From Demequina salsinemoris (GTDB lineage: Bacteria > Actinomycetota > Actinomycetes > Actinomycetales > Demequinaceae), in assembly GCF_000974805.1 (NCBI RefSeq), contig NZ_BBQZ01000008.1, forward strand, positions 1 to 64,000: a stretch of 64,000 nucleotides of DNA, in the 5' to 3' direction. Shown one piece after another: positions 1 through 64,000 of this stretch. Both the position numbers and the translations under genes were made by a program. Each line of letters begins with the position of its first letter. Within the stretch, counting starts at the first letter, position 1. The notes under the pieces are model-generated. The model saw only the letters and a list, made by a program, of their open reading frames with translations. It searched no databases and had not been told where the DNA came from.

Positions 1-32
1 AAGGCGCTGAGGATTTTCCAAGGGGGGACGAG

Positions 33-440
33 TTGAGGAAACTTCAGGAGGGCGTGCTCGGATTCGAACCATGGAACCGGGTGCTGTATTGGGTCGTACT
101 TCCTGGCCCAGTGCTCCTAGGCATGTTTGTGATCGCCGTGTTCGAGTGGCCAGCGCTGGCGATTCCTGCGTTGCTGCTAGGTGTCTTCGCGTGGCGCTCT
201 CAAAGGCGACGTTTGATTGTCGCCGACGGCGTGGCGACGTACCGAGCGACTGTCGGTCGTCGGGAGTTTCCCGTCGCTGACGTGAGTTCTGTCCGTGTCG
301 GTGTGACAGGCGCGGAGATTGTCCTTCCGCAGTCTTCGGTCGTGATTCCGAATCTTGGGATATATCGGTTCTCAGCGAGAGCGCGGCAGGCCTCATCTCG
401 GGACTTCGAAGAGTGCTTGGGTCTACATGCGACGTCGTAG
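33..440 (+). CDS. Small membrane protein, possibly PH-like domain
   Basis: A 135-residue protein of unknown function. Residues about 20-55 form two closely spaced hydrophobic segments, followed by a basic RSQRRR stop-transfer motif and a beta-rich soluble tail of about 80 residues. This layout resembles bacterial PH-domain membrane proteins, but I cannot assign it to that family. The start is a TTG with the purine run AGGGGGG eight bases or so upstream. Codon use and GC are clearly lower than in the rest of the window (for example GTGATTCCG and TCTTCG codons), so it may be horizontally acquired. The gene lies beyond the terminator of the tRNA operon, and its upstream context is outside the window. 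Confidence 0.6.
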   Translation: MRKLQEGVLGFEPWNRVLYWVVLPGPVLLGMFVIAVFEWPALAIPALLLGVFAWRSQRRRLIVADGVATYRATVGRREFPVADVSSVRVGVTGAEIVLPQSSVVIPNLGIYRFSARARQASSRDFEECLGLHATS

Positions 441-707
441 CTCAGCGAACTCTGTCGTCCATGGCTCTTGAATCCCGATCTGACTCCACCCGACCGAGTC
501 GCCAGCACGCGAGGATCGGATCTACGGTCGGCCCGTGACGCACGAGGCCGGCGCTCGCTGCCGGTGTCCACTTCACTCGGACGCCGACAAAACAGAGAAT
601 ATGTAGAGTCCGTGGCGGGGTGCCTCTGAGGGCGGCCGCGCGACCGTCCGCGGCGCCGTTCGGGCCGCAGGAATTTTCAGTCGAGAGTCAAACAGTCAAG
701 CCGGAAA
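441..707. other. Intergenic region without a recognisable gene
   Basis: About 270 bases of mixed composition between the small membrane protein and the terminator of the tRNA operon. I see no convincing reading frame or RNA gene. Its one notable content is a 12-base copy of the tRNA-Phe anticodon arm (ATTTTCAGTCGA at 673-684), discussed under findings. Confidence 0.5.
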
Positions 708-737
708 AACGAAAAACCCCCGCTGTAGCAGGGGTTT
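708..737 (-). terminator. Rho-independent terminator of the tRNA operon
   Basis: Read on the minus strand, a GC-rich hairpin (AACCCC/GGGGTT arms around CTGCTACAGCG) is followed by a T-rich tract, seen on the plus strand as GGAAAAACGAAAAA at 703-716. It directly follows the 3' end of tRNA-Phe and is the only classical U-tract terminator I noticed in the window. Confidence 0.8.
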
Positions 738-739
738 CG

Positions 740-812
740 TGGCTCCGACCGGCGTCGATCCGGTGACCTTTCGATTTTCAGTCGAACGCTCTACCAACTG
801 AGCTACAGAGCC
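740..812 (-). tRNA. tRNA-Phe (GAA)
   Basis: The minus strand folds as a cloverleaf: acceptor GGCTCTG pairs with CGGAGCC plus discriminator A, the D arm contains AGCTCAGTTGGTAGAGC, the anticodon loop CTGAAAA gives GAA (Phe), and the T arm carries GATCGAC. It is the last gene of a Glu-Asp-Phe transcript. CCA is not encoded. Confidence 0.95.
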
Positions 813-873
813 TCGGGGGCGTGAACCCCCGTGGTGAACGAAAACCCCTTACGAGAAGGGGCTGTCGCTTCCG

Positions 874-947
874 CGACCCTGACGGGACTTGAACCCGCGA
901 CCTCCGCCGTGACAGGGCGGCGCGCTAACCAACTGCGCTACAGGGCC
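874..947 (-). tRNA. tRNA-Asp (GTC)
   Basis: Minus-strand cloverleaf with acceptor GGCCCTG/CAGGGTC, D arm GCGCAGTTGGTTAGCGC, anticodon loop CTGTCAC (anticodon GTC, Asp) and T arm CGGGTTCAAGTCCCG. It is the middle gene of the three-tRNA operon, 61 bases from tRNA-Phe and 64 bases from tRNA-Glu. Confidence 0.95.
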
Positions 948-1011
948 TTGCTTGGTGCTCCCACCGAAATGGGCGCGACGACTAGTGTAGACCATTCCGG
1001 AGAGTGCTTCG

Positions 1012-1084
1012 TACCCCCAACGGGATTCGAACCCGTGCTGCCGCCGTGAAAGGGCGGTGTCCTAGGCCACTAGACGATGAGGGC
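1012..1084 (-). tRNA. tRNA-Glu (TTC)
   Basis: Minus-strand cloverleaf starting GCCCTCATCGTCTAG. The anticodon loop CTTTCAC gives TTC (Glu), the anticodon stem is CCGCC/GGCGG and the T arm is CGGGTTCGAATCCCG. The acceptor stem contains G-U pairs at its first and fifth positions. It is the first gene of the tRNA operon. Confidence 0.95.
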
Positions 1085-1125
1085 GTCGTCCCTGGACGCC
1101 CTGAGGCGGCCTGAGCAACCCCGAC

Positions 1126-1131
1126 ATCATA
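1126..1131 (-). promoter_or_regulatory. -10 box of the tRNA operon
   Basis: On the minus strand TATGAT lies about 40 bases ahead of tRNA-Glu, a near-consensus -10 hexamer. GGCGAC, 17 bases further upstream, is at best a poor -35. The placement suits transcription of the Glu-Asp-Phe operon. Confidence 0.5.
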
Positions 1132-1154
1132 CCGGTGCGTGCGACCATGTCGCC

Positions 1155-1505
1155 ATGATCACCATGAGCGACGAGGAGTTCGAGAAGGCGGTCGAGGACG
1201 GCCTCGACGCGGTGCCGGACGAGCTGTTCGACCTGATCGACAATGTCGTCATCCTCATCGAGGACGAGCCCGAAGGCGACGACCCCGACCTTCTTGGCCT
1301 CTATGACGGCATCGCCCTCACCGAGCGCGGCAACACCGGCTACGGAGAGTTGCCCGATCGCATCCTCATCTACAAGAACCCGACGCTGCGCTACTGCGAG
1401 GACGCCGAGCACGTTCGCGAGGAGGTCGCGGTCACGGTCGTCCACGAGATCGCCCACCATTTCGGCATCGACGACGACCGCTTGCACGAGCTCGGCTGGG
1501 ACTGA
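1155..1505 (+). CDS. Zincin-like metallopeptidase family protein
   Basis: A 116-residue acidic protein with the zinc-protease signature HEIAHHFGID at residues 97-106. This gives the two histidines and glutamate of HExxH (H97, E98, H101) plus a downstream Asp as possible third ligand, as in the small zincin-like family widespread in actinobacteria. Family members are usually of this length and their substrate is unknown. I chose the ATG at 1155 (MITMSDEEFEKA); an in-frame ATG at 1164 is the alternative, and neither has a clear ribosome binding site. It is divergent from the tRNA operon, a common actinobacterial arrangement. Cytoplasmic, with no signal peptide. Confidence 0.8.
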   Translation: MITMSDEEFEKAVEDGLDAVPDELFDLIDNVVILIEDEPEGDDPDLLGLYDGIALTERGNTGYGELPDRILIYKNPTLRYCEDAEHVREEVAVTVVHEIAHHFGIDDDRLHELGWD

Positions 1506-1528
1506 CCCCCGCAAGCGCAGCGCCCGAC

Positions 1529-1557
1529 TGGGACCGGCCGCGAGCCCGACCTAGGCT
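1529..1557 (+). promoter_or_regulatory. Candidate promoter of the GH1 gene
   Basis: TGGGAC (1529-1534) and TAGGCT (1552-1557) are separated by 17 bases and lie about 45 bases ahead of the beta-glucosidase start. The -10 matches the TAGxxT form seen before many genes here; the -35 match is weak. Confidence 0.35.
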
Positions 1558-1599
1558 GAGGACGTACCCGCGGGGGAGCGCCGAGCAAGGGAGCAGGCC

Positions 1600-2838
1600 A
1601 TGTCCGAGTCTGAGGAGTTCTTCGAGTTCGGGCCGGTCCCCGAGGGCTGGCTGTGGGGAGCGGCAACGGCCGCCCACCAGATCGAGGGCGGCAACACGAA
1701 CAGCGACTGGTGGGCCTTCGAGCATCGTCCAGGCACCCCTGCGAAGGAGTCCAGCGGCGACGCGTGCGACTCCTGGCACCGGTGGAGCGACGACCTGGAG
1801 CTCGTCAAGGAGATGGGCCTCGACTGCTATCGGATGAGCATCGAGTGGGCGCGCATCGAGCCCGCCGACGGCGAGTTCTCGCTCGCGGCGCTCGAGCACT
1901 ATCGGCGGGTGCTCGCGACGGCCCAGGAGATGGGCCTCAAGACGTCGGTGACGTTCCACCACTTCACGTCGCCGCAGTGGACGGCCGAGCGTGAGGGCTG
2001 GATGAATCCCGAGATCGTCGACCTCTTCGCGCGCTACGTCGACATCGCGGGCCAGCACCTCGCGGACCACATCGACATCGCCGCGACGTTCAACGAGCCC
2101 AACGTCGTTGCCGGCATGGGCTACGCGGAGGGCGGCTTCGCGCCCGGCATCAGCGCGGGACGGCCGGGCGTGCAGAAGACGACCGACAACTTCGTCGCCG
2201 CACACCTCAAGGCGCGCGACATCCTCAAGGCCTGCCAGGGTGACTTCCCCGTGGGGCTCACGCTCGCGATGCCTGACCAGGTGACGCACCTCGACGGCGT
2301 GCTCGGCAGTCCCGGCCTGCGCTACGACGAGCTTCCGGAGGGAAGCGCCGCCGCGGACCGCACCAGGACATGGGTCGGCGTCTACCTCGAGGCCGCCCAG
2401 GGCGACGACTACGTGGGCGTGCAGACCTACACGACCGAGCACATGGACCCCGAGGGTCGTCACCTGCCGGTCCCCGATGGCGAGCGGGTCACGCAGATGG
2501 GCTGGCGCTTCGCGCCGGAGGCGCTCGGGCGCTCGGTGCGCCACGCGCACGCGGTCGCCCAGGTGCCGGTCATCGTCACCGAGAACGGCATCGCCACCAA
2601 CGACGATGCGGAGCGCATCGAGTACTACGAGGGATCCCTCGCCTCGCTGCGGGAGGCGATCAACGACGGGATCGACGTGCGCGGCTTCTTCGCGTGGAGC
2701 CTGCTCGACAACTTCGAGTGGGCCGAGGGCTACCGGCCGACGTTCGGGCTCGCCTCGGTCGACCCGCTCAGCTTCGACCGCACGCTCAAGCCGTCGGGCC
2801 GCTGGCTCGCCGAGGTCGCCTGGGCGTCAAGGAACTGA
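1600..2838 (+). CDS. GH1 family beta-glucosidase
   Basis: A 412-residue glycoside hydrolase family 1 enzyme that should release terminal beta-linked sugars from oligosaccharides such as cellobiose. Visible signatures are WGAATAAHQIEGGNTNSDWW near residues 19-38, the acid/base motif FNEP with E166, and the nucleophile motif VTENG with E328, followed by the SLLDNFEW aglycone-site motif. The length is slightly short for GH1 but all conserved blocks are present. There is no signal peptide, so it should act on imported sugars. The ATG at 1600 is preceded by GGGAG. A paralogue with the same N-terminal signature lies at 62545-63744. The exact sugar preference (gluco, galacto, fuco) cannot be read from the sequence. 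Confidence 0.9.
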   Translation: MSESEEFFEFGPVPEGWLWGAATAAHQIEGGNTNSDWWAFEHRPGTPAKESSGDACDSWHRWSDDLELVKEMGLDCYRMSIEWARIEPADGEFSLAALEHYRRVLATAQEMGLKTSVTFHHFTSPQWTAEREGWMNPEIVDLFARYVDIAGQHLADHIDIAATFNEPNVVAGMGYAEGGFAPGISAGRPGVQKTTDNFVAAHLKARDILKACQGDFPVGLTLAMPDQVTHLDGVLGSPGLRYDELPEGSAAADRTRTWVGVYLEAAQGDDYVGVQTYTTEHMDPEGRHLPVPDGERVTQMGWRFAPEALGRSVRHAHAVAQVPVIVTENGIATNDDAERIEYYEGSLASLREAINDGIDVRGFFAWSLLDNFEWAEGYRPTFGLASVDPLSFDRTLKPSGRWLAEVAWASRN

Positions 2839-2848
2839 GGCGACGGCC

Positions 2849-2875
2849 GCATCGTCCCAGCCCCAGCATCGTCCC
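2849..2875. repeat. Tandem pair of the GCATCGTCC motif
   Basis: Two copies of GCATCGTCCC start at 2849 and 2866, a 17-base period. They lie in the 56-base gap between the convergent ends of the GH1 gene and the uracil permease gene. They belong to the window-wide family described under findings. Confidence 0.75.
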
Positions 2876-2894
2876 GTCTGGGGCGGCGCGAGGG

Positions 2895-4250
2895 TCAGGC
2901 CTCCGTGTCCACCGGCGTGCCGTGCGTCGCCTCGTCCGCGATACCGCGACGGCGGGCGATCCAGCCCAGGCCGTGGTAGATCACGAGCGCGGCGAGCGAG
3001 CCGAGCGCGATGCCGTTGAACAGCATCGTCCCTGCGTGCGCCGTGAAGTCGGCGGTGCCGACGATCAGTGCGACGGCCGCGGTGACCAGGTTCACCGGTT
3101 TCGTGAAGTCGACCTTCGCCTCGATCCAGATGCGCGCGCCAAGGATCGCGATGAGGCCGAACAGCAGCGTCGACAGGCCGCCCAGGATGCCCTGGGGGAT
3201 GACCTCGACCATCGCGCCGAACTTCGGCACGACGCTCAGCAGCAGCGCGAACGCGGCGGCCGCCCAGTAGGCGAGGGTCGAGTACACGCGGGTCGCGGCC
3301 ATCACGCCGATGTTCTCCGCGTACGTGGTGGTGCCGGAACCGCCGCCGAGGCCCGCGACGGTCGTGGCGAGACCGTCGGCCAGCAGCGCGCGGCCGGTCT
3401 CGGGGTCCAGGTTCCGGTCCGTCATCGCGGACACGGACTTCAGGTGGCCGATGTTCTCGGCGACCAGGATGAGGACGACGGGCACGAAGGCCATGAGGAC
3501 GCTCGTGTCGAACGTCGGGGTGTGGAACTTCGGGATGCCGAACCAGGCGGCGTCGCCGATGTGCTCGACCGCGGTGGCGCCGTCCCACGCCTCGAGCGGC
3601 GCGGTCCACTCGCCGCGCAGTGCCGCGAAGATCGCGCCGACGACGCCGCCGAACAGGATCGCGATGCGGCTGAGGAAGCCCTTGAACGCGACCATCGCGA
3701 TGAGCGTCGCCGACAGGGTGATGAGCGCCGTCCAAGGGCTGACGCTCCACTGGTTCCAGGCCGCGCCCGCGAGGTTGAGGCCGATGAGCGCGACGATCGC
3801 GCCGGTCACGACCGGGGGCATCGACTTCTCGATCCAGCCCGCGCCGAAGCGCATCACGATCAGGCCGACGAGCGACATCAGAAGGCCCGCGAGCAGGATG
3901 CCGCCGAGGCCCTTGGCGATCGTCTCGCCGTCGAGCGGGCCGTTGGCGGAAGTCACGCCCGCCGCGGCGAGCGGCGCGATGAACGCGAAGCTCGATCCCA
4001 GGTACGACGGCACGCGGTTGCGGGTCACCGTGAGGAACAGCGCCGTGCCGATCGCGGAGAAGAACATCGTGGTCGACGCGGGCATGCCGGTGAGGGCCGG
4101 GACCAGCAGCGTCGAGCCCATCATGGCGAGCACGTGCTGCATCCCGATGCCGATGGTGCGGGGGTAGGTGAGGCGCTCGTCGGGGGCGACGGCCACGCCT
4201 GGCGCGATCGTCCTTCCATCCCCGTGCAGCGTCCAGCTGAACATGCTCAT
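2895..4250 (-). CDS. uraA: Uracil permease (NCS2 family)
   Basis: A 451-residue polytopic membrane protein of the nucleobase:cation symporter-2 family. It shows QHVLAMMGSTLLVPALTG near residue 38, VPSYLGSSFAFIAP, AENIGHL and GGSGTTTYAENIGV. These correspond to the UraA blocks that hold the uracil-contacting glutamates in the AEHIGHL-like and YGEN-like segments. The family has 14 membrane spans, consistent with the hydrophobic pattern. The second NCS2 protein of the window (33944-35413) is more like xanthine/urate carriers. The ATG at 4250 has AAGGAG nine bases upstream. No pyrimidine genes are adjacent, so the assignment rests on sequence alone. Proton-coupled uracil uptake is inferred from the family. 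Confidence 0.85.
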   Translation of the reverse strand: MSMFSWTLHGDGRTIAPGVAVAPDERLTYPRTIGIGMQHVLAMMGSTLLVPALTGMPASTTMFFSAIGTALFLTVTRNRVPSYLGSSFAFIAPLAAAGVTSANGPLDGETIAKGLGGILLAGLLMSLVGLIVMRFGAGWIEKSMPPVVTGAIVALIGLNLAGAAWNQWSVSPWTALITLSATLIAMVAFKGFLSRIAILFGGVVGAIFAALRGEWTAPLEAWDGATAVEHIGDAAWFGIPKFHTPTFDTSVLMAFVPVVLILVAENIGHLKSVSAMTDRNLDPETGRALLADGLATTVAGLGGGSGTTTYAENIGVMAATRVYSTLAYWAAAAFALLLSVVPKFGAMVEVIPQGILGGLSTLLFGLIAILGARIWIEAKVDFTKPVNLVTAAVALIVGTADFTAHAGTMLFNGIALGSLAALVIYHGLGWIARRRGIADEATHGTPVDTEA

Positions 4251-4348
4251 GCCTGGGTTCTCCTTCGTGGCGGCGCGCGACGATGCGCGTCCCGCCGCAA
4301 TCTAGCGCCGCCTGGGTGCGGTCGCACGCGGAGACGGCAGCGGGTGGA

Positions 4349-5323
4349 TCAGGCCTTGGGGTGCGCGGCCCAGAGGCTCGCGACCATCTCGTCGACCGAG
4401 TAGCGCATCTTCCAGCCCAGGTCGCGCGCGGCGAGCTCGCCCTTGGCGACGATCGACGCTGCGTCGCCGGGACGACGCGGGCCCTCCTCGATCGGGAGGT
4501 CCGTGCCCGTCGCCTTGACGATCGCCTCCATGATCTCTCGCACGGAGCTGCCGTCGCCCGAGCCCAGGTTGTAGATCTGCTCGAGCTCCTTGCCCGCATC
4601 GAGCGCCTCGGCTGCCGCGATGTGCGCGAGCGCGAGGTCCTGGACATGCACGTAGTCGCGCACGCAAGTTCCGTCCGGGGTTGGGTAGTCGGTGCCGGCG
4701 ATCACGGGGGACTGGCCGTCGACGATGCGCGCGAACACCTTGGGCAGCAGGTTGTGGGGCGAGGCGTCCCACACGTCCATGTGCGCGGATCCGACGACGT
4801 TGAAGTAGCGCAGCGACGTGGCCTTGAGCGGAGCCTCAGACTCAGCGGTCGCGCGCACCTGGTCACGGATCAGCCACTCGCCGACGAGCTTGGTCTCGCC
4901 GTACGGGGACTCGGGGAAGGTGTCGGTCTCCTCGGTCACGACGGCGGTCCGCGGGGTGCCGTACACGCCCGCCGATGAAGAGAACACGAGCTTGGTCACA
5001 CCCGCCTCGGCCATCGCGGCAAGCAGGACGCGCGTTCCCTCGACGTTCTGCTCGTAGGTGTGCAGCGGGTACTTCACCGACTCGCCCGCGTACTTGTAGC
5101 CCGCGCAGTGGATGACGCCTGTGACGTCATAGTCGCGCAGGGCGGCGACCACGTCGCCGTGGTCGAGGATCGACGCGCGCACGAACGGCACGTCCGCAGG
5201 GATGAACTTGTCGAGCCCGGTGGACAGATCGTCCAGGACGACGGGGGCGATGCCCGCGCTCGCGAGCGCCCGCACCACATGCGATCCGATGTACCCCGCG
5301 CCTCCGGTGACCAGCCAGCTCAT
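4349..5323 (-). CDS. galE: UDP-glucose 4-epimerase
   Basis: A 324-residue extended short-chain dehydrogenase that interconverts UDP-galactose and UDP-glucose in the Leloir pathway. The N-terminal Rossmann motif GGAGYIG is at residues 7-13. SSSAGVYG supplies the catalytic Ser region and SPYGETK the Tyr-x-x-x-Lys pair. The C-terminal half carries the RPGDAAS and DLGWK blocks usual for GalE. I start at the ATG at 5323 because GGAGGAG lies seven bases upstream; a longer frame to 5353 lacks such a site. It is followed upstream (110 bases) by galK on the same strand, a plausible galactose operon without galT in this window. Confidence 0.93.
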   Translation of the reverse strand: MSWLVTGGAGYIGSHVVRALASAGIAPVVLDDLSTGLDKFIPADVPFVRASILDHGDVVAALRDYDVTGVIHCAGYKYAGESVKYPLHTYEQNVEGTRVLLAAMAEAGVTKLVFSSSAGVYGTPRTAVVTEETDTFPESPYGETKLVGEWLIRDQVRATAESEAPLKATSLRYFNVVGSAHMDVWDASPHNLLPKVFARIVDGQSPVIAGTDYPTPDGTCVRDYVHVQDLALAHIAAAEALDAGKELEQIYNLGSGDGSSVREIMEAIVKATGTDLPIEEGPRRPGDAASIVAKGELAARDLGWKMRYSVDEMVASLWAAHPKA

Positions 5324-5432
5324 CGTCTCTCCTCCATCGTCGTGCAACCGCATCGTCCGGGCGCTGGGCGCCCGCCGGGGACAGCCTAGACGGCTGCGGC
5401 GCGACCGCGCCGATCTCCCCAGCCCTGGTTCG

Positions 5433-6611
<1,179 letters not shown>

Positions 6612-6646
6612 GGTTCGTGCCTCGTTCACAAGTCGATGTCTCGATT

Positions 6647-6663
6647 AGGTGACGGTCTCACCT
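6647..6663. promoter_or_regulatory. Palindromic operator candidate before galK
   Basis: AGGTGA-N5-TCACCT, perfect 6-base arms around CGGTC, lies 36-52 bases upstream of the galK ATG. It differs from the arabinose-type palindrome at 6690, so a second regulator may act on galK. Confidence 0.4.
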
Positions 6664-6689
6664 GATCGTGTGTCCAACCCGGCCGGTCG

Positions 6690-6707
6690 GATGTTACCGT
6701 GAACATC
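6690..6707. promoter_or_regulatory. LacI-type operator candidate in the galK/regulator gap
   Basis: GATGTTACCGTGAACATC has perfect GATGTT/AACATC arms around ACCGTG, the usual form of a LacI-family operator with a central CG. It matches sites before araD (7943) and the sugar-binding protein gene (10290), so it probably serves autoregulation of the adjacent regulator and perhaps galK. Confidence 0.55.
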
Positions 6708-6846
6708 GTCCGGCGGAGTCGGCTCCGCTACGAGGGTACTTGGTCCCCGCTCAGGCAGTGTCGCATGGGCGTGTTTCTCGTCAGACGGCCTTCCTGCCGG
6801 ACGCGAAGGCTGCACGGCGCAGCCGATCCGTCCCAAGGAGGTGGCG

Positions 6847-7863
6847 ATGGGCCGAGGAGCCCGCGGTCCGAGCATGCACGACGTGGCTGCGCTCGCTGGC
6901 GTGTCCCATCAGACGGTGTCGCGAGTCCTCAACGGCTTCGAAGGGATCCGTCCCGAGACGCGCGACAGGGTGCTCGAGGCGATCGAGAGGCTCGGCTATC
7001 GACGCAACCTCGCGGCGCGGTCGCTCGCGACAGGGCGCACGGGCGTGGTCGGCGTGCTCTCGCCCGACAACCCGACGTACGGAGCCACCTCGAGCCTGTT
7101 CGCGGTCGAGCACGCGGTGCGCGAGGCCGGACTTCAGCCCCTCATCACGACGACGTCCGGCCTGCCGGAATCCGTCGAGAGCGCCCTCGAGTTCATGTAC
7201 GGGCGCGCGGTCGAGGCGCTCGTGATCATGGCGCCGTCCCGCTCGGTGCTCGAGGTGCACGACCGCATGGGGGTCGAGGTTCCGACGGCGTACCTGCTCA
7301 CGGGTGACGAGCGGGGGCGCTGGTCCGTCTCCGCCGACCAGTCGAAGGGGGCCGAGATGGCGCTCCAGGCACTGCTCGCGGCGGGGCATACGGCCATCCA
7401 GCACGTGCGCGGTCCGCTCGACTCCACCGAGGCGCAGCTGCGCTCGGACGCGTACTCGCGCTTCATGGCGCAGAACTCCCTCGCGCGGCTGCCGATCCTC
7501 GAGGGCGACTGGAGCCCTCAGTCGGGCTTCGACGCGTACGTCAGGCTGGATCCGCGTGCGACGGCGGTGTTCTGCGCGAACGACCAGATGGCGATCGGAC
7601 TCATGCATGCCGCGTCGGTCGGCGGGCGATGGGTGCCCGACGACCTCAGCGTGGTGGGCTTCGACGACATCCCCGAGGCGGCGCACACGCTCCCGCCGCT
7701 TACGACGGTGCGGCAGAGCTTCCGCGAGGTCGGAACCCTCGCGGTCGCGCTTCTCACGGCGGCGCTCGAGGGGCGCGAGCCGCCGGACGTCGAGCCGTTG
7801 ATGCCGATCCTCGTCGAGCGCGACTCCGTAGGACCACCGGGTGAGCGGAAGCGCTCGTGGTGA
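6847..7863 (+). CDS. LacI family transcriptional regulator of sugar use
   Basis: A 338-residue repressor of the LacI/GalR family. The N-terminal helix-turn-helix SMHDVAALAGVSHQTVSRVLNG (about residues 9-30) is textbook, followed by the hinge and a periplasmic-binding-protein-like effector domain ending in the conserved VVGFDDIPEA and PPLTTVRQSF blocks. The ATG at 6847 has AAGGAGGT five bases upstream; GTG at 6841 overlaps that site and is less likely. Its own upstream region, the araD leader and the importer promoter share one palindrome, so arabinose control is the best inference. Galactose control is possible because galK is its divergent neighbour. It is not the GntR-type AraR of Bacillus. 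Confidence 0.85.
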   Translation: MGRGARGPSMHDVAALAGVSHQTVSRVLNGFEGIRPETRDRVLEAIERLGYRRNLAARSLATGRTGVVGVLSPDNPTYGATSSLFAVEHAVREAGLQPLITTTSGLPESVESALEFMYGRAVEALVIMAPSRSVLEVHDRMGVEVPTAYLLTGDERGRWSVSADQSKGAEMALQALLAAGHTAIQHVRGPLDSTEAQLRSDAYSRFMAQNSLARLPILEGDWSPQSGFDAYVRLDPRATAVFCANDQMAIGLMHAASVGGRWVPDDLSVVGFDDIPEAAHTLPPLTTVRQSFREVGTLAVALLTAALEGREPPDVEPLMPILVERDSVGPPGERKRSW

Positions 7864-7942
7864 ACTACCGTCTATCTGGTGGCCGGGCGCCCCGCGGATC
7901 AGTTTTCGCGATCGGGACCTCGGTCCCGGGCGCTGGCCCCGA

Positions 7943-7958
7943 ATGTTAGCGTTATCAT
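7943..7958. promoter_or_regulatory. LacI-type operator candidate before araD
   Basis: ATGTTAGCGTTATCAT aligns with the palindromes at 6691 and 10290. Its right half, TATCAT, could also serve as a -10 box, so binding would block initiation. The ribosome binding site AAGGAGG of araD follows at 7973. Confidence 0.5.
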
Positions 7959-7986
7959 CTATCCCAGAAGGCAAGGAGGCCATCCC

Positions 7987-8700
7987 ATGAGCGAGTACGA
8001 CATCGCCGCCATCGAGGCGGCGGTCGCCGACCTCAGGAAGCAGGTCAGCGACCTGCACGCACTTCTCCCCGCGTACGAGCTGGTCATCTGGACCGGCGGC
8101 AACGTCTCGGGGCGGGTGCCCGGTCACGACCTGTTCGTGATCAAGCCGTCCGGCGTCATGTACCCGGACCTGGCACCCGAGAACATGGTCGTCTGCGACC
8201 TCGACGGCAACGTGATCCCGGGCACGCTCGGATCCGACCGCTCGCCGAGCTCCGACACGGCCGCGCACGCCTACGTGTATCGGAACATGCCGCACGTCGG
8301 CGGCGTCGTCCACACGCACTCGACCTACGCGACCGCCTGGGCGGCGCGCAACGAGGCGATCCCGTGCCACATCACGGGCATGGCCGACGAGTTCGGCGGC
8401 GAGATCCCCGTGGGTCCGTTCGCCATCATCGGCGACGACTCCATCGGCCGCGGCATCGTGGCCACGCTCGACGGGCACCGCTCCCGCGCGGTGCTCATGG
8501 CCAACCACGGTGTCTTCACCATCGGCAAGGACGCCAAGGACGCCGTCAAGGCCGCCGTCATGTGCGAGGACGTGGCTCGCACCACCCACATCGCGAAGCA
8601 GGGCGGTGACCTCGTCCCGATCCCCCAGGACAAGATCGACGCCCTTTTCGACCGCTACCAGAACGTCTACGGACAGAAGCCGCAGGGAGGCATGGCATGA
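7987..8700 (+). CDS. araD: L-ribulose-5-phosphate 4-epimerase
   Basis: A 237-residue class II aldolase-fold enzyme converting L-ribulose 5-phosphate to D-xylulose 5-phosphate, the last step of L-arabinose catabolism. It shows the phosphate-site motif TGGNVSGR near residue 38, the zinc-binding [11 protein letters not shown] near residue 100, and a late NHGVFTIG histidine motif. The ATG at 7987 has AAGGAGG seven bases upstream. Its stop overlaps the araA start (ATGA), so the two are translationally coupled. An operator-like palindrome precedes it. No ribulokinase gene (araB) lies next to it. Confidence 0.93.
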
Positions 8701-10202
8701 CCTCGATCGTCCCGAATCTCGCCGAGTACGAGGTCTGGTTCCTCACCGGATCCCAGACGCTGTACGGCCCCGAGGTGCTCGAGCAGGTCGCCGAGCAGTC
8801 GCAGGGCGTCGTCGAGCTCCTGAAGTCCTCGGGCGACGTGCCCGCGACCGTCGTGTGGAAGCCCGTCGTGAAGAGCCGCGACGAGATCCTCGACACCATC
8901 ATGGCAGCCAACGCGGACCCGAAGGTCATCGGCATCATCACCTGGATGCACACCTTCTCCCCGTCGAAGATGTGGATCTCGGGCCTCAACGCCCTCCAGA
9001 AGCCGATGCTGCACCTGCACACGCAGGCCAACGTCGAGCTCCCCTGGGACAAGATCGACTTCGACTTCATGAACCTCAACCAGGCCGCGCACGGCGACCG
9101 CGAGTTCGGCTACATCGAGTCGCGCCTCGCGATCCCGCGCACGACCGTCGTGGGCCACGCCTCGAACCCCGAGGTCTCCGCCCGCATCGGCGAGTGGACC
9201 CGCGCGTGCGCCGGCCGCGCCGCCGCCTACAACATGAAGGTCGCCCGCTTCGGCGACAACATGCGCTACGTCGGCGTCACCGAGGGTGACAAGACCGAGG
9301 CCGAGACCGTGTTCGGCACCCAGATCAACACCTGGGGTGTCAACGAGCTCGTCGAGCGTGTGAACGCTGCCACGGACGAGCAGATCGACGCGCTCGTCGC
9401 CGAGTACCTCGACCTGTACGACGTGGTCGACTCGCTCAAGCCGGGCGGCGAGAAGCACGAGTCGCTCCGCTACGGCGCGGCGGTCGAGATCGGCCTGCGC
9501 TCGTTCCTCGAGGAGGGCGGCTTCTCCGCCTTCACCGACACGTTCGAGGACCTCGGCGAGCTCAAGCAGCTCCCCGGCCTCGCGGTCCAGCGTCTCATGG
9601 CCGACGGCTACGGCTTCGGCGCCGAGGGCGACTGGAAGACCTCGATGCTCGTGCACATCGCCGCGGTGATGGGTGCAGGCAAGCCCGGTGGCGCGAGCCT
9701 CATGGAGGACTACACGTACCACCTGGCAGTGGGCGAGGAGCTGTCGCTCGGCGCCCACATGCTCGAGGTGTCGCCGTCGCTGTCGTCCAAGAAGGCGAGC
9801 CTCGAGGTGCACCCGCTCGGGATCGGCGGCAAGGAGGACCCGGTCCGCCTGGTCTTCACCGCCGACGCCGGCCCCGCGGTCGTCGTCGCGATGTCGGACG
9901 TGCGCAACCGCTTCCGCCTCGTGGCTGCCGAGGTCGACAACGTCGACCTCCCCGAGCCGATGCCGAACCTGCCCGTGGGTCGTGCCGTCTGGCGTTCGCG
10001 CCCGGACTTCGCGACCGCGACGACGTGCTGGCTCGAGGCCGGCGCGGCGCACCACACGGTCATGTCGAACCAGACCTCGCTCGCGTGCTGGAAGGACTTC
10101 GCGCGCATGACGGGCGTCGAGCTGGCGACGATCACCGAGGACACGACCATCGAGTCCTTCACCAGGGACCTGGCACTCAACGCCAAGGTCTTCGCGAACT
10201 GA
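8697..10202 (+). CDS. araA: L-arabinose isomerase
   Basis: A 501-residue isomerase converting L-arabinose to L-ribulose, of the normal family length. Conserved blocks include [13 protein letters not shown] at the N-terminus, [19 protein letters not shown], and [18 protein letters not shown]. The C-terminal HHTVMSNQ region holds the metal-binding histidine of the family. It overlaps the araD stop by four bases. The region just after its stop holds a weak inverted repeat (AATACCTGG with CCGGTATC) but no clear terminator; the importer has its own promoter about 80 bases downstream. Confidence 0.95.
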
Positions 10203-10278
10203 AATACCTGGTAAACGGCTAGTCATTCCGGTATCGGCGGGCGCGTGACGGGAGTTACGCGATCGTGACCTGACCGGC

Positions 10279-10308
10279 TTGACGGCCGAATGTGAACGCG
10301 AACACAAT
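10279..10308 (+). promoter_or_regulatory. Promoter with embedded operator for the sugar importer
   Basis: TTGACG (10279-10284) and CACAAT (10303-10308) are 18 bases apart and make a reasonable sigma-70-type promoter. Between them lies ATGTGAACGCGAACAC (10290-10305), a variant of the arabinose-type palindrome. A repressor bound there would occlude RNA polymerase. The gene starts at 10364. Confidence 0.55.
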
Positions 10309-10363
10309 TGCAGTACCACCGTTCCTGCGCAGAGTGGCGCAGGGTGGATCTCAAGGAGGAGAT

Positions 10364-11536
10364 ATGAAGGCGAAGCAGTTCTATGCTGCGGCTGCTGGTG
10401 CGGCGATGGCTCTGACCCTCGCAGCGTGCAGCGGCGGGGGAGCCGGATCGTCGTCGGACGACGCAAGCGCATCGACCGACTCGAGCGACACCGCTGCCAG
10501 CGGTGAGACCTACCGCGTGGGCGTCGCGATGCCGACGCAGACCTCGGAGCGCTGGATCGCTGACGGCGAGGCCGTGCAGTCCCAGCTCGAGGAGCTCGGC
10601 TACGAGGTCGACCTGCAGTTCGGCAACGACGACATCCCGACCCAGACCCAGCAGATCGAGCAGATGGTGACCAACGGTGCCGACCTGCTGATCGTCGCTG
10701 CGATCGATGGCACCGCCCTCGCGTCGCAGCTCGAGGCCGCCGCCGCTGAAGGCATCCCGGTCATCGCGTACGACCGCCTGATCAACGACACCGATGCCGT
10801 CGACTTCTACGTGACGTTCGACAACTACACCGTCGGTGTGCAGCAGGCCACGTCGCTGCTCGTCGGACTCGGCATCCTCAACGAGGACGGTTCCGAGGGC
10901 GACGCGACCGGTCCGTTCAACATCGAGCTGTTCGCCGGTTCGCCCGACGACAACAACGCGACGTTCTTCTTCAACGGCGCGATGGACACGCTCCAGCCCT
11001 ACATCGACAACGGCACGCTCGTCGTCGCGTCGGGCCAGACCGACTTCAACACCGTCGCGATCACGCGCTGGCTGCAGGAGAAGGCGCAGGAGCGCATGGA
11101 CAACCTGCTGACCTCCACCTACACCGGTGACACCAAGGTCGACGGCGTCCTGTCGCCCTACGACGGTCTGTCGCGAGGCATCATCACCGCGCTCCAGAAC
11201 AACGGCTACTCGGGCACGACCGCTGACGGTTTCCCGATCGTGACCGGCCAGGACGCGGAGATCGCCTCCGTCAAGCTGATCGCGGACGACGTCCAGTTCT
11301 CCACCATCTTCAAGGACACCCGCAAGCTGGCGGCCCAGGCCGTCACCGCCGCGCAGTCGATCCTGAGCGGTGAGGACCCTGAGGCGAACGACACCGAGAC
11401 CTACGACAACGGCGTGAAGGTCGTGCCGTCGTACCTGCTCGAGTCCGACATCATCTACGCGGACAACATCCAGGAGCTGCTGGTCGACAGCGGTTACTGG
11501 ACCGAGGAGGAGGTTGCTTCCGGCGTCGCCGAGTAA
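10364..11536 (+). CDS. chvE: Monosaccharide ABC transporter substrate-binding lipoprotein
   Basis: A 390-residue ChvE/XylF-type sugar-binding lipoprotein. The signal peptide ends in the lipobox LAAC with C22, followed by a Ser/Asp-rich tether to about residue 50 and the periplasmic-binding fold ([36 protein letters not shown], SGGxxNQQ-type partners downstream). The chosen ATG follows AAGGAGGAGA; a longer frame upstream overlaps the promoter. It heads an operon with ATPase and permease. The arabinose-type operator in its promoter suggests L-arabinose, though family members also bind xylose, glucose or galactose. Confidence 0.88.
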
Positions 11537-11560
11537 GCAGCACCTCACGCACAACCCCTT

Positions 11561-11599
11561 GCTCGTGGCGCCGGTTCCACCGGAGCCGGCGCCACGAGC
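11561..11599 (+). terminator. Strong intercistronic hairpin after the binding-protein gene
   Basis: Perfect 14-base arms GCTCGTGGCGCCGG (11561-11574) and CCGGCGCCACGAGC (11586-11599) with an 11-base loop and no U tract. It lies inside the operon between chvE and mmsA. It probably stabilises the 5' message and/or limits read-through, giving more binding protein than ATPase. Confidence 0.7.
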
Positions 11600-11640
11600 C
11601 CCCGATGGGGAACAAGTCATCTCATCAATGGAGAGGAACG

Positions 11641-13215
11641 ATGGCTGAGAACATCCTCGAGATGCGCTCGATCACAAAGACCTTCCCCGGAGTGAAGGCG
11701 TTGGAGGACGTCGAGCTCCGAGTCGCGAAGGGCGAGATCCACGCGATCTGCGGCGAGAACGGCGCCGGCAAGTCCACGCTCATGAAGGTGCTCTCGGGCG
11801 TCTACCCGTTCGGCACGTATGAAGGTGACATCGTCTATCAGGGCGACGTGGCCCGCTTTCACTCGATCAAGGACTCCGAGCACGCGGGAGTCGTGATCAT
11901 CCACCAGGAGCTCGCGCTGGTCCCGCAGCTCACCGTCGCCGAGAACATCTTCCTCGGCAACGAGCGCAAGAACAGCCTGGGCCTCATCGACTGGAACACC
12001 GCGAACACGCAGGCCGTCGAGCTCATGCGCCAGGTGGGTCTTGACGAGAACCCGACCACCATGGTCAGCCAGCTGGGCGTGGGCAAGCAGCAGCTCATCG
12101 AGATCGCCAAGGCGCTGTCCAAGGACGTGTCGCTGCTGATCCTCGACGAGCCGACCGCGGCGCTCAACGACTCCGACTCCCAGCACCTGCTGGACCTCAT
12201 GAAGCGCCTGCGCGACGAGCAGGGCATCACCTCGATCATGATCTCCCACAAGCTCAACGAGATCGAGTACGTCGCCGACACCACGACGATCATCCGTGAC
12301 GGCCAGACGATCGAGACGCTCGACATGTCCGAGCCCGAGTCGACCCAGGACCGCATCATCCGCGGCATGGTCGGCCGAGAGCTCGAGAACCGCTACCCGC
12401 CCAAGACCGGGCGCAGCATCGGCGAGGAGCTCTTCCGCGTCGAGGACTGGACGGTGCACCACCCGACGCAGCCCGGACGTCTCGTAATCGAGGACGCCTC
12501 GTTCGACGTGAAGGCGGGCGAGGTCGTCGGCATCGCCGGGCTCATGGGCGCCGGACGAACCGAGATGGCCATGAGCGTCTTCGGGCGCACCTACGGCCGC
12601 CACGCCACCGGCAAGGTCTTCAAGAACGGCCAGGAGATCCACACCCGGTCCGTCGCGGAGTGCATCCAGAACGGCATCGCGTACGCGACCGAGGACCGCA
12701 AGCGCTACGGCCTCAACCTCATCGACGACATCCGCCACAACATCTCGTCCGCAGGCATCAAGAAGCTGACGAAGAACGGCTGGATCGACACGAACGAGGA
12801 GCTGAAGGTCGCTCAGGAGTACCGCGTCGCGATGAACATCAAGACGCCGTCCGTGCTCCAGAAGGCCGGCAACCTCTCTGGTGGAAACCAGCAGAAGGTC
12901 GTGCTTTCCAAGTGGATGTACACCGATGCTGACATCGTCATCCTCGACGAGCCCACGCGCGGCATCGACGTCGGAGCGAAGTACGAGATCTACACGATCA
13001 TCAACAAGCTCGCGGCCGAGGGCAAGGGCGTGATCATCATCTCGTCCGAGCTGCCGGAGCTCCTCGGTACGTGCGACCGCATCTTCACCCTCGCCTTCGG
13101 GCGCGTCACCGGCCAGCTGGGCATCGATGACGCGACCCCCGAGGCGCTCATGAAACTGATGACTCAAGAACGAACTGCGAAGCCGGCGACGGCCTCCGCT
13201 GGGGAAGGCAAGTAA
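11641..13215 (+). CDS. mmsA: Monosaccharide ABC transporter ATP-binding protein (double ATPase)
   Basis: A 524-residue protein with two ABC ATPase domains in tandem, the MmsA/GguA/XylG arrangement of CUT2 sugar importers. Domain one has Walker [10 protein letters not shown] at residues 38-46 and Walker [12 protein letters not shown]. Domain two has the degenerate Walker [10 protein letters not shown] typical of this subfamily, signature LSGGNQQKV and Walker [13 protein letters not shown]. The ATG at 11641 follows GAGAGG. Its TAA stop abuts the start of the permease gene. Together with the flanking genes it makes a complete importer. Confidence 0.9.
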
Positions 13216-14445
13216 ATGTCCACCACTGCAACGGCGCCGAAGAAGTCGTCCGAGGATGGGGCCGACTCGATCGGCGCGACCATCCGCGCGGCGCTCACCT
13301 CGAACATCCGCCAGTCCGGCATCTTCATCGCCTTCGTCGCGATCATCGTCCTCTTCACGATCCTGACCGACGGCAAGCTCCTCATGGGGCAGAACGTCAC
13401 CAACATCATCCTGCAGTACTCCTACATCCTGGTGCTAGCCATCGGCATGGTGATCGTCATCATCGGCGGACACATCGACCTGTCGGTCGGATCGGTGGTG
13501 GCGTTCTCCGGAGCGGTCTCCGCCGTGATCGTCATCAAGGGCGGACAGCCCTGGTGGGTCGGCGTGATCGCCGCGATCGGCGTCGGCATCCTTGCGGGAG
13601 CGTGGCAGGGCTTCTGGGTGGCGTTCGTCGGCATCCCGGCGTTCATCACCACCCTGGCGGGCATGCTCATCTTCCGAGGCGCCACGTATCTGACGCTGGA
13701 CAACATCTCGCTGTCGCCGTTCCCCTCGGAGTACGCGAGCATCGCGATGGGCTTCCAGAACGGGCTGCTCGGAGGCAACGGGTACGACGTGTTCACGCTC
13801 GTCGTGTTCGGCCTCGCGGTCGCCGCCTACATCTTCTCGCAGTTCCGTCAGCGTGCGGCCGCCGCGCGCTACCACCAGCACGTGGCCGCGATGCCGCTGT
13901 TCATCGTCAAGCTCGTGGCAGTCGCTGCGGTCGTCATGTGGATCGCCTGGCTCATGGCCAACAACCGCGGTCTTCCGAACGTGCTGATCATCCTGACGAT
14001 CCTGGTCATCATCTACACGCTGGTCACGACCCGCACCGTGTTCGGTCGCAACGTCTACGCGATCGGTGGAAACCTGACCGCCGCGACCCTGTCCGGTGTG
14101 AAGGTCAAGTGGGTCAACTTCGGCATCATGCTCAACATGGGCTTCCTCGCCGGTGTGGCGGGCGTCATCTTCGGAGCCCGTTCGAACGGTGCCCAGCCCG
14201 CGGCCGGAAACATGTTCGAGCTCGACGCGATCGCCGCGTCGTTCATCGGTGGTGCCGCCGTCACCGGTGGTGTCGGCAAGGTGACCGGCGCCATCATCGG
14301 TGGTCTGATCATGGCCACGATGACCAACGGCATGCAGCTGCTGGGCTACGACCAGTCGCTCCAGAACATCGTCAAGGGCCTCGTGCTTCTGCTCGCTGTC
14401 GCCTTCGACGTCTACAACAAGCGCCGCGCGGGAGCGTCGCGCTAA
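13216..14445 (+). CDS. mmsB: Monosaccharide ABC transporter permease
   Basis: A 409-residue integral membrane permease of the CUT2 class (MmsB/GguB/XylH). It has about ten hydrophobic spans, the GGHIDLSVGS motif early in the membrane domain, FVGIPAFITTLAGM, and GGAAVTGGVGKVTGAIIGG late, all diagnostic for this family. A hydrophilic insert around RQRAAAARYHQH separates the two halves. It begins directly after the mmsA stop codon, with GGGGAAGG as ribosome binding site, so expression is coupled. The operon ends at the hairpin at 14465. Confidence 0.9.
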   Translation: MSTTATAPKKSSEDGADSIGATIRAALTSNIRQSGIFIAFVAIIVLFTILTDGKLLMGQNVTNIILQYSYILVLAIGMVIVIIGGHIDLSVGSVVAFSGAVSAVIVIKGGQPWWVGVIAAIGVGILAGAWQGFWVAFVGIPAFITTLAGMLIFRGATYLTLDNISLSPFPSEYASIAMGFQNGLLGGNGYDVFTLVVFGLAVAAYIFSQFRQRAAAARYHQHVAAMPLFIVKLVAVAAVVMWIAWLMANNRGLPNVLIILTILVIIYTLVTTRTVFGRNVYAIGGNLTAATLSGVKVKWVNFGIMLNMGFLAGVAGVIFGARSNGAQPAAGNMFELDAIAASFIGGAAVTGGVGKVTGAIIGGLIMATMTNGMQLLGYDQSLQNIVKGLVLLLAVAFDVYNKRRAGASR

Positions 14446-14464
14446 GCACTCTTGCACAGCCCTG

Positions 14465-14491
14465 GGGGCCCCGCGGATTCCGCGGGGCCCC
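14465..14491 (+). terminator. Hairpin terminator of the sugar-importer operon
   Basis: Perfect 12-base arms GGGGCCCCGCGG and CCGCGGGGCCCC around ATT, about 20 bases after the permease stop. Only two Ts follow, the usual actinobacterial U-poor form. Confidence 0.75.
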
Positions 14492-14569
14492 TTCGGCGTC
14501 TCCAGGCGACTGCCTGGATCCCCGCGGGCCCCGCTGCTCCCATGCTGAGTCGGCTTTCGCGTGCCCTGT

Positions 14570-14663
14570 GCGGACGCTCTCTGACACAACTCGCGGCTCG
14601 AGCTCGGGGTGTCTGGCGGGACGCGCCGCACCGCCGCAGCGCGATGTGTCAGAAAGTGTCCGC
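14570..14663. repeat. 94-bp imperfect palindromic element, copy 1
   Basis: The ends are GCGGACGCTCTCTGACAC and its inverted partner GTGTCAGAAAGTGTCCGC, enclosing about 60 GC-rich bases. The reverse complement aligns end to end with the element at 25794-25886, including a central GTCCCGC-like block. It fills the otherwise empty gap between the importer terminator and the carbonic anhydrase gene. Confidence 0.7.
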
Positions 14664-14769
14664 GGCGGCCGGGCGAAGGCCCTGCGGGCCGGGAATGCGC
14701 TCGGCCTCGCCTACGCTGAGGACAGTTGACATCGCCGCGGTCGGCGCGGCTGGTACCTGGGAGGGTCCG

Positions 14770-15258
14770 ATGGGAATCACCGACGAGCTGCTCGAGAACA
14801 ACAAGGCCTACGCCGCCGCCTACACGCCCGACCGGCCGCTCGCGCCCGCGCGACAGCTCGCGGTCGTGTCCTGCATGGACTCGCGCCTCGACATCTTCGC
14901 CCTGCTGGGTCTCGAGATCGGTGACGCTCACATCATGCGAAACGCGGGCGGCGTCGTCACCGACGACATGATCCGCTCGCTGACCATCTCCCAGCGCAAG
15001 CTCGGCACGCGCGAGATCATCCTCATCCACCACACCGACTGTGGAGCGCTCACGTTCACCGACGACGAGCTGCGCAACCAGCTGCTCGAGGAGACGGGCC
15101 TCAAGCCGAGCTGGAGCCCCGAGAGCTTCAAGGACCTCGACGCCGACCTGCGCCAGTCGATGGAGCGCCTGCGCCGCAGCCCGTTCCTGGTGGACACCAC
15201 ACAGGTGCGCGGCTTCGTGTTCGACGTGCACACGGGGGCGCTGCGCGAGGTCGTGTAG
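14770..15258 (+). CDS. Beta-class carbonic anhydrase
   Basis: A 162-residue zinc enzyme interconverting CO2 and bicarbonate. The zinc and active-site motif CMDSR is at residues 35-39 (C35, D37, R39) and the second motif HTDC at 88-91 supplies H88 and C91. The length suits the small beta-class group common in actinobacteria (Rv1284-like). The ATG at 14770 has GGAGGG upstream. A TTGACA at 14726 and a TACGCT at 14712 are possible promoter elements, but I cannot pair them confidently. Cytoplasmic. It stands alone and is followed by a hairpin terminator. Confidence 0.9.
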   Translation: MGITDELLENNKAYAAAYTPDRPLAPARQLAVVSCMDSRLDIFALLGLEIGDAHIMRNAGGVVTDDMIRSLTISQRKLGTREIILIHHTDCGALTFTDDELRNQLLEETGLKPSWSPESFKDLDADLRQSMERLRRSPFLVDTTQVRGFVFDVHTGALREVV

Positions 15259-15281
15259 AGCGCGCGGACGATGCGACGGTC

Positions 15282-15307
15282 GGCCTCGGAGCATGTGCTC
15301 CGGGGCC
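15282..15307 (+). terminator. Hairpin terminator after the carbonic anhydrase gene
   Basis: GGCCTCGGAGC and GCTCCGGGGCC (one G-U pair) enclose a four-base loop, starting 24 bases after the stop and followed by TTCGTCGTC. A GGACGATGC motif (15266) lies between stop and hairpin. Confidence 0.65.
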
Positions 15308-15368
15308 TTCGTCGTCTCAGCGCGGGCCCCGACAACCAGGCGCCTGGGCGAGGGATGGGGTGCGGGAT

Positions 15369-15698
15369 TCTCAGAGTTCGCTGAGAGGGACCTCTGTCCC
15401 AACTATTCCTTATCAAAATAGATAATGTTGTTCGTGGGCGATCTGATCGCCCAGTCGGAGAATCTCCCAGGCAGCTGGCGGGCAACAGACCCCCCCCTTC
15501 GCGCCAACGCCGCGCTTGGGAGCTTCTTCGGCTCGCTCCGAGGCAATCGATGGCGTGCCTCGGCGCATCCCTAGCGATGCGGACCCCAGGGGCACCATCC
15601 CCCTCCTTCCGGAGCCCCGGGGTCCGCATCGCACAAGCCTTGTCGGCGGTGCGGGCACGCTGAGGGGCCCGCACCGCTGACATCCCCTCTGGCGAGGG
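15369..15698. other. Hairpin-dense intergenic region, candidate non-coding RNA gene
   Basis: This gap between convergent genes holds a run of inverted repeats: TCTCAG/CTGAGA (15369-15386), GGGAC/GTCCC (15387-15400), GGGCGATC/GATCGCCC (15436-15452), GGAG/CTCC (15457-15467), CCGAGGCA/TGCCTCGG (15538-15563), a 14-base perfect pair GCGATGCGGACCCC/GGGGTCCGCATCGC extended inward by five pairs (15574-15632), GCGGTGCGGGC/GCCCGCACCGC (15646-15677) and CCCTC/GAGGG (15685-15698). An AT-rich dyad at 15410-15426 (TTATC...GATAAT) stands out in this GC-rich DNA and could be a plus-strand promoter. No open frame looks like a protein. It does not match tmRNA, RNase P or SRP RNA signatures I know. Confidence 0.45.
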
Positions 15699-15739
15699 CA
15701 GCAGCAGTCCAGGCCCGGTCTCACCCCCCCGGACGATGC

Positions 15740-16360
15740 TCAGACGAGCTCCCAGGTCACGGTCACCAGCGACTGGGCCTCGACCCCGCCGGGCTCGACG
15801 GGCATGCTCGCCGCACGCAGCGCCGGTCGGCCGAGGGGCCCATCCGGCTCCTCCACGATCCTGAGCACGGTGCCGAGCCGCCGCGCCGACCTCTCCGCCA
15901 GCTGGGTGCCCGCCCGCACCGCGTCGGCCCACGCATCGTCCCTGGCGCGGGCCCGCAGCTCGCTGGGATCGGCGAGCGACAGCATCACCCCATCCAGGCG
16001 CGCGGAGTCCCCGGCGGCGGCCACCGCCGCCGCGAGGGTCTCGCCGAGCCGCTGAAGGTCCGCCACCTCGATCGCGAGCCGGTGCACCGCGGAGTAGCCC
16101 ACGACCGTGGTCTCCTGGCCGACCCTGCCGCGTCCCTCGACGGCCTTGATCTGGACCCCAGCCGTCGCCGACCTGTCGGTCTCCACGCCCAGGTGACTGA
16201 CGGCGGCCCTCACGAGGCGGACGGCGGCGTTCGCGTCCGCGACGGCATCGGCGACCGTGTGCCTCTCCGCGTGGCAGGACAGCCGCACGGTGGCGGAGTC
16301 CGCCGCCGCGCACGCCTGGCCGCGCCCGGTCACGGTGACGGTGGCCTGCGCGTCGGTCAT
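15740..16360 (-). CDS. SIMPL domain protein (DUF541)
   Basis: A 206-residue protein opening with VTVTGRGQACAAADSATVRLSC, the typical first strand of SIMPL/DUF541 proteins, and ending in the family's AQSLVTVTWELV strand. Family members are often periplasmic, but this one has no signal peptide, so a cytoplasmic location is likely. Function is poorly known; relatives have been linked to oxidative stress and to RNA polymerase or kinase partners. The start codon is six bases from a minus-strand TAGGCT (16367-16372) with no ribosome binding site, so the message is probably leaderless. Confidence 0.75.
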   Translation of the reverse strand: MTDAQATVTVTGRGQACAAADSATVRLSCHAERHTVADAVADANAAVRLVRAAVSHLGVETDRSATAGVQIKAVEGRGRVGQETTVVGYSAVHRLAIEVADLQRLGETLAAAVAAAGDSARLDGVMLSLADPSELRARARDDAWADAVRAGTQLAERSARRLGTVLRIVEEPDGPLGRPALRAASMPVEPGGVEAQSLVTVTWELV

Positions 16361-16413
16361 AGCGCCAGCCTAGGTCGGAGCGCGCCGACGCGCGCGGCGT
16401 GCACTCCCCGGTA

Positions 16414-18795
16414 TCAGGGCCGTTGGCCGCGCCTGGACCTGCGAGCCTTGGCAGTGGTGACGTTCAGCGCGTCGAGGATGCGATCGATCGTCGCGAGCGA
16501 CACCCGGCCGTCCGAGCCCATCGCGAGGACGCGCATCGGAGTCGACTCGTAGAAGCTCTCCGCGACGGGGTCGTCCGCGGTCGCGGCGCCCATCTCCTTC
16601 TCGCTGACCTTCCTCACCAGGCCGCGCAGCACCCGTCCGAGGCCGCTGGCCTTGAGCTCGCGCACCGTCGTCTCGCGGGAGAAGGGCAGCGTCGGCGCGG
16701 CCGCGGGCACCGGGTGGCCGAGCAGCGCCGACAGCTCGGCGTCCGAGGCGACGGGGCCGGCGGGGGCCGGCACGGCGGAGACCTCGTCGCCGGCCGAGAC
16801 GCGCACGGTCGCGGTCGCGCGGATGTCCACCGAGGACAGCCCGACGCGCAGCTCGAACTCGCCGGCCTCGACGGTCCACGAGGACGACGCGACGTCGTAG
16901 AACGCGAACGCGCGCTCGTCGAGCGACAGCGCCACCGACGCGGTCTCCCCGGGCTCGAGCGTCACCTTCGCCCAAGCGCCGAGCTCCTGCTCGGGACGAT
17001 GCACGGAGGCCGCGACGTCGTGCACGTACGCCTGGACCACGGTCGAGCCGCGCCGGTCGCCGGTGTTCGTCACGTCGACCGTCACCGTGCGCTTGGCGCC
17101 GCGGCCGGTCGTCTTCGCGTTGCCGACCTCGAAGGTCGTGTAGCCGAGCCCGTGGCCGAACGCGAAGCGTGCGGGCACGCCCCACGTGTCGTGGAAGCGG
17201 TAGCCGACGTAGAGGTTCTCGCGGTAGATCGCCTGCGTGGGGTGGTTCGCGAACGTGCCGTGCGAGGGCAGGTCGACGCCCAGCACGGGGAACGACTCCG
17301 CGAGCCGGCCGCCGGGCTCGACCTCGCCGAGCAGCACGTCGACGAGCGCCGACCCCGACGCCTGCCCGCCCAGGTAGGACAGCAGCACGGCGCGCGCCCT
17401 CGCCGCCCAGGGCAGCTCGACGGGCGCCCCGGTCGCCAGGACGACGACGGTGCTCGGGTTGGCATCGAGCACCTCCTCGAGCAGCCGCGTGTGACCGTCG
17501 GGCAGGCGCAGATGCTCGCGGTCGTAGCCCTCGGCCTCGTACGAGCCGGGCAGTCCGAGCATCAGCACGACGGTGTCCGCGGACGAGGCGGCGTGGCGCG
17601 CCTCGGCGATCATCGCATCGTCCGTCTCTCCCGTGCGCGGGTCGTAGCCAGGCGCGTACGCGAAGCCGTCCCCGAGGCGGTCGTGGAGGGCGCTGTACGC
17701 GGTGTCGATGCGGGTCGGGTTCACCTGCGACGAGCCGGCCCCCTGATAGCGGGGCGCGGTCGCGAAGGCGCCGATGAGCGCGATCGACCGGTCCGTCGCG
17801 AGGGGAAGGATCCCGTCGTTGCTCAGCAGCACCGAGCCCGCCGCGGCCGCCCGGCGCGCGAGTGCGTGGTGCGCGTCGAGGTCGACCGGCGCACCGTCCC
17901 GGTGGGCCTCGCGCTCGTCCTCCGCCTCAAGCGCCAAGGCGGCGACGCGCGCGGCGGCGACGTCCACATCGTCCATCGCGAGCGAGCCCGACGCGAGCGC
18001 CTTCCTGACCTGCCCGTCCCACGCGCCCTTCGAACCGGGCATCTCGAGGTCGAGCCCCGCGTGGACGCCCGCCGCGCGGTCGGCCACGGCGAACCAGTCC
18101 GACATCACGAGCCCGTCGAAGCCCCACTCGTCGCGCAGGACGTCGGTCAGCAGGCGACGATGCTGGCTCGCGTGGGTGCCGTTGACCTTGTTGTACGAGC
18201 ACATCACGGTGCGCGGGCTCGACTCCTTCACGGCGATCTCGAAGCCCGTGAGGTAGATCTCCCGAAGCGTGCGCTCGTCGATGACCGAGTCGGCGCGCAT
18301 GCGGTCGCGTTCCTGGCTGTTCGCGGCGAAGTGCTTGAGGCACGCGCCGACGCCCTCCGACTGGATGCCGTTCACGAGCGCGGCCGCCATCCGGCCTGAG
18401 ACCAGGGGGTCCTCCGAGAGGTACTCGAAGCTGCGGCCGCCCGCCGGGTGGCGCTTGATGTTGAGCCCGGGCCCGAGGACGACGTCGACGCCGAGCCCGC
18501 GTGCCTCGCGACCGAGTGCGGCGCCGACCTCCGCGACCAGGTCGGGGTCCCACGTCGCGCCGAGCGCCGAGGCGGTGGGGAAGCAGGTCGACGGGTCCGA
18601 CGACCCGATGCCGACATGGTCGGCGTCCGCGCTCTGGTGGCGCAGCCCGTGGGGGCCATCGGACAGCGACGCGGACGGGACGCCGTGCTCCGGAATCGCG
18701 ACGGTGGTCCAGAAGTCGGCGCCCGACAGCAGGCTGATCTTCTGGTCGGTCGTGAGCTGCGCGACGAGCTCGTGCGCGCGGTCGAGGTGGGTCAT
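16414..18795 (-). CDS. GH3 family beta-glucosidase
   Basis: A 793-residue glycoside hydrolase family 3 enzyme of full three-domain length. The N-terminal barrel contains LSDGPHGLR near residue 45, KHFAANSQERDR near 154 and the nucleophile motif GLVMSDWF with D233. The second domain holds GLPGSYEAEGYDRE, and the fibronectin-III-like domain follows (GYTTFEVGNAKTT and later). There is no signal peptide, so it should hydrolyse imported cello- or xylo-oligosaccharides or glycosides. I start at the ATG at 18795, with AAGGA eight bases upstream. It is divergent from a TetR gene, and the gap contains a 19-base palindrome, so substrate-controlled expression is likely. Confidence 0.9.
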   Translation of the reverse strand: MTHLDRAHELVAQLTTDQKISLLSGADFWTTVAIPEHGVPSASLSDGPHGLRHQSADADHVGIGSSDPSTCFPTASALGATWDPDLVAEVGAALGREARGLGVDVVLGPGLNIKRHPAGGRSFEYLSEDPLVSGRMAAALVNGIQSEGVGACLKHFAANSQERDRMRADSVIDERTLREIYLTGFEIAVKESSPRTVMCSYNKVNGTHASQHRRLLTDVLRDEWGFDGLVMSDWFAVADRAAGVHAGLDLEMPGSKGAWDGQVRKALASGSLAMDDVDVAAARVAALALEAEDEREAHRDGAPVDLDAHHALARRAAAAGSVLLSNDGILPLATDRSIALIGAFATAPRYQGAGSSQVNPTRIDTAYSALHDRLGDGFAYAPGYDPRTGETDDAMIAEARHAASSADTVVLMLGLPGSYEAEGYDREHLRLPDGHTRLLEEVLDANPSTVVVLATGAPVELPWAARARAVLLSYLGGQASGSALVDVLLGEVEPGGRLAESFPVLGVDLPSHGTFANHPTQAIYRENLYVGYRFHDTWGVPARFAFGHGLGYTTFEVGNAKTTGRGAKRTVTVDVTNTGDRRGSTVVQAYVHDVAASVHRPEQELGAWAKVTLEPGETASVALSLDERAFAFYDVASSSWTVEAGEFELRVGLSSVDIRATATVRVSAGDEVSAVPAPAGPVASDAELSALLGHPVPAAAPTLPFSRETTVRELKASGLGRVLRGLVRKVSEKEMGAATADDPVAESFYESTPMRVLAMGSDGRVSLATIDRILDALNVTTAKARRSRRGQRP

Positions 18796-18835
18796 CGCCG
18801 TCCTTCTGGGGGTGAGCCTGGGGTTGCCCACACGC

Positions 18836-18854
18836 TATCTGACAATGTTAGATA
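18836..18854. promoter_or_regulatory. Operator candidate between GH3 and TetR genes
   Basis: TATCTGACAATGTTAGATA is a 19-base palindrome with one mismatch, AT-rich in a GC-rich region. It lies 41 bases before the GH3 start and 88 bases before the TetR start. Its size and position suit a TetR dimer site repressing both genes. Confidence 0.6.
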
Positions 18855-18942
18855 AAGCCAGGGTGGTCCTGAGTCGGACCCCTGCCGCTCGGGACGCCGG
18901 ACCGTGCGGCCCGAGATCTGAGACCGCACGGAAGGGGGCCGC

Positions 18943-19500
18943 ATGAGCGAGCGACTGACACCGGCGGTGCGCCGCGCACGCATCCTCGACACCGCGATGC
19001 GGGTCCTCGACGCCGACGGCCACCGCGGCCTCACGCTGCGCGCGGTCGCCCGCGCGTGCGGCATGACCGCGCCGGGCCTCATCCATCACTTCCCGACGCT
19101 CGACCACCTCCTCGTCGCCGTGGTCGAGCGCCGCGACGAGCGGGACGAGGCCGAAGGGGAGGAGCGGCTCGAGGGCCGCCTCACACCGCGGGCGGTGTTC
19201 GACCAGATGATCGAGGGCATCATCGCGAGGCCCGAGGCCGCACGGCTGTTCGTCGCGGTGCAGGCCGCGGCGCTCGACCCCACGCATCCGGGCCACCGGT
19301 GGTTCGTCGAGCGCTACGCCCGCGATGCCGCGCGCTTCGAGGCGCTGTTCGACGAGCAGGTCCCCGACGCGGCGGGCGTGGCCCGACGATGCATGGCCGC
19401 GATCGACGGGCTGCAGCTCCAGTACCTGGCCGACCCCGGCTTCGACCTGCGTGGCCAGTGGTCGGCGGCCGCCGACGCCCTGCTGCCGAGCGAGGGCTGA
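18943..19500 (+). CDS. TetR family transcriptional regulator
   Basis: A 185-residue regulator with the TetR/AcrR N-terminal domain: ARILDTAMRVLDADGHRGLTLRAVA leads into the helix-turn-helix CGMTAPGLIHHFPTLDHLL near residues 37-55. The variable C-terminal domain binds the effector. The ATG at 18943 follows GGAAGGGGG. It is divergent from the GH3 gene and presumably represses it, with an oligosaccharide, glycoside or aglycone as inducer. The effector cannot be told from sequence. Confidence 0.85.
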   Translation: MSERLTPAVRRARILDTAMRVLDADGHRGLTLRAVARACGMTAPGLIHHFPTLDHLLVAVVERRDERDEAEGEERLEGRLTPRAVFDQMIEGIIARPEAARLFVAVQAAALDPTHPGHRWFVERYARDAARFEALFDEQVPDAAGVARRCMAAIDGLQLQYLADPGFDLRGQWSAAADALLPSEG

Positions 19501-19528
19501 CGGGCCCGCTCAGTCCGGGTCGCGCGGC

Positions 19529-21271
19529 TCAGTCCGCGTCGTGCGGAGCGGACTCGTCGCTGCCGTCCGTCAGGGGCGCAGCGGTCGCGTCGGTGTCGCC
19601 CAGCCCCGAGCGTCGTCTCCAGCGGATGCGGGTCGCGCGCAGGTCGATCTCGGTCGTGGTCGGTTCGAGGCCGAACTCGTCGCCCATCTTGGTGACGATG
19701 CCGGCGACGAACTCCTCACGGCTCGCATGCGTCCGTCTTCGATGCTCGTGCGCGAGGGCGCTCACGGTCGAGATCATCATGCCGATCATCACCGCCGAGA
19801 ACGGCAGCGCGGTGAGGATCGCGGCGGTCTGCAGCGCGGTCAGCCCGCCGGACACCATGAGCGCGATCGCGACCGCGGCCGTCGTCGCGGCCCAGAACAC
19901 GCGGATCCACGCAGCGGGCTCCTCGTCGCCGCCCGTCGAGAGCATCGACAGCACCAGGGCACCCGAGTCGGAGGACGTGACGAAGAACAGCGCGATGAGG
20001 ATCATCGCGCCGGCGATCGCGACGGACCCGCCCGGCAGCCCCTCGAGCAGGGTGAAGAAGGACCCCTCGACGTCCACGGTGCCGTCCGCCGCAAGCATCC
20101 CGCCGTCGCCGTAGAGCTCTCGGTAGATCGCGGACCCGCCGAGCACCGAGAACCACAGGAACGTGAGCGACGCGGGCACGAGCAGGACGCCCCACACGAA
20201 CTCGCGCACCGTGCGGCCCTTGGAGACCCTCGCGATGAAGATGCCGACGAAGGGCGCCCACGAGATCCACCAGCCCCAGTAGAACGTCGACCACGACGAC
20301 TGCCACTCCTGGCCCGCCTCGCCCGCGAACGCCGAGGTGTCGAACGCCATCGAGATGAAGCCCGACAGGTACGCGCCGATCGACTGGACGAACTCGCGCA
20401 GCAGGAACTCCGTCGGCCCCGCGATGAGCACGAACACCAGGATCGCGCCCGAGAGCACGAGGTTCGTGCTCGACAGCCACTTCATGCCCTTCTCCACCCC
20501 CGTCACCAGGGAGAAGACCGTCACCGCCGTGATCCCGACGATGAGCCACACCTGCGTCGACACGGTCGGGTCTGCGATCCCGGTGCTGTCGAGGCCGGCG
20601 GACAGTTGCAGCACTCCGAAACCGAGCGAGGTCGCGAGCCCGAACAGCGTGCCGACCACGGCGGCCACGTCGATCACGTCCCCCCAGCGGCCCTTGACTC
20701 TGTCGCCCAGCAGCGGCTCGAGAGTCCAGCGGATCGAGACCGGCCGCCCGCGCCGGTGCACGGCGTACGCGACGGCCAGACCCACCACGATGTAGATCGC
20801 CCACGCGTGCAGGCCCCAGTGGAGGAACGTGCGGGCCATGGCCTGCTCGGCGAGATGGTCGGGGTTGCCAGACACCCCGGGTGGCGGCGAGGTGAAGTGC
20901 GACAGCGGCTCGGAGACCCCGTAGAAGACCAGGCCGATGCCCATGCCCGCCGCGAAGAGGAGGCCGTACCAGCTGAAGTTGGAGAAGGCCGGCTCATCGT
21001 CGTCCTTGCCCAGCACGATGTCGCCGTACTGGCTGAACCCCAGGTAGAGCACGAAGACCACGAACACGGCCGCGATGAGCACGTAGTACCAGCCGAACGC
21101 GGCGATCACCGAGGTGTTGATCGCATCGAACGCCGCAGCCGCGCCCGACGGCCAGATCAGCGCGAACGACACGAACGCGAAGATGATGATCGCCGCCGGC
21201 CCGAAGACCGCCTTGGCGAGCCCCGCGCGCGTCATGCGCGTCCCCAGGGACCCCTTCGCAGTGATGGCCAT
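19529..21271 (-). CDS. BCCT family osmolyte transporter (copy A)
   Basis: A 580-residue betaine/choline/carnitine transporter with about 12 membrane spans. Diagnostic segments are GMGIGLVFYGVSEPLSHF, the tryptophan-rich FYWGWWISWAPFVGIF substrate and sodium region, and ARVSKGRTVREF. The C-terminal cytoplasmic tail (about residues 500-580) contains an Arg-rich SGLGDTDATAAPLTDG stretch. I start at the ATG at 21271, since the frame further upstream is arginine-rich and atypical. Sodium- or proton-coupled uptake of glycine betaine or related solutes is the family role. It lies next to a close paralogue on the same strand. Confidence 0.88.
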   Translation of the reverse strand: MAITAKGSLGTRMTRAGLAKAVFGPAAIIIFAFVSFALIWPSGAAAAFDAINTSVIAAFGWYYVLIAAVFVVFVLYLGFSQYGDIVLGKDDDEPAFSNFSWYGLLFAAGMGIGLVFYGVSEPLSHFTSPPPGVSGNPDHLAEQAMARTFLHWGLHAWAIYIVVGLAVAYAVHRRGRPVSIRWTLEPLLGDRVKGRWGDVIDVAAVVGTLFGLATSLGFGVLQLSAGLDSTGIADPTVSTQVWLIVGITAVTVFSLVTGVEKGMKWLSSTNLVLSGAILVFVLIAGPTEFLLREFVQSIGAYLSGFISMAFDTSAFAGEAGQEWQSSWSTFYWGWWISWAPFVGIFIARVSKGRTVREFVWGVLLVPASLTFLWFSVLGGSAIYRELYGDGGMLAADGTVDVEGSFFTLLEGLPGGSVAIAGAMILIALFFVTSSDSGALVLSMLSTGGDEEPAAWIRVFWAATTAAVAIALMVSGGLTALQTAAILTALPFSAVMIGMMISTVSALAHEHRRRTHASREEFVAGIVTKMGDEFGLEPTTTEIDLRATRIRWRRRSGLGDTDATAAPLTDGSDESAPHDAD

Positions 21272-21392
21272 GTCGCGCCTGCCTCGTGCCCGGTGCGCAC
21301 GCGATGCGGCGCGTCTGAGGTGAAACCTAGTCCCGTTGATCCTGGTCTGCGACATATGCCGGCCCGGCGGCGCAGGATCGCGACGCTCCCGG

Positions 21393-23198
21393 TCAGTGCG
21401 TGCCGTCGGTGGGGATCACAGTCTCGACCTCGTCGGTTCCGAGCTCGCGGTAGGTGACCGACGGTCGCACCGCGGGGATCTCCCCGGTGTCGTCGGTGAG
21501 GGGAGCCGCGGTGGCCTCGGTGTCGCCCAGTCCCGAGCGTCGTCTCCAGCGGATGCGGGTCGCGCTGAGGTCGATCTCGGTCGTGGTCGGCTCGAGGCCG
21601 AACTGGTCGCCGAGCTTCGTGATGATCCCCGCGACGAACTCCTCGCGGCTCGCGCGGGTGCGGCGTCGATGCTCGTGCGCGAGCGCGCTGAGGGTCGAGA
21701 TCATCATGCCGACCATGACGACGGAGAACGGCAGCGCGGTGAGGATCGCGACGGTCTGGAGCGCCGTGAGGCCGCCCGACACCATGAGCGAGATCGCCAC
21801 GGCGGCCGTCGTCGTCGCCCAGAACACGCGCATCCACGTGACGGGCGTCGGCCGGCCGCCGGTGGACAGCATGGAGAGGACGAGCGCGCCCGAGTCGGAG
21901 GACGTGATGAAGAACAGCGCGATGAGGATCATCGACCCGATGATCGCGAGCGTGCCCCCAGGCATCGCGTCCAGCATCGTGAACATCGTCCCCTCGATGC
22001 TCACCGTGCCGTCGGCGAGGATGAGCCCGCCCTCGCCGTACATCTCCTGGTAGATGGCCGTCCCGCCGAGGACGGCGAACCACAGGAACGTGAGCGACGT
22101 CGGCACGAGCAGGACGCCCCACACGAACTCGCGGACCGTGCGGCCCTTGGACACGCGCGCGATGAAGACGCCGACGAACGGCGCCCATGAGATCCACCAG
22201 CCCCAGTAGAACGTGGTCCACTGCGCCTGCCACGCCTGCCCATCCGCGCCGTCGAACGCCGAGGTGTCGAAGGCCATCGAGATGAAGCCCGCGATGTACG
22301 CGCCGATCGACTGGACGAACTCCCGCAGCAGGAAGCCGGTGGGTCCCATCAGCAGGACGAACACGAGCATCACACCGGACAGTCCGAGGGCGATCCTCGA
22401 CAGCAGGTTCATGCCGCGCTCGACGCCGACGACGAGCGACAGCATCGTCACGACCGTGATGCCCACGATCAGCCACACCTGCATCGTCACCGAGGTGTCG
22501 GCGAGGCCGATGGTCTCGAGGCCGGCGGACAGCTGCAGGACGCCGAAGCCGAGCGACGTCGCGAGGCCGAAGAGGGTGCCGACCACGGCGGCGATGTCGA
22601 GCACGTCGCCCCACCTGCCGCGGACCTTGTCGCCGAGGAGCGGCTCGAGGGTCCAGCGCATCGACATCGGGCGGCGGCGCCGGTGCACCGTGTACGCCAC
22701 GGAGAGTCCGACGATGATGTAGATCGCCCACAGATGCAGGCCCCAGTGGAGGAACGTGCGGGCCATCGCCTGCTCGGCCAGGTAGTCCTGCGCGCCTGAG
22801 ACCCCCGGCGCCGGTTCCACGAAGTGGGACAGCGGCTCGGACGCGCCGTAGAACACGAGGCCGATGCCCATGCCCGCCGCGAAGAGCATCCCGTACCAGC
22901 TGAAGTTGGAGAACTCCGGCTCGTCGCCGTCCTTGCCCAGCACGATGTCGCCGTAGGGGCTGAATCCCAGATACAGCACGAAGACCACGAACACGGCGGT
23001 GATCGCGACGTAGTACCAGCCGAATCCCGCGATCACGGTGTCGTTGAGCGTGGCGAACACCGACTCGGCCGCGGTGGGCCAGATCAGCGCGAACGCGACG
23101 AACGCGAAGATGATCGCCGTGGCGGGGTAGAAGACCGCCCTCGCCACGCGCGAGCGCGTCATGACATCCGTGAAGCGCGCCGCCCCCTTGACCGCCAT
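21393..23198 (-). CDS. BCCT family osmolyte transporter (copy B)
   Basis: A 601-residue paralogue of the downstream BCCT gene, conserved over nearly its whole length, including GMGIGLVFYGASEPLSHF, FYWGWWISWAPFVGVF and the tail segment SGLGDTEATAAPLTDD. It extends about 20 residues further at the C-terminus (VETVIPTDGTH). The ATG at 23198 has AAGGCGGG upstream. The pair with 19529-21271 looks like a tandem gene duplication with 121 bases between the copies. Divergence may reflect different substrates (betaine, ectoine, choline) or different osmotic set points; the sequence does not say which. Confidence 0.88.
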   Translation of the reverse strand: MAVKGAARFTDVMTRSRVARAVFYPATAIIFAFVAFALIWPTAAESVFATLNDTVIAGFGWYYVAITAVFVVFVLYLGFSPYGDIVLGKDGDEPEFSNFSWYGMLFAAGMGIGLVFYGASEPLSHFVEPAPGVSGAQDYLAEQAMARTFLHWGLHLWAIYIIVGLSVAYTVHRRRRPMSMRWTLEPLLGDKVRGRWGDVLDIAAVVGTLFGLATSLGFGVLQLSAGLETIGLADTSVTMQVWLIVGITVVTMLSLVVGVERGMNLLSRIALGLSGVMLVFVLLMGPTGFLLREFVQSIGAYIAGFISMAFDTSAFDGADGQAWQAQWTTFYWGWWISWAPFVGVFIARVSKGRTVREFVWGVLLVPTSLTFLWFAVLGGTAIYQEMYGEGGLILADGTVSIEGTMFTMLDAMPGGTLAIIGSMILIALFFITSSDSGALVLSMLSTGGRPTPVTWMRVFWATTTAAVAISLMVSGGLTALQTVAILTALPFSVVMVGMMISTLSALAHEHRRRTRASREEFVAGIITKLGDQFGLEPTTTEIDLSATRIRWRRRSGLGDTEATAAPLTDDTGEIPAVRPSVTYRELGTDEVETVIPTDGTH

Positions 23199-23287
23199 GC
23201 GATCCCGCCTTGTCCCCTGTGCGCACGCGAGGTGGTGCGCTCTAGATGAAACCTAGCCCCGTTGCGCCTGGTCGGCACCCGATGCCG

Positions 23288-24136
23288 TCACATCTCCTCG
23301 TGCGTGTCGGGGTCGCCGGCGAACAGGCGACCGTCGGCACGCGTCATCGAGTCGATCGCGGTCATCTCCGCATCGGCGAGCGTGAAGCCGAGCACGTCGA
23401 GGTTCGCGCGCTGACGCTCGGGCGTCGCGGACTTCGGCAGCGGGACGGACCCGTGCTGGACGTGCCAGCGCAGGACGACCTGCGCGGGTGTGACCCCATG
23501 GGCCGCGGCGGCCGCGGTCACGATCGCCTCATCGAACGGCGCCTGCCGCTTGCCCAACGGGCTCCACGCCTCGGTGACGATGCCGAGGCGGTCGTGCGCC
23601 TCCCGCAGCGCCTCCTGGTTGAACCACGGATGCATCTCGACCTGGTTCACGACGGGGGCGACCCCGCTGTCGGCGATGATCTCCTCGAGCAGCGCGGGCG
23701 TGAAGTTGCTGACGCCGATCGACCTGACCAGGCCCTTGTCCCTCGCCTCGACGAGAGCGCGCCATGCACCCAGGTACTTGCCTGTGATGGGGTTGGGCCA
23801 GTGGATCATCATCACGTCAATGCGTTCCACGCCCATGCGTGCCACCGACTCCTCGATCGAGGCGAGCGCGCGTGCCTGCTCGTGGTGGCGCCCCGGGAGC
23901 TTCGACTGCACGGTGACGTGATCCCGCGGCGTCCCCGACTCGGCGAGGAAGTCGCGCACCGCCTTGCCGACGATCCCCTCGTTCTCATAGTTCACCGCGG
24001 AGTCGACCAGCCGGTAGCCGGCCTCGAGCGCCGACCGGATCGCGCGGTAGCCGGCCTCGCCGACCAGAGGGTACGTGCCGAATCCCAGGGCAGGGATCTC
24101 GAAGCCGTCGGACAGGGTGCGGGTCGGGATGCTCAT
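23288..24136 (-). CDS. Aldo/keto reductase
   Basis: A 282-residue NADPH-dependent oxidoreductase of the AKR5-like bacterial group (2,5-diketo-D-gluconate reductase type). The catalytic tetrad is visible: D45 and Y50 in VDSAVNYENE, K79 in VQSKLPG and H112 in IHWPNP. The C-terminal phosphate-binding block LPKSATPERQRANLDVLGF is complete. The ATG at 24136 is seven bases from a minus-strand TAGCGT (24144-24149) and has no Shine-Dalgarno sequence, so the mRNA is probably leaderless. The physiological substrate is unknown. Confidence 0.88.
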   Translation of the reverse strand: MSIPTRTLSDGFEIPALGFGTYPLVGEAGYRAIRSALEAGYRLVDSAVNYENEGIVGKAVRDFLAESGTPRDHVTVQSKLPGRHHEQARALASIEESVARMGVERIDVMMIHWPNPITGKYLGAWRALVEARDKGLVRSIGVSNFTPALLEEIIADSGVAPVVNQVEMHPWFNQEALREAHDRLGIVTEAWSPLGKRQAPFDEAIVTAAAAAHGVTPAQVVLRWHVQHGSVPLPKSATPERQRANLDVLGFTLADAEMTAIDSMTRADGRLFAGDPDTHEEM

Positions 24137-24263
24137 GCACCCCACGCTAGGCCACTGCTCCGACATGTCGGCAACGGCCTGGGGCGAGCGGTTCGGGAGC
24201 GGTTCGGGAAGATGGCTGCGGGAGGTCCCGACGAGGCCCGGCGCGCGTCGAGCGCGACGCCCG

Positions 24264-25136
24264 TCACGCATCGTCCGTATGCGCTCCCAGCCAGGAGATC
24301 ACGTCCGCGATGACCTCCTCCTTGTTGACCTCGTTGAACAGCTCGTGCCGCGCGCCGGGGTAGACCTTCACCGTCACGTCCGTCAGCCCGGAGCGCTCGC
24401 GGTAGTCGCGCGCGAGGTGGTCGATGGACGATGCGCCGCCCAGCGGATCGTCATCGCCCACCATGATCAGGAGGGGGAGATCGCGGCCCAGGGCGCGCGC
24501 GGGCCGGCCGAGCAGACGCAGCGTGTCGCGGATCCCGAAGAGCTTGCGCAGCGGCTCGTCCGAGGTGAGCGGATCGGCCTTGAAGGCGTGGTGGACCGCC
24601 ACGTCGCGGCTGAGCCACTCGACTCCCGTGTCGCCCAGGTGCTTGTGGCGCGCGTTGAGGCTGCCGCCGTTCATGTGGAGGACGGTGCGATGGGCGGTGC
24701 CCATGAGGATCGCGGCGTCGTAGTCGGCGGCGTGCTCGTTGAGGATCATCTGCGCCATGAGGGAACCCCACGAGTGACCCAGGAGGACGAGCGGCAGGTC
24801 GGGGTGCGCCGCGCGGATGACGCCGGTGAGCTGGTGGACCGCGGCCACCGCGGCGCGATGCCCTCCGGCTCCCAGGTGGCCCAGACGGCTCGCGTCGCCG
24901 CCATGCTGCTCCATGCCGGTCAGGCCGTGACCGCGATGGTCGTCGGCCCAGACCGTGTAGCCCGCCGCGGCGAGGGCGCGCCCCACATGCGCGTAACGAC
25001 CCGAATGCTCGCCGACGCCGTGGAGCAGCTGGACGACGGCCCGCAGCCGCTCGGCCTCCCACACGCGCACGTGGATGGTGACGCCGTGGGCATCCGTGAA
25101 GGTGGTGTCGCTCGCGGCCGGTGCGTCGTCGCTCAT
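24264..25136 (-). CDS. Alpha/beta hydrolase, monoacylglycerol-lipase-like
   Basis: A 290-residue serine hydrolase. It shows the oxyanion motif LLHGVGEHSGRY near residue 38, WADDHRGHGLT near 63, and the nucleophile elbow GHSWGS with S122, a pattern usual in the Hydrolase_4 (monoglyceride lipase) group. The acid is probably in MVGDDDPLG and the histidine in PGARHELFNE. The start is six bases from a minus-strand TATCGT (25143-25148), indicating a leaderless message. Its last codons contain a GACGATGCG motif copy. No neighbours suggest a specific substrate. Confidence 0.85.
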   Translation of the reverse strand: MSDDAPAASDTTFTDAHGVTIHVRVWEAERLRAVVQLLHGVGEHSGRYAHVGRALAAAGYTVWADDHRGHGLTGMEQHGGDASRLGHLGAGGHRAAVAAVHQLTGVIRAAHPDLPLVLLGHSWGSLMAQMILNEHAADYDAAILMGTAHRTVLHMNGGSLNARHKHLGDTGVEWLSRDVAVHHAFKADPLTSDEPLRKLFGIRDTLRLLGRPARALGRDLPLLIMVGDDDPLGGASSIDHLARDYRERSGLTDVTVKVYPGARHELFNEVNKEEVIADVISWLGAHTDDA

Positions 25137-25333
25137 GTCCGCACGATAGCGGGAGCGACGCGGGACGGGCGTCGCTCCCGCTACCGTGCGGCGGATCGAG
25201 GCTCAGGGGAGGAGGGCGGCCAGTGAACGAGGCGGGCCGGGCAGCGGCTTGGCCGGGGCGTGGCCCGAGCGGGGGTCCGTGGCGAGCGCTGGTGGCGAGC
25301 GCTCGCGCGGCGAGGCGGACGAGGGTTGGCGGG

Positions 25334-25702
25334 TCATGCTGCGATCAGGTCCAGGTCGTAGTCGGGCATCGCGTCGGTGTTCCCGATGCTCTCGGTCGTG
25401 GACTCGCTGAACGCGTTCGCGGCGGCGAAGCTCAGGCCCTGGTCCCATACGGCGACGTTCACGACGCGGGCATCGTCGGCGAGGTCGGGCCCGTCGTCCT
25501 CGGAGGGGTCGTCCGCCGGCGTCACGGCCGCGGCATCCACGTACCGCTCGCCCGTGGTCGCCGTGTCCGACGTGGTCGACGAGTCGGTGACGGCGGGGGT
25601 CGACGGCGCGGGGGCGGCGTCGGTGTCGGTCGCGCAGCCGGAGAGAAGAAGGGCTCCGACTGCGGCTGCCGCGATAGCGGTGAAGGTGCGCTGCGTTCTC
25701 AT
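25334..25702 (-). CDS. Putative secreted lipoprotein
   Basis: A 122-residue protein with a lipoprotein signal peptide (basic MRTQR, hydrophobic core, lipobox LLSGC with C23). A Thr/Ser/Asp-rich low-complexity segment runs to about residue 75, and a short C-terminal part (VVNVAVWDQGLSFAAANAF) may be the folded portion. I do not recognise the family. It should be anchored to the outer face of the membrane. A perfect 10-base hairpin lies 37 bases upstream. Confidence 0.6.
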   Translation of the reverse strand: MRTQRTFTAIAAAAVGALLLSGCATDTDAAPAPSTPAVTDSSTTSDTATTGERYVDAAAVTPADDPSEDDGPDLADDARVVNVAVWDQGLSFAAANAFSESTTESIGNTDAMPDYDLDLIAA

Positions 25703-25738
25703 GGCTTCAGTTCACGCGCCGAGCCTCAGAGTGGGCTG

Positions 25739-25761
25739 GGAGCGACCTGCGAGGTCGCTCC
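25739..25761. promoter_or_regulatory. Perfect inverted repeat upstream of the lipoprotein gene
   Basis: GGAGCGACCT and AGGTCGCTCC, perfect 10-base arms around GCG. It could be an operator or a hairpin in a leader. It lies 37 bases upstream of the minus-strand gene at 25702. Confidence 0.4.
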
Positions 25762-25793
25762 GAGGTGCGGGTGGGGGTGCTCTGAGGTGTGGA

Positions 25794-25886
25794 GCGGACA
25801 CTTTCTGACACGCGGCGCGGCCCGCGCGCGGCGTGTCCCGCGCGACACGCCGCTGCCGGGGCGCGGTTGTGTCAGAAAGTGCTCGC
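25794..25886. repeat. 93-bp imperfect palindromic element, copy 2
   Basis: It starts GCGGACACTTTCTGACAC and ends GTGTCAGAAAGTGCTCGC, with a central GTGTCCCGC block that itself forms GGCGTGTC/GACACGCC. It aligns with the reverse complement of 14570-14663 at nearly the same length. Both copies sit in short intergenic gaps. Confidence 0.7.
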
Positions 25887-25893
25887 GGGGTGG

Positions 25894-25948
25894 GCGCGGA
25901 GCAGGCGTGGACCCGGCGCGGAGCAGGCGTGGACCCGGCGCGGATCCG
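25894..25948. repeat. 22-bp tandem repeat, 2.5 copies
   Basis: The unit GCGCGGAGCAGGCGTGGACC plus CG is repeated exactly at 25894-25915 and 25916-25937, and GCGCGGA recurs at 25938. It lies between the palindromic element and the sirtuin start. Confidence 0.65.
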
Positions 25949-25977
25949 ATGGTTGGCACTCGGCGTAGTGTCGAAGG

Positions 25978-26703
25978 GTGACCACACGCGTGACAGTGCT
26001 GACCGGCGCCGGCGTCTCCACGGGCGCCGGCATTCCCGACTTCCGTGGCCCTCAGGGCGTCTGGACGCTGCGCCCCGACCGGGCGAGGCTGCTCGAGATC
26101 GACGTATTCGTGAACGACAGGGCCCTGCGTGAGGAGGGCTGGCGGGACTGGCGCGACCACCCCACGTGGCAGTCGCAGCCCACCGAGGCGCACCGTGCTC
26201 TGGCCAGGCTCGGCGAGGCGGGCGCCCTCGTCGCGCTGCTCACCCAGAATATCGATGGTCTCCACCAGGCCGGCGGCTCCCGGCCCGAGGACGTCGTCGA
26301 GCTCCACGGCGCGCTGCCGACCACCTCGTGCATGGGCTGCGGGGCGGGCCCGTTCCCGACTCCCGACATTCTCGCGCGGCTGGATGAGGAGCCCGATCCT
26401 CGCTGCCGCGAGTGCGGCGGCATCCTCAAGACGGACGTCGTCTACTTCGGGGAGGCGCTGCCGGAGCGCGCGCTCGACCGGGCGATCCAGGCGTCCAAGG
26501 AGTGCGACGTGTTCGTCGCGATCGGCACCACGCTGACCGTGTACCCGGTGGCCTCGCTGCCGGGCGTCGCCCTCGACTCCGGCGCGAGCCTGATCGTCGT
26601 CAACGCGGAGGCGACGTCGTACGACCGCTACGCGGACGAGGTCATCCGCGAGCCGATCGAGACGGCCGTGCCCGCGCTCGTGGAGCGCTGGATCGGGGCC
26701 TGA
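25978..26703 (+). CDS. cobB: NAD-dependent protein deacylase (sirtuin)
   Basis: A 241-residue SIR2-family enzyme removing acetyl or acyl groups from lysines with NAD+. Motifs: GAGVSTGAGIPDFRG at residues 10-24, TQNIDGLHQ at 89-97, catalytic H110 in VELHG, zinc cysteines C118, C121, C143 and C146, and GTTLTVYP near the C-terminus. The GTG start at 25978 is six bases from TAGTGT (25966-25971), suggesting a leaderless transcript. In other bacteria CobB reactivates acetyl-CoA synthetase, and an acs gene is present at 60298-62403, although not adjacent. Confidence 0.9.
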   Translation: MTTRVTVLTGAGVSTGAGIPDFRGPQGVWTLRPDRARLLEIDVFVNDRALREEGWRDWRDHPTWQSQPTEAHRALARLGEAGALVALLTQNIDGLHQAGGSRPEDVVELHGALPTTSCMGCGAGPFPTPDILARLDEEPDPRCRECGGILKTDVVYFGEALPERALDRAIQASKECDVFVAIGTTLTVYPVASLPGVALDSGASLIVVNAEATSYDRYADEVIREPIETAVPALVERWIGA

Positions 26704-26748
26704 CCGCTCCCGGGGGGACGTCGCGACGGTCGCCCGCGCGTGGTCTCC

Positions 26749-28068
26749 TCAGCTGTCGCGCCAGCGTCTGCGCAGGTCGCTGAGCGTCGGCACGTGGACG
26801 CCGTCGGCGGCCATCGCCGCGCGTGTCTCGCGACGGCTGCTGACGACGCCGATCACGCCGATGGCGTAGGGGATGAGGAGCGTCGTGAACGCCATCCGGT
26901 ACTCGTCGAGCGTGTACGTGGTGGCGCCGGACGGGGAGGCGAGCTGGAGCGCGACGCCCACGATCAGGATCGCGATGATGCTCGCTGCGAAGCCGCCCAT
27001 GTTGACGAAGCCGGTCGCGCTCCCCGCGCGCCGCTGGGCGGCGTACGAGCGCGCGAAGTCCATCCCGACCAGCGACATCGGGCCCCCCGACGAGATGACG
27101 ACGACGAACAGCACCAGCTGCCACAGCGGTCGCGGGGTGCTCGGCACGAGGATCCCGATCCAGGCGAGCGCCGTCAGCGACGCTCCTCCGAGCACGAGCC
27201 AGGACCGGCGTAGCGGGTGCCTCGCGGTCAACGAGCCGATCAGCGGGCCGGCCGCGATGTTCGTGAGAACGGCGACGGTGAGCAGCATGCTCGCCTCGGC
27301 GGTGGTACGTCCCTCGCCCTGCGTGAAGAACGGCACGCCCCACAGCAGGGCGATCGTGTTGATGGAGAACGGGCCCAGGAAGTGCGACCAGAATCCGAGG
27401 CGGACGCCCGGCGTCCGCCAGTGGAGGCGGAGGGCCTCGCGGATCGAGAAAATGTCGGGCTCCTCGGTGGGCTTGCCGTGGCCGGGGCGCATCAGCGCCC
27501 ACCAGACCCCGACCGCAGCGAGCACTCCGAGCACGGCGAGGCCCCCGAAGGTGCCGCTCCAGCCCGCGTGGTGCAGGGCGAAGGCGACGGGGATGGCGCT
27601 CGCGAGCTGTCCGGCCTGGCCGAGGATTCCCGTGGTCTGGACCATCACGGGCACGCGTTTGGGTGGGAAGTAGAGCCCGACGATCTTGGTGGCGGCGATG
27701 AAGATCGGCGCGTCGCCCATGCCGATCAGCAGGCGGGCCGCGAGCGCCCAGCCGAATCCGGGGGCGTACGCCATGAGGCCTTGACCGACCGCCATCACGA
27801 GGGAGCCCACCACCATGACCGGTGCCGGACCCCAGCGGTCGAGCAGCACTCCCGACGGCACCTGCATCGCGGCGTACGCCGCGATCTGGAGGACGGCGAG
27901 CATCGACAGCGCGGTGGCCTCGACCCCGAAACGGTCGGCGGCCTCGACGCCCGCGACTCCCAGCGCGGTGCGGTGGATGACCGCCACGAAGTAGGTGACA
28001 GCCGCGACCGCGAACACCATCCACGCGAGGCGTGAGGCGCGGGCTGGGCGGGTGTCGTCGGCGGTCAT
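26749..28068 (-). CDS. MFS transporter
   Basis: A 439-residue major facilitator with 12 predicted spans. The loop motif LLDRWGPAPVMV after span 2 is the usual MFS A-motif region, and AARLLIGMGDAPIFIAATKIVGLYFPPKRVPVM resembles the anion:cation and nitrate/hexuronate-type subfamilies. The first 12 residues and the last 25 are cytoplasmic. The ATG at 28068 follows GAGGAACCCG. It is convergent with the sirtuin gene. The substrate is not identifiable. Confidence 0.8.
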   Translation of the reverse strand: MTADDTRPARASRLAWMVFAVAAVTYFVAVIHRTALGVAGVEAADRFGVEATALSMLAVLQIAAYAAMQVPSGVLLDRWGPAPVMVVGSLVMAVGQGLMAYAPGFGWALAARLLIGMGDAPIFIAATKIVGLYFPPKRVPVMVQTTGILGQAGQLASAIPVAFALHHAGWSGTFGGLAVLGVLAAVGVWWALMRPGHGKPTEEPDIFSIREALRLHWRTPGVRLGFWSHFLGPFSINTIALLWGVPFFTQGEGRTTAEASMLLTVAVLTNIAAGPLIGSLTARHPLRRSWLVLGGASLTALAWIGILVPSTPRPLWQLVLFVVVISSGGPMSLVGMDFARSYAAQRRAGSATGFVNMGGFAASIIAILIVGVALQLASPSGATTYTLDEYRMAFTTLLIPYAIGVIGVVSSRRETRAAMAADGVHVPTLSDLRRRWRDS

Positions 28069-28211
28069 CGGGTTCCTCGGCTGTGGTGGGGGCGGGTGCG
28101 ACCCGGCGGCGCTGGAGAGTCCCTCGCCAGGCTACGCCCGCCGACTTGGGACCCGGTGCCACGTGCGTGGGCCGGTGCGGCCCAACTGGACCGGGCGATC
28201 AGGTGCCGACC

Positions 28212-28238
28212 GCATCGTCCCTATCGACCGCATCGTCC
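28212..28238. repeat. Tandem pair of the GCATCGTCC motif after tdk
   Basis: Copies at 28212-28220 and 28230-28238, an 18-base period (both preceded by GACC), lie just beyond the thymidine kinase stop codon. Confidence 0.75.
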
Positions 28239-28256
28239 ACGTGCAGCGGCAGGCCG

Positions 28257-28847
28257 TCAGGCGTGGCGGACCGGGCCGACCTTCGTGATGTAGCAGCGTC
28301 CGCACAGCGACTCGTACTCGGCCTGCTGGCCGTCGATCGCGACCTGCGCGCCGTGGCTCACGAACTCGCCGTTGATGCGGCGGCCGTTGAAGACGGCCTT
28401 CGAGCCGCAGCGGCAGATGGTCTTGAGCTCCTCGATCGCGTGGGAGATCTCGAGCAGGCGCAGGGAGCCCGGGAACGAGTGGGTCATGAAGTCGCCGCGC
28501 AGGCCGTAGCAGAGGACGGGGACGCCTCGCATGACGGCGATCTCGTAGGCCTCGTCGACCTGCGAGGGCGTGAGGAACTGGGCCTCGTCGACGAAGATCG
28601 CGTCGATCTGGTCGAGGCTCTGGTGGGCCTCGAGCTTCTCGAGGAGCGACTCCTCGGCGCCGAGCAGCACGTCCACCTTGCGTTCTACGCCGATGCGGGA
28701 CTGGACGGACTCGCCCGCCTTGGTGTCGATGCCGGGCTTCACGATGACGGGGTGCTGGTCGCGCTCCTCGTAGTTGTAGGCCGCGGTCAGCAGCAGCGCG
28801 GACTTGGACGAGTTCATCGCGCCGTAGCGGAAGTACAGCTTGGCCAC
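28257..28847 (-). CDS. tdk: Thymidine kinase
   Basis: A 196-residue type II thymidine kinase for salvage of thymidine. The P-loop GAMNSSKS is at residues 9-16, the catalytic glutamate E88 lies in FVDEAQF, and four zinc-binding cysteines (C145, C147, C182, C185) lie in ICRCGSK and CGRCY. Start: the GTG at 28847 has AAGGAGG seven bases upstream, whereas longer frames have none. The length is normal. It is divergent from a sulfotransferase gene. Confidence 0.95.
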   Translation of the reverse strand: MAKLYFRYGAMNSSKSALLLTAAYNYEERDQHPVIVKPGIDTKAGESVQSRIGVERKVDVLLGAEESLLEKLEAHQSLDQIDAIFVDEAQFLTPSQVDEAYEIAVMRGVPVLCYGLRGDFMTHSFPGSLRLLEISHAIEELKTICRCGSKAVFNGRRINGEFVSHGAQVAIDGQQAEYESLCGRCYITKVGPVRHA

Positions 28848-28971
28848 CGGTCGGTCCTCCTTGGGTTCGGGGGTAATCGTAGCGGCGAGCGGCCGGAGCG
28901 ATCGGAGAGCGCCGAGGGTCGAGGGGTACGATGTGGGAGCCCAGTTCCTTCGCACATTGGACCCGTGTCGC

Positions 28972-29718
28972 ATGCCTTTGCCCAACCTGCTCATCGTCGG
29001 CGCCCAGAAGAGTGGCACGACATGGCTGCACCGGAGCCTCGGGAAGTCGAGCCACATCTTCGCGACGCAGAAGAAGGAGCTCAACTACTTCAACAAGTCC
29101 GACTTCGATGCGCCCGAGAAGCTGGCGGAGTACGCGACCAACTTCCCCGCGGAGCCGATCGACGGCGTCGCCTATTACATGGAGAGCACGCCGCACTACT
29201 TCAAGGTGCCCCCGATCGTCGCGAAGCGCCTGAAGACGATCCTGGGTGAGCCGACCCTCCTCGCGGTGCTCCGCAACCCGATCGAGCGCTACGAGTCCGC
29301 GTACACCCACCACATGCTCGCCGGCCGCTTCCCCTACACGCCGGAGATCGACGACCTGGTCGACGACCACAAGGAGTTCTCGCTCGGCAAGTACGGTGCG
29401 ATCCTCGAGGCGTGGTGGAAGGTGCACCCTGACCTGAAGCCCTACATCTACGACGACCTGCTCGCCGACCCTGTCGGGTTCGTCGGCGGCGTGATGGACT
29501 TCCTCGAGCTCGAGAACGACATCGCTCCCAAGGATCTGGACTTCCGGACCAACGACAAGACCGTGAAGCTGCGCAGGAGCGACCACGAGTGGCAGGAGCT
29601 TCCGGTTCTCAGCGCGTCCCTGCGCGAGCGACTCGCCGAGGCGTACGCCGACGACGTCGCGCTGCTCGGCGAGCTCATGGACCGCGATCTGAGCCACTGG
29701 CTGAAGCCGAGCGCTTAG
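28972..29718 (+). CDS. Sulfotransferase domain protein
   Basis: A 248-residue PAPS-dependent sulfotransferase. The 5'-phosphosulfate loop VGAQKSGTTWL is at residues 9-19 and the 3'-phosphate motif LRNPIERYESAYTHH near residue 96. The heparan-sulfate/Stf0-like architecture suggests sulfation of a glycan, lipid or small metabolite. No sulfate-activation gene is adjacent. The ATG at 28972 lacks a good ribosome binding site; TACGAT at 28927 is a possible -10. Confidence 0.8.
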   Translation: MPLPNLLIVGAQKSGTTWLHRSLGKSSHIFATQKKELNYFNKSDFDAPEKLAEYATNFPAEPIDGVAYYMESTPHYFKVPPIVAKRLKTILGEPTLLAVLRNPIERYESAYTHHMLAGRFPYTPEIDDLVDDHKEFSLGKYGAILEAWWKVHPDLKPYIYDDLLADPVGFVGGVMDFLELENDIAPKDLDFRTNDKTVKLRRSDHEWQELPVLSASLRERLAEAYADDVALLGELMDRDLSHWLKPSA

Positions 29719-29801
29719 CCGCAGACTGCGGACGTCCCTGGTACGTGACGTTCCGCACAAGGGCTGGATCCGTCGGCTCCGCGTCCTTATCATCCGTGAG
29801 C

Positions 29802-31160
29802 ATGACCCGTCGCGTGCCCGCCCTCGCTGTGGCGATCGCGATCGCGCTCAGCCTCCTCGTGACCGTCGCGCAGCCTGCGTCGGCCGCGTCCGCGCCCTGC
29901 GTCGCGCAGTACACCGTCCAGTCGGAATGGCCGGGCGGCTTCACCGCGCAGGTGCGGATCCGCAACACGTCCGGCAAGGCGCTGACCGCGTGGCGCGCGG
30001 CCTTCAGGTTCACGGATGGGCAGGCGATCTCCCAGGTCTGGAACGCGGACACCGTGCGGGCGTCGGGACGCGCCAAGGTCAGGAACGTCTCGTACAACTC
30101 TCATGTAGCCAAGGGTGCCTGGATCGACTTCGGCTTCAACGGCACCTGGTCTGGCAAGAACACCCGTCCTGTCGCATTCGCCCTCAACGGCGAGAAGTGC
30201 AAGGTCCGCGCCTGGACCGCGACCGTGTCCGGCGGCATCGCGACGCCCGGGGCCACTGCATCGTCCGGCTCGGAGGCGAGCACCTTGGCCGTCGGCGCGA
30301 CGACGACGGTCGCGCAGTCCTCCACGAAGTTCTTCACGAGCGCCGACACCCAGGCCTACGCCGCGTACCAGAGCGCGAGCGGCAGCCAGAAGAGGCTGCT
30401 CGCGAAGATCGCTAGGACGCCGACGGCCCGGTGGATCGGCGACTGGTACTCGGCGTCGCAGGCCAAGGCCGAGACGCGGAAGTACACGAAGGCGGCGAAG
30501 AGGGCAGGGCGGACCGGGGTGCTCGTCATCTACGCGATCCCTGGACGCGACTGCGGCTCCTACTCAGCGGGAGGCCTCACGCCGAAGGCCTACAAGAGGT
30601 GGATCGACGCAGTCGCGAACGGCATCGTGGGCAAGCCGTGGATCATCCTTGAGCCCGACGCGATCGCGCAGATGGGGGACTGCTCCGGGCAGGGCGACCG
30701 CGCGGGACTGCTGCGCTACGCCGCGCGCGTGCTGACCAAGCACGGCGGGCGGGTCTACCTCGATGCTGGCCACTCGAACTGGAACTCGGTGTCCGTCACG
30801 GTGAGGCGGCTCAAGCAGGTCGGCTTCCGGTACGCCAAGGGTTTCGCGCTCAACACGTCGAACTACAACACCACGAAGGCCGAGAAGGCCTACGGCCAGG
30901 CGATCTCCACGAAGGTGGGGAACAGGCCGTTCGTGATCGACACCTCGCGCAACGGCAAGGGCTCGAACGGCCAGTGGTGCAACCCGTCCGGGCGCGGGCT
31001 CGGCGCGAGGCCGGGTCTCGTGAAGGACTCGTCGAACCTCAAGGCATTGCTGTGGATCAAGGCGCCGGGCGAGTCCGACGGGTCGTGCAACGGTGGCCCG
31101 TCGGCCGGGGTCTGGTGGCAGAAGGGGGCGCTCACGCTCGCGCGCAACGCGTCGTGGTGA
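29802..31160 (+). CDS. GH6 cellulase with N-terminal CBM2
   Basis: A 452-residue secreted cellulase. A Sec signal peptide covers about residues 1-29 (AQPASA/AS cleavage). A family 2 carbohydrate-binding module follows (31-133, bracketed by C33 and C133, with exposed tryptophans W43, W80 and W116), then a Ser/Thr/Ala linker to about 175 and the GH6 catalytic domain. Catalytic aspartates are visible in IPGRDCG (D250), LEPDAI (D286) and FVIDTSRNG (D380), and the family signature KAPGESDG is near 420. The catalytic part is short and lacks long loop insertions, which favours an endoglucanase over a cellobiohydrolase. It is the only clearly secreted glycosidase in the window. Confidence 0.92.
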   Translation: MTRRVPALAVAIAIALSLLVTVAQPASAASAPCVAQYTVQSEWPGGFTAQVRIRNTSGKALTAWRAAFRFTDGQAISQVWNADTVRASGRAKVRNVSYNSHVAKGAWIDFGFNGTWSGKNTRPVAFALNGEKCKVRAWTATVSGGIATPGATASSGSEASTLAVGATTTVAQSSTKFFTSADTQAYAAYQSASGSQKRLLAKIARTPTARWIGDWYSASQAKAETRKYTKAAKRAGRTGVLVIYAIPGRDCGSYSAGGLTPKAYKRWIDAVANGIVGKPWIILEPDAIAQMGDCSGQGDRAGLLRYAARVLTKHGGRVYLDAGHSNWNSVSVTVRRLKQVGFRYAKGFALNTSNYNTTKAEKAYGQAISTKVGNRPFVIDTSRNGKGSNGQWCNPSGRGLGARPGLVKDSSNLKALLWIKAPGESDGSCNGGPSAGVWWQKGALTLARNASW

Positions 31161-31212
31161 CACTCGTGGGACAGTTCGTGCCATGCTCCCCTCAGCGGGC
31201 AAGGGGGAGAGC

Positions 31213-32115
31213 ATGGACGATGCGCGGTTCTGGGAGGTCGTCGGGTCCACCAGGCGGTGGGAGCGCGGGCACCTCGCGCACCTGACGCGCAGCATCGAGG
31301 CGCTCGGACCCGCGGGCGCCGTCGAGTTCTGGCACGAGGCGGTCGCGCGCGGCGACGAGCTCGTCGCGCTGCACTCGCTGACCGTGGAGTCAGTCGATCA
31401 GAACCCGATCTACTTCGCGGTCGACTCTGTGCTCGAGGGGCGCAAGGTCGCCGAGGCGTTGAGGTTGGGCGGGCCCCACGCGGTCGAGCGCTGGGGCGGG
31501 CGTGCCATCGATGTCGAGCAGCGTCTCGCCGCCTTCTACGAGCGCGTGGTGAAGGAGCCGTTCCCCTATCCCGCGTCGACCGCGCCGCCGCGGATCTGGG
31601 CGCAATCCTTCTACTCCATGGCGGGGCTGCCTCGCGACCTCGTCGCTGGCACCAATGCAGCGTTCGACGCGGTCAACGCGAGCCCCGAGATCGTCGCCGC
31701 GCTCGACGCGGCAGGCCGGCGCAACCTCGAGATGCTGGCGTCGATCTCGCATGACGCCGAGCGTGGGTGGCTCGTCGGAGCGCGCGAAGGTTCGTGGGTG
31801 AGGGTGCGGAACCGCCGGTGGGATCTGGGGGTGTCGTGCCAGTGGGACACCGAGGCGCTGAGAACAATGCGGTACGCCGACGGGCTGGCGCTCGTGTGCG
31901 AGGTCGTCGACACGCTCGCCGCAAAGCGTCGCGGCTTCCCGACGTCGATGGAGGTGGCGGGCCTGCGCACGCTCGTGGCGCGGGCTGGTGAGCATGAGGA
32001 GCTGCTCGGGCTCGTCGAGCTCTCTCCGGGACCCACCGGTCTCTCTCATCACGAGGCGCTCGACATGATGGACACGCTGGCCGAGCAGCTCGAGAGGAGG
32101 AACCGTGATCGCTGA
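31213..32115 (+). CDS. Conserved hypothetical protein
   Basis: A 300-residue, mostly helical soluble protein without signal peptide. The N-terminus (MDDARFWEVVGSTRRWERGHLAHLTRSI) recalls DUF4240-type proteins, but the rest is not convincing and I do not assign a family. The ATG at 31213 has GGGGGAGA upstream; a longer frame begins inside the cellulase gene. The start codon itself is part of a GGACGATGC motif copy. It overlaps the next gene by 11 bases, so the two are probably co-expressed. Confidence 0.65.
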   Translation: MDDARFWEVVGSTRRWERGHLAHLTRSIEALGPAGAVEFWHEAVARGDELVALHSLTVESVDQNPIYFAVDSVLEGRKVAEALRLGGPHAVERWGGRAIDVEQRLAAFYERVVKEPFPYPASTAPPRIWAQSFYSMAGLPRDLVAGTNAAFDAVNASPEIVAALDAAGRRNLEMLASISHDAERGWLVGAREGSWVRVRNRRWDLGVSCQWDTEALRTMRYADGLALVCEVVDTLAAKRRGFPTSMEVAGLRTLVARAGEHEELLGLVELSPGPTGLSHHEALDMMDTLAEQLERRNRDR

Positions 32116-32509
32116 CGTGCTGTTCGACCTGGGGTTCGGCTCGCTCCTGGCCTGGTGGGGCGCCCGCGACGCCCGCGCGCGGATCCGGCGGCTTCGGGGC
32201 GAGGGGATCCTGGTCGGAGCCGTCCGGGGCGTGTACGCGGATCTGGGGAGGTTCGGCCGCGAGTGGCTGTCGAGCGACTGGCGCGTCTCGCCCGGCCGCG
32301 TCCGCACGGGATCGACGACGATCGAGGCGGACAGCGTCGACGCCGAGACCCGATCCGGCGAGACCGGCGACTTCATGCTGCCGCCGGGGATGGACACGAT
32401 CGTGCTGACGGTCCGCGGCCCCGGGCCGCTCGTGGAGATCGCGATGCCAAGCGAGTCCGAGGCGTGGTTCCGTGAGGCCGTGGCCCGGCGTGAGGCCGAG
32501 CCGGTCTGA
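32105..32509 (+). CDS. Hypothetical protein, DUF2550-like layout
   Basis: A 134-residue protein with a short hydrophobic N-terminus (residues 1-18), a basic RARIRRLR motif and a beta-rich C-terminal part (DTIVLTVRGPGPLVEIAMPSESEAWF). The order membrane anchor, basic turn, beta domain resembles actinobacterial DUF2550 proteins, but I am not sure of homology. The GTG start follows GAGGAG and overlaps the previous stop by 11 bases, which indicates coupling. Confidence 0.6.
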   Translation: MIADVLFDLGFGSLLAWWGARDARARIRRLRGEGILVGAVRGVYADLGRFGREWLSSDWRVSPGRVRTGSTTIEADSVDAETRSGETGDFMLPPGMDTIVLTVRGPGPLVEIAMPSESEAWFREAVARREAEPV

Positions 32510-32613
32510 GCGAGTGTGCCCCGTGGGGTGGGTCGACGTGCCGCTCCGTGGGCTTTCGCCAGTCGTCAACTTCCGGTAATCCGCGCGTGACACGACCGGG
32601 CTAGCCTGCGGGC

Positions 32614-33807
32614 ATGAAAGCCATCATCGTCGGGGCCGGAATCGGTGGAACCAGCGCAGGGATCGCGCTGAAGCGACTGGGGCACGAGGTCGTGATCTAC
32701 GACCGGATGCGCGAGAACAAGCCCGTCGGAGCGGCGCTGTCGCTGTGGTCGAACGGCGTCAAGGTCCTCAACTGGCTCGGCCTTGCCGATGAGGTTGCGG
32801 CGCTCGGCGGGCGCATGGACGACATGGCATACATCGATGGGAGCACGGGCGAGCCGCTGTGCCGCTTCTCGCTCGACCCGGTGACGCGGCAGACCGGGCA
32901 GCGACCGTACCCCGTCGCCCGCGCCGATCTGCAGGCGCTGCTGATGGAGACGTTCGGGCTCGACGGCATCCACCTGCAGACGCAGCTCGTCGGCATCGAG
33001 GACGACGGCGAGAAGGTGACCGCGATCTTCGCCGACGGGTCGACCGACACCGGCGATCTGCTGATCGGGGCCGACGGGGCGCGTTCGATCACGCGCGACT
33101 ACGTCGCCGCGGCGCGCGGGGTGGAGCCCATCGTGCGCGCGTACGCGGGGTACACGAACTTCAACGGGCTGATCGCGGTCGACGAGACCATCGGCCCTGC
33201 GAACCAGTGGACGACCTATGTCGCCGAGGGCAAGCGCGCCGCCGTGATGCCGGTGGCCGACGGCCGCTTCTACTTCTGGTTCGACGTGCCCCAGCCTGAG
33301 GGGCTGCCCTACGACAGGGCCGACGGCAAGGCGCCCCTCGTCGAGGCGTTCGGCGCGTGGGAGGCGCCGGGAGTCAAGGCCCTGCTCGAGGCGATCGATC
33401 CGGCCGTCTCCCTCAACCGCGTGGAGATCTGGGACATCGACCCGTTCCACACGTGGGTCTCGGGACGCGTCGCGATCCTTGGGGATGCCGCGCACAACAC
33501 CGCGCCGGACATCGGCCAGGGCGCGTGCTCCGCGCTCGAGGACGCGTTCGCCCTCGGGATCGCGGTGGCCACCAACTCCCTCGGAGTTGAGGACACGCTG
33601 CGCCGGTACGAGAGGATCCGTACCGAGCGGGCGGGCGACCTCGTGGTGCGCGCGCGCAAGCGCGGCGAAGAGACCCACGCCTATGACGTCGAGGCGACCG
33701 AGGCCTGGTACGCGTCGCTGCGCGGCAACGACGGCGCCGGCATCATCCGAGGCATCGTCGGCAACATCGAAGGCAGCCCCATCAACCTCGGCGCCGGCAT
33801 CCTCTGA
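32614..33807 (+). CDS. hpxO: FAD-dependent urate hydroxylase
   Basis: A 397-residue flavoprotein monooxygenase that should convert urate to 5-hydroxyisourate with NADH and O2. It follows Klebsiella HpxO closely by eye: FAD motif GAGIGG at residues 7-12, PVGAALSLWSNGVK, YPVARADLQ, YTNFNGLI, QWTTYVAEGKRA, GRFYFWFDVP, and GDAAHNTAPDIGQGACSALEDA near residue 290. The ATG at 32614 is six bases from TAGCCT (32602-32607), so the mRNA is probably leaderless. It is convergent with a xanthine/urate-type permease, supporting a purine-catabolism role. The next enzymes (HIU hydrolase, OHCU decarboxylase) are not in the window. Confidence 0.82.
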   Translation: MKAIIVGAGIGGTSAGIALKRLGHEVVIYDRMRENKPVGAALSLWSNGVKVLNWLGLADEVAALGGRMDDMAYIDGSTGEPLCRFSLDPVTRQTGQRPYPVARADLQALLMETFGLDGIHLQTQLVGIEDDGEKVTAIFADGSTDTGDLLIGADGARSITRDYVAAARGVEPIVRAYAGYTNFNGLIAVDETIGPANQWTTYVAEGKRAAVMPVADGRFYFWFDVPQPEGLPYDRADGKAPLVEAFGAWEAPGVKALLEAIDPAVSLNRVEIWDIDPFHTWVSGRVAILGDAAHNTAPDIGQGACSALEDAFALGIAVATNSLGVEDTLRRYERIRTERAGDLVVRARKRGEETHAYDVEATEAWYASLRGNDGAGIIRGIVGNIEGSPINLGAGIL

Positions 33808-33885
33808 CGCCCGCCTCCCCCGCCGAGCCTTCCTCACCGCCGCCGCTCCTGCGTGTCTGCTTGCGTAAGCGGCGGGATGGGCTCA

Positions 33886-33925
33886 CGTGCGAGTGCCCCG
33901 CCCGGGGGGACGGGGCACTCGCACG
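33886..33925. terminator. Bidirectional hairpin between hpxO and the permease gene
   Basis: Perfect 15-base arms CGTGCGAGTGCCCCG and CGGGGCACTCGCACG with a 10-base loop, extended by a second nested pair TCCTGCGTG (33847) / CACGCAGGA (33922). It lies between convergent genes and should terminate both. Confidence 0.75.
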
Positions 33926-33943
33926 CAGGACCGGTCGGTGGAG

Positions 33944-35413
33944 TCAGCCCTCCTTGGGGGTGCCTTCGTCCTTGATCTCCGGGGCGCCGACCAGCGCGCC
34001 GGCGCCATCCGGGTGGGTCAGGGCCGCCGCAGCGGGACCGCGCACGGCATCGTGGGCGCTGATCTCCGGGTCGTCCTCCCGCTGATGCGAGTTGAGCAAC
34101 AGGTTGAGCAGGATGGCGGCGATGGCGCCTGCGCTGATGCCCGAGTCGAAGATCTGCCGGAACCAGATCGGGAACTGGTCGTAGATGGTCGGCGCCACGG
34201 TCGGCAGCAGCGCGATCCCCACCGCGACCGCGACCACCAGGACGTTGCGGTTGTCGAACTTGACCTTGGTGAGCGTGCGGATGCCGGAGGCGGCAACCAT
34301 GCCGAAGAGCGCGATCCCCGCGCCGCCGAGCACCGCCCGTGGCACGCCCTCGACGACCGCGGCGACCTTGGGGATCAGACCCAGCACCACGAGCATCCCT
34401 CCGGCCATGGTCGCCACGTAGCGCGAGCGCACCCCGGTGAGCGACACCAGGCCGACGTTCTGGGCGAACGCGGTGTAGGGGAACGTGTTGAAGATGCCGC
34501 CGAGCACCGTGCCCAGACCATCGGCGCGCAGGCCGTCGGCGAGCTGCCTGCGGCCGACCGGCTTCTCCACGATCTCGCCGACGGCGATCATGTCGCCGGT
34601 CGTCTCGGTCATGATGACGATGCCGACGATGAGCATCGACACCACGGCCGCCACGGAGAAGGTCGGCGCGCCGAAGTGGAAGGGCGTCACCACGGCGAAC
34701 CACCCCGCGTCGGCCACGCCCGACCAGTCGACCATGCCGGGCACCAGCAGTGACGCGATGGTCCCGAGGACCAGACCCATCAGCACCGAGACGCGCTGCA
34801 GCGCCGGCGGACCGAACCTCTCGATCAGGATGATGATCAGCAGGGTGGCGGCCGCGTACAGCACGTTGATCGGGGATGCACCGTCCTCGTTGCCGTCGAC
34901 GATCCACCCCGCCGCGACGCGCATCAGCGACAGCCCGATGATGAGGATGACCGTTCCGGTCACGATCGGCGGGAAGAAGCGCAGCAGCTGCGAGAAGAAG
35001 GGCGCGATCAGCACCATGAACAGTCCGCACGCGATGGTCGCGCCGAACACCGCCTGGATTCCGGAGGTCTGACCGATCGTGATCAGCGGCGCCACCGCGG
35101 CGAACGTCACGCCTTGCATGAGCGGCAGCCGCACCCCGAAGCGCCAGAACCCTGTCGACTGGACGATCGTGGCGATACCGGCGACGAACAGGTCGGCGCT
35201 GATGAGGAACGCCAGGTCCTCCGCGCCGTAGCCCAGGGCACCGCCCACGATGAGCGGCACCGCGATCGCGCCCGCGTACATCGCGAGAACGTGCTGCAGT
35301 CCGAGCGGGAACAGGCGCGTCAGCGGCGGAACCGTATCGACCGTGTTCGCGCTCGCACGCGCCTTGCGCGCCGCCTTCTTCTCGAGCTTCTCGTCGATGT
35401 CCGTCTGTGTCAT
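33944..35413 (-). CDS. Xanthine/urate-type purine permease (NCS2 family)
   Basis: A 489-residue NCS2 transporter with about 14 spans. Blocks include LGLQHVLAMYAGAIAVPLIVG, the family segment GVRLPLMQGVTFAAVAP, MTETTGDMIAVGE (the proton/substrate-binding region) and NTFPYTAFAQNVGLVSLTGV, in which Q replaces the uracil-type glutamate and N follows. QNVG is typical of purine carriers. Hydrophilic N- and C-terminal tails are present. I use the ATG at 35413, with GGGAG eight bases upstream, over a GTG at 35419. Its convergence with hpxO suggests urate or xanthine as substrate. Confidence 0.83.
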   Translation of the reverse strand: MTQTDIDEKLEKKAARKARASANTVDTVPPLTRLFPLGLQHVLAMYAGAIAVPLIVGGALGYGAEDLAFLISADLFVAGIATIVQSTGFWRFGVRLPLMQGVTFAAVAPLITIGQTSGIQAVFGATIACGLFMVLIAPFFSQLLRFFPPIVTGTVILIIGLSLMRVAAGWIVDGNEDGASPINVLYAAATLLIIILIERFGPPALQRVSVLMGLVLGTIASLLVPGMVDWSGVADAGWFAVVTPFHFGAPTFSVAAVVSMLIVGIVIMTETTGDMIAVGEIVEKPVGRRQLADGLRADGLGTVLGGIFNTFPYTAFAQNVGLVSLTGVRSRYVATMAGGMLVVLGLIPKVAAVVEGVPRAVLGGAGIALFGMVAASGIRTLTKVKFDNRNVLVVAVAVGIALLPTVAPTIYDQFPIWFRQIFDSGISAGAIAAILLNLLLNSHQREDDPEISAHDAVRGPAAAALTHPDGAGALVGAPEIKDEGTPKEG

Positions 35414-35789
35414 GGGCACTCCCGGGGATAGAGAGGGCGCGGCCGAGGAGTCGCGCCCTGTTGCCGATTGGGTCTCACTCTAGGTCTGCGACTTGCCTGG
35501 TATCCAGGGTTGTGACGAGAATTCCGCTGGATTTCACCGCCACGCAATCTGCCCGCAACACGAGCCGCGATTCGCCCCGAGTCGGACCCCAGCGTCGCCC
35601 TTGCTGTCGCCCTCGACACAGCACCCGCGAAGCGCCTTGAGTTCCTGCGCGGGCCGCCAGAATCCGGGCGCCTCGTCGGCATCCCTGGGTGGGGGCGCGG
35701 CTCGACCGACAGCCACGTACCGCTGGCGCGTGCGGGTCGCCCACAAGCGACCAAGGACCACCCGATCCGCGAGTCGTGCGCGATGAGTG
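35414..35789. other. Non-coding region between permease and tRNA-Lys
   Basis: About 375 bases without a convincing gene. Several minus-strand frames stay open and read Arg/Gly-rich, without a start signal or recognisable family. The part next to the permease (about 35470-35530) is relatively AT-rich and probably holds its promoter. I cannot identify a riboswitch. Confidence 0.4.
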
Positions 35790-35862
35790 GGCCCCGTCGG
35801 GCTCGAACCGACGACCTACGGATTAAAAGTCCGCTGCTCTACCAACTGAGCTAGAGGCCCGC
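35790..35862 (-). tRNA. tRNA-Lys (TTT)
   Basis: Minus-strand cloverleaf starting GGGCCTCTAGCTCAG. Acceptor GGGCCTC pairs with GGGGCCC, the D arm is GCTCAGTTGGTAGAGC, the anticodon loop CTTTTAA gives TTT (Lys) and the T arm is GTCGGTTCGAGCCCGAC. It stands alone. CCA is not encoded. Confidence 0.95.
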
Positions 35863-35964
35863 CTGCCATGGTATCGGCGCTCGGCGAACACGTTGTGCCT
35901 GCAGATGCGCCGGGGCGCATCCGGGGCTTCCAGGGAAGGACGGCGCCCGAGGGAGGGAGCAGTC

Positions 35965-36045
35965 ATGACGGATCTGAGGCACAAGGATCAGGACCGGCCG
36001 ATCGCGCTCGACTACGCGGCCTCGCACCGCCCGGCAGATGGATAG
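35965..36045 (+). CDS. Possible 26-residue small protein
   Basis: A short frame beginning ATGACGGATCTG is preceded, five bases upstream, by a very good ribosome binding site (GGGAGGGAGC). It encodes a hydrophilic 26-residue peptide starting MTDLRHKDQDRPIALDYAAS. I see no homology and no other support, so it could be chance or a gene remnant. It lies between tRNA-Lys and the convergent kinase gene. Confidence 0.2.
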   Translation: MTDLRHKDQDRPIALDYAASHRPADG

Positions 36046-36062
36046 GGACAGGGGCGACGTGA

Positions 36063-36971
36063 CTACCGCACGAGCCCGAGCGCGTCGAGCGTCCGCCAGG
36101 CCATCTTCTGGGTGACCTCGCGCGGCGACAGTGCCATGCCCACCGCCTTGCTCAGGCCGATGCCGCGCGCCCTGGCGACGAACGCGTCGTCCACGCGCCC
36201 CGTCTCCCTGTCGTAGGCGGCGAGGACCGCGTCGACCCCGGCTGCGGGCATGAGCGAGTGCGTGAAGCCGACGTCCACCGCCGGGTCGCACATCGCCATC
36301 GAGCCCCAGTCGAAGATGCCGCCGAACGCGCCCTCGTGGCTGAGCACATTCGCGCCGTGCAGGTCGGCGTGCGACCACACCCACTCTGTGTTGGGCGGGG
36401 CGGCGAGCGCCGCTTCCCACAGCGTCATCGCCGCGTCCAGATCGATGCGCTCCCCGTGCGGGCCGCCGTCGTGGTGCGCGCGCAGCACGCGCTCGAGCGT
36501 CTTCTCGCCGCGGTCGGCCATGGGGATCGACTGCTCGATGTTGAAGGGCGCGTCGCCCGGCGCCTCGACGTGCACCTGGGCGAGCGCGCGGCCCACGTCG
36601 GCGCCCGCATCGGCCAGCAGCGGCACCTCGTCGGCAGTGTCCCCGGGGATCCACGTGATCACCGCCCACGGCCACGGGTACCCGTGGCCTGGCTGGCCGT
36701 GCGCCGTGAACTCGGGCGATGGGAAGCCCCATGCGCGGCTCAGCTGCGGGACCCAGTGCATCTCCGTCTGGAGGAAGGTGACCGCAGCCTCGGTGCGCGG
36801 CAGGCGCGCGGCGAGCCCATCGCCGAGGCGGAACATCGCGCAGTCCCAGCCGTCGAAGCGCGGCCCCAGCTCAAGTGCCCCATACCCCGGGTGCTGGTCC
36901 TGCAGCAGCCTCGCGACGGTCTCGTGCGAGATCGACGGATGCGCCGGGGGTGGGACGGTGTCGAAGCTCAC
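36063..36971 (-). CDS. Aminoglycoside/macrolide phosphotransferase family kinase
   Basis: A 302-residue APH-fold kinase. The Brenner motif WSHADLHGANVL gives catalytic D203, and FDWG (D221) supplies the magnesium-binding aspartate. The N-terminal lobe (GWDCAMFRLGDGLAARLPR) and ITWIPGD hinge match macrolide-2'-phosphotransferase-like and sugar/amine kinases. Resistance is only one possibility; many family members act on metabolites. It lies three bases downstream of the membrane-protein gene on the same strand, so they form an operon. Confidence 0.8.
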   Translation of the reverse strand: MSFDTVPPPAHPSISHETVARLLQDQHPGYGALELGPRFDGWDCAMFRLGDGLAARLPRTEAAVTFLQTEMHWVPQLSRAWGFPSPEFTAHGQPGHGYPWPWAVITWIPGDTADEVPLLADAGADVGRALAQVHVEAPGDAPFNIEQSIPMADRGEKTLERVLRAHHDGGPHGERIDLDAAMTLWEAALAAPPNTEWVWSHADLHGANVLSHEGAFGGIFDWGSMAMCDPAVDVGFTHSLMPAAGVDAVLAAYDRETGRVDDAFVARARGIGLSKAVGMALSPREVTQKMAWRTLDALGLVR

Positions 36972-36974
36972 CGT

Positions 36975-37589
36975 TCAAGTCTCCCGCGCAGGGGCGAGCC
37001 GTCGCCACTGGGCTAGAGGGAACAGCGCGAGCGCGATCGCGACGCCGGCGACTATGATCGTCCCGCACACGACAGCGACCGGGCCGTAGCCGTCCGTCGT
37101 CTCGAGGAAGGGGTACGGCACCCAGCCGCCGGCCGCGCCGCGAACGAGCGCCGCTGCGAGCCACAGCGCCGGGTAGGCCAGCACCGTCGGCGCGAGCCGC
37201 CAGGGCAGCCGCTCGCACGGTCCCTCGATCAGCCAGTCGGCCAGCATGAACGCGGTGGTGAAGCCATGGCAGACGAGATTCGTCCACCCCCAGGCGTCGT
37301 CGCCGACCAGGCCGACCAGCATCGTCCAGTAGACCGTCGACACGATCACCATGTACGTGGACGATGCGGCGCGCGCGAGCTCGAGCCAGCGTGGGCGCGG
37401 TCTCCCGGTCCGGGGGATCGAGACGGCGATCACGACCATCGCGACGATGTTCGACTGGATCGTGAAGTAGCCGAAGTACTTCGATGGCTCGAGCGTCCCG
37501 TCCATCGCCATCGTGATCACCGGCTCCACGAGGGCCACGAGGATCAGCACTGCGGCGGCGAGGCGCGCGGCGATCCAGGTGGTTCTCAT
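36975..37589 (-). CDS. Pr6Pr family membrane protein (copy A)
   Basis: A 204-residue protein with six predicted spans. The sequence SKYFGYFTIQSNIVAMVV, the mid segment YWTMLVGLVGDDAWGWTNLVCHG and the late WVPYPFLETTDGYG are typical of the Pr6Pr/FAR-17a-AIG1-like family (six-span proteins; eukaryotic relatives hydrolyse fatty acid esters of hydroxy fatty acids). Bacterial function is unknown. The start is seven bases from a minus-strand TAGCGT (37597-37602), so the mRNA is probably leaderless. A paralogue lies just upstream, and the kinase gene is downstream in the same operon. Confidence 0.72.
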   Translation of the reverse strand: MRTTWIAARLAAAVLILVALVEPVITMAMDGTLEPSKYFGYFTIQSNIVAMVVIAVSIPRTGRPRPRWLELARAASSTYMVIVSTVYWTMLVGLVGDDAWGWTNLVCHGFTTAFMLADWLIEGPCERLPWRLAPTVLAYPALWLAAALVRGAAGGWVPYPFLETTDGYGPVAVVCGTIIVAGVAIALALFPLAQWRRLAPARET

Positions 37590-37668
37590 CCGACCGACGC
37601 TAGCAGCGGGCGGAGGCACGGGGTGACGGTCTGGCCTGGCGGGGAGGCGGCGCGGTCCGGCGCGGCGG

Positions 37669-38322
37669 TCAGGCGGAGACTGTGTCGAGGTCGGAGTCGG
37701 GGTCCGCGTCCGTGAGGCTCTCCCGCGAGCCCATGCGCCACCGCGCGATCTGGACCAGGCCCGCCCCGATGAGGAGCACGACCGCGAGCATCGCGACGCA
37801 GGTCGCGAGCACGGACGCGTAGCCGCGCGAGGGATCCAGGAACGGGTACGGCACCCAGCCGTCCGTCGCGCCCCTGATCAGCGCGACCACCGCGTACAGC
37901 GCCGGATATGCGACCAGGGTCCAGGTCTTGCGCCAGGTCATCGGCGTGCGAGGCGGGTCCATCACCCAGTCCGCGAGCAGGATCGCCGCCGCGATGCCGT
38001 GCAGGATCGCGTTCGACCAGGCCTCCGGCAGCGCGAAGCCGGCGTCAGCGAGCATCGTCCAGTAGATCCCCACGACCAGCAGCACGTAGGTCGTGGCGGC
38101 GGCGCGCGCGCACTCGAAGCAGTTGGCCCGAGGTTCGCTCCGGCGGACGCCCGACACCAGCAGCGTCACCATCCCGAGCGCGTTGGCCTGGATCGTGAAG
38201 TAGCTGAACAGGTTCACCAGGGTGGGCTCGCCTGCCTGGATCACGGACAGCGTCGTAGCGGCGAGCGCCGCGAAGATCGTCACCGCACCCGCCAGCTGAA
38301 CCCGCGACCAGATGCCCTGCAT
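37669..38322 (-). CDS. Pr6Pr family membrane protein (copy B)
   Basis: A 217-residue paralogue of the next gene, with the matching blocks LFSYFTIQANALGMV, YWTMLADAGFALPEAWSNAILHG and WVPYPFLDPSRGYAS. It adds an acidic C-terminal tail (DADPDSDLD). Its start is seven bases from TAGCGT (38330-38335), within the same GCTGCTAGCGTCGG promoter sequence as copy A, so both copies probably carry independent, duplicated leaderless promoters. Role unknown. Confidence 0.72.
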   Translation of the reverse strand: MQGIWSRVQLAGAVTIFAALAATTLSVIQAGEPTLVNLFSYFTIQANALGMVTLLVSGVRRSEPRANCFECARAAATTYVLLVVGIYWTMLADAGFALPEAWSNAILHGIAAAILLADWVMDPPRTPMTWRKTWTLVAYPALYAVVALIRGATDGWVPYPFLDPSRGYASVLATCVAMLAVVLLIGAGLVQIARWRMGSRESLTDADPDSDLDTVSA

Positions 38323-38395
38323 GTCGCCGACGCTAGCAGCGGCGACACGGCCCGGTCGTGGGACCTTGAGCCGTGTGCTTCCGTAGGCTGACCAC

Positions 38396-38977
38396 GTGAA
38401 GTTGGGCAACCTTCTCGAACTGGGCGCGTGGACGACGCCGCCCGCCGCCGTCGACCTGGACGGCGGCACCATGGTGGTCTCCGCGAGGCACGGATCCGAC
38501 GCGTGGCGCACCACGTCCTACGGCTTCGTGCACGACGACGCGCACGCCCTGCTCGTGCCGATGGAGGCCCGCCAGGCGGCCGAGGTCACCTTCGTCCTCG
38601 ACTACGCCGAGCAGTTCGACCAGGCCGGGATCATGGTGCGCGCCGACTCCCGCAGCTGGATCAAGTGCGGGGTCGAGGTCTCCGACGGCGTCCCTCAGGT
38701 GGGCGCGGTCGTGACGCGAGGGGTGTCGGACTGGTCGGTCGCGCCGGTGCCCGAGTGGGTGGGCCGGTCGGTGACCATCCGTGCCTCGCGAGATGGGGAC
38801 GCGGTCACCGTGCGCGCGCGGGCGGACTCCGAGGCGTGGCGGCTCGTCCGGGTGGCGCCCCTCGCTCCCGAGCTCGAGGTCGGCGTCGGCCCGTACTGCT
38901 GCGCGCCGTCGCGCGACGGGCTGCGCGTGACCTTCACCGACTTCACGCTCGGGGAGCCGGACGCCGCGCTGCACTGA
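38396..38977 (+). CDS. DUF1349 domain protein
   Basis: A 193-residue protein of the DUF1349 family (concanavalin-like beta sandwich; yeast relatives are called regulation of enolase protein 1). The blocks TTSYGFVHDDAHALLVPM, EQFDQAGIMVRADSRSWIKCGVEVSDG and VGPYCCAPSRDGLRVTFTDFTLG are characteristic. There is no signal peptide. The GTG start is six bases from TAGGCT (38384-38389), indicating a leaderless transcript. The biochemical role in bacteria is unknown; a carbohydrate-binding fold is inferred from the family. Confidence 0.82.
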   Translation: MKLGNLLELGAWTTPPAAVDLDGGTMVVSARHGSDAWRTTSYGFVHDDAHALLVPMEARQAAEVTFVLDYAEQFDQAGIMVRADSRSWIKCGVEVSDGVPQVGAVVTRGVSDWSVAPVPEWVGRSVTIRASRDGDAVTVRARADSEAWRLVRVAPLAPELEVGVGPYCCAPSRDGLRVTFTDFTLGEPDAALH

Positions 38978-38995
38978 GCCTGGCTGCTTCGGCGC

Positions 38996-39065
38996 ATGTC
39001 ACCTGTAGGCCTCTCACGCCTGCTTCTCGGCGGCCGATGTCACCTGTAGGCAACTCACGCCTGCT
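38996..39065. repeat. Pair of 41-bp-period repeats, left
   Basis: Two copies of a 29-base unit starting ATGTCACCTGTAGG and ending CTCACGCCTGCT, at 38996-39024 and 39037-39065 with exactly 41 bases between starts. They lie between the DUF1349 stop and the azlD stop. The same unit occurs inverted at 40779-40847. Confidence 0.75.
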
Positions 39066-39069
39066 CCCC

Positions 39070-39393
39070 CTAGAGCCCAGAGAGCAGCAGCGCCGCGAAC
39101 GCCACGGCGCCCGCAGCCATCGTCACGCCCGACGACCGCCGCCAGAGTGCGACGCCAACGGCGACGAGCGCGGCCAGGTGCCACGCGCCGAAGCCGCGCC
39201 ACGCGCCCTCGTCGAGCAGCAGCGAGTTCGCGACGATAGCGGCCATCGCCGCCGGACCGACAAGGTGCAGCGCCTTCTCGACCCGCGGAGGGATGTAGCG
39301 CTCGCGGCCGAAGATCACGATGCCGCTGATGCGGATCAGGTACGTGCCGATCGCGGCGGCCGTGAAGACCAGGAAGGTCGTGAGCGTGCTCAT
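39070..39393 (-). CDS. azlD: AzlD family branched-chain amino acid export subunit
   Basis: A 107-residue membrane protein with four predicted spans (TFLVFTAAAIGTYLIRISG, VGPAAMAAIVANSLL and others), the small partner of AzlC. The two together export branched-chain or related amino acids in the LIV-E family. The ATG at 39393 overlaps the azlC stop (ATGA), giving translational coupling. Its 3' end abuts a repeat pair. Confidence 0.85.
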   Translation of the reverse strand: MSTLTTFLVFTAAAIGTYLIRISGIVIFGRERYIPPRVEKALHLVGPAAMAAIVANSLLLDEGAWRGFGAWHLAALVAVGVALWRRSSGVTMAAGAVAFAALLLSGL

Positions 39394-40196
39394 TCGCCGG
39401 CCCCCGCATCGTGCGCGAGGCCGTCGTCCGGGACCCGACCGTCCGAGGCCGCGGTACCTGACGCATCGTCCCTGGACCGCGACGGCACGAACGAGCCGAC
39501 CGCGATGCCCGCGAGCGCGCCAGCGAGGACGTTGAGCCCCCACGGCAGGTCCTTCGCGAGCACGACCACGAGCGTCGAGACCGCCACGGCGACCACGCCG
39601 GGAGCGTCGTGGAGGCCGGGCACCAGGACCGCGAGGAACATGAGCGGGACGATGAAGCCGATCTGCCACGCATCGGGGATCACGGGGCCGAGCACGATGC
39701 CCGCGACCGAGCCCATGACCCAGACGATCACGAACGGCAGCGCGCCGCCGACGATGAACCAGCGACGGCGCACCGGGTCCGGGTAGCGGTCCGCGTGCTC
39801 GAGCGAGATGACCGCGGCCTGATCGGTCATGAGGTGCGCGAGGCCGAGCTTCCAGCGGCGCGGGAACGACGCGAAGACCGGCGCGAGAGCCGCCGAGTAC
39901 AGCGCGAAGCGCGCATTGATGACGAGCGCGGTGAGGACCGCGATCACGGCGGGGGCGTTGGAGCGCACGGCCTCGACGATCGCGATCTGGCTCGCGCCCG
40001 CGACGACCGAGACCGAGGCGTACGAGCCCACCCACGGGTCGATCCCCGCGACGCGGATCAGCGCGCCGAACGCCATCCCGAACAGGACCGACCCTGGCAT
40101 GAGCGGCGCGATCGCCTTGAGGCCGGCCCACGCGTCGGACCGCTGCTGGGGTGCGATGCCCAGGACGGTGCGGCGGGCTGGGGATGGCGGCGTCAC
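39390..40196 (-). CDS. azlC: AzlC family branched-chain amino acid export permease
   Basis: A 268-residue AzlC/YgaZ-type permease. GLKAIAPLMPGSVLFGMAFGAL, GASQIAIVEAVRSNAPAVIAVLTALVINARFALYSAALAP and HLMTDQAAVIS are family blocks. The C-terminal 30 residues are hydrophilic and contain a GGACGATGC-family codon run. I use the GTG at 40196 because everything upstream in frame is low-complexity Arg/Pro, but no ribosome binding site supports this start. Export of valine-like amino acids or analogues is inferred from the family. Confidence 0.82.
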   Translation of the reverse strand: MTPPSPARRTVLGIAPQQRSDAWAGLKAIAPLMPGSVLFGMAFGALIRVAGIDPWVGSYASVSVVAGASQIAIVEAVRSNAPAVIAVLTALVINARFALYSAALAPVFASFPRRWKLGLAHLMTDQAAVISLEHADRYPDPVRRRWFIVGGALPFVIVWVMGSVAGIVLGPVIPDAWQIGFIVPLMFLAVLVPGLHDAPGVVAVAVSTLVVVLAKDLPWGLNVLAGALAGIAVGSFVPSRSRDDASGTAASDGRVPDDGLAHDAGAGE

Positions 40197-40281
40197 CGTG
40201 TCAGTGTGGCACGCGGGGTCGGTGCCGCCCGGCGCCGAGTGGTGCCCGCACGCGACGCCGGCCCACCCGGACCCGGGGTGG

Positions 40282-40674
40282 TCAGGCGGGGGTGCCCGCC
40301 GCGGTCTGAGCCTCCGCCGCCTTGCGCGCGGCGCGCTCGGCCTCACGCTCGGCGCGCAGGGCCTCGTAGGCGGGGAGGACGCTCTCGTCGTCCCACGCGC
40401 ACGCGAGCTCGTCCTTGTCGCCGAACCGCTCAAGGTGGCTCTGCGCGACGAACATGAGGGTGAACAGCTCGTCCTGGGTCGGCGCGGTGAGCGAGAACTC
40501 GAGCGCAGTGCCTGTCGCGGTGAGGGTCGCGACCGCCTCGCCCCTGCGGATCGTGCCGGTGCCCGCCTCGGCGTCGAACATCGCGTCGATCTTGCGGCTC
40601 AGGTGGGAGCACAGCTGCTTGCCGTAGCGGGCGGCGCGGTCGGTCGCGGCGCGGCCGGTGATGGTTGAGGTCAT
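40282..40674 (-). CDS. DUF2218 domain protein
   Basis: A 130-residue protein of the DUF2218 family. ATDRAARYGKQLCSHLSRKIDA at the N-terminus, a central GEAVATLTATGTALEFSL strand region and VAQSHLERFGDKDELACAW are the diagnostic blocks. A 30-residue Ala/Glu/Arg-rich helix forms the C-terminus. The family is often found beside iron or siderophore genes, but that context is absent here. The ATG at 40674 has GAGGAG seven bases upstream. Together with azlCD it is bracketed by inverted repeat pairs. Confidence 0.8.
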   Translation of the reverse strand: MTSTITGRAATDRAARYGKQLCSHLSRKIDAMFDAEAGTGTIRRGEAVATLTATGTALEFSLTAPTQDELFTLMFVAQSHLERFGDKDELACAWDDESVLPAYEALRAEREAERAARKAAEAQTAAGTPA

Positions 40675-40778
40675 GGGGGACTCCTCGGTGGGGCGGTGCC
40701 TGGGGACGGCGGTGCCGCGACGCGGCGGCACCGATTTACGGTACACGGGAGTTGCGAAAGGGTGAACCCCTGGCGAGG

Positions 40779-40847
40779 GGTGCATGAGCGTCCTGCAGGT
40801 GACATCAGCGCCCTCGAAGGGTGCATGAGCGTCCTGCAGGTGACGTC
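40779..40847. repeat. Pair of 41-bp-period repeats, right (inverted)
   Basis: Two copies of GTGCATGAGCGTCCTGCAGG followed by TGACATC or TGACGTC, at 40779-40806 and 40819-40847, again 41 bases apart. The reverse complement matches the unit at 38996-39065 over its core GATGTCACCTGYAGG...CTCAYGC. Confidence 0.75.
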
Positions 40848-40967
40848 GCGGCGTGTGAGGCGCGTCACGGTCGGCCGGATCCGGGAACAAAGCCTGCGAC
40901 CCAAGCGTCCTCTTGCCGGAACCGCTCGGCTTGAGCCGCGTGGGCGATGCAGAACGTCGCGGCCATA

Positions 40968-41002
40968 CCGGACCCCCGTCACCCCCCCCTGAGGGGATCC
41001 GG
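40968..41002 (+). ncRNA. Hairpin with C8 loop, 6C-like RNA candidate
   Basis: CCGGA/TCCGG, then CCCC/GGGG and TCA/TGA, with one C-A mismatch and one bulged G, enclose a loop of exactly eight cytosines (40982-40989). Actinobacterial 6C RNAs have two stem-loops whose loops contain at least six cytosines. A second C8 run lies at 41051-41058, but I cannot draw a good stem for it and the spacing is longer than I would expect. Confidence 0.35.
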
Positions 41003-41116
41003 CTTCCCGCACCGATGGCAGCCCGCGTCGCAGCACTCGCGCGCGCCGCACCCCCCCCTCAGCCGGTGGGCTCGGCCGGGCGGTCTCCCTTTCCCTCCGG
41101 AGTCCCGTGGTTCACG

Positions 41117-41213
41117 TGACGATGCCGGAGCGACGATGCTGGGAGGGACGATGCGGTCGCCAGGACGATGCGGTCGCCAGGACGATGCGGGCGCCAGGAC
41201 GATGCGGGGAAGC
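41117..41213. repeat. GGACGATGC tandem array, 17-bp period
   Basis: Exact GGACGATGC copies start at 41146, 41163, 41180 and 41197, a strict 17-base period (unit GGACGATGCGGTCGCCA), preceded by degenerate copies at 41117 (TGACGATGC) and 41131 (CGACGATGC). The array ends about 60 bases before the msrB start. Confidence 0.85.
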
Positions 41214-41274
41214 CTGGGGAGACGTCGGGCGTTGACGTCGTCACGCGTACGCTTGATCCCGGAAGGAGCGATAC

Positions 41275-41730
41275 GTGACCTCACGCAAGATCGTCAAGAC
41301 CGACGCCGAATGGCGCGCCCAGCTCAGCGACATCGAGTTCCAAGTGCTCCGCGAGGCGGCCACCGAGCGCCCCTGGACGGGGGAGCTGCTCGAGGAGAAG
41401 CGCTCGGGCACCTTCACGTGCCGCGCGTGCGGCGCGGAGCTGTTCCGCTCGGACACCAAGTTCGACTCGCACTGCGGTTGGCCCTCGTTCTTCGACCCGC
41501 AGGACTCCGAGGCCGTGACGCTTCACGAGGACCTCAGCCACGGCATGGTCCGCACCGAGGTGCGCTGCGCCGCATGCGAGTCCCACCTGGGCCATGTGTT
41601 CCCCGACGCCCCGCAGACCCCCACCGGCGATCGCTACTGCATCAACTCGGTCAGCCTCGGCTTCACCGAGGACGCGGCGACGTCCGCCCCGACCCCCGCC
41701 GAGTTCGGCGCCTCGGACGGAGACCTGTAG
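41275..41730 (+). CDS. msrB: Peptide-methionine (R)-S-oxide reductase
   Basis: A 151-residue MsrB that repairs methionine-R-sulfoxide in proteins. The catalytic Cys is C122 in RYCINSVSL. Four zinc cysteines are at C49, C52, C98 and C101 (CRAC and CAAC). The block HCGWPSFF is at 66-73. A 20-residue C-terminal tail is non-conserved. The GTG start follows GGAAGGAG. It is co-directional with and immediately adjacent to the next gene. A tandem repeat array precedes it. Confidence 0.93.
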   Translation: MTSRKIVKTDAEWRAQLSDIEFQVLREAATERPWTGELLEEKRSGTFTCRACGAELFRSDTKFDSHCGWPSFFDPQDSEAVTLHEDLSHGMVRTEVRCAACESHLGHVFPDAPQTPTGDRYCINSVSLGFTEDAATSAPTPAEFGASDGDL

Positions 41731-42360
41731 GTGGCCGAGCCGCGCTTCCGCCGTCCCGCCATGCTCGACATGGAGGAGGCCGAGCAGATCGAGGGGGACA
41801 TCGATCCCGCCGATCGGGCCCTCATCGCTCACGAGACCGCGCACGCGATGGTCTCGCAGGCGCGCGCGTCGCAGGACCCCGCGCTCGTCGACCGGCTGAT
41901 CCGGCTCGTTGACGAGGAGGGCATCGACACGGTCGCGATGCTCTGGTCCAAGGCGGAGGCGCACACGCTGCCCGGCTCGCTGTGGCGGCTGTACATGATC
42001 CGCGAGTGGGTCAAGAACGACGGTGCGGCGGTCGCGAGGTCGTACCACCACGGCGTCCAGGCCGCGCACGTGCGGCACGCGATCGCCGGCGTCGAGGACC
42101 CGCCCGGGCCTGAGGAGGTCCAGCGCCTCGCCGACGCGATCCTCTCGGGCGTCTACGCGGGCGACCTCGCGGTCGCGCTCGAGCGGGCCGGAGCGTTCTG
42201 CCGCGTGGTCGCCACGGGCGTCGCGTTCGAGGCGGAGTCCGACGAGGGCCACGCCGACGCCCGCGCCCACAAGACGACGATGCGCGCCGCGCAGCTCCTG
42301 CGCACCGGCGAGGACCTCGAGACCAACGCGCGCATGTGGCGCGAGGAGCGTCTCGACTGA
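41731..42360 (+). CDS. Conserved actinobacterial protein of unknown function
   Basis: A 209-residue all-helical, acidic soluble protein. Conserved-looking segments are RALIAHETAHAMV, LPGSLWRLYMIREWVK, GVEDPPGPEEVQRLADAILSG and ERAGAFCRVVATG. I recall similar proteins in other Micrococcales carrying misleading names, but I know no function. The GTG start is the first codon after the msrB stop, with GGAGA upstream, so the two genes form an operon. It has no catalytic motif I can point to. Confidence 0.65.
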   Translation: MAEPRFRRPAMLDMEEAEQIEGDIDPADRALIAHETAHAMVSQARASQDPALVDRLIRLVDEEGIDTVAMLWSKAEAHTLPGSLWRLYMIREWVKNDGAAVARSYHHGVQAAHVRHAIAGVEDPPGPEEVQRLADAILSGVYAGDLAVALERAGAFCRVVATGVAFEAESDEGHADARAHKTTMRAAQLLRTGEDLETNARMWREERLD

Positions 42361-42370
42361 ATCGGCGCCG

Positions 42371-43021
42371 TCAGTCCTGAGGCGGAGCGTTGCGCCGGTG
42401 CGTGAAGGCGTGGAACTCGTCCATCGTCATCGGCGCCTCGGGCAGCTCGTGGCGCGTGGAGGTCGCGCGCATGCCGTCGAGCGCGATGAGGATCGCGCGT
42501 CGCAGGGCGTCGCGCTCCACGCCCTGCGGGTGCCCGACGAACGATCCCAGCGCGAACATCGTGAGCGTGATGTCCCCGAGCTTGAGATCCTCGCGCATCT
42601 CACCCTCGGCCTTCGCCGCGGCGACGAGATCGGCGAACGGCGCCGCCATCACCTGGGTGGGCGCGTACTCCGGCTCCACCTCATACATGAGGCGCATGAC
42701 GGCGCGCAGCCCGGGAAGGTCGGCGAGCAGCAGCACGACGGACTCGACGAGCCCCGCGAAGCGCTCCCACGCGCTCTCCGTCTCAGGCGGCATCCTCAGG
42801 CCCGCCGTGAACTCCTCGGCCGCGCGATCGTACAGCGCCCGCACCAGGGCGTCGTGGTCGGGGAAGTGCCGGTAGGCGGTTCCCGCGCCGACGCCCGCGG
42901 CGGCCGCGAGCTCGTTGACGGACACGTCGGCGTTGCGCGAGCCGAGCAGGTCGAACGCCGTCGCGAGGAGGCGCTCGTGGTTGGCGACCGCGTCCTTGCG
43001 CGGGCGACGTGGCTCGATCAT
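42371..43021 (-). CDS. TetR family transcriptional regulator
   Basis: A 216-residue regulator. HERLLATAFDLLGSRNADVSVNELAAAAGVGAGTAYRHFPDHDALVRALYD is the TetR DNA-binding domain (residues about 15-63) and the helical C-terminal ligand domain follows. The ATG is six bases from a minus-strand TAGACT (43028-43033), so the mRNA is probably leaderless. The SBP-like C-terminal pattern is common in regulators of efflux or stress genes; the target is unknown. It is convergent with the msrB operon, and a structured region lies upstream. Confidence 0.85.
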   Translation of the reverse strand: MIEPRRPRKDAVANHERLLATAFDLLGSRNADVSVNELAAAAGVGAGTAYRHFPDHDALVRALYDRAAEEFTAGLRMPPETESAWERFAGLVESVVLLLADLPGLRAVMRLMYEVEPEYAPTQVMAAPFADLVAAAKAEGEMREDLKLGDITLTMFALGSFVGHPQGVERDALRRAILIALDGMRATSTRHELPEAPMTMDEFHAFTHRRNAPPQD

Positions 43022-43102
43022 CCCGCCAGTCTAGGAGCGGACGATGCGGCTGTTCGCGCAGCGCCGAAGGGGTGGGCCGGGCGTCGGTTCCGGGTTACAT
43101 TA

Positions 43103-43196
43103 GAGGGGACGTCGGACCGTGGTAGCCCCGGGCTCCAAATCCAGCCGCCAAGAGCGGCCTTCGCGCCGACTGGCGCTCCCGGTCCGGCGTCTTCTC
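43103..43196 (+). ncRNA. Candidate structured RNA with 17-bp closing helix
   Basis: Bases 43103-43119 pair with 43180-43196 in a continuous 17-pair helix (three G-U pairs, otherwise Watson-Crick; core GACGTCGGACCG/CGGTCCGGCGTC). The 60 bases inside make three hairpins: GG(T)AGCC/GGCTCC (43121-43136), GCCGC/GCGGC with CAAGA loop (43144-43158), and GCGCC/GGCGC with GACT loop (43163-43176). TACATT at 43096-43101 could be a plus-strand -10 box. No protein frame fits, and it resembles no tRNA, SRP RNA, tmRNA or riboswitch I can identify. The opposite strand folds equally well, so a leader of the TetR gene is an alternative. Confidence 0.5.
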
Positions 43197-43307
43197 ATGC
43201 CCAGGCGACTGACGCATCGTCCTGCTCCGACGCCCTGTGAGCACACGGCTGCTCAGAATCGGCGATCCTGAGCACTCACGTTCTCCAGGGACGCATGCTG
43301 GGTACGG

Positions 43308-44282
43308 CTAGAGCGGGACCTGAAGTCCGTGCGACTCCACCGCGACCACCTGGGCCCCCGACTCCGTCGACCGCAGATGCGCGACCAGGACGCCTCCTGC
43401 GGGAAGGTACGGGTTGGAGCGGGGCAGGGCGCCGTAGGTGTACGGACGGCGCGCGGCGCGCACCATCTCGATGATCGTCGGCAGCGTCGGCCGGTGCACG
43501 CAGATCACCCGCGCCACGTCCTTGTCGAGCAGCCTCTGCAGCAGCGTCGCCGTGCGCGCGGGGTCCGACGCGTGGAGCGGCTCGGTGAGCGCCGTGTGGG
43601 TCTTGATCGGGATCCCCGACGCCTCCGCGAAGGGGCGGACCGTCGCCATCGTCCGCTCGGCGGGGGACGACGCGATCTTCGAGGCGCCGAAGGCCGCGAA
43701 CAGCGGCACGAGCTGCTCGGCCCGCTCGGCACCGCGCTTCGTGATCGGCCGCGCGAGGTCGGTGCCGTGCCACGCCTTGCGACGCTTCGCGCGCGCGTGC
43801 CTCGCGATGACGAACGCGTGCGTGTCGAGCCGCTCGTTCTCGTACGCGGTCACGAGCGCCGACAGGGGGCGCAGGTCGTCCTTGAAGGTGATCCGGCGGT
43901 AGGCCTCGTCGATGCCGAGCCACGCGCTGCGGTCCACCTCGTCCTTGTTCACCGGAGGAACCGGCGGTCGGGCGGAGACCGCGCGGCTGCTCTTGGACGC
44001 GACGCGCGCCGCCCAGTACTTCACGACCTTGGTCTTGTCTCCCGCGATGGGATACCTCAGCGACGGCAGCGGCTGCCCGAGCACCACCTGCTTGCCCGTC
44101 TCCTCCGCGACCTCGCGGATCGCGCACGCCGGCAGGGTCTCACCCGGGTCGAGCTTGCCCTTGGGCCACGACCAGTCGTTGTAGCGCGGACGATGCACGG
44201 CGAGCACCTGCAGCTCGTCGTCATGGATCCGCCAGACGATCGCGCCCGCCGCGACGACGGTGCCGGGTGGGTACCGCCTCAC
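43308..44282 (-). CDS. mutT1: MutT1-like NUDIX and histidine phosphatase fusion
   Basis: A 324-residue two-domain protein matching mycobacterial MutT1. The N-terminal NUDIX domain (residues 1-140) has the box [22 protein letters not shown] with all catalytic positions. The C-terminal histidine-phosphatase domain begins at about 170 with ARHARAKRR (RHx motif) and holds [11 protein letters not shown]. MutT1 hydrolyses oxidised nucleotides (8-oxo-dGTP, diadenosine polyphosphates). The GTG start overlaps the ppk stop by four bases, as in the conserved ppk-mutT1 pair of other actinobacteria. Confidence 0.88.
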
Positions 44283-46519
44283 TTGCCGCTTCGCCTCCGC
44301 TGGGGCTGACGCTCGATGTAGAGGGATTGGAGGTCCTTGAGGGGCTTGCCCTCCGCATCGGCGCGCATCGCCTGCCACGAGCCGTCGGAGCGCAGCTCCC
44401 AGGCCCCCGTCCCCGGATCCATCGCGAGGTCGATGGTCTCCTCGAGGAGCGCGATCTGCTCGGGATCGACGATGGTGACGAGCGCCTCGATGCGGCGGTC
44501 GAGGTTGCGGTGCATGAGGTCGGCCGAGCCGATGAAGATCTCGGGCTCCCCGCCGTTCGCGAAGCCGTAGATGCGCGAGTGCTCGAGGAAGCGGCCGAGG
44601 ATCGAGCGCACGCGGATGCTCTCGCTGAGGCCAGGCACGCCGGGACGCAGCGCGCAGATGCCGCGGACCACGCAGTCGACCTTCACGCCGGCCTGGGAGG
44701 CCCGGTAGAGCGCGTCGATGACCTTCTCGTCGACGAGCGAGTTGACCTTGATCTTGACCCAGGCCTCCTCGCCGTTCCTGGCGCGCTCCGCCTCGGCGTC
44801 GATGCGCTCGATCAGCCCCACCCGGATGCCGGTCGGCGCGACGATGAGGCGGCGGAACTTCGCCTTGGGCGCGTAGCCGGAGAGCTGGTTGAAGAGCTTC
44901 GTGAGGTCGGCGCCCACGTCGGGGTTCTTGGTCAGCAGGCCGTAGTCCTCGTACAGGCGCGCGGTCTTGGGGTGATAGTTGCCGGTGCCGACGTGGCAGT
45001 AGCGCTGGAGCCCGTCGTCCTCCTGCCGCACCACGAGAGACAGCTTGCAGTGCGTCTTGAGGCCCACGAGGCCGTAGACCACGTGCACGCCCGACTGCTC
45101 GAGCTTGCGCGCCCACGAGATGTTGCGCTGCTCGTCGAAGCGCGCCTTGATCTCCACGAGCGCGAGGACCTGCTTGCCGTTGCGCGCCGCCTCGATCAGC
45201 GCGTCGACGATGGGGGAGTCGCCCGAGGTGCGATACAGCGTCTGCTTGATCGCGAGGACCTTGGGGTCGGCCGCGGCCTGCGCGAGGAACGCCTGCACCG
45301 AGGTGGAGAACGAGTCGTACGGGTGGTGCAGGAGCACGTCGCCGCGCGAGATCGCGGCGAAGATGTTCTGCTCCTGCGCGGACTCGACCGGGGCGAGCTT
45401 GTGGTGGGTCGTGGGGCGGAACGCCGGGTACTGGAGCTTGGGGCGGTCCAGGTCCGCGATGACGTTCAGGCCCGTGAGGTCGAGCGGCGCGGGGAGGTGG
45501 AACACGTCCATCTCCGTGATGCCGAGCTCGCGCACGAGCAGCTCGCGGATCTTGGGCGGCAGGTTGTCCGCGACCTCGAGGCGCACCGCGGGGCCGAAGC
45601 GGCGGCGCAGCAGCTCCTTCTCCATGGCCTTGAGGAGGTTCTCGGCGTCGTCCTCCTCGACCTCCACGTCCTCGTTGCGGGTGACCCGGAACGTGTAGTG
45701 GTTGATGACCTCCATGCCGGGGAAGAGGTAGTCCAGGTGTGCGCCGATGACGTCCTCGAGCGGCACGAAGCTGCGCGGCTCGTCCGACAGCGACCACGCG
45801 TCGGTGATCTGCGACGCGCGGCCCTCCATGTCCACCGACAGGAAGCGGGGCAGCGTCTCCGGCACCTTGACGCGGGCGAAGTACTCCTTGCCCGATCCGG
45901 GGTCGCGGATCTCGACGGCGAGGTTGAGCGACAGGCCGGAGATGTACGGGAACGGGTGCGCGGGGTCCACGGCGAGCGGGGTGAGCACCGGGAAGATGTC
46001 CGAGCGGTACAGCTTGCGCAGGCGGTTCTGCTCATTGTCGCCCAGCTGCTCGAAGCGGACCAGGTGGATGCCCTCGCGGGCCAGCTCGGGAAGGACGACA
46101 TCCTCGAAGACCGAGGCGTGCTCGTCCATGAGCTGGTGGGCGCGCTCGGTGAGCGACTCGACCAGTCGCGTGGGGCTCATGCCCGTGGCGGACGGGACGG
46201 CGAAGCCCGCCGCGATGCGGCGCTTGAGGCCCGCGACGCGGACCATGAAGAACTCGTCGAGGTTCGAGGCGAAGATCGCGAGGAAGCGCGCGCGCTCGAG
46301 CAGCGGCGTGGTCGGGTCCTCAGCAAGCTGGAGGACGCGCTGGTTGAACGCGAGCCACGACAGCTCGCGGTCCAGATACCGGTCGTCGGGCAGGTCGGCG
46401 AGCGCCTCCCCGTCGTAGACCGGTACGGCCATCGTCTCGTCGGAGACGATCTCGAAGGCCGTGCCTGCTGAGGGAGCGGGCTGAGGTCCCGCCTCGGTGA
46501 GGTCCATGCTGTCCGCCAT
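44279..46519 (-). CDS. ppk1: Polyphosphate kinase
   Basis: A 746-residue PPK1, transferring the terminal phosphate of ATP to polyphosphate. Blocks in order: [19 protein letters not shown] near residue 48, [30 protein letters not shown], the [25 protein letters not shown] region, [20 protein letters not shown] (phospholipase-D-like fold with a histidine), and [13 protein letters not shown] with the second histidine. The ATG at 46519 follows AAGGA; a longer upstream frame is low complexity. Downstream mutT1 overlaps by four bases. The gap upstream has GCATCGTCC copies. Confidence 0.95.
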
Positions 46520-46614
46520 GGTCCTTATCGTTGCACGGTCGCCGAAGCGTGGCGAGACCTTCACCCCGGTTTCGCCGGGCCGCCCGCCGTGCGTGGCCGG
46601 ACCCGCATCGTCGC

Positions 46615-46672
46615 CGCTCCGGCGACCCGCATCGTCCCCGCCCGGTCGCCGCCGCGACCGCCCGCATCGTCC
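46615..46672. repeat. GCATCGTCC motif cluster upstream of ppk
   Basis: Exact copies at 46629-46637 and 46664-46672, plus a one-mismatch copy at 46615 (GCATCGTCG), all preceded by CCC. They lie in the 273-base divergent promoter region between ppk and the ABC exporter. Confidence 0.65.
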
Positions 46673-46792
46673 CTGAGAAACCATCCTTGAGAATGATGAT
46701 CCGCCGGCCCGCGCTCGGCTAGAACAGGAGGGAGACGAGTTCCTGTCCGCGACGCCGCCGAGCGGGCGCGGGCACGCGAGGAAGGAGCGGCG

Positions 46793-47749
46793 ATGGCGCC
46801 GGCACCGATCGAGATCGACCACCTCACCAAGCGTTTCGGCGACGTGGTCGCCGTGGACGATGCGTCGTTCCAGATCGAGGAGGGCGAGATCTTCGGCTTC
46901 CTCGGACCGAACGGCGCCGGAAAGTCCACGACCATCCGATGCCTGCTGGACCTCATCCGGCCCACCTCGGGCTCGTGCCGCGTGCTCGGCCTCGACTCGC
47001 GCAAGGACGCCGTGGAGATCCGCCGTCACCTCGGTTTCCTCCCGTCGGACCTCGCGATGTACCCCAACCTCACGGGGCGTCAGACGCTCGAGTTCCTCGC
47101 GCACCTGCGCGGCGGCGTCGACTGGGCCTGGGTCGACGAGCTGTCCGAGCGGCTCGACGCCGATCTCTCGCGCAGGGTCGCCGAGTACTCGTCGGGCAAC
47201 CGGCAGAAGGTCGGCATCATCCAGGCCTTCATGAATCGTCCCCGGGTCGCGGTGCTCGACGAGCCGATCACGGGTCTTGACCCGCTCGTCCAGCTCGAGT
47301 TCCACACGATGCTGCGCGAGCACGCCGCGGCCGGCAACACCGTGTTCCTGTCCTCGCACACCCTGTCCGAGGTCGAGCGAGTCACCGACCGCGTCGCGTT
47401 CATCCGCCGCGGCAGGCTCGTCGCCGTCGAGAGCATGGATGAGCTGCGCGACAAGGCGGTGCGCCGGCTGCGGCTCGAGTTCGCGGCGCCCGTCCCGGCC
47501 GCGGACTTCCTGGCCGTGCCGGGCGTGCACGAGGCCAGCGCCGACGGGCTCGTTGTGACGGTGCAGTACGAGGGCTCGATGGCCCCGCTGCTGCGCGCCG
47601 CGACCGACCGCGAGGTGCTGTCGGTCGAGTCCGGATCGCTCGACCTCGACGAGATGTTCCTCGAGTTCTATCGCGACGAGGTCGGCGAGGACGTCCTGGC
47701 CGAGGAGGCCTCCGAGGAGGAGCGGGCCGCGGGGCGCGGGAGCCGCTGA
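46793..47749 (+). CDS. ABC-2 type exporter ATP-binding protein
   Basis: A 318-residue single-domain ABC ATPase. Walker [10 protein letters not shown] is at residues 38-46, a short signature [10 protein letters not shown] near 135 and Walker [15 protein letters not shown] near 155, with [11 protein letters not shown] as the switch-histidine region. The C-terminal 100 residues form the accessory domain typical of drug/lipid exporters of the CcmA/DrrA group. The ATG follows GGAAGGAG. It overlaps the permease gene by one base. Confidence 0.88.
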
Positions 47750-49407
47750 TGATGCTCCGGACGCTGTACCTCAAGTCGGTGCGGGACCGCTGGCTCGGCG
47801 CCGTCATCGGCGTCGCCGCGCTCACCGCGACCGCGTTCATGAGCATGTGGGCGTACTCAGGGATCGGCGACGACGTCGTCGGCTTCTTCGACCAGATGCC
47901 GGACTTCTACCGCACGTCGATCGGCCTGAGCTCGAGCGGTGGCGTCACCACGCTCATGATGAGCATGATGCTCAACTTCCTGGGGCCGTTCGTGATCGCA
48001 GGCATCGCGATCTCGATCGGCGCGGGCGTGATCGCCGGCGAGGAGCGCACCGGCACCGTCAACATCCTGACCACCGTGCCGCGCTCGCGGCGCCGGCTCC
48101 TGTGGTCCAAGACGATGGCGATGGTCTCGGTCGTGGCGGGCGCAGGGCTGCTCAGCTGGGCGGGTTACGCGCTCGCGGTCGTGAGCTTCGGGGAGGGCCT
48201 GTCAGAGGTGCACGTGGGCGCGTCGACGGTCCACGTCCTCGCGGTGTCGCTGCTGTTCGGGTCGCTCGCGCTCGCGATCAGCACCGCGACGGGGCAGCAG
48301 GTCCTCGGATCGGGCATCGCTGCAGGGCTGCTGATCCTGTCGTTCCTCATCTCCGGCGTCGTGCCGCTCATCGACGGGTACAAGAGCTGGGCCAAGGTGT
48401 CGCCGTGGTTCTACATCGGCGACGGGGAGCCTCTCACCAACGGCGTGCAGTGGGCGCCGGTGTCGATCATGCTCGCGGCGTCGGCGGCGCTCATCGGCGT
48501 CGCCTTCTGGACGCTCGAGGGCAGGGACCTGAGGTCCGGCGAGGGCGGTCTCCCGATCCTCGAACGCCTCACCGCTGACCCGCGCGTCGAGAAGGCGATC
48601 ACGATGCTCCAGGGGCGCGGCGGCGCTCGGGGGATCGTCGGCCTGACGCTCACCGAGGGCCGCGCGATCATGATCATCGCCGGAGGCGGCATCTTCATGA
48701 TGCTGTCGGTGATGGGCCTGCTGTTCCTCGCGGTGTCCGACTTCGTGGGCGACTTCGTCGAGGTGTTCCCCGACTCGATCATGGCGATCGTCGGATTCGC
48801 CGACTACACGACCCCCGAGGGCTGGTATCACGGCGAGGGGCTCAGCATCGTCGCCCCCGTCGCGGTCGCGGTGGTCGCGATCAACCGCGGCATGAGCCTC
48901 GCGGTCGAGGAGCGCACCCGCCGCGCGAGCCTCCTGTTCGGCAACCCCGTGTCCCGCGCCGGGGTCGCGTGGCGCAAGCTCGCGGCGACGATGCTCGCCG
49001 CGATCGGGGTCTCGGCGCTCGCCGGGGCGGGGGTCGCGGTCGGCAACGTGTCCGCGGGGCTCGACATGTCGTGGGCCAACATCGGCGCCGCGACCCTGCT
49101 GCTCGCGCTGCTCGCGACGACGCTCGGCGCGGTCGCCTTCCTCGGTGCCGCCGCCACGGGCAACCCCGCCGTCGCGAACGGGGCGGGCACCGGCGTCGCG
49201 ATCCTCGGCTGGGCGATCGTGTCCTTCGCCGCGGTCAACGACGCGCTGCTGCCGTGGGCCAGGCTCTCGCCGTTCTACTACTACTCGTGGCACCTGCCGC
49301 TCGAGAACGGGCTGATCTGGTGGCACCCGCTCGTGCTGGCCGGGGCCACGGCCGTGCTGGGGGCGATCGGGGTGTGGGCGTACACGAGGCGCGACCTCAA
49401 GGGCTGA
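47749..49407 (+). CDS. ABC-2 type exporter permease, double length
   Basis: A 552-residue membrane protein with about 12 hydrophobic spans, arranged as two similar six-span halves (ABC-2 permeases normally have six spans). [34 protein letters not shown] in the first half and [33 protein letters not shown] in the second are the equivalent coupling-helix regions. The start overlaps the ATPase stop (TGATG). A single fused permease with one ATPase makes a complete exporter. Its substrate is unknown. Confidence 0.83.
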
Positions 49408-49568
49408 TCCGGGGCGGTGCGGGCGGGGTCGGAGGACGTCGGGTGTCGCATCATGTGACTCTCGGGACGGATAACGATTCGGCCACGCTGAACGGGGGCG
49501 TTTCCTCCTCGTGTTTCGGGCGCGTAAACAACCAGGTGAACTCGCCTGGGAGGTGGGGGCACGTGTGC

Positions 49569-49574
49569 TAGCAT
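49569..49574 (+). promoter_or_regulatory. Candidate -10 box of the peptide-type importer operon
   Basis: TAGCAT lies 60 bases before the TTG start of the binding-protein gene. I cannot place a good -35 hexamer. GAGAAGG near 49620 is the ribosome binding site. Confidence 0.35.
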
Positions 49575-49634
49575 GGAGGTCCGCGCGGCCGTGGGGGTCA
49601 GCGCGAACCTCATCGATGAGAGAAGGTACGTATC

Positions 49635-51311
49635 TTGCGTTCCCTTGCAGCTCGTCGCCTCGCGGTGGTCTCCGGACTCGCCGTCGCGACGCTCAGCCTC
49701 GCCGCCTGCTCGAGCGGCACGGACTCCACGTCCGACTCAGCTTCGGCAGACACCACGTCCGAGGCGTCCGACGGCACCAGCGACTCGCTGCTGATCGGCA
49801 CCACCGACGTCATCACCAAGCTCGACCCGGCCGGCTCGTACGACAACGGCTCGTTCGCGGTGATGAACCAGGTCTACCCGTTCCTGCTGAACACGCCCTA
49901 CGGCTCCTCCGACGTCGAGCCCGACATCGCCGAGTCCGCGGAGTTCACCTCGGACACCGAGTACACGGTCGTCCTCAAGGAGGGCCTGACGTTCGCGAAC
50001 GGCGACGCCCTGACGTCCTCCGACGTCAAGTTCACGTTCGACCGCCAGCTGGCGATCTTCGAGTCGGGCGCCGACGACGGCAACGGCCCCGGCTCGCTCC
50101 TGTACAACCTCGACTCGGTCGAGACCCCCGACGACCTGACAGTGATCTTCCACCTCAAGTCCGCCAACGACCAGGTGTTCCCGCAGATCCTGTCGAGCCC
50201 CGCGGGCCCGATCGTCGACGAGGAGGTCTTCTCGGCCGACTCGATCACCTCGAACGAGGACATCGTCGCCGGCAACGCGTTCGCCGGTCAGTACGCCATC
50301 ACGGACTACGTCGAGGGCAGCCTGGTCAGCTACGAGGCCAACCCCGACTACATGGGTCTCCTCGGCGCCGCCAAGACGCAGTACGTCGACGTGACGTACT
50401 ACGCCGACGAGTCGAACCTCAAGCTCGACATCCAGGAGGGCAACATCGACGTGGCGTACCGCTCGCTGTCCGCGACCAGCATCGCGGACCTGCGTGAGGA
50501 CGAGAACGTCAACGTCGTCGACGGCCCCGGTGGAGAGATCCGCTACATCGTCTTCAACTTCGACACGATGCCCTACGGCGCCACGACCGCCGACGCGGAC
50601 GAGGCCAAGGCCCTCGCCGTCCGCCAGGCGGCCGCCGACCTGATCGACCGCTCCGAGATCGCGGAGCAGGTCTACCAGAACACCTACACGCCGCTGTACT
50701 CGTACGTGCCGGACGGCCTCACGGGTGCGCCCCAGTCGCTCATGGACCTCTACGGTGACGGCTCGGGCGGCCCCGACGCCGACGCCGCCGCGAAGGTCCT
50801 CGAGGACGCCGGGGTCGAGACCCCCGTGGCCCTGAGCCTGCAGTACAACGGCGACCACTACGGTGACGGCTCCGCCGCCGAGTACGCGCTGATCAAGGAC
50901 CAGCTCGAGTCGACCGGCCTGTTCACGGTGGACCTGCAGTCGACCGAGTGGGTCCAGTACTCGAAGGACCGCACCTCGGACGTGTACCCGGCCTACCAGC
51001 TCGGCTGGTTCCCGGACTACTCGGACGCGGACAACTACCTGACGCCGTTCTTCCTGACGGACAACTTCCTGGGCAACCACTATGAGAACCAGGACGTCAA
51101 CGACATGATCCTCGAGCAGGCCGTGACCGCGGACACGGACGCGCGCACCGCCCTGATCGAGGACATCCAGGACGCGGTCGCCGCCGACCTCTCGACCCTG
51201 CCGCTGCTGCAGGGCGCGCAGGTCGCCGTCACCCTGACCGACGTCTCGGGTGCGGAGGACACGCTCGACGCGTCCTTCAAGTTCCGCTACGCCGCCCTGT
51301 CCAAGGGCTGA
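49635..51311 (+). CDS. Dipeptide/oligosaccharide-type ABC substrate-binding lipoprotein
   Basis: A 558-residue family 5 solute-binding protein. The signal peptide ends in LSLAAC with lipidated C25. A Ser/Asp/Thr-rich spacer follows, then the binding domain with SYDNGSFAVMNQVYPFLLNTPYG, GLTFANGDALTSSDVKFTFDRQL and the late KDRTSDVYPAYQLGWFPDYSDADNYLTPFF. The start is TTG, with GAGAAGG about eight bases upstream. Family 5 binds peptides, nickel, or cello- and xylo-oligosaccharides; in this cellulolytic context an oligosaccharide is possible but unproven. Operon with two permeases and a double ATPase. Confidence 0.87.
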   Translation: MRSLAARRLAVVSGLAVATLSLAACSSGTDSTSDSASADTTSEASDGTSDSLLIGTTDVITKLDPAGSYDNGSFAVMNQVYPFLLNTPYGSSDVEPDIAESAEFTSDTEYTVVLKEGLTFANGDALTSSDVKFTFDRQLAIFESGADDGNGPGSLLYNLDSVETPDDLTVIFHLKSANDQVFPQILSSPAGPIVDEEVFSADSITSNEDIVAGNAFAGQYAITDYVEGSLVSYEANPDYMGLLGAAKTQYVDVTYYADESNLKLDIQEGNIDVAYRSLSATSIADLREDENVNVVDGPGGEIRYIVFNFDTMPYGATTADADEAKALAVRQAAADLIDRSEIAEQVYQNTYTPLYSYVPDGLTGAPQSLMDLYGDGSGGPDADAAAKVLEDAGVETPVALSLQYNGDHYGDGSAAEYALIKDQLESTGLFTVDLQSTEWVQYSKDRTSDVYPAYQLGWFPDYSDADNYLTPFFLTDNFLGNHYENQDVNDMILEQAVTADTDARTALIEDIQDAVAADLSTLPLLQGAQVAVTLTDVSGAEDTLDASFKFRYAALSKG

Positions 51312-51318
51312 CACGCCT

Positions 51319-51354
51319 AGAGTGGGGGCCGGGCGCACGCCCGGCCCCCACTCT
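51319..51354 (+). terminator. Strong intercistronic hairpin after the binding-protein gene
   Basis: Perfect 16-base arms AGAGTGGGGGCCGGGC and GCCCGGCCCCCACTCT around GCAC, eight bases after the stop. It lies inside the operon, like the hairpin at 11561, and probably raises binding-protein yield relative to the permeases. Confidence 0.75.
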
Positions 51355-51403
51355 TCGTCGTCCCCTCCGATGACCGGCCCCTGAGGCCACCGAAGGACCA
51401 CGT

Positions 51404-52492
51404 ATGACCACGTCCGTCGAGACGCCGCCGGCGAAGCCGGCCCCCAGGCCACGCAAGGACAAGTCCGGCGGAGGCGCGCTCGGCCGGTACATCCTCGTGA
51501 GGGCCCTGCTCATCATCCCCACGGTGTTCATCCTCGTGACCACCGTCTTCGTGCTGATGCGCGCGACGGGCGACCCGATCACCGCGGCCCAGGGCGGGCG
51601 CCTGCCCGCGGACCAGCTCGCCGAGCGCATACACGCCGCGGGCTACGACCGCCCCCTGATCGTCCAGTACCTCGAGTACCTGGGCGACCTGCTGCACGGC
51701 GACTTCGGCACCACCCTCTCGGACGGCCGACCCGTGACCGAGATCCTCATCACGTACGGCGCCGCGACGCTCGAGCTCGCGTTCTACGCGCTCATCGTCG
51801 CGTTCGCGGTCGGCATCCCGCTGGGGCGCATCGCGGCGCACAGGCGGGACAAGACGCCCGACGCCGTGCTCCGCGTGCTCGCGATCCTCGCCTACGCGAC
51901 CCCCGTCTTCTTCGCGGGCCTGCTGCTCAAGCTCGTCTTCTCGGTGTGGCTCGACATCCTGCCCGTCAGCGGCCGCGCGGACACCCGCGTCGCCCTCCAG
52001 CTCGGGCGGATCGACAACCCCACCGGGATCTACCTCATCGACGCGATCAAGACCGGCGACTGGGCCAACGTGACCAACGTGCTCCAGCACGCGATCTTGC
52101 CGGCCCTCGCGCTCGGCCTGCTCACCGCGGGCGTCTTCCTGCGCCTCGTGCGCACCAACGTCATCTCGACCCTCGGCTCCGGGTACGTCGACGCGGCGCG
52201 CTCGCGAGGCGTCTCCGAGCGTCGCCTGCTGCGCAAACACGCCTACCGTCCGGCCCTCATCCCGATCGTCACGGTGATCGGTCTCCAGATCGCGCTGCTG
52301 CTGTCAGGGGCCGTGCTGACCGAGACCACGTTCGAGTGGAAGGGGTTGGGCTTCCAACTCGCGCAGTACCTCCAGGCGCGCGACTTCGTCGCCGTGCAGG
52401 GCATCGTCGCGATGCTCGCCGTGATCGTCGCGCTCACCAACTTCATCGTGGACATCATCGCCGCGCTCATCGACCCGCGAGTGAGGTACTGA
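51404..52492 (+). CDS. ABC transporter permease, DppB/OppB type
   Basis: A 362-residue inner-membrane permease. The hydrophilic N-terminal 30 residues are Pro/Lys-rich. Then come the first span, the MRATGDPITAAQGGRLPADQLAERIHAAGYDRPLIVQY periplasmic region, and the C-terminal binding-protein-dependent transport domain with SRGVSERRLLRKHAYRPALIPIVTVIG (EAA-like loop). These are the usual DppB features. The ATG follows GAAGGA. It precedes the DppC-type gene by one base. Confidence 0.9.
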   Translation: MTTSVETPPAKPAPRPRKDKSGGGALGRYILVRALLIIPTVFILVTTVFVLMRATGDPITAAQGGRLPADQLAERIHAAGYDRPLIVQYLEYLGDLLHGDFGTTLSDGRPVTEILITYGAATLELAFYALIVAFAVGIPLGRIAAHRRDKTPDAVLRVLAILAYATPVFFAGLLLKLVFSVWLDILPVSGRADTRVALQLGRIDNPTGIYLIDAIKTGDWANVTNVLQHAILPALALGLLTAGVFLRLVRTNVISTLGSGYVDAARSRGVSERRLLRKHAYRPALIPIVTVIGLQIALLLSGAVLTETTFEWKGLGFQLAQYLQARDFVAVQGIVAMLAVIVALTNFIVDIIAALIDPRVRY

Positions 52493-52493
52493 C

Positions 52494-53582
52494 GTGACCA
52501 CCGCTCCCGCGACCGCCCCCCGACGCTCGCTCTGGGCGCGCCTGCCGATCGTCTCGCAGCTCCGCTCGAGCGTCGGCCTCCAGCGAGGCATGCTCATCGC
52601 GGGCCTCGTGCTCGCCGCGATCTTCCTGCTCACCGCCCTGTTCGCGCCCGTGCTCGCGCCCTACGGCTTCGCGCAGCTGCGCGAGGGCGACGAGCTGTTC
52701 GGCGCCACGCAGCCGCCGTCCGCCGAGCATCTCTTCGGCACCACCGTCGGCGGCTACGACGTGCTGTCCCGCCTCATCTGGGGCGCCCGCACCGCGTTCT
52801 TCGTGATCGTCATCGCGGTGACCGCCTCGCTCGTCGTCGGAGTCCTGCTCGGACTGGTCTCCGGGTACTTCGGCGGCTGGCTCGACCGCGTGCTCGTCGT
52901 CGTCGCCGACGCGCTGTACTCGTTCCCCTCCCTCCTGCTCGCGATCGTGCTCGCGATCGTGATCTCCGGAGGACAGTCGGGCATGTGGTCCGGCATCTTC
53001 TCCGCGGCGCTGTCGATCACGGTGATCTTCGTGCCGCAGTACTTCCGCGTGATCCGCGCCGAGGTCGTGCGCATCAAGGCCGAGGCGTTCGTCGAGTCGG
53101 CACGCGTGATCGGCTCGTCGCACTGGCGGATCATGGTCCGTCACGTGCTGCGCAACTCCACGAGGACGCTCCCGCTGATCCTCACCCTCAATGCCTCCGA
53201 GGCGATCCTCACGCTCGCGGGACTGGGCTTCCTGGGCTTCGGCATCGACCCGACCGCCGCGGCCGAGTGGGGCTACGACCTCAACCGCGCCGTCGCCGAC
53301 GTCGCGTCCGGCATCTGGTGGACCGCAGTGTTCCCTGGCGCCGCGATCGTGCTCGTCGTGCTCGGCCTCACGCTCGTCGGCGAGAGCCTCAACGACCTCG
53401 CGGACCCGCGGCTGCGCAAGCGCGCCGCGGGCGCCGAGCCCGTCGAGGACCTCGGTGTTGAGCTGCCCGCCGACGCCCCGGCCGGCGACGACGAGGCCGC
53501 CGCCGCATCGTCCACGACCGCATCGTCCGGTCCCGACGACGGCCCCGATGCCGGCCCCACGACCAAGGAGGGCGCGCTGTGA
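52494..53582 (+). CDS. ABC transporter permease, DppC/OppC type
   Basis: A 362-residue partner permease with an OppC-type N-terminal span (RGMLIAGLVLAAIFLLTALFAP), HLFGTTVGGYDVLSRLIWGART as the DppC signature, and the EAA loop ARVIGSSHWRIMVRHVLRNSTRTLP. A low-complexity C-terminal tail of about 50 residues (DDEAAAASSTTASSG...) is unusual and contains two in-register copies of the CATCGTCC motif (53505, 53520). The GTG start follows the previous stop by one base; its own stop overlaps the ATPase start. Confidence 0.9.
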   Translation: MTTAPATAPRRSLWARLPIVSQLRSSVGLQRGMLIAGLVLAAIFLLTALFAPVLAPYGFAQLREGDELFGATQPPSAEHLFGTTVGGYDVLSRLIWGARTAFFVIVIAVTASLVVGVLLGLVSGYFGGWLDRVLVVVADALYSFPSLLLAIVLAIVISGGQSGMWSGIFSAALSITVIFVPQYFRVIRAEVVRIKAEAFVESARVIGSSHWRIMVRHVLRNSTRTLPLILTLNASEAILTLAGLGFLGFGIDPTAAAEWGYDLNRAVADVASGIWWTAVFPGAAIVLVVLGLTLVGESLNDLADPRLRKRAAGAEPVEDLGVELPADAPAGDDEAAAASSTTASSGPDDGPDAGPTTKEGAL

Positions 53583-55270
53583 CCGACGTCGTCGACATCA
53601 AGGACCTGCACGTCACCTTCGCGACCGACTCCGGACCTGTCCGCGCGGTCGACGGCGTGAGCCTTGCGGTCAAGCAGGGCGAGGTGCTCGCCGTGGTGGG
53701 CGAGTCGGGATCGGGCAAGACCGTGACCGCGCGCACCATCCTGGGGCTGCTGCCCGAGACCGCCACGATCAAGGGCGCCGTGGTGCTGTCGAGCAAGGAC
53801 GGCAAGGCGGAGGGCGACATCGTCACGATGTCGGGCTCCGAGCTGCGCAAGGTCCGCGGCCGCGACGCCGCGATGGTGTTCCAGGAGCCGTCCACCGCGC
53901 TCAACCCCGTGTTCCCCGTGGGCTGGCAGATCGCCGAGGGGCTGCGCGCGCGCGGCAAGTACTCGAAGGCGGAGATCCGCGAGAAGGTGCTCGACGTGAT
54001 GCGCCGCGTCGGCATCCCTGACCCCGAGACCCGCATCGACCACTACCCGCACCAGTTCTCCGGCGGGCAGAAGCAGCGCATCGTGATCGCGCAGGCGCTC
54101 GTGCTCGACCCCGGCGTGATCGTGGCGGACGAGCCGACCACCGCGCTCGACGTCACCGTCCAGGCGGAGATCCTCGACCTGCTGCGCCGGTGCCGCGACG
54201 AGTTCGGCGCCGCCGTCGTCCTCATCACCCACAACATGGGCGTCGTCGCGGACCTCGCTGACCGCGTCGCCGTGATGTACCAGGGCAACCTCGTCGAGCA
54301 GGCAGACGTGAGGACCCTCTTCAGCGCCCCCCGGGAGCCGTACACCCAGCAGCTGCTCGCTGCGGTGCCGCGCATCGGCGAGGGGCTCGAGCGTGCGCAC
54401 GAGCGCGCCGCACGGCGGCCCGAGGGCTGGGAGGACCAGAAGCCGGCCGTCGAGGCCAAGGACCTCCGCATCGTCTATCCGGGGCGGTTCCGCCAGCCGG
54501 ACTTCGTGGCCGTCGACGGCGTGGACCTGTCGATCAAGCCGGGCGAGGTGCTCGGGCTCGTCGGCGAGTCGGGCTCCGGCAAGACCACCATCGGCCGCGC
54601 GATGGCGGGCCTGACGAAGGTCTCGGGCGGATCGCTCGAGGTGCTCGGCGTCGAGATGAACGGGATGAAGGAGAAGCAGTTCAAGCCCGTCCGTCGCCGC
54701 ATCGGCTTCGTCTTCCAGGACCCCGCGACGAGCTTCAACCCGCTGCTCACGATCGCGCAGTGCGTCGCCGAGCCGCTCATCGTGCACGGCAAGGCGGGCG
54801 ACGCGGGCGAGGCGAGGGGACGCGTGAACGAGCTGCTCGAGGCGGTCCAGCTGCCCACGTCGTTCGGCGACCGCTATCCGCACGAGCTGTCCGGCGGCCA
54901 GCGTCAGCGCGCGTCGCTCGCCCGGTCGCTCGCGCTCGAGCCCGAGCTGCTGATCGCCGACGAGCCCACCTCGGCGCTCGACGTCTCGGTCCAGGCGAAG
55001 GTTCTCGACCTGTTCGACGAGCTCCACCGCGAGCTAGGCTTCGCGGCCCTGTTCATCAGCCACGACCTCGCGGTCGTCGACATGCTGGCGGACCGCATCG
55101 TCGTTCTGCATCGCGGCAAGGTCGCGGAGGAGGGCACCGGCGACCAGGTCCTCGGCAACCCTCAGCAGCCGTACACGCAGCGGCTGCTCGCCTCGCTGCC
55201 CGTGCCCGACCCGGTCGCGCAGGCTGAGCGCCGTGCTCAGTGGGAGGAGCTTCGCGCCGCGGGCGAGTAG
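53579..55270 (+). CDS. Fused double ATPase of the dipeptide-type importer (DppD-DppF)
   Basis: A 563-residue protein joining two ABC ATPases that are separate in Dpp/Opp systems. Domain one: Walker A GESGSGKT at residues 41-48, signature FSGGQKQRI near 160, Walker B VIVADEPTTALD, and the C-terminal oligopeptide extension PREPYTQQLLAAVPRI. Domain two: Walker A GESGSGKT near 328-335, LSGGQRQRA near 440, LLIADEPTSALD, and PQQPYTQRLLASLPVPDP. It begins GTGA overlapping the DppC stop. Fusion fixes the 1:1 ratio of the two ATPases. Confidence 0.9.
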   Translation: MTDVVDIKDLHVTFATDSGPVRAVDGVSLAVKQGEVLAVVGESGSGKTVTARTILGLLPETATIKGAVVLSSKDGKAEGDIVTMSGSELRKVRGRDAAMVFQEPSTALNPVFPVGWQIAEGLRARGKYSKAEIREKVLDVMRRVGIPDPETRIDHYPHQFSGGQKQRIVIAQALVLDPGVIVADEPTTALDVTVQAEILDLLRRCRDEFGAAVVLITHNMGVVADLADRVAVMYQGNLVEQADVRTLFSAPREPYTQQLLAAVPRIGEGLERAHERAARRPEGWEDQKPAVEAKDLRIVYPGRFRQPDFVAVDGVDLSIKPGEVLGLVGESGSGKTTIGRAMAGLTKVSGGSLEVLGVEMNGMKEKQFKPVRRRIGFVFQDPATSFNPLLTIAQCVAEPLIVHGKAGDAGEARGRVNELLEAVQLPTSFGDRYPHELSGGQRQRASLARSLALEPELLIADEPTSALDVSVQAKVLDLFDELHRELGFAALFISHDLAVVDMLADRIVVLHRGKVAEEGTGDQVLGNPQQPYTQRLLASLPVPDPVAQAERRAQWEELRAAGE

Positions 55271-55280
55271 CGTGCCAGGC

Positions 55281-56795
55281 ATGACAGGCCTCGTCGTCAC
55301 CACCAGGGCAGGCGCCGTCCGCGGCGCCGAGATCGCCGACGGAGTGCTCGCCTGGAAGGGCATCCCCTACGCCGCGCCGCCCGTCGGGGAGCTGCGCTGG
55401 GCCCTGCCGCAGCCGCACGCCGGGTGGGCCGGGGTGAGGGACGCGCTCGCGTACGGCGCTCCGGCGCCCCAGCCGCCGGCGCCGGCGGCCCCCGAGCCCG
55501 ACGTCCGCGGCATCGTGCCTCGTGGCGCGCTCCCCGCGCCCGACGAGGACTGCCTGGTCCTCAACGTCACCGCGCCCGCCGACGCGGTCTCCCTGCCCGT
55601 GATCGTGTGGATCCACGGAGGCGGCTTCCAGGGTGGGACCGGGACGGACGGTCCTGGCGACGGGTCGCGCTTCGCCTCCGCGCAGCGGGCGGTCGTCGTC
55701 TCGGTCAACTATCGGCTCGGGTCGCTCGGCTTCCTCGCGCTGCCCGACGCAGGACCCACGGGCTCGTACGGCCTGCACGATCAGGTCGCGGCGCTCGCGT
55801 GGGTGCGTGACAACATCGCAGGCTTCGGCGGCGACCCCGCGCGGGTCACCGTGGCCGGTCATTCGGCGGGAGCCAAGTCCGTCGCGAGCCTCCTCGCCTC
55901 GCCGCTGACCACGGGGATGATCGCGGGCGCGGTCTCCCTGTCCGGCGGCGGCGACTTCGTCTCCACCCCCGAGCACGACGCCCGGCTGCGCGTCAGATTC
56001 CTGGGCGAGCTCGGGCTCCCGGACGATGCGCCCGTCGCCCGGGTGCGCACGGTCCCCGTCGCCGACCTGGTGGCGGCGCAGGACGCCCTCGCGCGCGGCC
56101 CGCGCGGCACCTGGATCTGGCGGCCGTCGATCGACGGGGTGGTGCTGGAACGCGTGCCCGTCGACGCGATCGCCGCGGGCGCGGCCGCGGGGATCGCGCT
56201 CCTCGCGCAGCACACCGTGCTCGAATGCCTCCTGTACGACGCGCTCGTGCCGCGCTCGCCCGAGCACGCCGACCGGGTCCTCGCCGAGGCCCTCGGGGAC
56301 GACGAGGTCGCGCGCCTGCTGGCCGCGTACGCGACCGCGCGGCCCGAGCTGGCCGACGATCCGCATCGTCTGCGGGTCGAGGTCTTCTCCGACGAGCGCT
56401 ACGTCGTTCCGACCAGCCGGCTCGCCGACGCGCAGAGCAATCACGCGCCCGTCTACCGCGCACGCTTCGACGGGCCTGTCCCCGCCCTGCCGTTCCCTGG
56501 CATCCCCGACGGCCCCATGCCCGCGACTCACGGCTCCGACGTGATGCCGGTGTGGTTCGGCATCGGGCCAGGCGGCCGGGCGCTGTCCGACGCAGTCGGC
56601 TCCTTCGTGGCGACCGGCGCGCCCCGAGCCGAGGCGCTCCCCTCGTGGGAGGGCTACGACGAGGACTCGCGCGCGACGATGGTGATCCGCGAGGCGAGCG
56701 GCGCCATGACGAGCGACCCCCACGGCGGGCAGCGCGCCGCCTGGGACGGGCACGCGTGGACCCCTGGCACCTGGTGGCCTATCGCGGGCCTGTGA
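55281..56795 (+). CDS. Type B carboxylesterase
   Basis: A 504-residue carboxylesterase/lipase of the type B (cholinesterase-like) family. The EDCLVLNV motif is at residues 89-96, the oxyanion loop WIHGGGFQGG at 110-119, the nucleophile elbow GHSAGA with S195, and the catalytic histidine probably in THGSDVMPVWFG near 425. There is no signal peptide. The ATG at 55281 lies 10 bases after the ABC ATPase gene, so it may belong to the same transcript. Esters of plant glycans, drugs or lipids are possible substrates; the sequence does not decide. Confidence 0.87.
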   Translation: MTGLVVTTRAGAVRGAEIADGVLAWKGIPYAAPPVGELRWALPQPHAGWAGVRDALAYGAPAPQPPAPAAPEPDVRGIVPRGALPAPDEDCLVLNVTAPADAVSLPVIVWIHGGGFQGGTGTDGPGDGSRFASAQRAVVVSVNYRLGSLGFLALPDAGPTGSYGLHDQVAALAWVRDNIAGFGGDPARVTVAGHSAGAKSVASLLASPLTTGMIAGAVSLSGGGDFVSTPEHDARLRVRFLGELGLPDDAPVARVRTVPVADLVAAQDALARGPRGTWIWRPSIDGVVLERVPVDAIAAGAAAGIALLAQHTVLECLLYDALVPRSPEHADRVLAEALGDDEVARLLAAYATARPELADDPHRLRVEVFSDERYVVPTSRLADAQSNHAPVYRARFDGPVPALPFPGIPDGPMPATHGSDVMPVWFGIGPGGRALSDAVGSFVATGAPRAEALPSWEGYDEDSRATMVIREASGAMTSDPHGGQRAAWDGHAWTPGTWWPIAGL

Positions 56796-56900
56796 TCGCT
56801 TCCTGTGTGCCGCCCTTGTGTGGCGCCCTTGTGTGGCACCGGGGGCCGCGCTACCTTCAGGCATGATCGCGGCGACGGCCGCGACTCGAGGGGAGTGCCG

Positions 56901-57872
56901 ATGGCTGACGACGAGGGGACCTCGCCGCAGCCGTGGAGCGCGCAGGAGGCCTGGGTCGCACCGGCGCTGAGCGAGGCGGAGGGCGCGGTGCCGGCGCCGA
57001 GCGCGGGACAGGACCCCTGGGCCGGGCAGCCGCCGTGGGCCGGGCAGCCGCTGGCGGCGTCCCGGCCGTGGATGGCGGAGCCCGCCAAGCGGCGCAGCGC
57101 GTTCGGCCTGGTCGGGCTCGCTCTCGCCGCCGTCGCGCTCGTGGCCCCCCTGTTCATGGGCCACTTCGTCCTGGTCGCGTGGCTGCTCGCGATCCCCGCG
57201 ATCGTGCTCGCGATCGTCGGCCTCGCGAGGCCCCAGGATCGCAACGGGTTCCCAACCGCGGCGCTCATCACGAGCATCGTCGCGATCATCGTCTCCACGG
57301 CGGTCTTCGCGTTCACCGTGGTCAACGGCATCGGCGACGTGATCGAGTCGGCCGACGACTGGCTCGGCTCCGCGCGAGGCGCCTCCGACGAGGACGGTAC
57401 CCGCGGGGTCGGCACCCTCGAGAAGCCGGCCGCCGCGGGCGAGGCCTTCTCCTTCGACTCCTCGTACAACGGCGAGGACGCGACCGTCTGGGAGGTGACC
57501 GTGGCGGGCTACGTGGACATCCCCGGCCTGGACACGCTCGAGGACGGACGATGCGTCGCGGTCGTGGGCAGCATCGTCCCGACGCACGTGGTCGAGGGCG
57601 AGGACACCTCCTGGTGGATGGACACCCCCGACGTGACCGTGATGATCGACGGCGAGGCCCAGTACGGCTACGGCGACTGCGACGTCTCCGGCGTCGAGGA
57701 TGCCGGTTACCGGCACCTGTGGGAGGCCGAGGTCCCCGAGGGCGAGACGTTCGACTTCTACTACGAGCTGTGGATCCCCGAGGAGACGGACGGGGACATC
57801 CAGGCGATCGTCGTGGGCGACCCGGAGTCCGAGGGAGCCGCGTTCATCCGAGCGGTACAGGTAGGGGAGTGA
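56901..57872 (+). CDS. DUF4190/DUF4352-like membrane protein
   Basis: A 323-residue protein with a Pro/Trp/Gln-rich cytoplasmic N-terminus (PWAGQPPWAGQP repeats, residues 50-70), two spans near residues 72-135 (LVGLALAAVALVAPLFMGHFVLVAWLLAIPAIVLAIVGLA and TAALITSIVAIIVSTAVFAFTV), and an external beta-rich domain of about 180 residues starting TLEKPAAAGEAFSF. This DUF4190-like pair followed by a DUF4352/TLD-like domain is common in actinobacteria; function is unknown. The ATG at 56901 follows GGGGAG. The next gene starts one base after its stop. Confidence 0.7.
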   Translation: MADDEGTSPQPWSAQEAWVAPALSEAEGAVPAPSAGQDPWAGQPPWAGQPLAASRPWMAEPAKRRSAFGLVGLALAAVALVAPLFMGHFVLVAWLLAIPAIVLAIVGLARPQDRNGFPTAALITSIVAIIVSTAVFAFTVVNGIGDVIESADDWLGSARGASDEDGTRGVGTLEKPAAAGEAFSFDSSYNGEDATVWEVTVAGYVDIPGLDTLEDGRCVAVVGSIVPTHVVEGEDTSWWMDTPDVTVMIDGEAQYGYGDCDVSGVEDAGYRHLWEAEVPEGETFDFYYELWIPEETDGDIQAIVVGDPESEGAAFIRAVQVGE

Positions 57873-57873
57873 T

Positions 57874-58197
57874 ATGAGCGAGGTCGAGGACGTCGAGGAG
57901 TCTCGGACCCACGTCGCGTGGAGGATCGCGGCGTCGGTCGTGGGTCTCGCGACCCTCGGCGCGACGGCGTGGCTCGTGCTGCGAGCCCTGTCGTTCGAGG
58001 ACACCACCGCGACCGGCACCGACGCGTACATGAGCGGCGACCTCATCGGGCTGTCCGCCGGGGCCCTGCTGCTGCTCGGCACCGGGGCCGGGATCGCTAC
58101 GGGGCTGTGGCGTGGACGCCTGTGGGCCAAGGTGGTGCTCATCGGCTCGCTCGTGCTCGCGGGCGTAGCCGCCTACTACCTCCACGGGCGCGGCTGA
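57874..58197 (+). CDS. Small membrane protein
   Basis: A 107-residue protein with an acidic N-terminus and three predicted spans (VAWRIAASVVGLATLGATAWLV, LIGLSAGALLLLGTGAGIATGL, KVVLIGSLVLAGVAAYYL). No family recognised. The ATG follows GGGGAGTGAT and lies one base after the previous stop, so the two genes are coupled and probably work together at the membrane. Confidence 0.65.
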   Translation: MSEVEDVEESRTHVAWRIAASVVGLATLGATAWLVLRALSFEDTTATGTDAYMSGDLIGLSAGALLLLGTGAGIATGLWRGRLWAKVVLIGSLVLAGVAAYYLHGRG

Positions 58198-58356
58198 CGC
58201 CTCGCCCCACTCGGCAGGGGAATCCGCGCCGCGGTCGAGGCGTTGGCCGTGCCCGAGCGAACGCGCGTCGCTGATGCGCAAATGGGGCCGAATCGGGTTA
58301 CTGTGAAGGTCCGCTGCTCAAAGTTGAGAGCGTCGGCGACGCGGGAGGAGGTCCCT

Positions 58357-58614
58357 ATGTGGTGGAGATTCGCGCAGGCCGTGCGGCGTGGGGAGCATCG
58401 GCTCTCGGTCACGACGTGGCTCACCGCCGTCACCGCGGTCCTGTACACGATCCTGCCCGTCGACCTGATCCCTGAGCTGTTCCTCGGGCCGTTCGGGTTC
58501 GTCGACGACCTCGGGCTGTGGGGCGTCCTGCTCATGCTCGCGACGCGTGAGAAGAACGAGTGGGAGCTGCGCTGGAAGGCCGACGAGCGCGTCGTCGACG
58601 CGGAGGCCGTCTGA
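58357..58614 (+). CDS. DUF1232 (YkvA-like) membrane protein
   Basis: An 85-residue protein with the DUF1232 signature LPVDLIPELFLGPFGFVDDLG in its middle, preceded by one span and followed by a second span and a charged tail. I chose the ATG at 58357 (MWWRFAQAVRRGEHRL) because GGGAGGAGG is seven bases upstream; the frame continues further 5' but without support. Function of the family is unknown. A GGACGATGC copy begins three bases after the stop. Confidence 0.75.
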   Translation: MWWRFAQAVRRGEHRLSVTTWLTAVTAVLYTILPVDLIPELFLGPFGFVDDLGLWGVLLMLATREKNEWELRWKADERVVDAEAV

Positions 58615-58673
58615 GCGGACGATGCCGGATGGCGTCAGACGGCGCCAGATGGCGTCGGACGGCCCCGGACGGC

Positions 58674-59450
58674 TCAGCCGCGCGGCGGCAGCGTGAGGAT
58701 CTCCGGACCTGAGGCGGTGATCGCCACGGTGTGCTCGGAGTGCGCCGTGCGGCAGCCCGTCGCGCTTCGCAGGGTCCACCCGTCGGGATCGATCGCGAGC
58801 TCGTCGGTGTCGACCATGACCCACGGCTCGATCGCGAGCAGCAGGCCGGGCTTCAGCCGATAGCCCTTCCCTCGGGGTCCGATGTTCGGCACGTGAGGGT
58901 CCTGATGCATCGTTGAGCCGATCCCGTGCCCGCCGAACTCGCCGTTGACCGAGTAGCCCGCGCGCGTGAGCACGCCGCCCACCGCGTGCGCGATGTCGCC
59001 GATCCGCGCGCGAGACGTCGCAGCGGCGATCCCTGCCGCGAGCGCGCGCTCGGTCGCCTCGATCAGCGCGACGGACTCGGCGGGGCGGGACTCGCCGACG
59101 ATGAAGCTGACGGCCGCGTCGGCCGCGATGCCGTCGAGCGAGACCGCGAGGTCCAGGGTGACCAGGTCGCCGTCGGCGAGCTCGTAGTCGTGGGGGAGCC
59201 CGTGCAGCACGGCGTCGTTGACGGACGTGCAGATGTAGTGCCCGAACGGCCCGCTGCCGAACGACGGCGCGTAGTCGACGTAGCAGGACTCGGCGCCCGC
59301 TTCCTCGATCATGGCCTTGGTCCAGGCGTCGATCTCGAGCAGGTTGGTGCCGACCCGTGCGCGCCGCTTGGCGGTGTCCAGGATGGTTCCGACCAGGGCT
59401 CCCGTCCTTCTGGCGCGGGCGAGCTGGTCGGGCTTGAGGATCTCGATCAC
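58674..59450 (-). CDS. map: Methionine aminopeptidase type I
   Basis: A 258-residue metallopeptidase removing N-terminal methionine from new proteins. Metal ligands are visible as D in LVTLDLAVSLDGIAADAAVSF (two aspartates), H in GGHGIGSTMHQDPHVPN, and glutamates in AIEPW and SEHTVAI. The N-terminal zinc-finger extension of longer actinobacterial MAPs is absent. The GTG at 59450 is six bases from a minus-strand TAGGGT (59457-59462), so the mRNA is probably leaderless. Its -10 box overlaps the 3' end of the upstream small gene. Confidence 0.93.
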   Translation of the reverse strand: MIEILKPDQLARARRTGALVGTILDTAKRRARVGTNLLEIDAWTKAMIEEAGAESCYVDYAPSFGSGPFGHYICTSVNDAVLHGLPHDYELADGDLVTLDLAVSLDGIAADAAVSFIVGESRPAESVALIEATERALAAGIAAATSRARIGDIAHAVGGVLTRAGYSVNGEFGGHGIGSTMHQDPHVPNIGPRGKGYRLKPGLLLAIEPWVMVDTDELAIDPDGWTLRSATGCRTAHSEHTVAITASGPEILTLPPRG

Positions 59451-59459
59451 TCGGTGACC

Positions 59460-59675
59460 CTACAGGTCGGCGTCGTCCGCGTCCGAGGTGTCCGAGGCGT
59501 CGTCCGAGGTCACGATTTGGAGCGACTGTGTGGTCGTGGCGGCCTCGCGGCCCTGCGACGGCTCTGCCGCGGCGGCGACGGAGGCTCCTCCGACGGAGAG
59601 GCCTGCGGCCGCGCCGAGGGCGACGGCTCGCATGGTGGTGCGCTGAACGACGGACATGCGGCGGGGTACCGGCAC
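59460..59675 (-). CDS. Small putative secreted protein
   Basis: A 71-residue protein with a basic N-terminus (PVPRRMSVVQR), a hydrophobic Ala/Gly-rich signal sequence ending AAAA-EPS near residue 38, and an acidic Ser/Asp-rich tail (SDDASDTSDADDADL). The GTG start has AAGGAG five bases upstream. I do not recognise a family; after processing only about 30 residues would be exported. It resembles other short secreted acidic peptides of actinobacteria. Confidence 0.5.
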   Translation of the reverse strand: MPVPRRMSVVQRTTMRAVALGAAAGLSVGGASVAAAAEPSQGREAATTTQSLQIVTSDDASDTSDADDADL

Positions 59676-59798
59676 GGAGACTCCTTCTTCGGCGCCGCGC
59701 TGGTCGCGACTCTCAGGGCGTCAACGGTTCGGGGTGCGCGGACCGTTCCCACGGGTCACGCCCGGGCGAGTCGCGCCGCGGTGCCTCATGGAGGACCC

Positions 59799-60284
59799 TC
59801 ACGCCTGCTCGACCGCGCCGACCTCCCGTGTGAAGTAGCGCGAGTGAGGGTCCTCGGTGTAGTCCGCGAACGGGCCCGTGGGTGCGAAGCCGGCCCGCTC
59901 GTACAGACGATGCGCCGCGGCGAAGAACTCGTGCGTGCCGGTCTCGAGGCTCACGCGTGCGAGCCCTCTCTCGCGGGCCGCGTCGAGCAGCGCGGACAGG
60001 ACGGCTCCGGCGACTCCGCGACCCCGCGCCGCCCCCGCAGTGCGCATCGACTTGATCTCGCCATGGGAGGGGTCGAGCTCGGCGAGCGCGCCGACTCCCA
60101 GGAGCACGCCCGCATCGTCCCTCGCGGCGAGGAAGGTGATGCCTGGCCTGCGCAGCCGTTCGACGTCGAGCGCGTGGACGGACTCGGCGGGCGACGTGTC
60201 GTGCATGTCGGATAGATGCTCCTCGAGCAGGGCGACGATGTCGGGTGTGGCCGGGTCCTCGGGGGCGATGCGCATGCCGAGCAT
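59799..60284 (-). CDS. GNAT family N-acetyltransferase
   Basis: A 161-residue GNAT enzyme using acetyl-CoA. Motif A is AARGRGVAGAVLSALLDAARERGLARVSLETG (Q/RxxGxG/A, here RGRGVAG near residues 84-90) and the C-terminal motif B is AHRLYERAGFAPTGPFADY, as in YjaB/ElaA-like proteins. Start ATG at 60284 overlaps a GGACGATGC motif; an alternative ATG is at 60275. It lies 13 bases after the acs stop on the same strand. A role in acetylating acetyl-CoA synthetase or small molecules is possible but not shown. Confidence 0.75.
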   Translation of the reverse strand: MLGMRIAPEDPATPDIVALLEEHLSDMHDTSPAESVHALDVERLRRPGITFLAARDDAGVLLGVGALAELDPSHGEIKSMRTAGAARGRGVAGAVLSALLDAARERGLARVSLETGTHEFFAAAHRLYERAGFAPTGPFADYTEDPHSRYFTREVGAVEQA

Positions 60285-60297
60285 CGTCCCATGCTGT

Positions 60298-62403
60298 TCA
60301 GTCCGCCTTCCCGCTTGCCAGCCCGTCCTTGATCGCGTCCATGACGCTCGAGTCGGCGAGCGTCGTCACGTCCCCGACCTCGCGGTTCTCCGCGACGTCT
60401 CGCAGCAGCCGGCGCATGATCTTGCCCGACCTTGTCTTCGGCACCTCGGAGACCACCAGGATGTCGCGCGGCTTCGCGAGCGGCCCGATCTCCTTGCGCA
60501 CATGCGTGCGCAAGGCGTCGGCGATGGCCGCCCCGTCGTCCGGGACCCCCTCCGCGTCGCCCCGGACGATGACGAAGGCGACCACCGCCTGGCCCGTGAT
60601 CTGATCGGTCGCTCCCACGACGGCCGCCTCGGCGACCCAGGGATGACCGACGAGCACATGCTCGATCTCCGTGGTCGTGAGCCGGTGGCCGGAGACGTTC
60701 ATCACGTCGTCCACGCGGCCCAGGAGCCACAGGTCGCCATCGATGTCGCGCTTGGCGCCGTCGCCCGCGAAGTACATCCCGTCGAAGCGGTTCCAGTAGG
60801 TCCGCGCGAACCGGGCCCTGTCGCCCCAGATCCCGCGGAGCATCGACGGCCACGGCGACCGCACCACGAGGTAGCCGCCGTCCCCCGCGCGCACGGGCCG
60901 GCCCTCGTCGTCCACGACCTCCGCGTCGATCCCGGGCAGCGCCGCCATCGCGGAGCCGGGCTTCGTGGCGGTGACGCCGGGCAGCGGGGAGATGAGGATC
61001 GAGCCGGTCTCGGTCTGCCACCACGTGTCGACGATGGGGCAGCGCTCGCCGCCGATCACGCGGCGGTACCACATCCACGCCTCGGGGTTGATGGGCTCTC
61101 CCACGCTTCCGAGCAGCCTCAGCGAGCTGAGGTCGTAGCCGTCGGGGATCGCCTCGCCCCACTTCATGAACGTGCGGATCGCGGTGGGTGCCGTGTAGAA
61201 GATCGTGACGCCGTACTGCTGGATGATCTCCCACCATCGTCCCTGGTGAGGGGTGTCCGGGGTGCCCTCGTAGAGCACCTGGGTGGCGCCGTTGATCATG
61301 GGCCCGTAGACGATGTAGGTGTGCCCGGTGATCCAGCCGACGTCGGCCGAGCACCAGTACACGTCGGTCTCGGGCTTGAGGTCGAAGACGATCCGGTGGG
61401 TGTGGGCGGCCCCCGTGAGGTAGCCGCCGGTCGAGTGCCACAGGCCCTTGGGTGCGCCCGTGGTGCCCGACGTGTAGAGGATGAACAGCGGATGCTCGGC
61501 GTCGACCCACTCGGGCTCGTGCGCCGCGGGCTGCGGGTCGACGACGTCGTGCCACCAGACGTCGCGCTCGTCGGTCCACTCGGTCGACTGGCCGGTGCGC
61601 TTCACGACCAGGACGTGCTCGACGGACGATGCGAAACCCGGGTGCGCGATCGACGGTGCGAGGGCCTCGTCGACCAGGGGCTTCAGGGCCAGGTGGGACC
61701 CACGCCGGTTGCCGCCGTCGGCGGTGATGACCAGCTTGGCCTCCGCATCGTCGATGCGCTGGCGCAGGCTTGCGGCGCTGAACCCTCCGAAGACCACGGA
61801 GTGGATCGCGCCGATCCGCGCGCAGGCCAGCATCGCGACCACGGCCTCGGGGATCTGGGGCAGGTAGATCGCGACGCGGTCGCCCTTGCCGACGCCGAGG
61901 CTCAGCAGCCCGTTCGCCGCCTTCTGCACGCGCTCGTGCATGTCGGAGTAGGTCAGGGTCTGCGTATCGCCGGGTTCTCCGAGGAAGTGGAAGGCGACGC
62001 GTGACCCGCGGCCCTCGCGCACATGCCGGTCCACCGCGTTGTCGCATGCGTTGAGGACGCCGTCGTGGAACCAGCGGGCGACGGGCGCATCCGACCAGTC
62101 GAGGATCTCGGTGAACGGCTCCTTCCACGCGAGCCGGCGCGCGGCCTCCTTCCAGTACTCGAGCCGATCGACCTCGGCCTTCTTGTACTCATAGGCGGTC
62201 GCGTTGCTGTGCGCGGCGAAGGTGGCGAGCGGGGCGAAGCTGCGCCGCTCGGTGTGCAGGTTCTCGAGCGTCACGTGGTGGCGCGGGTCATGGGGCCGTT
62301 CGGGCGACTGCGGTGCGCGATCGGCGGAGCCGGTAGCGCCGGCGTTCGAGCTCGGGGACTCGGGGAGGAGGGACAGCGGGGACTTATGGACGTCGTTGGC
62401 CAT
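60298..62403 (-). CDS. acs: Acetyl-CoA synthetase
   Basis: A 701-residue AMP-forming acetate:CoA ligase. It has the N-terminal ACAS domain ([22 protein letters not shown]), ATP loop [11 protein letters not shown] near residue 310, [29 protein letters not shown], and the C-terminal acylation motif [11 protein letters not shown] whose Lys is the regulatory acetylation site. A 45-residue hydrophilic N-terminal extension precedes the domain. The ATG at 62403 is seven bases from a minus-strand TAGCCT (62411-62416), indicating a leaderless transcript. The following gene is a GNAT enzyme, and the window also encodes a sirtuin. Confidence 0.94.
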
Positions 62404-62481
62404 GCCCGCCAGGCTAGGTGATGCGTCAAGGCTTCGCCAGGGTTTGTTAAGGCACCTGCTAGATCAGGTCAGGATGCGTGT

Positions 62482-62523
62482 CGGCCCGCCTCTGCGCGGG
62501 AGAAGGTGCGCAGAGGCGGGCCG
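62482..62523. terminator. Hairpin terminator after the second GH1 gene
   Basis: Perfect 16-base arms CGGCCCGCCTCTGCGC and GCGCAGAGGCGGGCCG with a 10-base loop, 22 bases beyond the minus-strand stop of the GH1 gene. There is no U tract. Confidence 0.75.
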
Positions 62524-62544
62524 AGGTTCGCTGCGGTCGTTCGG

Positions 62545-63744
62545 CTAGGCCTTGGCGACCTGCGCGGGCGTGGCGTGAGCCTTGATGTAGTCCCCGTACC
62601 AGTGCGCGCTGGGCTTCACCGTGCGCTCGAAGGTCACCGGGTCCGAGCTGATGAGGCCGAAGGTCGGCGCGTAGCCGAGCGCCCACTCGAAGTTGTCGAT
62701 CGCGGACCAGTGCAGGTATCCGCGCACATCGACTCCGTCCGCCATGGCATCGGCAAGCGAGGGGAGGGCGCGCTCGAGGTACTCGACGCGCTCCTCGTCG
62801 TTCGCCGTGGGGATGCCGTTCTCCGTGACGAAGACAGGCACCTCGCCGACGATGCTCTTCGCGTGACGGACCGCCTCGCCCAGAGCCTCCGGGTAGAACT
62901 CCCACAGCTGCGTCATCCGGATGTCGTCGGTGGGCTTGAGCGCCCCGCCTTCGCCGAAGCGCGACCGGGTGTACGTCTGCACTCCCACGAAGTCGTCCTC
63001 GCGCGATGCGCGCAGGTAGACGTCCTCGTGGATCTCCGAGTAGCGGGCCGCTGCCTCGGCGCCGGCCTCGTTCGTGTGGACGGGATTGATCGCCACGGAC
63101 CAGCCCGCCTTCGCGGAGGTCGTCGAGCGGATGGTGCTCACCGCCGCCCGGTGGGCGGCGATGAGCTCAGCCACCTCGGCGTCCGTCGCCTCCGGCATCG
63201 CGCCTCCGTTCCACGCATTGAGCACCTGGGGGTCCTCGGCGTGCAGGCGCGTCATCAGGGGCTGGAGGTTCGGCTCATTGATGGTGACGACCCAGTCCAC
63301 GCCCTCGTTGAGCGCGGGTGCGAGGAACGACGTGTACTCGGCGAACAGCGCCGCCGCGTCGGGGTGGCTCCAGCCGCCCATCTCGCGCAGCCACTGGGGG
63401 AGCGTGACGTGCTGGAGGGTGATGACCGGGGACAGGCCGCGCGAGAGGCAGCCGACGATCATCCGGCGGTAGTGGTCGAGATAGGCGTGCGACTTGAAGC
63501 CCTTCTCGGGCTCGATGCGGCTCCACTCGATGGAGAATCGATAGGCCGTGAGGCCGAGGCCCGACAGGATGTCGAGGTCCTCCGGCCAGCGGTGCAGGTG
63601 GTCCGCAGCGTCGAGGCTCGGCTCCTTGATGACCGAGTTGCCGTTGTGCTCGGAGGCCCACCAGTCGCTGGTGGTGTTGTTGCCCTCGACCTGGTGCGCC
63701 GCAGTCGCGGCACCCCACAGGAAGGGCGAGGTGGGAGTGGTCAT
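62545..63744 (-). CDS. GH1 family beta-glucosidase
   Basis: A 399-residue GH1 enzyme, paralogue of 1600-2838. WGAATAAHQVEGNNTTSDWW is at residues 10-29, acid/base E157 in INEPN, nucleophile E308 in VTENG, and SAIDNFEW near the C-terminus. No signal peptide. It is divergent from a TetR gene whose start lies 107 bases away, with a palindrome between. It should hydrolyse imported beta-glucosides; the two GH1 copies have separate regulation and so perhaps different substrates. Confidence 0.92.
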   Translation of the reverse strand: MTTPTSPFLWGAATAAHQVEGNNTTSDWWASEHNGNSVIKEPSLDAADHLHRWPEDLDILSGLGLTAYRFSIEWSRIEPEKGFKSHAYLDHYRRMIVGCLSRGLSPVITLQHVTLPQWLREMGGWSHPDAAALFAEYTSFLAPALNEGVDWVVTINEPNLQPLMTRLHAEDPQVLNAWNGGAMPEATDAEVAELIAAHRAAVSTIRSTTSAKAGWSVAINPVHTNEAGAEAAARYSEIHEDVYLRASREDDFVGVQTYTRSRFGEGGALKPTDDIRMTQLWEFYPEALGEAVRHAKSIVGEVPVFVTENGIPTANDEERVEYLERALPSLADAMADGVDVRGYLHWSAIDNFEWALGYAPTFGLISSDPVTFERTVKPSAHWYGDYIKAHATPAQVAKA

Positions 63745-63832
63745 GATGTCGATCGCTCTCGTTCAATGAGTGAGGATCGATCCGCCCTGAGCCCGCACCG
63801 AAGCGGGCCACGCGCCACACGTGTGAGACGAC

Positions 63833-63842
63833 ACTATATAGT
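63833..63842. promoter_or_regulatory. Palindrome between GH1 and TetR genes
   Basis: ACTATATAGT, a perfect 10-base palindrome and the most AT-rich spot of the gap, lies nine bases before the TetR ATG. TATAGT inside it can be a -10 box for the TetR gene, so the site could combine promoter and operator. Confidence 0.45.
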
Positions 63843-63851
63843 CACGACGTC

Positions 63852-64000
63852 ATGAGCGAAAGCACCTCAGTCGCGAAGAGCGCCGCACGCAAGCCCGGCA
63901 AGGCCGGAGCCCCGGTGCGCCGACGCTCGCCTCGAGGCGAGGAGGCGAGGGCAAGGATCCTGCAGATCGCGATCGAGGCCTTCGCCGAGCGGGGCTACCA
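63852..64000 (+). CDS. TetR family regulator, 5' part only
   Basis: The first 49 codons of a gene running out of the window. A basic, low-complexity N-terminus (MSESTSVAKSAARKPGKAG, then RRRSPRGEEARAR) leads into ILQIAIEAFAERGY, the first helix of the TetR DNA-binding domain. The helix-turn-helix itself is beyond the edge. Its divergent arrangement with the GH1 gene mirrors the GH3/TetR pair at 16.4-19.5 kb, suggesting local control of the glucosidase. Confidence 0.75.
   Translation, partial: MSESTSVAKSAARKPGKAGAPVRRRSPRGEEARARILQIAIEAFAERGY

Follow-up and report, generated by a model that had tools for sequence, protein, structure and literature searches.

To our knowledge, few small RNAs have been characterised in Actinomycetes. 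6C RNA (RF01066) is an actinobacterial small RNA with exposed runs of C, borne on two stem-loops that each contain at least six C (PMC8388888, in its accessible part). In Streptomyces coelicolor, scr2952 was reported by Vockenhuber et al. (2011), as given in the accessible part of PMC8388888, where its expression is described as confirmed and the RNA as present in Rfam and shared by over half of the Streptomyces tested. The available description speaks of conservation among Streptomyces, and neither a structure nor a promoter type nor a family spanning the class is given in it. For S. clavuligerus, the accessible text of PMC11678152 presents nine conserved gaps that have a promoter, a terminator and an RNAz signal and no Rfam entry; these could include the RNA described here. 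The Streptomyces motifs in the available portion of PMC11109978 are gene leaders, and 10 sRNA candidates are also given there. In Bifidobacterium animalis, the 102 nt sRNA IGR-136 is listed with a response regulator gene on one side and a phosphate transport gene on the other (PMC4338058, accessible part). A class-wide description of the present RNA was not recognised among the open-licence papers listed by literature searches.

The present locus lies in Demequina salsinemoris, in a stretch of 64,000 nucleotides that was analysed as a whole (hereafter the window). The candidate RNA, 94 bases at 43103-43196 on the plus strand, is intergenic. On one side is a tetR-family gene (42371-43021, minus strand; PF00440), and on the other the stop, at 43308, of a minus-strand gene with NUDIX and histidine-phosphatase domains (43308-44300; PF00293 and PF00300; start codon not fixed), whose product is presumably MutT1-like. 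A sequence-only reading of the window had placed a structured RNA between TetR and mutT1 genes, had seen no plausible protein frame there and had recognised neither tRNA nor SRP RNA, and in these respects it was borne out. A coding sequence was rejected: full-length matches measure 91-99 nt (one partial match, 82), their indels are not in threes and the helices covary. The Rfam comparison which that reading had proposed gave no family at the Rfam 15 gathering cut-off for the RNA in the window, in 20 loci of the order or in 18 loci of the class. The best sub-threshold score belongs to tRNA-Sec (RF01852), with which the RNA shares a long terminal helix, a length of about 94 nt and the same ends; the score is 16.5 bits where the gathering cut-off is 47, ARAGORN calls no tRNA at the locus, and a tRNA-like or tRNA-Sec identity was rejected. 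MIR8670 (15.7 bits) and Rubella_3 (15.0 bits) also scored far below cut-off in the window. Bacterial small SRP RNA (RF00169, gathering score 40 bits) is of similar length but different fold; it was rejected as well, having no match at the locus, and the SRP RNA of this genome lies elsewhere (G000:C20:90638-90734). There was likewise no Rfam match to 6C RNA at the locus, and although both RNAs expose runs of C, those of the present one are 4-5 C long and lie on a single C-rich strand.

How widely is this RNA conserved? A DNA search of 59 genomes, that of the window included, gave a match in 57; the match in G029 covers flank only, which leaves the RNA in 56 of the 59, the copies outside the own genome having 76-96% DNA identity to the window. 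A copy in G041 was added by a covariance model, beyond the DNA search, and no RNA match was obtained with the covariance model in the fragmented assemblies G013 and G029. The conserved block runs from about 43105 to 43191 of the window, and the flanks diverge. A core at 43108-43191 (plus strand) is supported by the DNA matches in relatives and by the matches of two covariance models. The first of these (R1), built from 48 sequences, matched 121 genomes in a class sample of 246; in a phylum sample of 149 it matched 10, every one of which belongs to the class. The second (R2), built from 56 sequences, matched 42 of 44 Demequina genomes (own genome included), 230 of 394 genomes of the class Actinomycetes and 14 of 198 phylum genomes, all 14 in that class; the genome samples behind the R1 and R2 counts overlap and include the own genome. 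The window matches R1 at 43104-43196 with 106.8 bits and R2, which models the helices P1, P3 and P4, over the same positions with 89.7 bits (E 6.0e-16). The window RNA is among the R2 building sequences, so that its own match to R2 follows by construction, and covariation serves as the independent test.

Carriers include Bifidobacterium, Actinomyces, Rothia, Arthrobacter, Kocuria, Brevibacterium, Cellulomonas, Curtobacterium, Ornithinimicrobium and Micropruina, with further copies in Streptomyces-like genomes (family f37, about 6-11 Mb). No RNA was found at E <= 0.001 in G060, G121 and eight further class members that were looked at more closely. Among the matches listed, most genomes carry a single copy; three are present in G134 and a tandem pair in G264. 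Multiple copies in some genomes suit regulators that multiply. At locus L098, tandem RNA copies (3001-3095 and 3183-3277) each have their own GGAA-N-GTT promoter-like sequence. The plasmid collection gave a single match, at 75%, on a 754-kb Arthrobacter replicon. Matches in the phage collection comprise three human-faecal records (two over 76-87 bases and one over just 25 bases) and seven chance-level matches to Mycobacterium phages. The two longer ones, in ‘Bacteriophage sp.’ records MT835541.1 (30647-30733, 83%) and MT838127.1 (59-133, 79%), are unannotated and may stem from bacterial DNA binned with phage or from a copy that a phage carries.

Folded as a single sequence, 43103-43196 on the plus strand has a minimum free energy of -57.2 kcal/mol, against a mean of -39.45 (sd 3.65) for shuffled sequences (z -4.86; no shuffle out of 200 was as stable). 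Folding is clearly poorer for the minus strand (z -2.27; four of 200 shuffles as stable). The closing helix of 17 pairs predicted earlier (43103-43119 with 43180-43196) does form in the fold of the window, but conservation in relatives is limited to its inner 12 pairs (P1, 43108-43119 with 43180-43191). The outer five pairs (43103-43107 with 43192-43196) are not conserved and are likely not all transcribed; they appear doubtful because the spacing of the -10 box discussed below would put the transcript start near the base of P1, at about 43108.

Comparison across the class gives the strongest evidence for structure. The main covariation set holds 101 aligned matches, 98 of them distinct; some represent one place twice (e.g., L057/L087, L082/L099 and L046/L120), and the counts are therefore not fully independent. 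Both-side changes occur in 15 of 23 pairs and in 216 cells of the alignment, against 47.7 in shuffled alignments, a value that none of 500 shuffles reached and that lies far above slid controls. In P1 all 12 pairs have both-side changes and 98.1% of cells are paired. Alignments A2-A4 were fitted to structure models, so pair counts lean toward the model, but A1, a MAFFT alignment of 48 sequences made before any class-wide model, bears out P1 independently, with both-side changes in nine of its 12 pairs. Three minus-strand matches in A2 were excluded from later analyses. Taken with the single-sequence fold, these results, with covariation present where the earlier reading had proposed to look for it, uphold its claim of a real structured RNA, and the RNA is almost certainly a member of a widely conserved structured RNA gene family.

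The same alignment speaks to the strand. Non-Watson-Crick cells in P1 comprise 109 G-U or U-G against 6 A-C or C-A, and because the former far exceed the latter, the plus strand is taken to be the functional RNA. Such an excess is not expected of a strand-symmetric DNA palindrome, and together with the promoter-like motif that stands at a fixed interval it speaks against a DNA-level element such as an inverted repeat or protein site, to which the long inverted-repeat arms might otherwise point. A decayed tRNA-like gene could be read from the weak tRNA-Sec score over the same ends, but that score lies far under its gathering value and no tRNA is called; either origin is barely credible.

The two inner hairpins nearer the 3′ side are conserved as the earlier reading drew them. 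P3 (43144-43158, plus strand; GCCGC-CAAGA-GCGGC) has 100% of cells paired and one pair with both-side changes, C-G becoming U-A in 11 of 98 sequences, and the GA of its loop is nearly invariant. P4 (43164-43175, plus strand; CGCC-GACU-GGCG), also with 100% of cells paired, is nearly invariant, and its loop is GAGA, GUGA or GCGA in many other genera. The first of the three hairpins then proposed, AGCC-CCG-GGCU, is weakly supported by comparison, and the same bases appear to covary better with bases on the 3′ side. When the columns were searched for covariation, P1 and one P3 pair were recovered along with a new helix, P2 (columns 28-29 with 87-88), for which mutual information and both-side changes give support. 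Its 5′ strand GG(U)AG (43121-43125, with 43123 bulged) would pair with CUCC (43176-43179): the inner pairs are A43124-U43177 and G43125-C43176, and around the bulge G43121-G43122 with C43178-C43179 extend them. Each inner pair is formed in 88 of 98 sequences and has 11 both-side changes; support for the outer two comes from the variant table only.

The first hairpin uses the same A and G as P2, and its first and second pairs are formed in 84 and 54 of the 98 sequences, respectively. In 26 sequences the P2 bases AG/CU are retained while the hairpin partner is UC. In a re-pairing test of P2, for which sequences whose P4 has grown by a U-A pair (6 of 101) were first shifted by one, both inner pairs are formed in 39 of 49 distinct variants, against 26.2 expected and a maximum of 34 in 2000 shuffles. 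Energy favours the hairpin, at -57.2 kcal/mol in the window against -48.5 kcal/mol for the comparative structure; single-sequence folding makes the hairpin probable in 49 of the 101 sequences and P2 in 15. RNAalifold, on the same alignment, retains three hairpin pairs, the outer one with six both-side changes and broken in 14 of 101. Because energies and RNAalifold keep the hairpin while comparison backs P2, the RNA may have two alternative states. In the comparative model, P1 and P2 would thus form one long terminal stem that closes a three-way junction with P3 and P4, and the strand CCCCGGGCUCCAA (43126-43138, plus strand), in which CCCCGGG is nearly invariant (alignment A4), is predicted to be open and single-stranded. 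Across the class, conservation is about as high at unpaired positions as at paired ones.

Upstream of the RNA, the hexamer TACATT (43096-43101, plus strand) is the -10 box of its presumed promoter; the box that had been suspected here is indeed directly adjacent. In the promoter set (100 of the 101 matches, with L120 dropped for lack of upstream DNA), a TANNNT box lies within about 14 nt upstream of the model start, at the same interval as in the window, in 75 loci, compared with 1.3% of 900 shifted tests. A second motif, GGAA(T/C/A)-N16-20-G(T/C)T, precedes the RNA in 27 loci, against 0.22% in shifted tests. One motif or the other is present in 85 loci and both in 17, often overlapping as in GGAAC...GTTAGNNT; the promoter and terminator windows were fixed after inspection of 48 matches. 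GGAAT-N18-GTT is the promoter type of the stress sigma factors SigR of Streptomyces and SigH of Mycobacterium and Corynebacterium. SigR/SigH-like stress promoters at the copies of other lineages are therefore possible. None of six Demequina loci tested has the GGAA-type motif, and the window copy carries the TACATT box alone. In six loci of family f38 (L071, L072, L075, L077, L080 and L089) there is no box at the usual upstream place, and P1 follows a conserved leader whose last bases are GGCCCTC or GGCTCTC; transcription in this family may start further upstream than elsewhere.

At the other end, the 75 nt that follow P1 contain a terminator-like hairpin at 13 of 101 loci (one place being represented twice among the 13), compared with 16 of 700 background windows; no intrinsic terminator was found by the same test in the other 88. 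T is enriched directly after P1 (0.25 against 0.15). Could the RNA then be the leader or attenuator of a downstream gene? On the same strand a PhoU-like gene follows in 13 and a PitA-like gene in 11 of 47 neighbourhoods (Pfam was run on the L031 members only), as a cis-acting element would allow. Against this, the next gene is on the opposite strand in the window and at many other loci, the terminator-like hairpins directly follow P1, and no gene is common to all 47 neighbourhoods, the downstream genes varying by lineage. A cis-acting role is accordingly rated highly improbable, and with its own promoter-like motif upstream and mixed downstream genes the RNA looks like a standalone gene.

A frequent neighbour lies mostly on the 5′ side. 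A plus-strand gene at 41731-42360 of the window encodes an orphan protein of 209 aa, and a homologue lies within about 2.6 kb of the RNA in 23 of the 47 loci, in 21 of those upstream and on the same strand; none was detected in the other 24 neighbourhoods examined. The family is regarded as linked to the RNA. Immediately 5′ of the orphan gene in the window is an msrB-like gene with a SelR domain (41275-41730, plus strand), of thiol/oxidative stress type. In Bifidobacteriaceae the orphan gene is near the RNA in 9 of 11 loci, two of which are among the 47. At none of the 11 does the RNA have a gene related to the L031 response regulator nearby, and the idea that IGR-136 is this RNA finds no support in these loci, which are from Bifidobacteriaceae other than B. 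animalis. The orphan protein is modelled by AlphaFold with a mean pLDDT of 84.1 as a predicted all-helical bundle. It matched no Pfam or NCBIfam family above cut-off, and its best PDB profile match has an E of 0.23. For the model, Foldseek gave nothing at E <= 0.001, and the best VIA-align hit (Z 6.7) is uninformative.

What might such an RNA do? The account considered probable is that of a standalone regulatory RNA with its own promoter and a displayed C-rich strand. The locus would encode a small RNA of about 85-100 nt that belongs to a class-wide Actinomycetes family, transcribed from a sigma-70-like -10 box here and, in other lineages, putatively from SigR/SigH-like promoters, alone or overlapping. 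P1, continued by P2 with its bulge, would close a three-way junction with P3 and P4, and the junction would display the strand CCCCGGG-YY-CCA. The RNA may then act in trans, short C-rich stretches pairing with G-rich, Shine-Dalgarno-like sites in mRNAs, and part of its role may lie in the response to thiol-oxidative stress.

Base pairing by the C-rich strand is a tentative part of this account, rated somewhat less likely than not. In 44 Demequina genomes the exact complement of the 13-base strand was found at the own RNA locus only in 39, with an extra match in three and no match in two; the reversed control pattern has two matches in the same genomes, about the level of the three extra matches. 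Since the extra matches are at control level, there appears to be no conserved long perfect target in these 44 genomes, and short seeds or a protein partner remain as modes of action. Lineages differ in the CU/UC part of the strand, which is therefore not a fixed anti-Shine-Dalgarno word.

A protein partner is the substance of another explanation, in which the junction with its C-rich strand, the P3 loop and P4 would form the site for a conserved protein, either sequestered or held in an RNP. The conservation of unpaired bases, the lack of a conserved perfect mRNA complement in the Demequina search and the frequent adjacency of the orphan family would all suit such a site. However, the helical bundle predicted for that neighbour has no informative match and no homologue of the protein was detected in 24 of the neighbourhoods examined, while the RNAs bound by RNA polymerase in S. 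coelicolor RIP-seq (scr3559 and scr0792, in the accessible account) bear other locus names. Protein binding as the main function is considered rather unlikely. More speculative, and unlikelier again, is a scheme in which the C-rich strand would switch between an open state (P2) and a closed one (the AGCC-CCG-GGCU hairpin), the junction RNA being in part controlled by thiol-stress sigma factors and acting as a global stress RNA of 6S-like breadth, either by way of a conserved protein or on the translation machinery.

The standalone regulatory RNA favoured here may already have been glimpsed in Streptomyces. The Streptomyces-like copies L102 and L103 have a HelD/HelR-type gene on one side and a malic enzyme gene on the other, a neighbourhood that differs from that in Demequina. 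In S. coelicolor, SCO2952 is helD (PMC8655204, accessible part) and SCO2951 is malic enzyme (PMC7494193, accessible part). By the available accounts, scr4677 (PMC8388888) and scr0792 (the S. coelicolor RIP-seq work) are located between genes N-1 and N. From location and naming, it is quite likely that scr2952 is the S. coelicolor member of the family. According to the accessible text of PMC4681348, sRNAs are named after the nearest gene, so scr2952 could sit on the other side of SCO2952, which weakens the location argument. Nor does Rfam 15 have a match at cut-off on L102 or L103, against the statement in the available part of PMC8388888 that scr2952 is in Rfam. With the threshold for L102 relaxed to E <= 10, Thr_leader, over that copy, reaches 29.5 bits (cut-off 55; E 0.0017), in a match that includes the terminator-like hairpin. 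RF02826 was rejected as scr2952, being Scr6925, and the list of Rfam hits for S. lividans (PMC8079986, section 7) has no scr2952 entry. There is no mention of scr2952 in the accessible portions of PMC3765725, PMC11077062, PMC6344877, PMC10771440 and PMC6767563, and none of six looked-for terms is present in that of PMC8632094. The earlier description of the RNA as undescribed holds as far as Rfam 15 is concerned, but one member was probably detected before, as scr2952.

The family is a new one of a known kind, the bacterial standalone small RNA. A strongly covarying RNA present in more than half of the sampled genomes of its class is the sort of core RNA that would be expected to have been catalogued already. 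It yields a covariance model ready for annotation and a structural hypothesis with a clear alternative, and the SigR/SigH-like promoters upstream of other lineages' copies suggest that, in Streptomyces and its relatives, the thiol-stress response may have an RNA arm.
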